Positions 1 through 43,422 of a DNA stretch of 43,422 nucleotides are shown piece by piece. The translations under genes were made by a program, and so were the position numbers. The notes beneath the pieces were generated by a model. The model made no database searches. It had not been told where the DNA came from and saw only the letters and a list, made by a program, of their open reading frames with translations. Origin of the DNA: an uncultured Bacteroidia bacterium (GTDB lineage Bacteria; Bacteroidota; Bacteroidia; Bacteroidales; Prolixibacteraceae); NCBI GenBank assembly GCA_903850335.1, contig CAINLJ010000189.1, forward strand, positions 1 through 43,422. The letters are read 5' to 3'. How positions within the stretch are numbered: the stretch's first letter is position 1; every line of letters starts with the position of its first letter.

Positions 1-195
1 GTCCGGAGACTGTCCTCCTGGTTTATGGCACGAGGTGCATTTCCCACCGGTGGAGAAGATAGGTGCTACCTGCGTTGCGAAACTGACGTCACCTGTAACT
101 GGTACTACCGGTACTGGTAAGATAAAATCGTATTTACAGCCAGCGACAAACAAGGATAGCAAAACAGTAATAAGGAATATTAATCGTTTTTTCAT
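1..195 (-). CDS. Cytochrome c-like lipoprotein, N-terminal part (runs off the left edge)
   Basis: The minus strand is open from an ATG at 195 to the window edge (65 codons). It begins with a lipoprotein signal: charged MKKR, a hydrophobic stretch, then LFVAGC with Cys20 as the lipidated residue. A proline/valine linker follows, then VSFATQVAPIF and a heme c motif CTSCH (about residues 53-57) followed by KPGG. The order (lipobox, short linker, single CxxCH near the N-terminus) is that of small Bacteroidota periplasmic c-type cytochromes anchored by a lipid. It lies downstream of the six-heme lipoprotein on the same strand, but a terminator hairpin separates them. The rest of the gene is outside the window, so total length and any further heme sites are unknown. 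Identification as a secreted heme-c lipoprotein is firm; the electron-transfer partner is unknown. Confidence 0.85.
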   Translation of the reverse strand, partial: MKKRLIFLITVLLSLFVAGCKYDFILPVPVVPVTGDVSFATQVAPIFSTGGKCTSCHKPGGQSPD

Positions 196-221
196 GGTAT
201 ACATTTTAAATGTTAATACAA

Positions 222-256
222 AAAAGGCTTCTAATTTCACTAAAAGAAGCCTTTTC
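222..256 (-). terminator. Rho-independent terminator after the six-heme lipoprotein gene
   Basis: An 11-bp perfect stem (222-232 pairs with 245-255, core aggcttct/agaagcct) has a 12-nt loop. Read on the minus strand it ends in a run of six T. It lies 22 bp past the stop of the 278-1708 gene and before the partial cytochrome gene. The opposite strand also carries a T-run, so it may work in both directions. Confidence 0.75.
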
Positions 257-277
257 TCATACGTTTACATATTTGAA

Positions 278-1708
278 TTATTTACCATCCAAATAATCTA
301 TTGAGGTTTGCAAAATCTGCTGAGCATAAACCGGGTTGTGAATACCATGTGAAAGTTCACTCATGATAAAGCCAAAGTTATAAACGGCACCCAATTCACC
401 ATATGTCCATTTTGAACCTTTCCGGTAAGGGGCGTCAGTGGCAGCGTCCTTTTTCATTGTAACCGTACTGACATAAGTAAGGTTGAGAGATGCAGAAGGG
501 GCAGGACCAGCGGCAATTGTATTAGCTGATACAAGAGTCAGACCGTACAGAGTGGATCCCGGAGTGGTTGGTAATATAGCGCCATAGAAATCCTGAGCAG
601 GAATTGCACTTGGAGTTCCTGTTTCCTTTGCAGGATCGAAAGGAACTACAGCACCCTTGGAATCCAATGAAGGTTTAAACACCTTATGAGCTATCAGACG
701 GTTAGCCAATTGCATAAGCAAACCATCGATTGCATTCGCCGTAGAGGTAAGATGATCAGATTTATGACAAGCAGCACATTTTTCTTCGTTTGGAACAAGT
801 GTATGACCACCAATAGTAGTGACTTTTCCAGTGGTACCATCAGGATTTGGATATTTCGCGTTCATTCCGGTACCTACTTCATTCATGTGACAAGAAATAC
901 AATTAAATGGATTTGGTCCTGCTTCCAAAGAGTGCTGCCAGGTACGGGTGTATGTCTTACCTGGATATTCGAATCCATTGATACCTTTAAACAGGTTCGA
1001 CTGGTTACCGTCATGGACAGAAACACTCTGACCAACTTTATAATCCACAGTTGCGGCCATATCTGCAGCTGTTTTTCCAGTATTATCAAATGGGAAGAAA
1101 GGTAATTGTTTGAAAGAGGAATAAACAAGAGCTCCGGCAGTTGTCAGTGAGTCTTTTGTATTATCCACTTTTGATTTTAAGGCAATCGCTACAGTCGTAG
1201 CTCCACGTATCTGGTGACAGGTTACGCAAAGGTTGTCAATTTTCCCGAAATCTTCAGTCCTGGTATTGTTGTAATAATTTAAAGCAATCGGAGTTGTTGT
1301 TCTTAGAATATAAGATGCTGTATCACCTTTAAAATCGAATGCACTATGAGTGTGACAGGTTGAGCAATTGATGCGTACAGCGTTAGGAATATCATTCGCA
1401 ACCACAAATTTGCCATTGCCGGTAATTTCCTGAAATCCGTCACTAGTGTGGCATCTTGCGCAGTACTTTGTATTTCTTGCAACGGTTGTACCAAAAAAGT
1501 GTTTTGAAAGCTGATATTCAGCCTTCTTTTCATCCATTACAGAAGTTGTATGGCATTTCAAACACGCAGAGTTGGCGTCTTTACCATCCGCTCCATTCGT
1601 ACCATTAGCCCCGGTTATACCCATTGGACCTTGTTTTACACAGGACTGAGCTACAAAGAGGATTACAAAAGCAAGAAGCAAGAGTAAGTTGAATTTTTTC
1701 AGTTTCAT
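278..1708 (-). CDS. Hexaheme c-type cytochrome lipoprotein
   Basis: A 476-residue exported multiheme protein. Residues 1-23 form a lipoprotein signal ending AQSC (Cys23 lipidated). A short collagen-like Gly-X-Y stretch (about 27-44, GANGTNGADGKD) follows and probably acts as a spacer from the membrane. Six CxxCH heme c motifs are visible at about residues 49, 83, 115, 161, 270 and 311; the C-terminal 150 residues have none. The spacing resembles decaheme/octaheme-like cytochromes that carry electrons across the periplasm or to extracellular acceptors, but no catalytic motif of a named reductase was recognised. It is transcribed alone, with a terminator just downstream and a long leader region upstream. 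It may link quinol oxidation to an outer-surface acceptor or a reductase (inference). Confidence 0.85.
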   Translation of the reverse strand: MKLKKFNLLLLLAFVILFVAQSCVKQGPMGITGANGTNGADGKDANSACLKCHTTSVMDEKKAEYQLSKHFFGTTVARNTKYCARCHTSDGFQEITGNGKFVVANDIPNAVRINCSTCHTHSAFDFKGDTASYILRTTTPIALNYYNNTRTEDFGKIDNLCVTCHQIRGATTVAIALKSKVDNTKDSLTTAGALVYSSFKQLPFFPFDNTGKTAADMAATVDYKVGQSVSVHDGNQSNLFKGINGFEYPGKTYTRTWQHSLEAGPNPFNCISCHMNEVGTGMNAKYPNPDGTTGKVTTIGGHTLVPNEEKCAACHKSDHLTSTANAIDGLLMQLANRLIAHKVFKPSLDSKGAVVPFDPAKETGTPSAIPAQDFYGAILPTTPGSTLYGLTLVSANTIAAGPAPSASLNLTYVSTVTMKKDAATDAPYRKGSKWTYGELGAVYNFGFIMSELSHGIHNPVYAQQILQTSIDYLDGK

Positions 1709-1905
1709 AAAATGAGAGTAATTGTGTTAATATTGAAACGTAATTGTGACTGAAAACTTTGTTAAAGTCTTCTTAATAAATAGCTTAAATTGTTTTGAAA
1801 TTTAATAATTATTAGTTTGGATTAGCCCTAGAAGAATTGAATAGATCATAGAATAATTCCACCGGTAAAAGTAGTAAGTGATGGAATACCAACTGGGAAA
1901 AGAAG

Positions 1906-1964
1906 GTTGACATGTTCACTAAAGAATCTGGATTTATATCAATATATTATTGATATATGTCAAC
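1906..1964. repeat. Nested inverted repeats (operator or cruciform candidate)
   Basis: The outer arms GTTGACAT (1906-1913) and ATGTCAAC (1957-1964) enclose an inner perfect 10-bp inverted repeat, 1935-1944 with 1948-1957 and a 3-nt centre (tatatcaata/tattgatata). The inner and outer elements touch on the right side. The region is noncoding on both strands. Confidence 0.5.
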
Positions 1965-1996
1965 TTTGAGGATGACAAGGAAATTCTAAATCGATT

Positions 1997-2029
1997 AAGG
2001 GCAGATAACCGAAGTTATCCACCCTTTTT
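1997..2029 (+). terminator. Terminator-like hairpin
   Basis: A stem of AAGGG and GATAAC with a CGAA tetraloop, closed by GTTATC and CCCTT, has small internal mismatches and is followed by T5 on the plus strand. No plus-strand gene lies upstream. It sits just beyond the 3' end of the minus-strand gene at 2097, where the T-run is on the wrong strand, so its role is unclear. Confidence 0.4.
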
Positions 2030-2096
2030 CTATTTCCAATTAAAATTAAAATTTCGTTGTAAAATTATTATAAGTACCTAATGATAAGATATTTAT

Positions 2097-2828
2097 TCAA
2101 TTAAGGAATATATTATCAGAGACTTTTTTTTGGGGATCGTTCTTGATACGTTCCATGGGACGATACACGTAAGTTAAGCCGTATTCCATTGCCTTTTCTC
2201 TTTTATTATCGTCAGGCAGAGAGGAATAATGTTCCTCAACCTCATTCCAGATGTCAAGAATTATCTCATCAGCCTCTTTTCTAAGTTCTGCTACCTTTGA
2301 AGTCCACCGGGCTGTGTTGCTTTGAAGTGTTTTTTGAAAATGATAAGCATCAACAAACTGATCAAACTTTACCTTTACAAGTGCTATAGACGGATTATAC
2401 AAGGGATTACCACCATGATTAACCCGTTTATGCTCACCTTCAATAATCTTTTTACCCCATTCAAGGACTTCAGAGTCCATGATCAGGGAAGGAGTTTTTT
2501 TATCATTGAATCCATAAAATTCTCTCACTGATGCCTTCATATCACCACGTTGAATAGCGAAGTTCAGCACCTGCATGAAATGAGAAAGATAAAGCCGGGC
2601 CTTCCTAACAGTCTCAATATAAGCATTACTGCTTTTCTCCTGTTGGGTTCGAGCCAGTTTATGGTGTATCAGTGTAGTTTCAAAATTTGTATAAAATGCC
2701 CTTAACCTGTTTAATGATTTTGCAGAAAAGGCGAGCTCCTCAGGATCATTCTTCTGCCCAAGCATAATTGCTGTACGAAGGGCTCTTAATCTTGCCTGAT
2801 CGGTGTTCGGAAGTCTTCTGTATGGCAT
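2097..2828 (-). CDS. Conserved hypothetical protein, helical, cytosolic
   Basis: A 243-residue protein without signal peptide or obvious membrane segment. The N-terminus (MPYRRLPNTDQARLRAL) is basic, and the rest looks largely alpha-helical with many charged residues. I recognise it only as a hypothetical protein type seen in Bacteroidota, not as a member of a named family. No catalytic or metal motif is evident. It is monocistronic: the sdh terminator lies 115 bp upstream, and the next gene downstream is 388 bp away on the same strand. The start at 2828 is the first ATG of the open frame and gives the conserved-looking basic N-terminus. Confidence 0.7.
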   Translation of the reverse strand: MPYRRLPNTDQARLRALRTAIMLGQKNDPEELAFSAKSLNRLRAFYTNFETTLIHHKLARTQQEKSSNAYIETVRKARLYLSHFMQVLNFAIQRGDMKASVREFYGFNDKKTPSLIMDSEVLEWGKKIIEGEHKRVNHGGNPLYNPSIALVKVKFDQFVDAYHFQKTLQSNTARWTSKVAELRKEADEIILDIWNEVEEHYSSLPDDNKREKAMEYGLTYVYRPMERIKNDPQKKVSDNIFLN

Positions 2829-2943
2829 TCTCTCAAGTTTTACTTTATTAGTCCTTCTGCTGCGAATTTATGCAATTTCTTGCTTTTATGGTTCTTCGCA
2901 AGCTATAAAAATTAAGAGTTATCAACTATGAAAAGTTCATAAC

Positions 2944-2975
2944 AGAAAAGCACGGTCTGTGGACCGTGCTTTTCT
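2944..2975 (-). terminator. Strong terminator of the sdhCAB operon
   Basis: A perfect 14-bp stem (2944-2957 with 2962-2975, core gcacggtc/gaccgtgc) has a TGTG tetraloop and A/T-rich outer pairs that give a U-tract on either strand. It lies 24 bp past the sdhB stop and can terminate in both directions. Confidence 0.9.
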
Positions 2976-2998
2976 AATGTAAATATGCTGATATTCAA

Positions 2999-3760
2999 TT
3001 AATCAGCTATTTTTGCTTTCAGATATTCCCTGTTTAATCGTGCAATATGTGCAATAGAAATACTTTTCGGACAAGCCAGTTCACAGGCTCCTGTATTTGT
3101 GCATCCGCCAAAACCAAGTTCATCCATTTTTGCATACATAGCCTTAGCTCTCCGTTTCGCTTCGACCTTACCCTGTGGCAATTTAGCAAATTGCGATACC
3201 TTGGCAGCCAGAAACAGCATAGCGGAAGAATTTTTGCAAGTCGCCGCGCAGGCACCACACCCGATACAAGCTGCAGCATCCATTGCTTCTTCAGCATCTT
3301 CCTGCGAAACCGGGATCGTATTTCCATCAGGAACTCCACCTGTATTTACGGAGACAAACCCACCAGCCTGTTGAATTTTCTCGAAAGCAGTACGGTCGAC
3401 CATCACATCCTTAATAACAGGGAATGCTCCTACCCTCCATGGTTCGACTGTAATAGTCTGACCTTCACTAAACTTACGCATATGCAACTGACAGGTTGTA
3501 ACCTGGGTATCCGGACCATGAGCATGTCCGTTTATATAAAGGGAGCACATCCCACAGATCCCTTCCCGGCAATCGTGGTCAAAGGCTATTGGGTCTTTCC
3601 CTTCAAGGATGAGTTTGTCGTTCAGAATGTCAATCATTTCAAGAAATGAGTTTCCCTGCGAAATGTTTTCAACCGTGTAGGTCTCAAAACGGCCTTTTGC
3701 CGTTGGATTATTTTGTCTCCAGACCTTTACATATATTTTATTGAGAATTTTATCAGCCAT
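2999..3760 (-). CDS. sdhB: Succinate dehydrogenase/fumarate reductase iron-sulfur subunit
   Basis: A 253-residue iron-sulfur subunit that wires the flavoprotein to the membrane cytochrome b. The [2Fe-2S] ligands are in [18 protein letters not shown] plus a later Cys (VTTCQLH). The C-terminal ferredoxin domain shows [12 protein letters not shown] for the [4Fe-4S] cluster and [15 protein letters not shown] for the [3Fe-4S] cluster. Length and cluster order are standard. It is the last gene of the sdhC-sdhA-sdhB operon, 42 bp after sdhA, followed by a strong terminator. In Bacteroidota this B-type enzyme can run as succinate:quinone oxidoreductase or as fumarate reductase; direction cannot be decided from sequence, so frdB is an equally valid name. 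Confidence 0.96.
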
Positions 3761-3802
3761 TTTATGGAATATTAGATATGAGCTACTAAAAAGGAGACTT
3801 GT

Positions 3803-5743
<1,941 letters not shown>

Positions 5744-5765
5744 AACTAAAGATCTTTTATTTCAA

Positions 5766-6449
5766 TTAAAATTTAAGAAGGAAATAGATCGGGATTGCGG
5801 AAAACCCAACTGCAAAAATCACTCCAATCAGGTTAGCAATGAATTTCAACCGTTTCATCCAGTTAATATTGCTCAAACCTATTGTCTGAAATGCACTCCA
5901 GAATCCATGCGAGAGATGAAGTCCTACAAGAATACCTCCAATGACGTAAATTACGTCGTAAAGGGGAAATTTGATAAATAAATTCGAAACCAGCGCATAG
6001 GTATTATGCATCTCAATGCCGGTTCCTGTAGCCTTATCCAATAAAGGATCTCCGGTTATTTTCAATTTAACCCAAAAGTTGAAAATATGAAGAATCAGGA
6101 AAACCAGGATCATTCCTCCCAGAATAAACATGTTCTTCGAAGGGGCCCACCATTTAAGTAACTGGTCTCCTGAGGCATAACCCTTTGGGCGGGCTTTCAT
6201 GTTGTCGAGTGTGATCCAGCCGGCCCAAATAATATGAATCACAAAACCTAATGCCAGAATAGGTTCCATAATTTTTATCATAGGATTGGTCGCCATGAAA
6301 TGGGCTGCCTGATTAAACAGGTTACCTGAATCATCAAAAATCAACAAGAGATTAAGCGTCAGGTGAAGAGATAAAAATGAGATAAGGAAAAGTCCTGTGA
6401 GGCTCATAAATACTTTCCGGCCGATGGAGGCACTCAGGAAATTGCTCAT
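5766..6449 (-). CDS. sdhC: Succinate dehydrogenase/fumarate reductase cytochrome b subunit
   Basis: A 227-residue integral membrane subunit with about five hydrophobic helices (near residues 12-36, 58-78, 105-128, 155-177 and 200-224). Histidines suited to axial heme ligation lie in several helices (SLHLTLN, GFVIHIIW, LILHIFNF, GLHLSHGF), as expected for the diheme B-type anchor of Wolinella-like quinol:fumarate reductase. It anchors SdhAB and exchanges electrons with menaquinone. It is the first gene of the operon and has a good promoter 50-90 bp upstream. Identification rests on helix and histidine pattern plus operon context. Confidence 0.93.
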   Translation of the reverse strand: MSNFLSASIGRKVFMSLTGLFLISFLSLHLTLNLLLIFDDSGNLFNQAAHFMATNPMIKIMEPILALGFVIHIIWAGWITLDNMKARPKGYASGDQLLKWWAPSKNMFILGGMILVFLILHIFNFWVKLKITGDPLLDKATGTGIEMHNTYALVSNLFIKFPLYDVIYVIGGILVGLHLSHGFWSAFQTIGLSNINWMKRLKFIANLIGVIFAVGFSAIPIYFLLKF

Positions 6450-6505
6450 AAGTACTTGATTTTAATAAATATTTGAATTTAACACTTTCTATATAAAATT
6501 CCACG

Positions 6506-6537
6506 CAAAAGTAGCCCTTGCCAAAATGCAATACAAC
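6506..6537 (-). promoter_or_regulatory. Predicted promoter of sdhCAB
   Basis: On the minus strand, TACTTTTG (6506-6513) matches the Bacteroidota -7 consensus TAnnTTTG exactly. GTTG (6534-6537) lies 20 nt upstream, close to the -33 TTTG consensus. Transcription would start near 6499, leaving a leader of about 50 nt. Confidence 0.6.
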
Positions 6538-6646
6538 ATAAATATCAACTACAGTCTAATTTAACATGGTTCTATAAAGCTTTGCAAAAATAGTTTTTTT
6601 GAACCTTTAAAGTTGAATTGTATATGAATTATTACAAAAAGCAAAT

Positions 6647-7450
6647 TCAGGAAATCTGCCTTCTAAGAAACCTCATGAGGGCACTTAAAACCAAATCATA
6701 CTCCTCCATGAAACCCAAATGGCCTGAATGATCTAACAGAAGTACCTCCGCCGAAGGGATCAGGACGGAATCAGCTAACTGACTTTCAAAACCGTAGACT
6801 TTGTCATGTTTGCCGATAATAATCAGAACAGGATATCCTGCTTCTTTCAGATTACCGAGATAATTATTCCTCTTATTCATTGCTTCGATCGAACGCAGAG
6901 CGCCAGGAAGGGTTACCTCGCTGGCAGCCTTATTCAGAAGGATAATTTCTTCAACCATATTACCGTCATTTCCCGGGGCAAAATTTGAAGGAATTGTAAC
7001 TTGTAACAGCAGATCTTTTTTCCCGCTAATAAGTAGTTTTGCCTCCCTGTTTCTTTGCCTTATGCTTTGATCATCAGAATTTTGTACCGGTGAGTGCATC
7101 AAAACAAGAGACGCAGTTTTTTCAGGATACCACGCCGAAAAAGCGAGACCTGCGTACCCACCCATCGAATGACCTATAATTGCAATCTGTTCCTTAACCT
7201 GTATAATTTCAAGAATTTCATTCAAAACTTTGGCAAACAAATCAAAACGATAACCCTCAGGAGGAGGTCCTGATTTCCCGTGGCCTGGAAGGTCAATGCG
7301 GATTACCTTATGATCAACTGATAATTGGCCGGTGAGCCGGTCAAATAAAAATTGACTTCCCCAATAGCTGTGAAGGAGTAATATAGGTGGGCCCTCGCCT
7401 TCAATTTTTACAAATATTTTGAAATCACCTATAATGATAATTTGCTCCAT
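6647..7450 (-). CDS. Alpha/beta-hydrolase fold protein
   Basis: A 267-residue cytosolic hydrolase of the alpha/beta fold. The nucleophile elbow is GHSMGG (Ser95). The acid is probably Asp216 in IIGKHDKVYG and the base His244 in DHSGHLGFME, so the triad is complete. The oxyanion region follows strand 3 (LLHSYWGS). Such proteins include esterases, lactonases and C-C hydrolases; the substrate cannot be named. It is transcribed alone, away from sdhCAB and divergently from the TonB receptor at 7641. A large GC-rich hairpin lies 33 bp upstream of its start. Confidence 0.88.
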   Translation of the reverse strand: MEQIIIIGDFKIFVKIEGEGPPILLLHSYWGSQFLFDRLTGQLSVDHKVIRIDLPGHGKSGPPPEGYRFDLFAKVLNEILEIIQVKEQIAIIGHSMGGYAGLAFSAWYPEKTASLVLMHSPVQNSDDQSIRQRNREAKLLISGKKDLLLQVTIPSNFAPGNDGNMVEEIILLNKAASEVTLPGALRSIEAMNKRNNYLGNLKEAGYPVLIIIGKHDKVYGFESQLADSVLIPSAEVLLLDHSGHLGFMEEYDLVLSALMRFLRRQIS

Positions 7451-7482
7451 CCATTTTCAATATAAAATTATGACTGGTTGAA

Positions 7483-7525
7483 GTGACCGGGTGGCTGTTC
7501 ATGTTCTGGACAGCCACCCGGTCAC
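7483..7525. repeat. 16-bp perfect inverted repeat in a divergent promoter region
   Basis: The arms 7483-7498 and 7510-7525 (core gaccgggtggctgt) are exact reverse complements with an 11-nt centre, and they are far more GC-rich than the surroundings. No T-run follows on either strand, so it is not a normal terminator. It lies between the divergent starts at 7450 (minus) and 7641 (plus), 33 bp from the former. Confidence 0.75.
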
Positions 7526-7640
7526 TCAATTCAATCGAAAGTCTCCTTTAACATTAACAATCTGTAAAGTTATAGACAAATAAAAAACTTTTTGTGTTCA
7601 GATTTCGTTAATTTGCAACGAAAATACCTAAATTAATTCC

Positions 7641-10022
7641 ATGAAGTACCAGATATTATTCATATTAGTTTTATTTGCCTCCTTCACAAGCCGGGGGGAA
7701 GGCTCGGTAAAAGGAAGGGTTTATAATTCAAAGAACAACGAACCTGTTTCATTTGCAACAGTTTCAATTGCAGAGACAACAAAAGGCACACAAACAGACG
7801 ATAAGGGTAATTTTACCATTGAAAATCCTGAGCCCGGATTTTATAAGCTAAAGGTTACGGCCATAGGTTACAAGACCTATGTATCAGAATCGTTTAGAAT
7901 AACAATGGCCACCGGAGCCAATATCCTTGTCCCTCTCGAGGAAGAAAATATTAAGCTCAACGAAGTTGTCGTAAGACCTTCCTATTTTAGAAAGAGAGAG
8001 GAGAGCCCTGTTTCCTTGCGTACCATTGGGGTCGACGAAATAGAGAAGAATCCGGGTGGTAACCGCGACATTTCGAAAGTCATTCAATCTTATCCCGGGG
8101 TAGCATCTACTGCAGCATATCGTAATGATATTATAGTCAGAGGAGGTGGTCCAAGTGAAAACAGGTTTTATATCGATGGTGTAGAGATCCCAAATCTGAA
8201 CCATTTTGCTACTCAGGGTGCTTCCGGTGGACCTGTCGGGATTATCAATGTTGATTTTATTCGTGAAGTAAATTTCTATTCGGGTGCATTCCCTGCTTCA
8301 CGGGGAAATGCGATGAGTTCAGTGCTGGAGTTTAACCAGCGTGAGGCCAGCGAGAAGATAAAATTCAGAGGAACAGTGGGTGCATCTGATCTGGCAGCTG
8401 CAATTGAGGGTCCACTTTCAAAGAAGACTACATTTATGGCCTCAGTACGCCGCTCTTACCTGCAGTTTCTTTTTCAGGCAATAGGTCTCCCCTTCCTGCC
8501 GACCTATAATGATTTCCAGTTTAAGGTAAAAACAAAAATAAATGCAAAAACTGAACTTTCATTTATTGGTCTTGGGGCTTTGGATAAATCAGTGCTGAAC
8601 AAAAGTGCAAATAAAACGGAGCAGCAGCGATACATTTTAGGTTATCTTCCCGAGGACAACCAATGGAACTATACACTAGGCGTTGTTTTAAAGCATTTTA
8701 ATCCAAACGGAAATGATACCTATGTGTTGAGTCAAAATAAATTGAACAATGCTTCAATAAAATATCAGGACAATATTAACCAGCCACAGCAATTGATTCT
8801 GGATTATAATTCGTACGAGAAAGAGACCAAATTCAGATACGAGCATAATTACCAGTCGGTTTCTGCCTTCAAACTTAATTATGGCGTTGACCTGCAATAT
8901 GCCAGTTACTTCAACAGGAATTATCAAAAAGTCTGGCTGAATAACGGGCCGGTTACGCTTAATAATAAATCTAGTCTCGAGTTTGCCAAATATGCGGTTT
9001 TCGGGCAACTAAGCCATTCGTTTATTGATCGGCTACTGGACGTTTCTTTTGGTTTGAGGGCAGACGGAAACAGCTATTCGGATAATATGTCAAATCCTTT
9101 AAACCATTTGTCACCAAGACTATCTGCCAGTCTGAGGTTAAGTCCGGGCACATCGCTTAATTTTAATGCCGGTCAATTTGCCCAACTTCCTTCCTATACA
9201 ACACTGGGATACCGTGACCATACCAATGAGCTTGTAAATAAGAATAACGGATTAACGTATATCCAGGCAAATCATCTGGTTGCAGGAATTGAGTTCCGTC
9301 CGTCGGACAATTCTCAGGTGACGGTTGAAGGTTTTTACAAGAGATATACTCATTATCCTTTCTCGGTTAACGACTCCGTGTCGCTGGCCAGCAAGGGGGG
9401 TGCCGACTTTGGTGTCTATGGAGCAGAGGCCGTGACACCAATCAGTAAAGGCAATGCTTATGGATTTGAGCTTATGGGCCGTATAAAAAAATACAAGAAG
9501 CTTAACGGAATAATTACATATACTTTTGTCCGGAGCGAGTTTACCGATAATAAGGGGGTATACATCCCATCATCCTGGGACAACCGTCACCTCTTAACTG
9601 TAACTGCAACAAAGAATTTCAGGAGGAATTGGGATTTGGGTTTGAGATGGAGGTATATTGGCGGCGCACCTTACACACCCTGGGATGTCAACAGATCTTC
9701 GATCAAATCCGCCTGGGATGCGCAAGGGATTGGTTATCTGGATTACAGCAAATTTAACAAGGCGCGTTTAAATGCCTTTCACCAGCTTGATTTAAGGGTT
9801 GACAAATCATGGTATTACAATAAATGGTCCCTGATGCTTTATTTTGATGTTCAGAATGCCTACAATTTCAAGGCCGATCAGCCTGATTACCTCATACGGG
9901 TAGAGGACACTGCAGGAAATCCGGTGACAGATCCGAATGATTCCGGCAGATATCTGTTGAAAACGATAAAGAGTGCCGGTGGAACGGTGCTTCCTACTAT
10001 TGGGATTATGGTGGAATTTTGA
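7641..10022 (+). CDS. TonB-dependent outer membrane receptor with carboxypeptidase-regulatory-like domain
   Basis: A 793-residue outer membrane protein. Residues 1-19 are a signal peptide. Residues about 22-95 are a carboxypeptidase-regulatory-like beta-sandwich (GRVYNSKNNEPVSFATVSI ... DDKGNFTIENPEPGFYKLKV). A plug domain follows (about 110-225; IIVRGGGPSENRFYIDGVEI). The remainder is a 22-strand-type barrel ending in a terminal aromatic (GIMVEF), the usual signal for outer-membrane insertion. It is shorter than SusC (about 1000 residues), lacks an STN domain and has no SusD partner, so it is not the PUL transporter; the ligand is unknown. An octamer repeat array starts at its stop codon. 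Confidence 0.9.
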   Translation: MKYQILFILVLFASFTSRGEGSVKGRVYNSKNNEPVSFATVSIAETTKGTQTDDKGNFTIENPEPGFYKLKVTAIGYKTYVSESFRITMATGANILVPLEEENIKLNEVVVRPSYFRKREESPVSLRTIGVDEIEKNPGGNRDISKVIQSYPGVASTAAYRNDIIVRGGGPSENRFYIDGVEIPNLNHFATQGASGGPVGIINVDFIREVNFYSGAFPASRGNAMSSVLEFNQREASEKIKFRGTVGASDLAAAIEGPLSKKTTFMASVRRSYLQFLFQAIGLPFLPTYNDFQFKVKTKINAKTELSFIGLGALDKSVLNKSANKTEQQRYILGYLPEDNQWNYTLGVVLKHFNPNGNDTYVLSQNKLNNASIKYQDNINQPQQLILDYNSYEKETKFRYEHNYQSVSAFKLNYGVDLQYASYFNRNYQKVWLNNGPVTLNNKSSLEFAKYAVFGQLSHSFIDRLLDVSFGLRADGNSYSDNMSNPLNHLSPRLSASLRLSPGTSLNFNAGQFAQLPSYTTLGYRDHTNELVNKNNGLTYIQANHLVAGIEFRPSDNSQVTVEGFYKRYTHYPFSVNDSVSLASKGGADFGVYGAEAVTPISKGNAYGFELMGRIKKYKKLNGIITYTFVRSEFTDNKGVYIPSSWDNRHLLTVTATKNFRRNWDLGLRWRYIGGAPYTPWDVNRSSIKSAWDAQGIGYLDYSKFNKARLNAFHQLDLRVDKSWYYNKWSLMLYFDVQNAYNFKADQPDYLIRVEDTAGNPVTDPNDSGRYLLKTIKSAGGTVLPTIGIMVEF

Positions 10023-10134
10023 GTCGGCTATTAGGCTTTTAGGCGATTAGGCTGGTAGGCTGGTAGCCTTTTAGACTATTAGGCTGGTAGGCTTTTAGAC
10101 TATTAGGCTGGCAGGCTGGTAGGCTGGCAGGCTA
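10023..10134. repeat. Octamer tandem array, about 14 units
   Basis: From 10031 the sequence divides cleanly into 13 consecutive 8-mers: ttaggctt, ttaggcga, ttaggctg, gtaggctg, gtagcctt, ttagacta, ttaggctg, gtaggctt, ttagacta, ttaggctg, gcaggctg, gtaggctg, gcaggcta. A degenerate unit (gtcggcta) precedes them at 10023-10030. The consensus is KTAGGCTG. A higher-order 24-bp repeat (10069-10092, 10093-10116) differs at a single base, which shows recent amplification of three-unit blocks. It begins right at the stop of the TonB receptor and is noncoding. Confidence 0.9.
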
Positions 10135-10302
10135 AAAGTCGAATAGCATAAATACCTAATAACCAAAACGTTTCGTCCTGTCATTTCGGTGTAACTCGTA
10201 TAGCCGGGGCAAACTTCCAATCTCCCTTGTTAATCATCAGAAAGGAAAAAATTTTCCCAAATGAAGGCTGGAAACTGCATATTATAGTATGCCGGGGAAT
10301 GC

Positions 10303-11460
10303 AAGGAGCTCTATGTAAAAAATTTAACAAGTTTCTTTGCTGGAAAGGCAATTATTATCACCGGATCCAGGCAGGCTGGAAAAACTACAATGGTTGGAAA
10401 GCTGATTCAACCATATCTTCATGAAACCCTTATCCTTGATGGCGATGATCCGAATATTGCGGTTATAATGAACCGCCCCAACTCAGAACAACTAAGGTCA
10501 ATCATAGGAAGGAACCGAGTTGTATTTATAGAGGAGGCTCAAGAAATACCGGAAATTGGACTTACTGCTAAAATTATTGTCGATCATTTTAAAAATGTAC
10601 AGCTAATATTAAGTGGATCATCATCGTTTGACTTGTCGGAGAAAACGCAGGAACCGCTCACGGGAAGGAAATGGACTTTTAATTTGTGGCCAGTTTCCTG
10701 GGAAGAGTGGCAGAACCATTCTGGATTTGTAAAGGCCGGGCAAGATCTCGAAAACCGGTTACTGTTTGGATGTTATCCTGATGTTTTGATGAATCCAGCC
10801 GATCAACAGATCATCCTGAAGGAACTTGCCTCAAGTTACCTCTACCGGGATGTATTGATGTTTGCTAAAATTAAGAAACCTGAGGTGTTGATAAAATTAT
10901 TGCAGGCGTTATCCTATCAACTGGGCAATGAAGTATCTTATAACGAAATTGCATCTTTAATCGGGCTTGATGCAAAAACAGTAGCCACCTATATTGATAT
11001 CCTTGAAAAAGCATTTGTGATTTATAAGTTGCCAGCCTTTAGTGGTAACCTAAGGGATGAAATTAAAACAAACCGAAAAATTTATTTTTATGATAATGGA
11101 ATAAGGAATGCAGTTATAGGAAACTTTAACCCTGTTCAGTTACGGAATGACATTGGGGCATTATGGGAAAATTTTCTTTTAAGTGAACGTTTGAAATTCA
11201 ATCAATACCACCGCATTGAATCAGCATCCTTTTTCTGGCGCACTGCACAGCAACAGGAAATTGATTATGTTGAAAAAAGTAATGAAAGAATCTTAGCATT
11301 CCAATTTAAATGGAACGAAAAGAGGAAAGCAAAATTCTCTAAAACCTTTACCACGAACTACGATCCTGAGACCACGGTTGTAAACAAGCAGAATTTCAGG
11401 GAATTCATTATGCTAACTGGTGGATATAGACAGGGATTCAAGGGTCAGGAGAGCATTTAA
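10303..11460 (+). pseudogene. AAA_14/DUF4143 ATPase, start codon out of frame
   Basis: The frame from 10288 to 11460 encodes an AAA+ (AAA_14) ATPase with a C-terminal DUF4143 part. The P-loop TGSRQAGKTT is encoded at 10360-10389, just upstream of the first in-frame ATG (10390), so a protein starting there would lack Walker A. The frame is closed by TAG at 10285-10287, and no ATG, GTG or TTG lies between that stop and the P-loop. An ATG at 10299-10301 followed by one extra C (10302) precedes codons for KELYVKNLTSFFAGKA, so a single-base insertion would explain the loss. Walker B is FIEEAQ (Glu replaces the usual Asp). The C-terminal nuclease-like motif is EIDYVE...FQFKW (QxK instead of ExK). 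Cytosolic; function unknown. Non-standard initiation or a sequencing error are the alternatives. Confidence 0.7.
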
Positions 11461-11485
11461 ATAACTTTTTAATCCCTGATCTTTT

Positions 11486-11516
11486 CTAATGAAAGGCGAG
11501 TTTCATTAGCTCTTTT
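11486..11516 (+). terminator. Hairpin terminator after the first DUF4143 gene
   Basis: A perfect 9-bp stem, CTAATGAAA (11486-11494) and TTTCATTAG (11501-11509), has a 6-nt loop and is followed by CTCTTTTC on the plus strand. It lies 25 bp past the ATPase stop. It also overlaps the end of the HipA-like fragment on the other strand. Confidence 0.5.
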
Positions 11517-11616
11517 CGTCCCGGCTATGTGAATAAACATTGAATTCAGCTAATCTGAAGACTTTTTCATAGGCTTTTACGTGCAGTGAAACGAATAATT
11601 TATTGATACCTGCCAT
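11506..11616 (-). pseudogene. HipA-like N-terminal fragment (36 residues)
   Basis: The minus strand from ATG 11616 to TAA 11506 encodes MAGINKLFVSLHVKAYEKVF... and stops after 36 residues. The first dozen residues resemble the opening beta-strand of HipA-family kinases (xINKLxVxL), and the ATG lies only 2 nt past the stop of the HipB-like gene, the usual hipBA arrangement. HipA toxins are several hundred residues long, and nothing of the kinase domain follows. This is probably a deletion remnant. The similarity is short, so the assignment rests mainly on context. Confidence 0.4.
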
Positions 11617-11618
11617 TT

Positions 11619-11810
11619 TTATTCTGTAAATAGTTTTTTAACGTCATCGGGATTTCCCTTAAGCAGCAGCAGGTTATCAAATTCATTTAACCGGCCCAAA
11701 AGGTTCATACGTCTCAGTAGCGAATCCTCAGATAATTTCCCGAAGTTCTCAAAACGCTTTAAACTTCCCAGAGACAGGCCTGAACGTTCGGCCATTTCCT
11801 TCTGTGACAT
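11619..11810 (-). pseudogene. Truncated XRE-family HTH protein (HipB-like)
   Basis: 63 residues. The N-terminus SQKEMAERSGLSLGSLKRFE is the second half of a Cro/C1-type helix-turn-helix, including the recognition helix. The tail (GRLNEFDNLLLL...DDVKKLFTE) is typical of the small Bacteroidota XRE proteins paired with HipA-type toxins. The first helix of the domain is missing, and a TAA lies directly before the ATG. The upstream bases are a short-repeat array rather than the missing coding sequence, so the 5' end has been lost. DNA binding by this fragment is doubtful. Confidence 0.65.
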
Positions 11811-11843
11811 TTAGCATGGGAAATATTAATAATGGACTCACAG

Positions 11844-11871
11844 CAACTGGCAATTGGCGACTAGTCGCTGG
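11844..11871. repeat. Short heptamer array containing a 12-bp palindrome
   Basis: Four degenerate 7-mers in a row: CAACTGG, CAATTGG, CGACTAG, TCGCTGG. The perfect palindrome GCGACTAGTCGC lies at 11857-11868. It sits 34 bp upstream of the truncated HTH gene, where that gene's missing 5' end would be expected. Confidence 0.6.
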
Positions 11872-11942
11872 CAGATTTTCGATGGAAGAAAGTAGCTCAT
11901 TTCAGAACAAGGATAAGAATAAAAATCAATTACGGTTTCAAA

Positions 11943-11991
11943 ATTGCAGATTCATAAGAATTATTTACTTTTGATCATCTATCCTGATCAA
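11943..11991 (+). promoter_or_regulatory. Promoter and overlapping inverted repeat for the sigma/anti-sigma operon
   Basis: The -7 element TACTTTTG (11966-11973) matches TAnnTTTG exactly. ATTG (11943-11946) lies 19 nt upstream in the -33 position. Transcription would start near 11980, about 46 nt before the sigma gene. The inverted repeat TTGATCA-N7-TGATCAA (11971-11977, 11985-11991) starts in the -7 element and covers the predicted start site, an ideal place for an operator. Confidence 0.6.
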
Positions 11992-12025
11992 AATAAAAAC
12001 ACCAATACTAACACGTACTCGACTG

Positions 12026-12622
12026 ATGGAAAAAAACCGGGTGTTTACTTTAAGTGATACGGAACAGATTATCCGACGGCTGAAAAATGAGGATAAGTCA
12101 GCTGTTGATGATTTGTTTACCTATTATTATCCCCGGTTATATCATTTCTCAAAATCGATTCTTAAGCTTGAAAATGGGATTGATGACATATTACAAGAGG
12201 TCTTTGTCAAGATCTGGCTCAACAGGCAGAAGATTGGGAACCCCGAAACTTTCAATGCCTATATTTTCACGATTACCAAAAATGAGGTACTCAATTTAAT
12301 CCGCAGTAACCTTCGGGAACACACCTTCAAAGATCAGCTTTTTCAGCATGCCGTGGGTGAAGAGTATCAGAATTCTGCGCCGCTTGAATATGAGGAGATC
12401 AAAACCGGAATAGAGAAGATCGTGGCTGCATTACCTGAAAAAAGGAAGCAGGTCTTTGTTTTAAGCCGCAACGAAGGATTATCCAATAAGGAAATAGCGC
12501 AACAACTGAATATTTCCGAAAAAACAGTTGAAGATCATATTACCCACGCAATCAAACAGATAAAGAACTCAATGAAAGAGATGGGAATCATCTCACTGCT
12601 CTATTGTTATCTATTTTTGTAA
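12026..12622 (+). CDS. ECF RNA polymerase sigma factor, FecI type
   Basis: A 198-residue sigma-70 family factor of the extracytoplasmic function group. Region 2 spans about residues 25-90 (with DDILQEVFVKIW at 53-64, the core-binding and -10 recognition helices). Region 4 covers about 125-180, with the helix-turn-helix NKEIAQQLNISEKTVEDHI. It should direct RNA polymerase to the SusC/SusD promoter when the outer-membrane transporter signals through FecR. The FecR-type gene follows 55 bp later on the same strand, then SusC with an STN domain, which completes the trans-envelope signalling set. It probably has its own regulated promoter (see the overlapping inverted repeat upstream). Confidence 0.93.
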   Translation: MEKNRVFTLSDTEQIIRRLKNEDKSAVDDLFTYYYPRLYHFSKSILKLENGIDDILQEVFVKIWLNRQKIGNPETFNAYIFTITKNEVLNLIRSNLREHTFKDQLFQHAVGEEYQNSAPLEYEEIKTGIEKIVAALPEKRKQVFVLSRNEGLSNKEIAQQLNISEKTVEDHITHAIKQIKNSMKEMGIISLLYCYLFL

Positions 12623-12677
12623 ATTATCCATTTTAGAGCAGGGGATACCTCTCCCTTTTGTGTATTACCCGTATAAC

Positions 12678-13652
12678 ATGGAAAAACAATTCAGCAAATA
12701 TTTGAACGGCGCAGCCAATCCAGAGGAATTTTCTTCGGTTTTGGAAGAATTATGTGCAGAGGAATCCGGGAACAAAGTTTCCCTGGAACTCCTGAAATTC
12801 TGGAAAGAGACCTTAAGCGCCCCGATTGAAAACAAGGAGAACAGTCAGTTGCTTGATAAGATTCACCACCGTATTGCACTCGAAGAATCGAGAACGGTTG
12901 CCAAAAGGTTTACATCGTACAGTAACCTTTTAAAAGTTGCGGCTGTATTAATAACCGGATTAATCATTTCGACATCTTACTTTTACTTCAAGCCACAGAA
13001 ACAAGCTGAAATTGCAACCATAGAAACGGTTAAAACTCCCTATGGTGCACGGACAAGTTTTAAATTGCCTGACGGTTCTGAGGTTTGGCTCAATTCAGGT
13101 TCTGCAATCACTTTTCCCCACCAATATGGATCTGTCCGAAATGTGGAACTTACAGGAGAGGCTTATTTTCATGTAGTCAAAAATGGAAAACCCTTTACCG
13201 TTATAACGGGTTACGGCAAAGTGGAAGTAATGGGTACCTCTTTTGATGTAAAGGCCTACGAGAACGAGAACTTTGTAACAACGCTGGTTGAAGGATCGGT
13301 AAATGTCAGCAACAGAACAAACCAGGTAGCGACCTTAGAGCCTGGGCAGCAATCCATTATAACTTCTTTCGATAAGTTTTCGATGAATGTGGTAAACACC
13401 GATTTGACAACCTCATGGAGAGATGGTAAACTGATCTTTGTAAAAGAGCCTTTTGCAAATGTTGCTAAGGAGCTTGAACGGTGGTACAACGTTAAAATTG
13501 AATTGCAGGGAGAGCGGCTTAAAAAGCTGGGGTACACGGGAACGATCGAACAGGAAACCTTTGGTGAAGTACTTGAACTAATCAATACGACAACTCCAAT
13601 CAAAACCAGTTTCAATAAAAATACAAGGATATTAAAGATATCGGGGAGGTAA
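12678..13652 (+). CDS. FecR-type anti-sigma factor
   Basis: About 324 residues if started at ATG 12678 (MEKQFSKYLNG); the open frame also offers a GTG at 12660. The cytosolic N-terminal part (1-80) would hold the sigma factor. One transmembrane helix lies at about 84-104 (KVAAVLITGLIISTSYFYF). The periplasmic FecR domain follows at about 118-210 (TPYGARTSFKLPDGSEVWLN ... GEAYFHV), and the C-terminal DUF4974-type domain (about 250-322) contacts the STN domain of the transporter. It inhibits or activates the ECF factor according to substrate binding at SusC. It lies between the sigma gene and SusC. Confidence 0.93.
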   Translation: MEKQFSKYLNGAANPEEFSSVLEELCAEESGNKVSLELLKFWKETLSAPIENKENSQLLDKIHHRIALEESRTVAKRFTSYSNLLKVAAVLITGLIISTSYFYFKPQKQAEIATIETVKTPYGARTSFKLPDGSEVWLNSGSAITFPHQYGSVRNVELTGEAYFHVVKNGKPFTVITGYGKVEVMGTSFDVKAYENENFVTTLVEGSVNVSNRTNQVATLEPGQQSIITSFDKFSMNVVNTDLTTSWRDGKLIFVKEPFANVAKELERWYNVKIELQGERLKKLGYTGTIEQETFGEVLELINTTTPIKTSFNKNTRILKISGR

Positions 13653-13704
13653 AAACCCTGTTTTAAGGATTAAACAACCAAATTATTAACTAAAATTATT
13701 AAGT

Positions 13705-13766
13705 ATGGAGAAAATCAAACAGCCAGATTTACAAAAGTAAAGGTGGAAACAGCCATTTCCACCTTT
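13705..13766 (+). promoter_or_regulatory. Leader with a 11-codon mini-ORF followed by a hairpin, upstream of SusC
   Basis: In the 165-bp gap between FecR and SusC, ATG 13705 opens a mini-ORF (MEKIKQPDLQK) with its stop at 13738-13740. The stop overlaps an 11-bp perfect stem: 13739-13749 (aaaggtggaaa) with 13756-13766 (tttccaccttt) and a 6-nt loop. SusC starts 51 bp later. The pairing of a short ORF with a stem at its stop codon suggests a translation-coupled leader or an attenuator; no long U-run follows the stem. Function is inferred only from layout. Confidence 0.4.
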
Positions 13767-13817
13767 AAACCAGATTCGATTTAAAAAATACTTATCATTT
13801 AAACCAAGCACAAAGTT

Positions 13818-16800
13818 ATGAATAAATTGCTACGAAAACATGGCAATCCGCCATTATTTTATCAATTTTTTAGAAAAATGAAACTAACTATTCTAATTGT
13901 AACAGCCTCGATTTTAAGCTGTTTCTCTGCTGAGACCTATTCTCAGACCACTAAATTGACTATAACCGAGAATAATTCGACACTATTGGATATACTAAAG
14001 GTAATCGAAGGACAGAGTGAATTCAAATTTTTCTACAACGAGAAAGTAGATGTTGCAATGGCTGTTACTGTTGAGGCGAATCAAAAGTCAGTAACCGAGA
14101 TACTCGACAAAATTCTATCAAGTACTTCAGTGAAATATAAGGTTCTTGGTCGCCAGATTGCTCTTTACGATAAAAATGAGATGGAACCGTTTATGAGTGA
14201 GCAGCAGGCCAGAGTAATCAAAGGGAAAGTTACCGATCAGACCGGGGCACCAATTCCGGGGGCGTCAGTTGTGGTGAAAGAAACCACTATTGGAGCTATG
14301 ACAGATAATAATGGTAATTTCTCCCTGTCATTACCCAGGGATGGTAAAATCCTTTCATTCTCGTTTTTAGGACTTAGATCACAAGAAATAGCTATTGACT
14401 CTAAAACAGAGTATAATGTAGTTCTGTCGGAAGAAACCATAGGATTGGAAGAAGTTGTTGCTATTGGTTATGGTACGGTTAAAAGAAGTGATCTTACCGG
14501 TGCTGTTTCATCTGTAACATCGAATGACATTAAGAAAGAACCAGTGACTAATTTAGCTCAGGCTATTCAAGGTAAAGCGCCTGGTGTAGTTGTGATGGCC
14601 AATTCCGGAGCTCCGGGAGGAAATATCAAAGTACGAATTCGTGGGGCAAACTCGATGCAGGGTAGCAATGAACCACTTTATGTGGTCGATGGTGTTGCTC
14701 TGAATATTGGAATTAATGATTTAAATGTCAATGACATTGAATCAGTCGAGGTGTTAAAAGATGCCTCATCAACTGCAATTTATGGATCTCGTGGAGCAAA
14801 TGGCGTAATTATGATTACAACCAAAGGGGGTAAAAGTGGAGCCACAAGAGCTCAGGTTACCATTAACACAGGTTTCAGTAATCTTGCAAAAAAATATGAC
14901 CTGCTTGATGCGGGATCATTCTCTGAATTAGTCAATGTTTATAAACCTAACTACTATACTGCACAACAGATTGCTGATTATAAGAAAAACGGTGGAGTCG
15001 ACTGGCAGAATGAAGTATTTAAAACAGGCGTAACTCAGGATTATCAGGTAAATATAAACGGCGGCTCCGAAACTATAAAATATTATTTATCAGGCAATTA
15101 TATCGATCAGACAGGTGTAGTTACAGGCGCTAAGTTATCAAAGTATTCGGTACGCGGAAATGTACATACCGATTTGGGAGATAAATTCAAAATTGATTTG
15201 AATCTCGCAGCATCGCGCGCAAACGGTGTAAATAATGGAGACAACGGCTCCAAGGGGGCTCCTTTATGGAATACTCCACTTTTCCCTCCGACTTTTCCTA
15301 TTTATAAATCTCCAGGTGTATGGAATCGTACTGACAACCTTTCAGGACCTGGTCTGATGAACCCTCTGATGGTGCTGAAGGAAAGATATAGCGATATGTT
15401 ATCAAGTTCATTTACTGTAAACTCAAGGCTTACCTACAAGATTATTAAGGATTTAACATTCGAGGCAGTTTTTGGGGCAGATAATAGTTCAATACAAAAC
15501 GGATTTATAACTAACAAAGTTATGAATCCCGTTACTTCAGCAGCCTCGTTAAGTGAAAATAAAATTTTCACCTGGCAAAATAGCAATATTCTGACATATC
15601 ATAAGAAGATTTCGGATATTCATGATTTTACTGTTGTAGCAGTAGGTGAGCAATCCCAGTTTACTTACAATGGATTTGGAGCGACTGGAAGCGACATTAA
15701 TCCTATTTCCGTAGGATATGATAATCTTGGCATAGCAAATACCAAAAATGTAAGTTCCTACAAGACCCAAAATAGTTTACGTTCATATATGGGTAGGTTC
15801 TCTTACTCTTTTATGAATAAATACCTGCTTACAGCAACTTATCGCGCTGACGGAACCTCAAAATTCCAGGGAAAAAACAAGTGGGGATATTTTCCGGCAG
15901 CTGCCCTGGCCTGGAGGGTTACTGAAGAGTCCTTTCTTAAGGACATAACAGCGATCAACAACCTTAAAGTGCGCGGAAGTTGGGGTATCACGGGTAATCA
16001 AGGGATTAATACTTATGCTACCATAGCAAAGATTGGGAGTATGTCTAATTCTTTTGGATTACCAGCTATGGTACCCGGTTCAATTGTTTCAGGGGCGGAT
16101 AATCCTAACTTAAAATGGGAAACCACAGAACAAATGAACATTGGGTTTGATCTTTCTGTTTTAAAAAACAGGCTTAATCTGACTTTTGATTACTATAAAA
16201 AAAATACCTCAGATCTTTTACATAGCTCAGTAATTCCAAGTTATGATGGTGGGGGTATTGTGAATCAAAATATTGGTGCAATGGAGAATAAAGGATATGA
16301 AATTTCTCTGGCAGGCTCCCCGGTATCCGGAAGATATTTCAAATGGAATACAAGCTTTAATATCTCTGCCTACAAGAATAAACTGTTAAATCTCGGCAAA
16401 GACACCTTTATGCTAGGTGGCATTTATGCAGCCGGTTTAACTCAGGAATCTCCGTTTGCAATCAAGGTTGGTCAGCCCATTGGTTCATTTTGGGGTTACG
16501 AATGGCAAGGGGTTTACAAAACTTCGGAAGCAACGGAGGCCGCTAAATATGGATTCAAACCTGGGGACAATAAGTACCTGGATTATAACCACGATGGAAA
16601 GATTGATAGTAAAGACAAGCATATCATTGGAAATGCTTTGCCAAAATTTGTGTGGGGATTCGATAATACTTTTTCCTACAAAAATTTTGATCTTGATATA
16701 ATGTTTCAGGCAGTTGTCGGAAGGAAAATTTTAAATACAGTTTATGCAGCCTCAACAACTATCCTGTCAGATGCTACGGCTATAACTCATGTGGACGGAA

Positions 16801-17135
16801 AAGATTATTGGTCAACTAGTAATGAGAATGCACGATTCGCTAGTCCAATTACCAGTACCGGCAAAAACTTTATAGAATCGACACAATTCTTACAGGATGG
16901 TAGTTATGTAAAACTTAAAAACATTGCACTATCTTATAATCTAAACAAGAAGGTTATAAAACTTGCAGATGTAAAAATCACAATGAGCATCCAAAACCTG
17001 TTAACATTTACGAAATACAAAGGTTATGACCCGGAAACATCTACCTCAGGTATAAGTGATATTGATGGAGCAATCGATGTTGGCTCATATCCCAATTCCC
17101 GTACAGTTACTTTCAGCTTACAGGCGAATTTTTAA
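13818..17135 (+). CDS. SusC/RagA-family TonB-dependent transporter with STN signalling domain
   Basis: A 1105-residue outer membrane oligosaccharide importer. A long basic leader precedes the signal peptide hydrophobic core (about 21-42, cleavage near ETYSQ). The STN domain (about 45-118) talks to the FecR protein. A carboxypeptidase-regulatory-like domain follows (133-215; GKVTDQTGAPIPGASVVVK), then the plug (about 225-335, with the SusC hallmark RIRGANSMQGSNEPLYVVDGV) and a barrel ending in VTFSLQANF. It forms the pedal-bin pair with the SusD homologue 27 bp downstream. A second possible start at 13878 would give a shorter leader. Expression is probably driven by the upstream ECF sigma factor. 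Confidence 0.96.
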   Translation: MNKLLRKHGNPPLFYQFFRKMKLTILIVTASILSCFSAETYSQTTKLTITENNSTLLDILKVIEGQSEFKFFYNEKVDVAMAVTVEANQKSVTEILDKILSSTSVKYKVLGRQIALYDKNEMEPFMSEQQARVIKGKVTDQTGAPIPGASVVVKETTIGAMTDNNGNFSLSLPRDGKILSFSFLGLRSQEIAIDSKTEYNVVLSEETIGLEEVVAIGYGTVKRSDLTGAVSSVTSNDIKKEPVTNLAQAIQGKAPGVVVMANSGAPGGNIKVRIRGANSMQGSNEPLYVVDGVALNIGINDLNVNDIESVEVLKDASSTAIYGSRGANGVIMITTKGGKSGATRAQVTINTGFSNLAKKYDLLDAGSFSELVNVYKPNYYTAQQIADYKKNGGVDWQNEVFKTGVTQDYQVNINGGSETIKYYLSGNYIDQTGVVTGAKLSKYSVRGNVHTDLGDKFKIDLNLAASRANGVNNGDNGSKGAPLWNTPLFPPTFPIYKSPGVWNRTDNLSGPGLMNPLMVLKERYSDMLSSSFTVNSRLTYKIIKDLTFEAVFGADNSSIQNGFITNKVMNPVTSAASLSENKIFTWQNSNILTYHKKISDIHDFTVVAVGEQSQFTYNGFGATGSDINPISVGYDNLGIANTKNVSSYKTQNSLRSYMGRFSYSFMNKYLLTATYRADGTSKFQGKNKWGYFPAAALAWRVTEESFLKDITAINNLKVRGSWGITGNQGINTYATIAKIGSMSNSFGLPAMVPGSIVSGADNPNLKWETTEQMNIGFDLSVLKNRLNLTFDYYKKNTSDLLHSSVIPSYDGGGIVNQNIGAMENKGYEISLAGSPVSGRYFKWNTSFNISAYKNKLLNLGKDTFMLGGIYAAGLTQESPFAIKVGQPIGSFWGYEWQGVYKTSEATEAAKYGFKPGDNKYLDYNHDGKIDSKDKHIIGNALPKFVWGFDNTFSYKNFDLDIMFQAVVGRKILNTVYAASTTILSDATAITHVDGKDYWSTSNENARFASPITSTGKNFIESTQFLQDGSYVKLKNIALSYNLNKKVIKLADVKITMSIQNLLTFTKYKGYDPETSTSGISDIDGAIDVGSYPNSRTVTFSLQANF

Positions 17136-17162
17136 TATTTCAAATCCTTAATTCTAAAGATA

Positions 17163-18728
17163 ATGAAGATGAGAAAATATATATCCATTCTTTTGCTGAC
17201 AACGCTTTTATGTTCTTGCAGCAAAGATTTCCTTAAGGAGAAAACCTATGGTCTGATCCAGCCCAGCAATTATTTTACTACGACAAGCGACCTGGAGAAA
17301 TGTGTAAACGCACTTTACAGCAATGCCAATTTAATGTATAATCAGAGCGCATGCCTGGCAGCCTGCATGGGGGGTGATGATATGACAACCCAGGCCGGTG
17401 GAAACAAAGCGGGTTACCTTCAATTTGATGTCTTCAATGCCCAGGATAATAATGACCGTTTACCCGTAATGTGGACATCTGCCTATGGCACGATTAAACA
17501 GGCTAACGTCATCATCGGTAATATCAATAATTTTGTCGAACCAAGGGATCAGCCTATACTTCTGGCTGATCAAAAAAATAGGGCTTTGGGACAGGCGTAT
17601 TTTTTACGTGCACTCTCCTATTTCAACCTTGTACGTATTTTTGGTCAGGTTCCTTTGATATCAGAAGTATCAATTAGTTATAATGTTAAGAAAGCTCCGT
17701 TTGCGGACATCTATGCATTAATTGTTGCAGATTTGATTAAGGCTGAAACTTTGGTTCCGATCGATTATATGGCAGCTTCCAACGCTTCAAATCTGGAAAA
17801 AAATACAGCTAAAGCCCGTGCAAACACTGGAGCTGTAAAATCATTAATGGCTTCAGTATATTTATCAATGGCCGGATACCCTTTGAAAGATGATTCCAAG
17901 TATGCCTTAGCGGCACAAAAGGCTAAGGAAGTAATCGATAACGAATCAGCTTATGGGTATGCGCTTCTTTCAAATTATGCAGATCTTTGGAAATGGTCTA
18001 ATGGGTGGAAAAACGTTGGTAATGTTGAAGATGTATTCGCATGCTATTACAACAGTACAGCTGGAGACTGGAGCGATGGAGGGACTTGGGCCAATGGCAA
18101 TATGAATTCCCCGTCGGCATATTTCCCGGAAAATTTCGGAGGCTGGTCTGATGCCTTCGCTGAACTCACATTTTTCAAGGAATTCCCTGCCGGTCCACGT
18201 AAAGACGCTACATTTATTACTGTTGGACAAAAATCACCAAATGATCCAATTATTACATGGAAGGATTTTGCATACCACCACCCATATTTTAATAAGACCA
18301 GTGACATGCCTGGTTATAGTACTTCAAATATGGGAGCTTGGCTTGACTGGTGGAATAGTCGCTCGGTACAGGTAATCCGCTATGCTGAAGTGCTGCTGGT
18401 TTATGCGGAAGCAAAGGCAATGTCCGGAGGTCCTGATGCACTGGCATATACTTGTCTGAACCGGGTCAAGAACAGAGCAGGATTGGACAATGCTCCATCC
18501 GGTTTAGGAGGAACTGCATTTCGCGACGCGGTTATTGACGAACGGAAATGGGAGTTTGCAGGCCTCGAGCCTTGCGCCCGCTGGTTTGATATGGTAAGAA
18601 CTGAAACTGTTGAGAGTGCCACTGCAAAAAGAGACCCTGCGGAAATTCCATTGGTTAAGAGTCCAACAAAAGATCAGTATTTTGCACCGATTCCATCGAC
18701 AGACCGGGTCTTGAATCCTAATTTATAA
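17163..18728 (+). CDS. SusD/RagB-family glycan-binding lipoprotein
   Basis: A 521-residue surface lipoprotein forming the lid on the SusC transporter. The signal ends LLCSCSKDF, with a lipidation cysteine at residue 17-19. The N-terminal part (KDFLKEKTYGLIQPSNYFTT, then TPR-like helices with RALGQAYFLRALSYFNLVRIFG) and the C-terminal RagB/SusD region (YAEVLLVYAEAKA, VIDERKWEFAGLEPCARWFDMVRT) are typical, as is the ending PIPSTDRVLNPNL. Normal length. It is co-transcribed with SusC and followed by a strong terminator, so the glycoside hydrolase genes downstream probably have separate promoters or rely on read-through. Confidence 0.96.
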   Translation: MKMRKYISILLLTTLLCSCSKDFLKEKTYGLIQPSNYFTTTSDLEKCVNALYSNANLMYNQSACLAACMGGDDMTTQAGGNKAGYLQFDVFNAQDNNDRLPVMWTSAYGTIKQANVIIGNINNFVEPRDQPILLADQKNRALGQAYFLRALSYFNLVRIFGQVPLISEVSISYNVKKAPFADIYALIVADLIKAETLVPIDYMAASNASNLEKNTAKARANTGAVKSLMASVYLSMAGYPLKDDSKYALAAQKAKEVIDNESAYGYALLSNYADLWKWSNGWKNVGNVEDVFACYYNSTAGDWSDGGTWANGNMNSPSAYFPENFGGWSDAFAELTFFKEFPAGPRKDATFITVGQKSPNDPIITWKDFAYHHPYFNKTSDMPGYSTSNMGAWLDWWNSRSVQVIRYAEVLLVYAEAKAMSGGPDALAYTCLNRVKNRAGLDNAPSGLGGTAFRDAVIDERKWEFAGLEPCARWFDMVRTETVESATAKRDPAEIPLVKSPTKDQYFAPIPSTDRVLNPNL

Positions 18729-18766
18729 AATTGAAGATTACCCAAAATATGATTTGACGCGTAAGT

Positions 18767-18805
18767 AAAAACCGGTACTGTTATTAAAGGCATACCGGTT
18801 TTTTT
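18767..18805 (+). terminator. Rho-independent terminator after SusD
   Basis: An 11-bp perfect stem (18767-18777 with 18793-18803, core aaccggta/taccggtt) has a 15-nt loop and a T-tract extending to 18805. It ends the sigma-FecR-SusC-SusD block before the GH43 gene. Confidence 0.85.
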
Positions 18806-18825
18806 ATCACCTTAAAAATCTTAAA

Positions 18826-19845
18826 TTGAAAATTACTAGCCTGCTATTTTTCACATTCCTGGCTCTTTGGGTTGGAATTTCATGTACCAATAAACCAAAA
18901 GAACAGAAGATTTTCCCGGGAGAAATCTGGAATGATTCGAAAGGAGTTCCAATAAACGCCCATGGCGGCGGAATACTTTACCACGCAGGAAAATATTATT
19001 GGTTTGGAGAATACAAAAAAGGAAAGACCTGGCGGGTCGGGTACCTTTCCAATTGGGAATGTTATCGTTGCGAAGCCGGCGGAGTCTCCTGCTATTCATC
19101 TGAAAACCTTTTCAACTGGAAATTTGAAGGGATAGCATTGAAGCCAAACGGCTCTGATCCTGCTAATGACCTACATATCAGCAAAGTATTGGAACGGCCA
19201 AAAGTTATCTACAACGAGCAGACAAAGAAGTTTGTCATGTGGTTCCATGTCGACTCCGAAGATTATAGCTATGCCAGGGCAGGTGTTGCGGTTAGCGATA
19301 ATCCTCAGGGACCATATACCTTTCATGAGAGTGTCCGGCCAAATAATCAGATGAGTCGTGATATGACTCTGTTCAAGGATGACAACGGCAAGGCATACCA
19401 TATTTTTTCCTCAGAAAACAATGCAGTTATGCACATCAGTTTGCTGACCGATGATTATCTGAGACCTTCCGGTATAGAAAAGCGTATTTTTATTGGGAAG
19501 AGCCGCGAGGCTCCCGCTATGTTCAAACATAACGGAAAATACTTCCTGATCACTTCAGCTTGCTCCGGCTGGGCACCTAATGCAGCAATGGTGGCTACTG
19601 CCGACACTGTTTTAGGTGAATGGAAAGAGAGGTACAACCCATGCAAGGGGCCCAAAAGCGACAGTACCTTTATTGCTCAGAGCACTTACGTTTTGCCCGT
19701 AGAAGGGAAAACAGACCAATATATTTTTATGGCTGACAGGTGGAATAAAACAAACCTTGAAGATTCAAGATATATCTGGTTACCACTGCTTTTCAAAAAT
19801 GATTCAATAGCGATTAATTGGAAAGATTCCTGGGATTTGAATTAA
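18826..19845 (+). CDS. GH43-like glycoside hydrolase lipoprotein (galactan-type)
   Basis: A 339-residue secreted hydrolase with a five-bladed beta-propeller fold predicted by family. Translation appears to begin at TTG 18826: this gives a full lipoprotein signal (LWVGISC, Cys20), and no in-frame ATG precedes the mature region. The segments IWNDSKGVPINAHGGGILYHAGKYYWFGE, VSCYSSENLFNWKFEGIAL and EAPAMFKHNGKYFLITSACSGWAPN are typical of the GH43 group that includes exo-beta-1,3-galactanases (subfamily 24/34 neighbourhood). These differ from xylosidase-type GH43 near the catalytic base: here the first blade has NAHGGG rather than the usual Asp-containing motif. The likely target is a galactose-rich chain. 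Subfamily assignment is from memory of motifs. Confidence 0.8.
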   Translation: MKITSLLFFTFLALWVGISCTNKPKEQKIFPGEIWNDSKGVPINAHGGGILYHAGKYYWFGEYKKGKTWRVGYLSNWECYRCEAGGVSCYSSENLFNWKFEGIALKPNGSDPANDLHISKVLERPKVIYNEQTKKFVMWFHVDSEDYSYARAGVAVSDNPQGPYTFHESVRPNNQMSRDMTLFKDDNGKAYHIFSSENNAVMHISLLTDDYLRPSGIEKRIFIGKSREAPAMFKHNGKYFLITSACSGWAPNAAMVATADTVLGEWKERYNPCKGPKSDSTFIAQSTYVLPVEGKTDQYIFMADRWNKTNLEDSRYIWLPLLFKNDSIAINWKDSWDLN

Positions 19846-20031
19846 AATGATACCAGCCATCTCGAAGTTTGACAGCTCGCATCAAAATCTTGAATACTCC
19901 TTTTTGCTCACATTAAATCATACATAAACTATTATTTAATGAAATCGCCATGGTTGAGAAATCAAAAATGAAAATATCTTCATCCGTCAGCGGACGGATT
20001 CCATCTGACTTTTTAAAAAAAATATTTATTG

Positions 20032-23000
20032 ATGAAAAATTCAATCCTAATTATCACGGTTATCCTGCTTCTTTTAGGTCATTCAGGATTAACTTTAGCA
20101 CAGTTGCCTGTTCGAATATATGAGCAACCGTTAGTGATTCCGACCTATAAAATTGCCCCGGCAGAGTTAAACCCGATATTTTATACCGGCCGTAACTATC
20201 AGGGTGCACAAGGACACATTTACCCCTACCCGATTTCAGACAAACTGACAGATGACCTTACAGATGTTTCTTACAGTGCGGTATACGTTGAAAATGAATA
20301 TACCAGGATATGTGTCCTGCCGGAACTTGGAGGGCGTCTTTTCCAGGCCATTGACAAAACAGATAATTACAATTTTTTCTACAAACAAAATGTAATTAAA
20401 CCCTCATTAATAGGAATGCTTGGTGCCTGGATTTCAGGCGGTGTCGAATGGAATATCCCGCATCACCACAGGGCCTCAACGTTCATGCCAGTCGATTACA
20501 CAACATCCGAAAATAAGGATGGAAGTAAAACAGTATGGGTCGGGGAAACGGAATTACGAAACAGATTGAAGTGGTCGGTAGGCCTTTCACTTGTTCCTGG
20601 CCGTTCGTACATCGTGGCTACTATCCGAATAGTCAACCCAACCCCGTTTGCGCAGTCATTTCTCTACTGGGCCAATGTTTCTGTTCATTCCAGCAAAGAT
20701 TATCAGGTGATTTTCCCGCCAAGTACACAGTATGGAGTGGGTCATGCCAAAAATCAGTTCATCAACTGGCCGGTAGGAAAAGATAAGTATGGCTACACTG
20801 ACTTTTCGGGAGTCGATGTTAGCTGGTGGAAAAACCATCCAACGCCAAATTCCATCTTTGCGTGGAATTTTAAGGACGATTTCCTGTCAGGTTACGATCA
20901 CGGACTAAAAGCTGGAACTGTTCATGTGGCCAACCATCATATTGTTGGCGGTAAAAAGTTTTTCCTTTGGGGGAATAATGAACAATCGCAGATGTGGGAT
21001 AAAATCCTCACTGAAAAAGATGGACCATATACTGAATTGATGGTTGGTGCCTACTCGAATAATCAGCCCGATTACAGTTGGATTGGACCCGGTGAAGTGC
21101 GTGAATTCAAACAATACTGGTATCCGATTTCAAAGCTTGAAGGGGTAAAGTGTGCCAATACCGATGCAGCAGTCAATCTTGAAATCAAAGGTGATCAGGC
21201 GCTTATAGGGTTCCAGACGACTGGCGTTTTTGAAGGAGCCAAGGTACGGTTAACTGTTTTTGACAAAATTCTGTTCGAACAAAATGTCTCCCTTGATCCC
21301 GCTAAACCATTTGTAACAAATGTTACACTTCCTGTCAGTACCAGTCAATACAATGTAGAAGCATCTTTGGTTGACGCATCAGGAAAAACAGTAATTAGTT
21401 ACAAGCCTGTGGAAAATCCAAAAATGGATATGCCAAAACCTGTGGAACCCCCTAAAAATCCTAAGGAATATAAAAGTGTCGAAGAATTATATTATACCGG
21501 ATTGCGTCTGGAGCAGTTTTACAATGCGACCATCGATCCAATGATCTATTATAATGAAGCAATAAATCGCGATTCACTCGATTATCGTACGAATACAATT
21601 CTTGGGGTCCACTATCTGAAAAACGGAAACAACACAGAGTCTGAAAAATATTTACGCAGAGCAATCAAAAGAATCACACTAAACTATACCACCCCTAAAG
21701 ATGGTGAAGCATTCTATTACCTGGGTACGCTCCTGAAATATGACAACCATTTTGAAGAGGCAATTGACTATCTCTATAAAGCCACCTGGTTTACAGGATT
21801 ACAATCACAATCCTTTAAAGCCCTGGCGGAGATTGAGTGTTTGTGCGGCAACTTCCCTGAAGCGCTTCGTCTTATTGATCAATCCATTAACACCAATAGC
21901 GTGAATCAAAAACTACTTGCGATAAAAGCGGGAATCTTAAGGAGATCAGGAGCAAGTAAAGAGGCTATCTCTCTATTAACCAATATTCAACATAAAGATT
22001 TATTGGATTTCCATACCAAATTTGAACAATATCTCAATTTGTCAGAAAAAGGGCCAGAGGCAGCCGCCTGTTTAAAAGATTTCATAAAATCGACCCGTGG
22101 AATTGCGCAGACCTATCTTGAACTGGCTTCCGAATACGGGGCTTGTGGAATGTGGAGTGAAGGATCGAAGCTGCTTCAGTTACTTATAGATTCCAATATG
22201 CCGGAATCAAAGAATCCGGAACTTTATTATTACCTGGGATATTTTGCCAAACAATTGGGAAACACAACCGAAGCTGCCAATTGGTATGCAAAAGGGAGTT
22301 CAATGCCAGTCGATTATTGTTTCCCTTCCAGGATTGAATCGATGAATGTATTGAAAGCCGGCCAGACCTTATTGCCTGCCGATCCGAGGATCGCTTATTA
22401 TCTGGGTGAATTGTACTGTTATTTCCGACAGTTTGATCTTGCAATCGAATCGTGGCAATCAGCAGTAACTAACGATTCATGTTTTTCATTGGCATACAGA
22501 AATCTAGGATTTGCATATTCCAAATACAAAAACGAGAATATAAAAGCAATTAATTATTATGAGAAGGCTTTCGCACTGAATAACGGCGATTCCAGATTAC
22601 TCTTTGAGCTGGATGAGCTTTATAAAGCAACCAATGTTGATCCTTCAAAAAGATTAACAACATTGATCAAGCATCTTCTGACAGTTGAAAAGCGCGACGA
22701 AACACTTGCGAATTTACTACAGCTGTATATCTTACATGAGGAATACGATAAAGCATTGTCATATCTTAATAAGCGTCATTTCCATGTATGGGAAGGTGGA
22801 GGTGATATTCATGACATCTATAGAGACGCCTGTTTACTACAAGGAATTAAATATCTTAAGAATAGTAAGTTCGGTGAAGCGTTGGCTGATTTCAAAAAAG
22901 CTGACTTGTTTCCGGATAACCTTGAAGTAGGCCGCTCTGTATTGGATTTCAGATCTGCTCAGGTATATTTCTACACAGGACTTGCCTATGAAGCCTTAAA

Positions 23001-23373
23001 TCAAAAGGAGGAAGCCCTGAGTATGTTTAACAAAGCAATCGATTTACAATTTATGGAGGAAAACGATTTTATCTATTTCAAGGCTCTGTCTCTTGAGAAA
23101 ACCGGGAAGAAAAAAGAAGCTGAAGAAATTTACCAGCGGATGGAAAAATACTATTCAACAAAAATTATGAATGATGATAATCCCGGTTTCTTTGAGAAAT
23201 TCGGGGCTGAAACGACCCAAAATAGCAGAAAAGCAAGGGTAAATTATCTTTTAGGTCTGGCAAATCTTGGGAAAGGGAATAAAATAAATGCAAAGTATCA
23301 TTTGGAATTGGCATTGAAACAAAATGTGAATCATACATGGGCTGTCTTATTTCTGAAAGAGATGAATAAATAG
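20032..23373 (+). CDS. DUF5107 domain protein with C-terminal TPR repeats
   Basis: A 1113-residue exported protein. The signal peptide (about 1-24) ends SGLTLAQ. Residues about 35-330 match the DUF5107 type (GRNYQGAQGHIYPYP, CVLPELGGRLFQAIDKTDNYNFFYKQ, SGGVEWNIPHHHR), a domain of unknown function often found beside carbohydrate enzymes and resembling a galactose-mutarotase fold. From about residue 460 to the end there is a long series of tetratricopeptide repeats (e.g. AFYYLGTLLKYDNHFEEAIDYL, AQVYFYTGLAYEALNQKEEALSMF). The start was set at ATG 20032; a TTG lies one codon earlier. A role in binding or processing glycans in the periplasm or at the surface is likely from context but not demonstrated. 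Confidence 0.85.
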   Translation: MKNSILIITVILLLLGHSGLTLAQLPVRIYEQPLVIPTYKIAPAELNPIFYTGRNYQGAQGHIYPYPISDKLTDDLTDVSYSAVYVENEYTRICVLPELGGRLFQAIDKTDNYNFFYKQNVIKPSLIGMLGAWISGGVEWNIPHHHRASTFMPVDYTTSENKDGSKTVWVGETELRNRLKWSVGLSLVPGRSYIVATIRIVNPTPFAQSFLYWANVSVHSSKDYQVIFPPSTQYGVGHAKNQFINWPVGKDKYGYTDFSGVDVSWWKNHPTPNSIFAWNFKDDFLSGYDHGLKAGTVHVANHHIVGGKKFFLWGNNEQSQMWDKILTEKDGPYTELMVGAYSNNQPDYSWIGPGEVREFKQYWYPISKLEGVKCANTDAAVNLEIKGDQALIGFQTTGVFEGAKVRLTVFDKILFEQNVSLDPAKPFVTNVTLPVSTSQYNVEASLVDASGKTVISYKPVENPKMDMPKPVEPPKNPKEYKSVEELYYTGLRLEQFYNATIDPMIYYNEAINRDSLDYRTNTILGVHYLKNGNNTESEKYLRRAIKRITLNYTTPKDGEAFYYLGTLLKYDNHFEEAIDYLYKATWFTGLQSQSFKALAEIECLCGNFPEALRLIDQSINTNSVNQKLLAIKAGILRRSGASKEAISLLTNIQHKDLLDFHTKFEQYLNLSEKGPEAAACLKDFIKSTRGIAQTYLELASEYGACGMWSEGSKLLQLLIDSNMPESKNPELYYYLGYFAKQLGNTTEAANWYAKGSSMPVDYCFPSRIESMNVLKAGQTLLPADPRIAYYLGELYCYFRQFDLAIESWQSAVTNDSCFSLAYRNLGFAYSKYKNENIKAINYYEKAFALNNGDSRLLFELDELYKATNVDPSKRLTTLIKHLLTVEKRDETLANLLQLYILHEEYDKALSYLNKRHFHVWEGGGDIHDIYRDACLLQGIKYLKNSKFGEALADFKKADLFPDNLEVGRSVLDFRSAQVYFYTGLAYEALNQKEEALSMFNKAIDLQFMEENDFIYFKALSLEKTGKKKEAEEIYQRMEKYYSTKIMNDDNPGFFEKFGAETTQNSRKARVNYLLGLANLGKGNKINAKYHLELALKQNVNHTWAVLFLKEMNK

Positions 23374-23615
23374 TTTATTCATGCAATTCTAAAGGTTCGA
23401 AACACTCTTATATGGTGCATCTTAGTTTATGATATCAGGCAAATTATAGGGAGATCAAAATTGCAAGCTTAATAATCATTAACCCTCAAAAAGATCATCA
23501 AGGCAAGATCTTCTTCAGAAGAGGAAGTCAACTACTTTCAAAACCAGGAAGGAACAGAAATAAAAAAATCGGTTACGCCAGAAAATTTGATTGAAATTAT
23601 TTAAAATAAAGAAAA

Positions 23616-25004
23616 GTGAAGAAAGTCTTTTTAGGATTTATTATTTCCATTTTTGCAGTGTCAGTCTGGGCGCAGTCCCCCTTGGCAAAGCCTACCCCTC
23701 AGCAGCTATCATTTCAGGATTTTGAGCTAGGGGTTTTTGTACATTTCAGTATTGATACATACGCAAGCCAAGGCTTTCTTCCTGGTGAAACACCAGCTTC
23801 ATCGTTTAACCCGACAGAGCTAAACCCTGAGCAATGGGTGTTAGCCGCCAAGGCGATGGGTGCCACCTACATTGTGCTTACAGCCAGGCATGAGCAGGGA
23901 TTCTGCCTTTGGCCAACCAAAACAACTGATTATAGTATAAAATCGAGCCCATACAAAAATGGGAAAGGAGACATTGTTCGCGAGTTTACCGATGCTTGTC
24001 GCAAACATGGCTTAAAGTGTGGTTTATATACGGCCCCATGGATCGATTCGAATTGGGAAACTCAGCAAGGCATAAAAGTAGCAAGTTCAGGCCGGATTGA
24101 AAAGCTGAATGATCCAGTTCTTTATGAAAAGGCTTTGCTGAAAGAGAAAGAACAAATCAGGGAATTAATGACAAACTATGGATCTTTGGTCTTAGTCTGG
24201 GATGATCATTTTGGACGTTCCGATGCACTCGATTCGATACCGCAGGGTGGTAAGTTCAGGGAATTTTATGCCGCATTAACCAAATATGCCCATGAGCTTC
24301 AACCGGATTGCCTGTTGTTGGGACGGGATATCGAGCATGTGGGAACCGAAAAAGGACGGGCCTGTTATCCATTTTGGAATGCTTTAAATACCATTGACGG
24401 TACAAATTACACAGTGAGTAAAACCTATCGGTGGAACCATTGCAATAGCGGCAACCCGTTGGGCAAATTCTACCGGCCACAATTGTCATGTACAACCGAC
24501 GCCTTGAGTACCGGGGGGTGGATGTGGACCGGACCCCGCAAGATTCAGCCACTTGAGAGACGCATGAAAGCCTATTATGAAACCATTGGACGCGGAGCTG
24601 GTTTAATTGTTAACCTTACCCCCGACCGGCGCGGATTAATACCGGAGGACCTGGTTAACGCAGCAAAAAAGATGGGCGACGAGATCAGCCGTCAGTTTGG
24701 CAATCCAATTGCACTATCTGAATTGGAAGACAAAGTGCAAGTACTTAAGTTCGGAGGAATGCAAACCATTGATCATGTTGTTTTAATGGAAGACTTAACC
24801 CAAGGACAAAAAATAGCCGAATACTCCCTGGAGGCCAAAGTCAATGGAAGCTGGATAAACATTGTGACGGGTCAGACCGTTGGTCATAAGCGAATAGACC
24901 AATTCGCCCCAGTAACCGCAACTGCCCTTCGGTTTTCAGTCACAAAATCAGTAGCCGAAAATGCAGTTATGCGAAAAATTGAAGTTTTTAAAAAATCTTT
25001 ATAG
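23616..25004 (+). CDS. GH29 alpha-L-fucosidase-like protein
   Basis: A 462-residue exported glycoside hydrolase; GTG 23616 is the apparent start and gives a signal peptide ending SVWAQ. The (beta/alpha)8 domain shows FELGVFVHFSIDTY near the N-terminus, the substrate-binding region TARHEQGFCLWPTKTTDYS, and VLVWDDHFG, in which Asp197 fits the GH29 nucleophile. The C-terminal ~110 residues look like a galactose-binding (F5/8 type C-like) beta-sandwich. It should release alpha-linked L-fucose from a side chain. It lies in the same direction as its neighbours, 242 bp after the DUF5107 gene, in a gap holding a protein-like open frame without a start codon. Confidence 0.85.
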   Translation: MKKVFLGFIISIFAVSVWAQSPLAKPTPQQLSFQDFELGVFVHFSIDTYASQGFLPGETPASSFNPTELNPEQWVLAAKAMGATYIVLTARHEQGFCLWPTKTTDYSIKSSPYKNGKGDIVREFTDACRKHGLKCGLYTAPWIDSNWETQQGIKVASSGRIEKLNDPVLYEKALLKEKEQIRELMTNYGSLVLVWDDHFGRSDALDSIPQGGKFREFYAALTKYAHELQPDCLLLGRDIEHVGTEKGRACYPFWNALNTIDGTNYTVSKTYRWNHCNSGNPLGKFYRPQLSCTTDALSTGGWMWTGPRKIQPLERRMKAYYETIGRGAGLIVNLTPDRRGLIPEDLVNAAKKMGDEISRQFGNPIALSELEDKVQVLKFGGMQTIDHVVLMEDLTQGQKIAEYSLEAKVNGSWINIVTGQTVGHKRIDQFAPVTATALRFSVTKSVAENAVMRKIEVFKKSL

Positions 25005-25366
25005 ATATCCCTTTTCATAAACCCCATCTTTACATGAATCATTTATGGCTATAAACCAAAGCAAATCTGGGTAATAATTGGATAATATCCAATATTTAAA
25101 TTGTATAATAATGGCTGGAATCCAAATATAAAGAGCTTTCGGGATTTATTCAGCTTTTCGAAGACCTTTTTTTCTAATAAGCTGATAATCTTGTTTTTAA
25201 CTGAATTGTTGACATTAGGAATCATAATTAAAAAATTACGGAATAATCTTTTAAATTACTGATTTCTAAGGTCTTAACTAAATTATTTCATGCTTATTTT
25301 TCGTTTATTTTATTGATATTCAATTATTTATATTAAAATTTACTGAACTATTGTGAAGAAACATCC
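25005..25366. other. 362-bp AT-rich gap between convergent genes
   Basis: No gene was seen on either strand. The GH29 gene ends on the left and the minus-strand DUF4143 gene ends on the right. An inverted repeat TATTGTGA-N10-TCACAATA (25349-25356, 25367-25374) overlaps the DUF4143 stop codon and might act as a weak terminator. No other structure was found. Confidence 0.5.
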
Positions 25367-26650
25367 TCACAATATTCCGTATAAAGGAACATTAATCATC
25401 CATTCCTCTTTTTTATAGGGTTTTAATGACGTTCTTATGGCTCCTTCGGATTTAAATTTTTCGCAAAAGAGCCTGAAACTCTTAGAGCGAAGATTTTCTC
25501 CGGATTTTACTTCAATCGGGATAATCTCACCTTTATCCTGTATGACAAAATCAACCTCTGAAGTGCTTCTTTCATTTGTCCAATAGCCAATGTACTTGTC
25601 ATTGTCTGTCCGTAGTTGTTGCATAACATACTGTTCTGCCAAAGCACCTTTGAACTCGGTAAATATGGCATCACCCTCTATTATAGTCCGAACATTTAAA
25701 CCTGCCATTGCTCCCAGTAATCCAACATCATTCAGAAAGAGTTTAAATACAGATAAATCCTGATAGGCAATCAGTGGCAAATGTGGTTTTGATATCCGAT
25801 GGCTTTTTAAGAGCAAACCGCAATCAACCAACCATTGAATAGCCAACTCATAGTCTTTCGCCCTCGCACCTTCCCTCAGGATGCCAAATATGAACTTCTT
25901 GTTTTCTTTAGCTAACTGAGCAGGTATACTCTGCCAAACCATCCTGATTCGTGGAACTATTTCATAAGAAGCATGTTTTGAGAAATCGCCCTCATAGGAG
26001 TGTAATATCTGATACTGCGTTTGTCGTACCAGATCCCAATTGTGTGTTTCAATAAACCTGCTAACCACTTCCGGCATTCCTCCTACATAAAAATAATAAT
26101 GAAGGAATTCAATAAGTTTGTAATGAAAGACAGAAATAACCTCCCAATCTTTCTTTTTAATGATTTCTGCTAATCTGTCTTCATTCAGGGCTACTAAAAA
26201 TTCCGAAAATGACATTGGACGAAGATCAAGGAACTCAACTTTCCCAACCGGAAAGGAGGTATTGCTATGAAGCCCCATTCCCAATAGCGAACCAGCTGCA
26301 ACAATAAAATACTGCGGGGCATTTTCGCAAAAATATTTTAGTGAGGTAATGCCTTTTTCAGCCGACTGAATTTCATCAAAGATGATTAACGTATCATCAG
26401 GATTTATTGTAACTTGCGAATAGATCTGCAAAGTTGTAATGATTCTTGGTATGTCGAAATCATTTATAAACAAAGATCGGAGGGTTGGAGTCTCTTCAAA
26501 ATTTACATAAATGAAATTTTTGAAAGCACTCTTGCCAAACTCCTTTAATAGCCAGGTTTTCCCTGTCTGCCGGGCACCACGCACCACCAATGGTTTTCTG
26601 AATTTGCTTTCCTTCCAGCTTTGTAACTCTTCTAACTTATCCCTTTTCAT
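25367..26650 (-). CDS. AAA_14/DUF4143 ATPase with nuclease-like C-terminus (intact copy)
   Basis: A 427-residue cytosolic protein. The N-terminal AAA+ ATPase has Walker A GARQTGKT (25-32) and Walker B LIIFDEIQ (Asp92, Glu93), with a sensor-like AAGSLLGMG. The C-terminal DUF4143 part holds a PD-(D/E)xK-like signature: EVDFVIQDKG followed by IIPIEVKSG, i.e. Asp and ExK with canonical residues. This family is widespread and multicopy in Bacteroidota. Its biological role is not settled; toxin-like or mobile-element-associated roles have been suggested by context. The start region has a strong inverted repeat just upstream (26680-26705). A decayed relative lies 100 bp upstream on the same strand. 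Confidence 0.88.
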   Translation of the reverse strand: MKRDKLEELQSWKESKFRKPLVVRGARQTGKTWLLKEFGKSAFKNFIYVNFEETPTLRSLFINDFDIPRIITTLQIYSQVTINPDDTLIIFDEIQSAEKGITSLKYFCENAPQYFIVAAGSLLGMGLHSNTSFPVGKVEFLDLRPMSFSEFLVALNEDRLAEIIKKKDWEVISVFHYKLIEFLHYYFYVGGMPEVVSRFIETHNWDLVRQTQYQILHSYEGDFSKHASYEIVPRIRMVWQSIPAQLAKENKKFIFGILREGARAKDYELAIQWLVDCGLLLKSHRISKPHLPLIAYQDLSVFKLFLNDVGLLGAMAGLNVRTIIEGDAIFTEFKGALAEQYVMQQLRTDNDKYIGYWTNERSTSEVDFVIQDKGEIIPIEVKSGENLRSKSFRLFCEKFKSEGAIRTSLKPYKKEEWMINVPLYGIL

Positions 26651-26679
26651 ATCACAGATGATAGTTTATGATGTAAAAA

Positions 26680-26717
26680 TACATTTATAACCAGATATAA
26701 ATGTATTCTAAATACAT
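26680..26717. promoter_or_regulatory. Two adjoining inverted repeats upstream of the DUF4143 gene
   Basis: TACATTTATA (26680-26689) and TATAAATGTA (26696-26705) form a 10-bp perfect inverted repeat. Its right arm is reused in a second one: ATGTATT (26701-26707) with AATACAT (26711-26717). The motif AATACAT/ATGTATT thus occurs in three phased copies 30-70 bp before the start codon. It is a good candidate operator; no exact TAnnTTTG was found here. Confidence 0.5.
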
Positions 26718-26750
26718 ATTTATCAAGATAAATAAAGAATATACATTCCC

Positions 26751-27310
26751 TTATCTTTCCAGAGGTTTAAAAATGCTTTCAATTGAATAAAACGGCAGAG
26801 TTAAGATTGGATTTTCTGCAAGAAATGGTGCTTGAGAAATTTTAAAGGCTCTTGTACTATGGTAATAATCAATGAACAGATGCATACTTTTCATTCGCCC
26901 TGTTGAACCCTGATTTAATTTCAATTGGAACGATTTGGGCATCCAATTCTATTAAATAATCGATTTCAGCAGTACTGTTTTTTGCCTTCCTACGCAATAG
27001 TACAGAGATGGTTGAGTATAAGGATTTTTGAAGGGAAATAAGTTCCTGACCAGCAAACTTTTCTGCAACAGCTCCTTTAAATATAGCAGTTAAATCTTTC
27101 CCTCCGATATCATTTGCCCTTTAACAGAATATGAAAATCGGGAAACCAAATTCATCAGATAACTCGATTCAAAATAAGACTTTCCTTGTTATGAAGCAGA
27201 GTGTGAAAAGAACAGAATTCCTTATAATTGAATGGGAATAATTCTTTGGAGATATGTCTTCTGAATATTTCATCTTCTAGTCTTTTTCTCGCACAAATAC
27301 AATGAGTATT
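26751..27310 (-). pseudogene. Decayed AAA_14/DUF4143 gene, frameshifted remnant
   Basis: Pieces of a DUF4143 protein are spread over different minus-strand frames. From about 27302 one frame reads ARKRLEDEIFRRHISKELF then PFNYKEFCSFH, like the AAA_14 segment after sensor 1. From about 27115 another reads FKGAVAEKFAGQELISLQ ... TAEIDYLIELDAQIVPIEIK, the DUF4143/nuclease-like core with intact Asp and ExK. At about 26900 the frame shifts, and the tail GSTGRMKSMHLFIDYYHST continues to a stop at 26751. The P-loop region is gone. The ORF 26751-26942 alone is only the C-terminal tail. It lies next to, and on the same strand as, the intact copy, but differs from it in sequence, so it is not a recent duplicate. 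Confidence 0.75.
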
Positions 27311-27502
27311 CCATTACTAACAAAATACTCACCTGTTTTCTCTACTTTCAGATAATTTTTAAATCCAGACTTCACTCCTACTCTCCAATTTCTGCCGGAA
27401 TTCTATATCTTAGTCAAATAAATTCGCAGGTATTGCCTGAAGGTCGATTTGCATGTGAATCCGGACGAAACAACTTTACAACCATGATTAACTTTTATTA
27501 AT

Positions 27503-30500
27503 ATGAATATCAAGATATTAGTTTCAATTTTATTCTGCACAATTTCCCTCAATTCTTTCCATTCAATGGCGGGAAATAGTCCTAAAGTCAAACCTGGGGT
27601 AGTGTCTTCTTCACTGATCACCTTCCCGACAACTGTGGAGGCAATAGTCCAGCCATTCTACCGTCATCGCAAGGATGGCAAACCGGGACGGGAAATTATT
27701 CTCAACTTCACAGGTTCAAAATTTGTTGGTAAAGGCACCCTCGAACTTGAATGCTCAGGAGAAAAGGAGTTCATCCCATTGGATGTTAATGAAGGTATTG
27801 ATCATTTCTCAGTTCTGCTCCCCCCTGGAGCCGGAGTGAAATCCGACTGTATGGCAAAGATTACTCTTCGGGGTGATGGGCATGAAATATCAAATTCTGT
27901 TTCCGTTCCGGCAAAACGACAATGGACAGTTTATATTTATCCACATTCACATGTCGACATCGGATATACCAATACACATGCCAATGTTGAGCTGATACAC
28001 AAACGAAATTTAATCAACGGCATTGAACTGGCGAAGAAAACAGCAGGTTATCCCGATGGTGCCAGATACCTTTGGAATCCAGAAGTTTTATGGCCCGTAG
28101 AACGATATCTCAAAACAGCAAATCCGGAGGAGCGAGAGAATATAGTTGATGCAGTCCGCAAAGGGTATCTTCACCTGGATGCCGGCTATATCCATAGTAA
28201 TACAAGTACCTCTGCTGACAATGAATTTTTTGAATATTTCCGGTATCGGAACGAATTGCAAAAACTTACGGGGACCAAAATTGAGACACTTGTTCAGGTC
28301 GATATCCCGGGGATGTCGTGGGGTGTTGTTCCTGTCGCTTCAAAACTCGGAATTAAATACTGCTTTGCACTAAACAATGGATCCGACAGGGTTGGTCTCT
28401 CCATGGAGCTTAGCTTTAAACCATTCTGGTGGATCGGCCCCGATGGGAAATCGAAAATTTTGTTTCTTCAGCCCGGAAGCTATACCCCTGGAGCGAATGC
28501 AAAAGGTTTTGATTACTGGCCTCTGATGGCGGGACAAACAGATCCGTCCAAATTGCTTCAGATCGTAAAAACCGATCACCCGCGTGACCATTTTATCGAC
28601 AAATATCTTTCTGAAAAATTACCCGAATTGGAAAAGGCAGACTACTATCCTTACGATATTTTCCCCATGTCGTGGGCCATGGCTGACAACACGCCAATCG
28701 ATGCCGACTTGCCGGATGCAGTTAAAAGCTGGAATGAGGATTATGCGTTCCCTCATCTGATTATTGCAAGTGCAACGGATATCATGCGTACATTTGAAGA
28801 GAAATACGGGAACCAGTTACCGGTTTTAAAAGGTGATTTTACGGAATACTGGACCGATGGACTTGGAACAGCTGCAAAACAAACCGCAATGAACCGCTCA
28901 TCGAAAGAGCGGCTTATCCAGGCGGAAACACTCTGGTCGATGCTCCGTCCCGGAGTAGTTCCCCCACGTGCAGACTTTGACGAGGCGTGGAGAGATGTGA
29001 TTATGGGAACAGAGCATACCTGGTGTTATATGGACCCCGGAAAACAACCTATCTCGGGGGATATCCTGAAAATCAAATTTGGATTTTTCCAAAATGCTGA
29101 GAACCTAAGTAAATCTGTTTTAAAACAGGCTTTATCCTCAGTTTCAGATACCACAGGTTCAAAAGTCGGGGTTTTTAATACCCTCTCATGGTCTCGAAAT
29201 GGGTTGGTTTATGTTCCTGCTAATCAAAGTAAATCATTTGCCAGTGTCACCGATGAGACAGGGAAGCCCGTCTTATCCCAACGACTAAGCAGCGGAGAGC
29301 TTGCTTTTCTTGCATCGGATATTCCGGCTTTTGGTTCTAAAACCTATTTTTTAAAGAAGAATAAACCTGTAAATGATGGGAAAATGGTTCATGGAAATGT
29401 ACTTGATAACGGACTTGTCCGGGTTGTCATTGATCCTAAAACCGGAGACATATCTAGCCTTACAGCCAATAAGTATGAATTTGCGAATCAGAAAGCCTTT
29501 TGTTCGCTAAACAGCTTCCGGTATTTGTATGGGAATGGGACAATATCTGCCGGTGCACCACAATATGCCCAGGTTATAAAAGGTTCTCCTGTTCAGTTCA
29601 TTGAAAATTCTTCTAATGCCTCCGGTCCCACAGATGTGAAAGTGACAATTTGTGAAAACGGACCACTTTTGGCATCTATCCAGATTGAATCTAAGGCTGA
29701 AGGGTGCAATTCCCTATCGCGTAATATAGTAATCATTGCGGGACAGTCACACATTGAAATCAACAATATTGTAGATAAGCAGGCGATTCTTAAAAAAGAG
29801 GGAGTCCACATAGGATTTGCATTCAATATTTCTGATCCGGTAACAAGAGCAGATGTTCCCTGGGGAATTATGGAGCTTGAAAAAGATCAGTTAAAGGAGG
29901 CAAACCGCAATTGGATCGCGTTTCAGCGGTGGCTCGATATTTCGAATGAGAAATTGGGTGTTACCTGGTGTTCACTCGATGCTCCGGTATTTGAAACCGG
30001 TAATATGACCGCAAATATTATTGGAGGTGCAACTAATTCACCTGAATGGATCCGGAAAAACGAACCCAGCGCTACGGTTTATTCATGGGCGCTGAATAAT
30101 CATTGGCATACCAACTTCCCGTTGAGTCAGGAGGGTAAGATTCAGTTCCGTTACCGGATTCTTCCCCATAATGCAAAATATGATGCAGCTTCTGCCAACC
30201 GGTTTGGTCTGGAACAATCGCAGCCACTGATTGAAACACCTCTAAAATTCGCGATAAATCAAAAACCCATTTTAGAATACAAGGGTACTCCTCTTGTTAG
30301 CGTCTCAATTCTCAAGACATCCACAGACGGCAAGGTTACACAGATCAGGCTTCGCTCGGTTTCTGATAAGGATGAACAGGTAAGCTTGATTTGGCCAGAC
30401 CGCAAGCCTAAAACAATACAGATTAGTGACGGCACAGAGAATCCGGGGAAGGATCAGGTTGGAGAAGTTATTGTTCCGGCAATGGGTATTACCATATTGA

Positions 30501-30514
30501 ACGTAATTTGGTAG
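27503..30514 (+). CDS. GH38 alpha-mannosidase-like protein
   Basis: A 1003-residue exported glycoside hydrolase (signal peptide about 1-23, ending HSMAG). A small N-terminal beta domain precedes the GH38 (beta/alpha)7 domain that starts near residue 141. The zinc ligands fit PHSHVDIGYT (His150, Asp152), and the nucleophile Asp267 lies in VQVDIPGMSWG. The C-terminal half (from about 540) has the beta-rich GH38 C-terminal region (VLDNGLVRVVIDPKTGDISSL). The enzyme should act on alpha-linked mannose or related sugars; bacterial family members vary in linkage. It is transcribed separately from the GH29 gene, with the DUF4143 block between them. Confidence 0.88.
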   Translation: MNIKILVSILFCTISLNSFHSMAGNSPKVKPGVVSSSLITFPTTVEAIVQPFYRHRKDGKPGREIILNFTGSKFVGKGTLELECSGEKEFIPLDVNEGIDHFSVLLPPGAGVKSDCMAKITLRGDGHEISNSVSVPAKRQWTVYIYPHSHVDIGYTNTHANVELIHKRNLINGIELAKKTAGYPDGARYLWNPEVLWPVERYLKTANPEERENIVDAVRKGYLHLDAGYIHSNTSTSADNEFFEYFRYRNELQKLTGTKIETLVQVDIPGMSWGVVPVASKLGIKYCFALNNGSDRVGLSMELSFKPFWWIGPDGKSKILFLQPGSYTPGANAKGFDYWPLMAGQTDPSKLLQIVKTDHPRDHFIDKYLSEKLPELEKADYYPYDIFPMSWAMADNTPIDADLPDAVKSWNEDYAFPHLIIASATDIMRTFEEKYGNQLPVLKGDFTEYWTDGLGTAAKQTAMNRSSKERLIQAETLWSMLRPGVVPPRADFDEAWRDVIMGTEHTWCYMDPGKQPISGDILKIKFGFFQNAENLSKSVLKQALSSVSDTTGSKVGVFNTLSWSRNGLVYVPANQSKSFASVTDETGKPVLSQRLSSGELAFLASDIPAFGSKTYFLKKNKPVNDGKMVHGNVLDNGLVRVVIDPKTGDISSLTANKYEFANQKAFCSLNSFRYLYGNGTISAGAPQYAQVIKGSPVQFIENSSNASGPTDVKVTICENGPLLASIQIESKAEGCNSLSRNIVIIAGQSHIEINNIVDKQAILKKEGVHIGFAFNISDPVTRADVPWGIMELEKDQLKEANRNWIAFQRWLDISNEKLGVTWCSLDAPVFETGNMTANIIGGATNSPEWIRKNEPSATVYSWALNNHWHTNFPLSQEGKIQFRYRILPHNAKYDAASANRFGLEQSQPLIETPLKFAINQKPILEYKGTPLVSVSILKTSTDGKVTQIRLRSVSDKDEQVSLIWPDRKPKTIQISDGTENPGKDQVGEVIVPAMGITILNVIW

Positions 30515-30558
30515 ATGCGATCGAAATACATCTGAGCTTAATAGCGGGTAAGATAAGG

Positions 30559-31254
30559 TTAAAGAATCGGAAAGCTTTTGTAGAAATTCAACAAGCCGAT
30601 TACTTCAGTTCGCAATTTTTTACGAACAAAATTTTTCATCTTATGGTCCACAAGTTCTCCCATACCCTGTAGTAATCCTTTGTCAGGAATTGACTCAATT
30701 TGCACAATACACTTCTGAAGGTATTCTTTGAAGGGCAGGTTCATGCGCAATTCAACGATTCTTTTATTAACAGGAGTTTGCCTTTGCATAAAAAACCAAC
30801 AATCGAAAATGTCACGATTGGCAATTGAAATTCTGTCGAGTAAGGCGCAAAGTTTGTGAGCAAACATGTCCTCCGGAACCATTACCTTCACATTAATTCC
30901 AAGTAGATTCTTTATTTCATACCTGTTTTCAAATAATCGGTTGGAGATTTCTATTTTCAGTTTACGTTCATTAACGCCATAATCAAGTACAAAAAGCGAT
31001 CCGTAGAATTTTTTTGCCTCATCAAAAATTGTTCCGTACTTCAGAATTATTTTACGGACTTTCCGGTAAACAATATCCTCCATGCCAACATCGAGCAGAT
31101 TGAAGTCCAGATCGACAGAAAATCTCGGCAGGTCATAAAAAAACATCAGGGCAGTCCCTCCTTTAAATCCCAAGCAATCAGAAAGTTCTATATCTGAATA
31201 GATATCTTTCAGAAGTTGGACCATGAAAAATCTATGCCGGTTTATTTCAAACAT
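30559..31254 (-). CDS. AbiEii/AbiGii-family nucleotidyltransferase toxin
   Basis: A 231-residue cytosolic protein with the nucleotidyltransferase signature GFKGGTALMFFYDLPRFSVDLDF: the Gly-Gly-Thr motif is at 32-34 and the catalytic aspartates are at 48 and 50. The family-specific MVPEDMFAHKLCALLDR ... RDIFDCWFFM motif follows. AbiEii enzymes of type IV toxin-antitoxin and phage-exclusion systems transfer nucleotides to target RNAs (tRNA in studied homologues). The gene overlaps the upstream AbiEi-like gene by 8 bp, typical of the pair. It lies convergent with the GH38 gene, 45 bp away. Confidence 0.9.
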   Translation of the reverse strand: MFEINRHRFFMVQLLKDIYSDIELSDCLGFKGGTALMFFYDLPRFSVDLDFNLLDVGMEDIVYRKVRKIILKYGTIFDEAKKFYGSLFVLDYGVNERKLKIEISNRLFENRYEIKNLLGINVKVMVPEDMFAHKLCALLDRISIANRDIFDCWFFMQRQTPVNKRIVELRMNLPFKEYLQKCIVQIESIPDKGLLQGMGELVDHKMKNFVRKKLRTEVIGLLNFYKSFPIL

Positions 31255-31834
31255 TTTTTAAAAGTTTATTTATTCTCAGAGACAATGTCTTGGATTGGTA
31301 TATAGGTAATAACTTATATATCAGTTGCTTGTTTAAAGGATTAAGATTGTCAAAATTATAATTCTTATTCAGATACGATAAATCCAAGAATGCCCTCTCA
31401 GCAGAAGCAATGTTGATATGATTTTTCTGTCTGATTATCCCCATTGTATTAACAAGTATCTCTCCTTTTATTTTTCGAAACATGTAGACGTGATCCGTTA
31501 CTTCAATATTACGACTCAGATAACTGACCGTTGAAATAGTAGTATCATATTGAAATATTACCCCAGCTTTTTGTAATACATATTCCAGAGAAATATATGA
31601 GGGTGTGTAAAGAATACAGGCAAGCTCTTCAGGGTTAAAGTTCGGTTTGGCATAAATGCCTTTTCGTGGATTCTGTAACTTGCCCATACGAACATAATAG
31701 TTCAGTTTTTTATTGAGCGATTGAAAGTTCGTTTCACCAATTAACATGGAAATATCATTCAATCGAAAGACTGTCCGAAGATCCTGGTATATCGCTAAAA
31801 TAACACTGATGTTTACTTTTTGAGAACTAAACAT
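31247..31834 (-). CDS. AbiEi-like antitoxin/transcriptional regulator
   Basis: A 195-residue partner of the AbiEii toxin. The N-terminal ~70 residues look like a winged helix (FRLNDISMLIGETNFQSLNKKLNYYVRMGKL ... RKGIYAKP). The rest resembles the AbiEi C-terminal region (SYISLEYVLQKAGVIFQYDTTISTVSYLS; INIASAERAFLDL). In studied AbiE systems this protein represses the operon by binding inverted repeats in the promoter and blocks toxicity without stable toxin binding. Here a 9-bp inverted repeat overlaps a perfect -7 element 26-57 bp upstream, which supports autoregulation. Confidence 0.85.
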   Translation of the reverse strand: MFSSQKVNISVILAIYQDLRTVFRLNDISMLIGETNFQSLNKKLNYYVRMGKLQNPRKGIYAKPNFNPEELACILYTPSYISLEYVLQKAGVIFQYDTTISTVSYLSRNIEVTDHVYMFRKIKGEILVNTMGIIRQKNHINIASAERAFLDLSYLNKNYNFDNLNPLNKQLIYKLLPIYQSKTLSLRINKLLKNV

Positions 31835-31859
31835 ACTATTTAATCGTATTTATAGTTCA

Positions 31860-31891
31860 CAAATATAATTATTTAAATTGGGAAATAATTA
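31860..31891 (-). promoter_or_regulatory. Promoter and operator candidate of the abiE pair
   Basis: Minus-strand TATATTTG (31860-31867) matches the -7 consensus exactly, 26 bp before the AbiEi start. An inverted repeat with 9-bp perfect arms (31866-31874 taattattt, 31883-31891 aaataatta; 8-nt centre) overlaps the upstream end of that element and occupies the spacer toward -33. No clear TTTG was seen at -33. Confidence 0.55.
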
Positions 31892-31961
31892 CTTATTATT
31901 GTTCTAAAATAAGAGTATTAATTTTAACCTGACACCAACTATCAAAACAATACTATAACCT

Positions 31962-33960
31962 ATGAAGTTTAAATATCTCCTTTTTCTGAATTTAGTTTTC
32001 CTGATTGTTTCCCTATTTGCAACTGCTGCACCTAAAGATAATTCCCGAAAACGGGAAAAGACAGCCTTCCAGACCGCCGGGCCATGGAAACCGGTAACCG
32101 ATGTGAGATCAGATGTGGCAATTGTGTATGGTACCGTATATTGTGCCTTCCGAAAACTTCATCAAATATTTGAAAGAGACCCAGATTAAACGGGTAATCG
32201 ATGCCGGGGTTGATGCAATTTACCTCGAAGAACCTGAATTCTGGGCACGCGGCGGTTACAGTGAAGCCTTTAAGAGGCAGTGGAAAGCTTACTATGGTTT
32301 TGACTGGCGTCCGCAGCATGAATCACCGGAAAATACTTATTTGTCGGGCAAACTAAAATATCACCTTTATTACCGTCTTCTGAATGAGTGTTTTACTTAC
32401 GCAAAGGAGTATGGAAAGAGTAAGGGAATGGATGTTCGTTGCTATGTTCCCACCCATTCGCTTGTCAATTATTCGCAGTGGCAAATCGTAAGTCCGGAGG
32501 CAAGCCTTGCCTCATTGAAGTGTGTCGATGGCTATATCGCACAGGTTTGGACAGGAACTTCCCGCGAGCCAAACTATTTTAATGGAAAAGCGAAAGAACG
32601 TGTTTTCGAAACCGCATACCTCGAATATGGTTCTATGGAATCAATGACTGCCCCAACATGGCGAAAAATGTATTTTCTTACCGATCCAATCGAAGACTGG
32701 CCACGTGATTGGCCGGACTATAAAAAAAACTATCAGGCAACCTTTACGGCCAAATTACTCTATCCCAATATAGCCAATTATGAAGTGATGCCCTGGCCTG
32801 ACCGGATTTATGAAGGACTTTACAAGACAAGTGCCAACAGCGACAAGAAAGAACGTATCCCCCGATTCTATTCGACTCAGATGCAGGTTATGATCAACTC
32901 GTTAAACAATATGCCATTGTCAGATAATAAATTAACAGGTTCGGCAGGAATAAGCGTACTGATGTCGAACTCGATGATGTTCCAGCGGTTTCCTACGCAT
33001 CAGGGTTATGAAGACCCGCAGCTCTCGAATTTTTACGGACAGGCATTGCCATTTTTGAAACGGGGGATTCCTGTCAAAACATTGCACCTTGAAAATACCT
33101 CCTTTCCGGATACGTGGAAAGATACGAAGGTATTGATAATGTCCTATTCCAATATGAAACCTTTATCTCCGGATTGTCACGGCTTTATTGCAGACTGGGT
33201 GAAAAAAGGTGGAGTACTTGTCTATTGCGGTCGGGATACAGATCCATTTCAGGGTGTTCAGGAGTGGTGGAACACCGGAACAAATAAATACAAGGCAGCC
33301 TCCGAACATCTGTTTGAAAAATTAAATATCAAACCCTCTGCCGATAAAGACGGGGAATATAAATCAGGAAAGGGAACGGTTTATGTAATCCGGCAGGATC
33401 CCAAGGAATTTGTGATGAATGCAGAAGGGGATAAGGGATTTGTTGAAACAGTCAAACGGTTGTATGAAAAAACCGCAGAGGCTGGAACATTCATTGTAAA
33501 AAACAGCTTTTATCTACAACGCGGCCCTTATGATCTTATCTCGGTTTTGGATGAGAATGTGAGTAATAAGCCCTTTGTTAAGAAGGGGCGCCTGATTGAT
33601 TTATTTGACCCGAAACTACCGGTAATTGGTGAAAAGACAGTCAGTCCCGGAGAACAGTCGTTCCTGTTAAATATCGATCGTGTTGAGAACCAAAAAATTC
33701 CGCAGGTATTGGCCGCAGCATCACGCGTTTACGAGGAAGTTTCCAATAAAAACAGTTACTCCTTCATCACAAAAAGCCCTTTAAACACGACCAATGTAAT
33801 GCGCGTTTTATTACCAGTTTCTCCCAAAAAATGCATGATATCATTAATTGATGGAAAAGAGCTGAAAGATACAGTATGGGAATGGGACTCAAAAAGCAAA
33901 ACCTGTTGGTTAAGTTTTGAAAATAGTCCTGACGGGGTAAGGGTCAGATTTGTCTGGTAG
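31962..33960 (+). pseudogene. GH42-like secreted glycosidase, disrupted by an internal out-of-frame deletion
   Basis: The first frame (31962-32189) gives a signal peptide (ending FATAA) and about 50 residues up to DVRSDVAIVYGT. The main frame, open from 32113 to 33960, takes over at MVPYIVPSENFIKYLKETQI and runs 600 residues to a stop. It contains a TIM-barrel-like part (DAGVDAIYLEEPEFWARGG) and a class-I-glutaminase-like trimerization domain (GISVLMSNSMMFQRFP; GGVLVYCGRDTDPF) as in GH42-type enzymes. The two frames meet in ATGGTACCG (32128-32136), which reads YGT in one and MVP in the other. The first barrel strand region seems missing. An ATG at 32113 could start a cytosolic, signal-less protein, but export would be lost. 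Confidence 0.75.
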
Positions 33961-34038
33961 TTTGTTTTATAAACTTATAACCAATTACTTAATGGTTACC
34001 AGATTAATTGCATAAACTGACAAATCTATTATGGCCCC

Positions 34039-34416
34039 TCAATCGTACAGGTACTTTGTATCCAGAAAACCAAGTATTTTTTTATCCAGAGTCCATAGAA
34101 GCGAGTCTGTTTCGATTGTCGCAACTATAAGGCTCGCGTCAATGAGCCCGATTCCTCTTGATAACAATCTGTGATTAAATGAATATTCCCCTGCCTTTTC
34201 AAACAAATGAGGAATCTCAATTCTGGGAACATAACGGATGTGGTTTATTAAAAAATTCAGTTCTGTTTGATTTAATGCCCCCTGTAAAATTTCGCCAATT
34301 ACCGGATCAATAATCTTAACACTTAGAATCTCCAAATAAGCCTGAACTTCTTTATAATAAGGATCATTCCTTTGAAAAAATTCAAACCAAACTGAGGAGT
34401 CGACTAATATATCCAT
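34039..34416 (-). CDS. vapC: PIN-domain toxin, VapC type
   Basis: A 125-residue PIN-domain ribonuclease. The conserved acidic residues are all visible: Asp6 (MDILVDSSVW), Glu42 (VIGEILQG), Asp93 (GLIDASLIVAT) and Asp111 (LWTLDKKIL), enough for the metal-dependent active site. Length is normal. The start codon overlaps the antitoxin stop (TAATG, sharing one base), so the genes are translationally coupled. VapC toxins cleave specific tRNAs or rRNA. The gene appears intact and lies convergent with the broken GH42-like gene. Confidence 0.92.
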   Translation of the reverse strand: MDILVDSSVWFEFFQRNDPYYKEVQAYLEILSVKIIDPVIGEILQGALNQTELNFLINHIRYVPRIEIPHLFEKAGEYSFNHRLLSRGIGLIDASLIVATIETDSLLWTLDKKILGFLDTKYLYD

Positions 34417-34622
34417 TACAACCTGTTTATATTCCTGATTTCTTTGGCCGTATACTTAAACTGTAAGGGACTTTTATCGAGCGTTTTTCCTAATGACTTT
34501 AAATTTTCAAGGGCAATGTATGATTTCAGCGCAATTATCATTGCCTCAGTGATGTTTTTTGCATTTGACAAGACCTGAGCTTCATGAACAAGTTCATCAG
34601 GTATTATGGCAGTTACTTTCAT
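34416..34622 (-). CDS. vapB: VapB-type antitoxin
   Basis: A 68-residue protein starting at ATG 34622 (MKVTAIIPDELVHEAQVLSN). The longer frame from 34673 adds 17 residues that lie over the promoter and operator, so it is unlikely to be the true start. The N-terminal ribbon-helix-helix-like part (beta strand KVTAIIP, then two helices) should bind DNA, and the C-terminal ~30 residues should wrap the toxin. It precedes vapC with a one-base overlap. Its promoter contains an 8-bp inverted repeat well placed for self-repression. Confidence 0.85.
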   Translation of the reverse strand: MKVTAIIPDELVHEAQVLSNAKNITEAMIIALKSYIALENLKSLGKTLDKSPLQFKYTAKEIRNINRL

Positions 34623-34643
34623 TTTTGAAATTTTAATTTCACA

Positions 34644-34674
34644 CAAATATACGATAAGGAATCGTATAATCAAA
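34644..34674 (-). promoter_or_regulatory. Canonical promoter of vapBC with internal operator
   Basis: On the minus strand, TTTG (34671-34674) lies exactly 19 nt from TATATTTG (34644-34651): a complete Bacteroidota housekeeping promoter with consensus spacing. Transcription would begin near 34637, 15 nt before vapB. The inverted repeat TATACGAT-N5-ATCGTATA (34648-34655, 34661-34668) fills the spacer and overlaps the -7 element, as expected for VapBC autorepression. Confidence 0.8.
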
Positions 34675-34722
34675 ATGATTATATTAGACTAAAGAATTAT
34701 CCTTAAATATGATAAAAAGGGG

Positions 34723-34730
34723 TATTTTTG
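34723..34730 (+). promoter_or_regulatory. Possible -7 element of the GH2 gene
   Basis: TATTTTTG matches TAnnTTTG exactly, 70 bp before the GH2 start. No good TTTG was found about 19 nt upstream, so only half the promoter is supported. Confidence 0.35.
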
Positions 34731-34800
34731 CCGATCACAAACCAATTTTTAGTAATTTCAGCACTTCCTGAAACCGATTCAGATATAAAAGTAAATCATA

Positions 34801-37587
34801 ATGAAAAAAACCTACACGATCATCCTTCTTTTCATTGGTATCCTGCAGCTTACAACTAATTTATCCGCTCAAAATGGCAACATAAAACAGGTTGAACTTT
34901 CACGGTTCGAATTACAATCCTCAGAATTAATCAATGCTTCAGGCGAGAAAATCTCTTCATCAGATTATCATTCCAATGTTTACTGGTTTCCCGTAAAGGT
35001 CCCTTCTACTGTTCTAACCGGTCTTGTCGCAAACCGGATTTATCCCGATCCCTATTCAGGAATGAATAACATGCTGATTCCAGATGCTTCAGATGAATTT
35101 AATAAGATATATAACCTTGAGCAATACAGCCATATACCCAACGTTGACAACCCATGGAAGAAACCCTACTGGTACCGTACTTCATTCAAGGTTCCCGCAA
35201 GTGATAAAGGGCGTCATTTCCAGTTGATATTCAAGGGTATTAACTATCGTGCAGCAGTTTGGCTCAACGGACAACAGATCTCTGATTCCACTCATATGGC
35301 AGGGATGTTTGCCGAATTTAGCTTTGATGTAAGTAAATTTATTAAAGCTGGAACGGAGAATGCGATTGCAGTTAAGATCTATCCTCTTGATTGTCCGGGA
35401 TTACCTGATAAAGAACAACTTACTGGCTTAGGAGATTTCTTCTTAAATGGCGGTCCCACCGGAGACATAGGTAAAAATGTCACAATGCTTTGCTCTGTGG
35501 GATGGGACTGGATGCCTCCGGTTCGTGATCGTAATATTGGAATCTGGCAACCTGTACTTTTACGAACAACAGGAGATGTTACGATTTCGCAACCTCATCT
35601 GGTAACAGATTTGCCCAGCTTACCTGACACGTCTGTGGCAAAATTATCCTTAAATCTTACACTGACTAATCAGAATCAGGTAAGTACAAAAGGGACACTG
35701 AAAATAAATATCATTCCCGAAAATTTTACCGGCACTACTATTCAACTTTCAAAAGTAGTTACGATTGCCGGCGGAGCAACGAGTAGCATAGATATAAACA
35801 GTGAAGGCTTTTCACAACTTATTATAAAACAGCCTCATCTTTGGTGGCCAAACGGATATGGTAAGGCAAATTTATACCGTATTCAATATCAGTTTGAATC
35901 AAATGGAATCATTTCTGATAAAAACTCTTTTGCCTTTGGAATACGGACAGTTAGTTCAAAAGCTGTTGAAGTATTGAACAAGTCGTTGCGCCGTGATTTT
36001 TATGTAAATGGCAAACGTCTTCATCTTACTGGTGGTGCATGGGTGCCGGATATGATGCTGAACCGTGATTCAACCAGATATGATCAGGAGATGCATCTTT
36101 TTCGCAACTCGAATATTAATCTCGTAAGAATTTGGGGTGGAGGTATTACCCCTGAAGACGTATTCTTCGACCTTGCTGATCGTTATGGAATGTTAGTTTG
36201 GTCAGACTTCTGGGTTACAGGTGATACACACGGTGAATTCAAAGGATCTACAGATTATCCGCTTGAAAGTAATGTATTTGTTAACAATGTAATAAGCACA
36301 ATCAACCGGATCCGTAACCATCCAAGTTTATTAGTCTGGACAGGTGGAAATGAAGGACATATCCGAAAGGAACTTTATGATATTATGCGTGACAAGATTA
36401 TCACCCTAGACGGTACGCGGCCATATATCCCTTGTTCATCCGGATTTGCCAAACTTCCCAAAGGCTGGAACGGTGCGTGGCCCGACAATAAAGCTTCCGG
36501 AGTCTATAGTGGCGGACCTTACACGTGGAAGGACTCAAAATGGTATTACAATCTGGCAGACACTGCAAAGGACTGGGTTTTCAAGGATGAGACCGGCCTT
36601 CCTTCGCAGCCACCTTATAACAGTCTTGTAAAAATTATTCCTAACCTTGTCTGGGATTCAAAATTGCCTTTCCCACTAAATAATTCCTGGGGATATCACG
36701 ACGCATGCAGCGGTAACGGGAAATACGATCTCTACTATGATGAAATGGTTAAAAGATATGGTGAACCAGTGTCAATGGAAGATTTTTCTAATAAGATGCA
36801 GCTTATGAATGCCGTTGGTTATCAGGGTATTTTTGAATCAGCGGGCCATAAACTTAACGATATAGGTGGGGTGATGTTATGGAAGTTAAACGCAGCCTTT
36901 CCAAGTGTTGTGTGGCAAATCTTTGACTGGTACCTTGAACCCAATGCAGGCTATTATTTCATGCAAAACGCAATCGAAACAGTTCATATTCAATTGAATC
37001 CCTTAGATCATACCGTCATTGCACTAAACCGTACCTATCAACAAAAATCAGGACTTACAGCCGAGGCGGATGTTTTCAGCATAGATTCAAAGCCTCTATA
37101 TCACCAGTCGGTTAATGTAAATCTTGGTTCTACGGACGTTAAGAATCTCTTCTCCTTGTCAAAAGCAATCTCTGAGACACTGGGAGTGAAATTTGCAGTA
37201 CTGAATCTTAAAGATGCAACAGGTAAGGTAGTTTCTCATAATACATACTGGCTGGCTCCTGATGATAATTTCAGGGCGTTTAATAGTATGCCGAAAGCTA
37301 AAGTTCAGACTTTAGTCTTGAAATCGGAAAAAGGGAAATCTGAATCTCGCTGGTCTCTTAAATTAACCAACACTTCAAAACAGCTTGCTTTCTTTATCAG
37401 GCCACAACTGATGGATAATGGCCAGGAGATATTGCCAAGTTACTGGTCGGCAAGCTATTTTTCATTGGCTCCGGGAGAATCAATAACTGCTACTGTTAGT
37501 GCATCTGTGAATCAATTGAAAGGTAAAAATATTGCCATTCATGTAGAAGGTTGGAATATTGAGGCAGGGATTATCACATTAAAATAG
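34801..37587 (+). CDS. GH2 glycosidase, exo-glucosaminidase/beta-mannosidase type
   Basis: A 928-residue exported enzyme (signal peptide about 1-23, ending TNLSAQ). The N-terminal sugar-binding jelly roll (about 50-225; KPYWYRTSFKVP ... NYRAAVWLNGQQI) and an Ig-like domain lead to the (beta/alpha)8 domain (from about 395). The acid/base is Glu518 in WTGGNEGH, and the nucleophile is probably Glu660 in VSMEDFSNK. The pattern (wide N-domain, GGNEG, late nucleophile) fits the GH2 branch with exo-beta-D-glucosaminidases and mannosylglycoprotein endo-beta-mannosidases rather than LacZ-type galactosidases. It is followed closely (125 bp) by the GH78 gene and probably co-transcribed. Confidence 0.88.
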   Translation: MKKTYTIILLFIGILQLTTNLSAQNGNIKQVELSRFELQSSELINASGEKISSSDYHSNVYWFPVKVPSTVLTGLVANRIYPDPYSGMNNMLIPDASDEFNKIYNLEQYSHIPNVDNPWKKPYWYRTSFKVPASDKGRHFQLIFKGINYRAAVWLNGQQISDSTHMAGMFAEFSFDVSKFIKAGTENAIAVKIYPLDCPGLPDKEQLTGLGDFFLNGGPTGDIGKNVTMLCSVGWDWMPPVRDRNIGIWQPVLLRTTGDVTISQPHLVTDLPSLPDTSVAKLSLNLTLTNQNQVSTKGTLKINIIPENFTGTTIQLSKVVTIAGGATSSIDINSEGFSQLIIKQPHLWWPNGYGKANLYRIQYQFESNGIISDKNSFAFGIRTVSSKAVEVLNKSLRRDFYVNGKRLHLTGGAWVPDMMLNRDSTRYDQEMHLFRNSNINLVRIWGGGITPEDVFFDLADRYGMLVWSDFWVTGDTHGEFKGSTDYPLESNVFVNNVISTINRIRNHPSLLVWTGGNEGHIRKELYDIMRDKIITLDGTRPYIPCSSGFAKLPKGWNGAWPDNKASGVYSGGPYTWKDSKWYYNLADTAKDWVFKDETGLPSQPPYNSLVKIIPNLVWDSKLPFPLNNSWGYHDACSGNGKYDLYYDEMVKRYGEPVSMEDFSNKMQLMNAVGYQGIFESAGHKLNDIGGVMLWKLNAAFPSVVWQIFDWYLEPNAGYYFMQNAIETVHIQLNPLDHTVIALNRTYQQKSGLTAEADVFSIDSKPLYHQSVNVNLGSTDVKNLFSLSKAISETLGVKFAVLNLKDATGKVVSHNTYWLAPDDNFRAFNSMPKAKVQTLVLKSEKGKSESRWSLKLTNTSKQLAFFIRPQLMDNGQEILPSYWSASYFSLAPGESITATVSASVNQLKGKNIAIHVEGWNIEAGIITLK

Positions 37588-37718
37588 ATATTTTTTTGAG
37601 ATTTAAGTTTCCCCGCTCCCGATGACCCGGGGGCAAGAAATAATTGCCTCCCTTACGCCGTGCACAGACTGAAATCTAACAGATCCAAAGAAAAACAACC
37701 AAATAAAATCCATTGGCC

Positions 37719-40193
37719 ATGAAGATTATTTTGCACTTTTTGCTTTATATGCTCCTAACTACTCTGGTCTGTGAGGCTCAGTCGAAAACAGCTGAAAAAT
37801 TACCGGCAATACAATCCTCATTTATCTGGTCAACATCCGGATCATCGGGAAAGCAGGAATGGGTAGCGTTCCGCAAGAGTTTTAATCTCGATGAGACATC
37901 CCGGCCCGCGACATTAAAATTGTTTGCTGATTCGCGTTATATGCTGTGGATCAACGGACAATATGTATTAAGAGGACCGTGCAGGTTTAATCCCAGGAGA
38001 CCAGAGTTTGATGTTGTTGACGTTCGTAAATTTTTGAAGAAGGGGAAAAATACAATTAGTGTTTTGGCGCATAATTATGGCAATCTGGTCAATGGACATA
38101 TTATGAAGCATGTTCCCGGTTTAACATCCAAATTGGAAATTGGAGACAAACAGATTTTGCGAACTGATGCCACCTGGCGTTGTAGCAATAAAACCCGGTA
38201 CCAGTTATCGCCCGAATCCTGGAATACTGTTCCGGATGTAATCGATGCACGGGTTGATAATTGCGAATGGATCTTAACTGATTTTGACGATTCTGCATGG
38301 CCGTTTGCAATGCCTGTCAACGGACAACAGTGGGGAAAAATGTTCCCAAGAGCTTTACCACTTGCCAGAGAAACCGAGCTCAGTGCACTCAGGTTATTAC
38401 CTTCAGGAAAACTTTTGAATGCCTCTTTACCGATAGAACTTAATGCCGGGGATACAATTCTTGTAGATTTTGGCAGGATGGCAATGGCCTACACTGCCAT
38501 GGAGCTTGATTGTTCCGAAGGGAGTAACCTCACAATGAAATATGCTCTCCGCTATAAAAACGGCCAGCCGGGAGAGATGTATGGAGATGGTAACCGATAT
38601 ACTGCCAGAGAAGGTCATCAAAGTTTTATGACTACCGATCAGTGGGGAAGTCATTATATGCGGGTTAAATGTGAGACAGGTCATGTGAAGATAGAGTCAA
38701 TTAAGATTGTTGACCGTAGTTATCCTTTCGACCGGATAGGGAAATTCAGTTGCAATGATGAGATTTTGACCAAACTTTGGGAAATGGCTCAAAATACGAT
38801 TGAAGTGACAAGTGATGATGGCTATGGTTCAGATGCGCGTGAAAGGAACGAGTGGATACAGGACGCCGGAAAGGCGAGTTTTTCGACAACCCGTGTCGGA
38901 TCTTCAGGACCTGGCAAAGATGGGAAACCGGTATACTCAGATCCACGTCTGCTTAAAAATATGTTACGTCATTCTTCACTCTGCCAGTTACCTGACGGCC
39001 AACTCCCTGCTACATTTCCTACGGATCGTGGACCGGAAGATTGTCATTATATCATCGAAGATTATTCATGTCAGTGGTTTGAAGGACTAAAGACATACTA
39101 TGATGTCACTGGTGATAAGGAATTTGTCCGTGAGATGTGGCTCACTCTGGTTGCCCAGATTAACTGGTTTCTGAGCCACCGGACCAAGCGGGGTCTCCTC
39201 CTTGCCCGGGAATATACCTCGTTCGATAATCCATTCGCTTACACAACGTGTGAAGGAGCAACAATAAACGCCTTCTTTTATGAGGCAATAAAGGCTTCAG
39301 AAGAACTTGCCCGTGTACTAGGTGAGACCAAAAAATCTGTAGAATTTAAACTGGCGGCTGACGAGCTAAAAACCGCATACAATAAACAGTTCTGGAATGA
39401 AAAAGAACAGGTTTACAACTCAGCAATTTTAAACGACAAAGTTTACGCGCCAACTGTTCATGCACAATTAATTGCGCTGCATTACGACCTGGTTCCCAAA
39501 ACACAGAAGGCTTCTGTGCAGAAATGGTTTCACGAAAACTATCGAAATCCGGGGATGCGGCACTATTGTTCGAATAGTGAATATGAGAAAATGGTAAATC
39601 AAAAATCGGGTATTGATATGCCTGTCGTTTATTATTGGGTCTTGCACCAGCTATATAACCTGGATACAGATGAGGTTGATCATGAGGCAATTCAGGAGAT
39701 AAGGCGCAGGTGGTCTTCAATGGTTAAATTTCAAGAGGATGCGGGGACTCTGTGTGAATCGTTTACGGATGAAAAGGGTGAAGGTGCCACAGAGTCATGT
39801 CATAATTATGGTGCAGTACCCGCGTATTTTCTGAGTTCGTATGTTCTGGGGATTAGGATGGATGGCCCGGTTTGGAATAAACAGTTAATCATTGAGCCCC
39901 GCCTGGGAGATCTCAAGTTTGCGGAAGGCACTGTTGTAACGGCTCTCGGAGCAGTACCTGTATCCTGGAATATTCGTGATAACGGTAAATCGTTGTCTTA
40001 TAACTTTATAATCCCTAAAGGCATTCAAGCCACGGTCAGATTGCCCAGGCTGTCAGACAAACAATCGCTTATAATGAACGGAGAGTTTCTCATAAAGAAT
40101 GGAGTTCCTCATAAAGACGTTAAGGAAGAAGGACGGTGGATTGTTATCAGAAGTGTCTCAGGCACATGCTCAGGAAAGCTGAGTGGCATTTAA
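37719..40193 (+). CDS. GH78 alpha-L-rhamnosidase-like protein
   Basis: About 824 residues from ATG 37719 (signal peptide ending LVCEAQ); a TTG lies two codons earlier. The N-terminal beta-sandwich (FIWSTSGSSGKQEWVAFRKSF ... DSRYMLWINGQYVLRGPCRFNP) precedes the (alpha/alpha)6 barrel. The family's acidic cluster appears as SDARERNEWIQDAG (Asp372, Glu375, Glu378, Asp382). The C-terminal Bac_rhamnosid_C-like domain spans about 725-800. It should release terminal alpha-L-rhamnose or a related deoxy sugar. It follows the GH2 gene and ends 69 bp before a large palindrome that can form its terminator. Confidence 0.85.
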   Translation: MKIILHFLLYMLLTTLVCEAQSKTAEKLPAIQSSFIWSTSGSSGKQEWVAFRKSFNLDETSRPATLKLFADSRYMLWINGQYVLRGPCRFNPRRPEFDVVDVRKFLKKGKNTISVLAHNYGNLVNGHIMKHVPGLTSKLEIGDKQILRTDATWRCSNKTRYQLSPESWNTVPDVIDARVDNCEWILTDFDDSAWPFAMPVNGQQWGKMFPRALPLARETELSALRLLPSGKLLNASLPIELNAGDTILVDFGRMAMAYTAMELDCSEGSNLTMKYALRYKNGQPGEMYGDGNRYTAREGHQSFMTTDQWGSHYMRVKCETGHVKIESIKIVDRSYPFDRIGKFSCNDEILTKLWEMAQNTIEVTSDDGYGSDARERNEWIQDAGKASFSTTRVGSSGPGKDGKPVYSDPRLLKNMLRHSSLCQLPDGQLPATFPTDRGPEDCHYIIEDYSCQWFEGLKTYYDVTGDKEFVREMWLTLVAQINWFLSHRTKRGLLLAREYTSFDNPFAYTTCEGATINAFFYEAIKASEELARVLGETKKSVEFKLAADELKTAYNKQFWNEKEQVYNSAILNDKVYAPTVHAQLIALHYDLVPKTQKASVQKWFHENYRNPGMRHYCSNSEYEKMVNQKSGIDMPVVYYWVLHQLYNLDTDEVDHEAIQEIRRRWSSMVKFQEDAGTLCESFTDEKGEGATESCHNYGAVPAYFLSSYVLGIRMDGPVWNKQLIIEPRLGDLKFAEGTVVTALGAVPVSWNIRDNGKSLSYNFIIPKGIQATVRLPRLSDKQSLIMNGEFLIKNGVPHKDVKEEGRWIVIRSVSGTCSGKLSGI

Positions 40194-40261
40194 CCAAAGC
40201 TTAATGAGAAACCAGTAATAACTTTGATAATGTGCTCTGTTTAGTGTCCTGAAATTAAAAA

Positions 40262-40331
40262 ACAAAAGTAAATAAAAAATGTCGATTAAAATCGACATTT
40301 TTTATTTACTTTTGTCGTATTAAATCGACAT
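40262..40331 (+). promoter_or_regulatory. 26-bp-arm perfect palindrome with promoter of the DUF4143 gene
   Basis: The arms 40262-40287 and 40290-40315 are exact reverse complements around a 2-nt centre. The core GTCGATTAAAATCGAC is followed by T6, so it can act as a terminator for GH78. The right arm contains TACTTTTG (40307-40314), an exact -7 element 22 bp before the ATPase start. By symmetry the left arm carries the same element on the minus strand (40263-40270). A third copy of ATCGACAT lies at 40324-40331, inside the predicted leader. Confidence 0.75.
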
Positions 40332-40335
40332 AAAC

Positions 40336-41526
40336 ATGAATGTTTTATTTGAATTTCAGGAAAACATGTTACGTCCGGTAAAGAATGATTTCCGAAGATA
40401 TTTGCATAGTCAGGTTAACTGGAAACAGCGAATGATTGGGATTAAAGGTCCACGGGGAGCAGGCAAAACCACTCTAATGTTGCAGTATTTTAAGTATGAC
40501 CTCGAGTTGCCTTCTAATGCGCTGTATATCACTGCTGACCATACCTGGTTTTATAATCATTCCATATTTGAAACAGCGAATGACTGGTATAAGCTAGGTG
40601 GGAAAATACTGTTTATAGACGAAGTCCATAAATATCCAAACTGGTCTGTTGAATTAAAAAACATCTATGACGGATTACCGGAAATGAAGGTCATTTTTTC
40701 AGCCTCTTCTGCATTGGATATTTACCGGGGCGAGGCTGATCTGAGCAGGAGGGTTGTGACTTATTTGCTCGCAGGGCTTTCCTTTCGGGAATATTTAATA
40801 TTTACTAACGGGGTTAGATATGAACCATTCAAAATTGAGGAGATCATCAATAACCACAGGAGCCTAAGCCGGATGATCACTGAAGGTTTTCGTCCGCTAC
40901 CCGCATTCCGAAAATATTTACAAACAGGCTATTTGCCAATTATTGCTGAAGGGGAAGATACATATCTAATTAAATTGAACCAGGTGATCAATACTATTGT
41001 GGATGCCGATCTGGCTTATATCGTTTCATATAATTCAGGTACGGCAATTAAGGTTAAAAAATTACTCGGTGTAATAGCTGAATCAGTCCCCTTTAAACCA
41101 AATATTGCTGCACTTGCAAGGAAACTTGATTTAAGCCGTGACAGTGTTTATCAATATATCTACCAATTACAGGATGCACGGTTGCTGAATACCCTAAGTT
41201 CAGGAGGGAAAGGGGTTTCAACATTACAAAAGCCTGACAAAATATTTTTAGAAAATACCAACCTTGCCTTTGCATTAAGAGGAAAACCAGATATTGGAAG
41301 TATCAGAGAGACATTTGTTTTGAATCAGTTACTCAACGCAGGGTTAAAGGTCAATTCCAGTTTGGAGGGTGACTTTGTGATTGATGGATTAATAATTGAG
41401 GTTGGAGGAAAAGGCAAAAATACATCACAGGTAAAGCACCTTAAGAATTATTTGATTGCTGCTGATGATATTGAAACAGGTGGGGGCAACAAAGTTCCAA
41501 TCTGGTTATTTGGATTTTTATATTAG
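40336..41526 (+). CDS. AAA_14/DUF4143 ATPase (diverged copy)
   Basis: A 396-residue cytosolic protein. Walker A is GPRGAGKTT (38-46), Walker B ILFIDEVH (Asp95, Glu96), then a sensor-like IFSASSALDIYRG. A winged-helix-like segment (NIAALARKLDLSRDSVYQYIYQLQ) and a DUF4143-type end follow. At the nuclease-like site the residues read GDFVIDGLIIEVGGKGK: Asp is kept, but the ExK lysine is shifted or lost, so catalysis there is doubtful. It is transcribed alone from a promoter embedded in a perfect palindrome. Function unknown; the family is multicopy in this genome segment. It appears intact. Confidence 0.85.
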   Translation: MNVLFEFQENMLRPVKNDFRRYLHSQVNWKQRMIGIKGPRGAGKTTLMLQYFKYDLELPSNALYITADHTWFYNHSIFETANDWYKLGGKILFIDEVHKYPNWSVELKNIYDGLPEMKVIFSASSALDIYRGEADLSRRVVTYLLAGLSFREYLIFTNGVRYEPFKIEEIINNHRSLSRMITEGFRPLPAFRKYLQTGYLPIIAEGEDTYLIKLNQVINTIVDADLAYIVSYNSGTAIKVKKLLGVIAESVPFKPNIAALARKLDLSRDSVYQYIYQLQDARLLNTLSSGGKGVSTLQKPDKIFLENTNLAFALRGKPDIGSIRETFVLNQLLNAGLKVNSSLEGDFVIDGLIIEVGGKGKNTSQVKHLKNYLIAADDIETGGGNKVPIWLFGFLY

Positions 41527-41577
41527 ATGAACATTTTTCTTCGCTATTTAACTACTTTGTAATTTCACTGCCCCAGG

Positions 41578-41597
41578 TCAGGCAACATCAGGCAACA
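41578..41597. repeat. Tandem 10-bp duplication
   Basis: TCAGGCAACA occurs twice back to back (41578-41587, 41588-41597) in the gap between the DUF4143 gene and the convergent sugar dehydrogenase gene. It is noncoding. Confidence 0.6.
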
Positions 41598-41611
41598 GAT
41601 AGCCAATTGCC

Positions 41612-43045
41612 CTAAGGCACCGGAACGAGCCGGAAGACCATACCTGGAGTCTCTACAGCAACATAAATATATCCATCAGGGCCTTGAACAACATTACGTA
41701 ATCTTCCAATATTAGGTAACATGATCTCCTTGTGTATTACGTTATTTCCGTTTATTTCACAGCGGACAAGATATTTAAACCGCAATGAACCCACAAGGAT
41801 ATTACCTTTCCAGCCGGCATATTTATCACCCTTTACGAAGGTCATTCCACAGGGAGCGATAGAAGGGACCCAGTAAGTAATTGGCTGTTCCATACCAACT
41901 TTTGCAGTGTCTTTCGTAAGGATAGTACCATCATAATTTATACCAAACGAGATTACAGGCCACCCATAATTTTTCCCTGGCTGGATAATATTCAGTTCAT
42001 CACCCCCTTTGGGGCCATGTTCGCTTTCCCACAAGACTCCTGTTTCGGTATTATAGACCAGCCCCTGAGGGTTTCGCTGCCCGTAGCTCCAGATACTTTT
42101 ACTTGCTCCTGGCTGATGAGCAAATGGATTGTCATCAGGAATTGTCCCATCCTCGTTTATCCGGTGAATCTTTCCACAGTCGTTCGATATATTTTGGGCA
42201 TTTTCAGATTTTCCACGCTCGCCGACACTGAAGAACAGATGTCCTTTCCCATCAAAGGTTATTCTGCATCCAACATGATGACCGGTTTTCGAATCCGGCA
42301 AAGCCTTAAAGAGCTGTTGCTTATCAACCAATGCATTATCTTTTAATTTTGCACGCATAATTGTTGTATTCCACCCTTCGTTTTTACTTACTGAGCAGGA
42401 TGTATAGGCAAAATAGATCCAGCCATTTTTCTTATAATCCGGATGCAAACGAATATCCAGCAAACCGCCCTGTCCAACACTCTGAATTTCGGGCAGACCT
42501 TGTATCTCAGCAATTTTCTGACCTTTCCGGAACCTGATCATCTTACCTTCACGTTCAGTGACAAGCATATCACCATCAGGGAGAAAAACCATACCCCACG
42601 GAACATCGAGACCGGATATTATGGTATCTAAACGTAGAAAAAGCTTTTCGGTAGGAATCCTCTTTTTATCAAGTGCTTCAATTCCATGTTCTTCCTTTGC
42701 CAGGTCAAGGCTTGCATGAACATATTCAGCAAGATCCTGTATTTGCTTTTCAGTAAAGGTCTTTCTGAACGAGAGCATGCCCATATCCGGATAACCAGTT
42801 GTTATACTTGTTTGAATATCGTCGACGCTTTTCCCGTATTTCCACTTTCTTTTTGCAAACCAGCTTAGGTCATCACGGTGACAACTGGCACAAAAATTGG
42901 CAAAATTATGAGCAGCCTGAATCTGTGCAGAATCCTTTTCAGCAGTAAATTCAATGGTTTTTGATCTTTCAGTTGTATTTGCGCGGGTTCCTGAAAAGAT
43001 TAAGGAGATTATAAAAATGATCGAAACTCTAAGACTAATTTTCAT
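41612..43045 (-). CDS. Cytochrome c-glucose/sorbosone dehydrogenase fusion
   Basis: A 477-residue exported protein (signal peptide about 1-22). The N-terminal cytochrome c domain (about 40-115) has the heme motif CASCH (52-56) and a possible Met ligand in GYPDMGMLSF. Residues about 140-475 form a glucose/sorbosone dehydrogenase-type six-bladed propeller (LDVPWGMVFLPDGDMLVTER; TGHHVGCRITFDGKGHLFFSVGERG; SYGQRNPQGLVYN), which binds PQQ in characterised soluble aldose dehydrogenases. The fusion would pass electrons from sugar oxidation straight to the heme. It is transcribed after, and on the same strand as, the TonB receptor at the right edge. PQQ use is inferred from the family. Confidence 0.88.
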   Translation of the reverse strand: MKISLRVSIIFIISLIFSGTRANTTERSKTIEFTAEKDSAQIQAAHNFANFCASCHRDDLSWFAKRKWKYGKSVDDIQTSITTGYPDMGMLSFRKTFTEKQIQDLAEYVHASLDLAKEEHGIEALDKKRIPTEKLFLRLDTIISGLDVPWGMVFLPDGDMLVTEREGKMIRFRKGQKIAEIQGLPEIQSVGQGGLLDIRLHPDYKKNGWIYFAYTSCSVSKNEGWNTTIMRAKLKDNALVDKQQLFKALPDSKTGHHVGCRITFDGKGHLFFSVGERGKSENAQNISNDCGKIHRINEDGTIPDDNPFAHQPGASKSIWSYGQRNPQGLVYNTETGVLWESEHGPKGGDELNIIQPGKNYGWPVISFGINYDGTILTKDTAKVGMEQPITYWVPSIAPCGMTFVKGDKYAGWKGNILVGSLRFKYLVRCEINGNNVIHKEIMLPNIGRLRNVVQGPDGYIYVAVETPGMVFRLVPVP

Positions 43046-43207
43046 ATTTAGTTGTATTTTAGTTGGAAAGCAAGTATTTCACTCCCGAAACTAAATTGCA
43101 CATTATCTGATTGTGCTACATAAACAGTTATTGGATCAAATATGTTTATCAGAAGCATCTGATAAAATGGTTCATTTTGTAAACCATTTCATTGTCTGTG
43201 AACAGGA

Positions 43208-43422
43208 TTACTTTCCGGAGGGGGATTTGGAATTGTTCCAGGAGATTATTACGGAGCACATAAACCATCTGGGTAAACCCGGATAAAAAAATCGTGGTGC
43301 AAGAGTTGCAGTGGCCGGGGCGTTTACAACAACCATCGAAGCATATTTTTCGTCGGCTATGTTATTGACTTTTAATTCGGCATCAACAAAAAGTTGCTTA
43401 GAAATATTAAAGGCATACCCAC
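43208..43422 (-). CDS. TonB-dependent receptor, C-terminal part (runs off the right edge)
   Basis: The minus strand is open from the window edge to TAA at 43208-43210 (about 70 codons). The peptide FVDAELKVNNIADEKYAS, then APATATLAPRFFYPGLPRWF, matches the last barrel strands of siderophore/vitamin-type TonB-dependent receptors (NNxxxxxYAS ... PRxFYPGxPR). Past RWF the tail MCSVIISWNNSKSPSGK lacks the usual C-terminal Phe, so the last strand may be altered by a frameshift or extended. The sugar dehydrogenase fusion follows 162 bp downstream on the same strand. Most of the gene is outside the window. Confidence 0.75.
   Translation of the reverse strand, partial: GYAFNISKQLFVDAELKVNNIADEKYASMVVVNAPATATLAPRFFYPGLPRWFMCSVIISWNNSKSPSGK

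Follow-up and report, generated by a model that had tools for sequence, protein, structure and literature searches.

Paired dyad operators, one of them inside a long palindrome, probably place a candidate defence ATPase of the Prolixibacteraceae under its own control

The window, that is, the whole stretch of 43,422 nucleotides analysed here, is one entire contig from the 5.5-Mb draft genome (95.6% complete) of an uncultured Bacteroidia bacterium of the Prolixibacteraceae. A glycoside hydrolase (GH78) gene with rhamnosidase-type Pfam hits (37713-40193) flanks one side of a 54-bp palindrome (40262-40315, without strand), and the gene of a 396-residue AAA_14/DUF4143-type ATPase (40336-41526, forward strand) follows on the other. 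The palindrome is exact, as an earlier sequence-only reading had claimed: its 26-nt arms (40262-40287 and 40290-40315) are 100% complementary around a 2-nt AA centre, and none of the other close inverted repeats reported in the window (10 in all; arms of at least 14 nt, distance up to 100) is as long. Further details of that reading hold equally well, namely a TAnnTTTG element in each arm (TACTTTTG at 40307-40314 on the forward strand and its mirror CAAAAGTA at 40263-40270), the GTCGATT/AATCGAC core followed by six T residues, and a third ATCGACAT copy at 40324-40331. Elsewhere in the window, an inverted repeat at 7482-7526 (20-nt arms, 95% complementary) lies between the divergent ORFs 6647-7450 (reverse strand) and 7641-10022 (forward strand) and may be a regulatory site, and a PIN-domain gene (34039-34673, reverse strand) is preceded by a short VapB-like gene, whose VapB score is under its cut-off; the two form a probable VapBC toxin-antitoxin pair.

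The palindrome can be drawn as a hairpin with a T-run on either strand, and the RNA fold of 40262-40335 is stronger than expected by chance (z = -9.8). A scan of the window alone found the combination of hairpin and T-run that is expected of a rho-independent terminator: 4 terminator-like sites were counted in 39900-40700, compared to 0.5 in shuffled sequences, and all 4 fall on the palindrome. When the upstream arm is left out, the 5' half of the first of the two dyads described below (site A) pairs in the RNA with the 3' half of the second (site B). A known RNA family is not indicated, since the 22 Rfam hits at E<=1 are every one under the gathering score, and the 11 among them that are microRNA models are to be expected of a long palindrome. 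A dispersed repeat or MITE was also rejected, the palindrome being single-copy in the draft genome, and the near-palindromic 'PM2' motif of B. thetaiotaomicron, which in the available text is a -10/-30 promoter motif, is not evidently the same thing. The long hairpin is not kept in the orthologues of the ATPase gene, where a comparison of exact arm lengths in 15 of them found arms of at least 10 nt in just 2. Within the wider family the window's palindrome has the longest arms of 208 upstream regions (window included), and arms of at least 18 nt occur in 5 of these 208 as against 0 of 120 control upstreams. In three paralogues (L042, L078 and L082), of which L078 and L082 resemble each other, exact palindromes with 20-22-nt arms are centred 45-47 nt before the ATG, so that long palindromes do recur here ahead of the ATPase gene.

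The forward element at 40307-40314 faces the ATPase gene and corresponds to the -7 element of Bacteroidota promoters, for which the sigma-ABfr consensus comprises TAnnTTTG at -7 and a further element at -33 in the account available to us (PMC7366714). Counting the window, 15 of 16 orthologues have a TAnnTTTG that starts between -34 and -20 from the ATG, compared with only 4 of 120 controls, and it is found in the same place in 40/48 paralogues of set 1, 41/72 members of set 2, 60/72 of set 3 and 7/13 of a distant group (the sets are defined below). The window's element thus resembles the sigma-ABfr promoter in both sequence and conservation, and differs from it in that its TTTG is fused to an operator half-site, running into site B. 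Its mirror at 40263-40270, which would act on the reverse strand, is present in 1 of the 16 orthologues, namely the window itself. By the measure of conservation only the forward promoter is real, so that the divergent promoter and the antisense transcript proposed in the sequence-only reading have no conserved feature behind them.

What is conserved upstream of the orthologues is not the 26-bp arms but a pair of 18-bp dyads of the form TGTCG-n8-CGACA. Candidate operator site A (40280-40297, TGTCGATTAAAATCGACA) spans -56 to -39 from the ATG and forms the core of the palindrome, which is centred on it, and candidate operator site B (40313-40330, TGTCGTATTAAATCGACA) spans -23 to -6, overlaps the promoter and the transcription start expected near 40321 and contains most of the third ATCGACAT copy. 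The two sites, neither of which has a strand, are 33 bp apart from start to start, with five bases between site B and the ATG. Orthologues were sought by comparing the ATPase protein against 140 genomes of the same family as the window's organism, which returned full-length proteins of 69-90% identity in scattered genera together with some broken or partial copies, followed by a gap to paralogues at 49% or less. Two matching dyads were found at p<=0.01 in all 15 set-1 orthologues, some with one degenerate half, and their spacing is 33 bp in 14 of these and 22 bp in the remaining one (L053). This last copy carries two in-frame TGA codons in its ATPase gene, has no TAnnTTTG, and is one of three (L053, L060 and L061) in which the site A dyad is broken by CAACA in place of CGACA. 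One orthologue from a named species, Arcticibacter svalbardensis (L114), is 88% identical to the window's protein. In addition, a 67%-identical orthologue with the dyad pair (L117) occurs in a record whose title names the Beijerinckiaceae, an alphaproteobacterial family, and represents either a transfer or a binning error. The sequence-only reading had counted a lack of conservation of the palindrome before orthologues among the grounds for its refutation, and on this point it stands: the dyad is conserved there, and the long arms are not. What escaped that reading was a further complete 18-bp site (40313-40330), together with the spacing of 32-33 bp and the recurrence of the layout across the family with changing words.

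To assess the breadth of this layout, the last 100 nt of each upstream region were scored for a pair of matching dyads and compared with 100 dinucleotide shuffles; upstream regions of other genes in the same loci served as controls (n=120). The score was designed once set 1 had been seen, and the spacing pattern was likewise first noticed there, for which reason sets 2 and 3 serve as validation. Set 1 comprises, of the matches listed, those with E up to about 7e-99 and a paralogue from the window's own genome, with weaker matches left out and 8 of 71 loci excluded (L002, L068-L071, L075, L084 and L099, which belong to the distant group, are fragments or have an unreliable start). Set 2 holds the best 80 of 563 relatives in named genomes, found by protein only, less 8 (five duplicates of set 1, one short and two without ATG). 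Set 3 was drawn from 346 genomes of the class, with four matches left out (two partial, two among the weakest) and 4 of 89 loci excluded (one duplicate, one short, two without ATG); a further 13 more distant members were counted apart, having been split off by E-value before the test rather than by a tree.

Taken over all sets, a spacing of 32-33 bp for the best dyad pair is seen in 153 of 207 upstreams, compared to 6 of 120 controls and 4% of shuffles. In set 1 this spacing is seen in 14/15 orthologues and 34/48 paralogues, with the same 6/120 controls, and a two-dyad score of p<=0.01 is reached by 17 of the 48 paralogues against 6 of the 120 controls. Among the 21 set-1 paralogues with p<=0.05, 20 have the spacing of 32-33 bp and one that of 64, in contrast to 0 of the 13 controls that pass the same threshold. 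Set 2 has 51/72 upstreams at 32-33 bp and six more at 64-66 (shuffles, 315/7200 at 32-33), and set 3 has 54/72 with seven more at 64-66 (shuffles, 312/7200). When the collection is thinned to less than 50% protein identity, 23 of 38 upstreams still show the spacing. The layout is absent from the distant paralogue group (32-37% identity), where 1/13 lies at 32-33 bp, and a significant dyad pair is lacking (p>0.05) in 27/48 set-1 paralogues, 21/72 members of set 2 and 15/72 of set 3. There is also weak enrichment, both up- and downstream, of a third site at the pitch of the other two. The words of the paralogues differ, with examples such as TGTTTA, TGTTGT, TGTAGT, TTTGTC and TGCCGAT, and because the operator words differ between members, their reader should differ with them.

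The ATPase itself is a plausible reader. The sequence-only reading had named it a DUF4143 ATPase, of which the ATPase part is borne out (AAA_14, E 9e-27), and the DUF4143 domain proper (PF13635) stays below its Pfam gathering cut-off in the window's protein (21.9 vs 28.1 bits), although 52 of 60 A2 members, the window's included, match it at E<=0.01. The AlphaFold2 model is confident (pLDDT 91.8, pTM 0.90), and we read its residues 257-287 (41104-41196, forward strand; helices at 257-263 and 268-280, strand at 284-287 in the model's secondary structure) as a winged helix-turn-helix whose recognition helix occupies residues 268-280 (41137-41175). Arg268 is nearly invariant, being present in 140 of the 144 proteins that have operators, and residue 269 (41140-41142, Asp in the window) co-varies with the operator. 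The C-terminus, furthermore, has conserved D346, E355 and K361, which may form a nuclease site.

The link between residue 269 and the operator word was formulated as a rule on sets 1 and 2 and then tested, as the sole rule, on the fresh set 3. In the strong set from sets 1 and 2, Asn269 goes with C at base 3 of the half-site (14/16 vs 2/25), which is the best of 8613 column-residue-base tests; in a wider set of 54 proteins, residue 216 (Gln with C at base 4) ranks just above 269 (3.7e-7 vs 4.9e-7). For the prospective test, 54 of the 72 set-3 operators were kept (p<=0.10 and spacing), 43 of them after dropping proteins at least 70% identical, and 39 of those were TG-anchored; C at base 3 was found in 21 of the 24 Asn269 proteins compared to 1 of the 15 others (p = 6e-7). 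When the data are pooled, the association (38/45 vs 5/48) is the best of 17328 tests, leaving as exceptions 7 of 45 Asn proteins without C and 5 of 48 others with it, and it is stable to the anchor threshold. Contrasts counted as independent pairs on a tree built without residues 250-292 give 13 pairs for the rule, 0 against and 3 without change beyond the margin (16 pairs). Asp269, the window's residue, is accompanied by C one base further on, the arrangement of TGTCG (11/16 vs 3/77, p 2e-8), and a matched pair of proteins illustrates the Asn rule, with INRNTLLS and TGCTTA in L202 against INRATLLS and TGTTTA in L160.

Clear covariation is confined to the strong TG-anchored set and the fresh set. 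The first scan, on all 63 representatives, was noisy, the permutation maximum for a single column (0.403) exceeding the observed value (0.212). In one partial-Mantel scan, residue windows from 170-173 (up to 0.255) came above the recognition-helix window (0.234), with 376-382 just below. An initial contrast scan on a smaller number of proteins did not place residue 269 in its listed top 14 (6:0, 2 ties); in a second one it shared first place with residue 250. We read the competing columns as a probable reflection of relatedness, which still leaks into such tests. Taken with the prospective test, covariation with the recognition helix strongly supports one suggestion of the sequence-only reading, that ATCGACAT is a candidate binding site of the ATPase itself.

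The strict word TGTCGWN7CGACA occurs in the window's own genome at sites A and B only, and the looser TGTCGN8CGACA is no commoner in 13 genomes with an orthologue (3-10 each) than in 12 without (0-10). Since no regulon emerged either in the own genome or from this comparison, the sites seem to serve the ATPase gene alone. Compared in pairs, orthologues lose DNA similarity within 16 nt of the stop codon in 88 of 91 cases and, at the other end, 127 to 23 nt before the ATG in 90 of 91, and the 15 orthologue neighbourhoods are, by eye, of about ten different kinds. Moreover, the related genome G041 is without the unit at the locus where G071 carries it; it does not offer a clean empty site, as about 585 bases there have no match and no exact junction can be drawn. 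The limits of similarity, the varied neighbourhoods, the absence from G041 and broken copies such as L053 suggest that the gene and its operators move and degenerate as one. The G071 copy has, ahead of its operators, a 200-bp stretch (L056, 9059-9257) that was rejected as part of the unit, because it is a MITE-like dispersed repeat, present in G071 in several near-identical copies and in related form across many genomes within the genus. Some ATPase copies adjoin relaxase- or ArdC-like genes (by eye), and a stretch around TTGTAATnnATTGATaATCA, 150 nt or less after the ATPase stop, is shared in differing contexts (by eye) by L029, L030 and L031, and more weakly by L035 and L036; it is possibly an element end or attachment site.

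The most convincing explanation, in which we have considerable confidence, is that the palindrome contains one of two dyad operators of an ATPase that binds its own promoter region. As in an autoregulator, a dyad overlaps the gene's own promoter and its word follows the recognition helix of the gene's own product, and binding of the ATPase to its promoter is, on these comparisons, very probable. Other readings of the same element can be weighed against this one. The palindrome might act as RNA, as a bidirectional terminator or as a leader hairpin (attenuator) between the GH78 and ATPase genes, with which the strong hairpin, the T-runs on both sides and the alternative pairing of the two sites would agree. 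This we hold to be very unlikely, since the long arms are rare both in the family and in the orthologues, the site A dyads of three orthologues are broken, and RNA pairing predicts neither the word shared by sites A and B, nor their spacing of 32-33 bp, nor the link to residue 269. Dyads at a promoter are the usual sites of regulators, so that an unlinked protein might bind them with the ATPase merely as its target; such a regulator would have to contend with words that track the ATPase's own helix, that mostly differ between copies residing in one genome and that are no commoner in genomes with an orthologue, which makes it a most improbable candidate. Among the co-resident pairs, an identical 4-base word is shared by 1 of 33, compared to 227 of 4062 random pairs.

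The same low sharing bears on the idea that operator words define immunity groups, in which a resident ATPase would silence or cut an incoming cassette or element bearing its own word, much as phage repressors act on related phages. If this were true, the family would be a set of mobile defence genes that mark themselves, are blind to one another and diversify their recognition code under that pressure. Avoidance of shared words within one genome finds no support in the 33 co-resident pairs, whose mean word similarity is, if anything, higher than that of random pairs (0.396 vs 0.353), and because random pairs differ in word nearly as often as co-resident ones, the idea is not favoured and appears highly improbable. 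That the dyads serve chiefly as a site of action, for a nuclease, for loading or for cassette movement, with regulation secondary, would be in keeping with orthologue homology that ends near the stop codon and shortly before the ATG, with the absence of the unit from G041, with the putative nuclease residues and with the relaxase- or ArdC-like neighbours; we regard it as distinctly unlikely, because no matching site was seen 3' of the gene (by eye) and the dyads lie exactly on the promoter. The position of the dyads also bears on the direction of control. AAA+ proteins can act as activators, and the weakly enriched third site at the same pitch would fit a protein that binds to activate its own gene. 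Site B, however, lies over the TTTG of the promoter and the expected start, and site A over the region of the -33 element, positions that are typical of repression, so that activation is unlikely and self-repression, as judged from this geometry, is likely.

Under autoregulation, one dimer would occupy each dyad, and as the dyads are three helical turns apart, both dimers would sit on the same face of the DNA and could bind cooperatively. Bound dimers would cover the promoter and the start region and keep the ATPase gene off, and release might follow when the protein is titrated, when its nucleotide state changes, or otherwise. The exact 26-bp arms would then be a local over-extension of site A, perhaps arising from template-switch repair and perhaps serving as a terminator too. 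The proposal that a single 54-bp element combines terminator, operator and divergent promoter accordingly applies mostly to the window's copy in particular: a terminator is possible there, and the long arms and the backward promoter are not conserved.

The real find is an ATPase that appears to read its own word, in a family that is very common and is listed as candidate virus defence. A readable protein-DNA code together with a recurring promoter layout offers a predicted target for each gene and opens a direct route to what the family does, and the conserved arrangement suggests that this candidate for a defence role comes with an off switch of its own. In the open-licence literature, judged largely by title, we found no description of the function of this ATPase family, nor of operators or autoregulation for the DUF4143/AAA_14/COG1373/PDC-S01 family.

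Among proteins of known structure, the best PDB match by Foldseek is Orc1/Cdc6 (2qby, E 9.7e-8), with a TM-score of just 0.33 and 15% identity. Orc1/Cdc6 initiators place an AAA+ domain and a winged helix on origin DNA, a layout that the window's ATPase may resemble; the latter has an additional nuclease-like C-terminus, and its candidate sites lie at a promoter. The protein also matches seven PADLOC models of PDC-S01, the best at E 3.2e-24 over residues 29-350, and is a defence candidate by this profile match. PDC-S01 is a PADLOC candidate defence system (PMC12988326, PMC13356809); in the text available, S01 is an ATPase fused to a PD-(D/E)-X-K member, was identified by 'guilt by embedding', an approach most of whose candidates still await validation, and ranks as the fourth most common defence across all prokaryotes, with 9986 systems in Archaea and 29494 in Bacteria (PMC12988326). 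In contrast to what is proposed here, the available portions of these two sources make no mention of regulation or of an operator for it. The closest parallel for the regulation is provided by local autoregulators of the LacI family, which have a recognition code and an operator beside their own gene and in which, as far as the accessible text goes, a few amino acids co-vary with a few binding-site bases across the family (Camas et al. 2010, PMC2978694). The window's ATPase, in which no ligand-binding domain was found, differs from these autoregulators in that the sites of its family are paired at 32-33 bp and in that it would read DNA through a domain set inside an AAA+ ATPase with a nuclease-like C-terminus.
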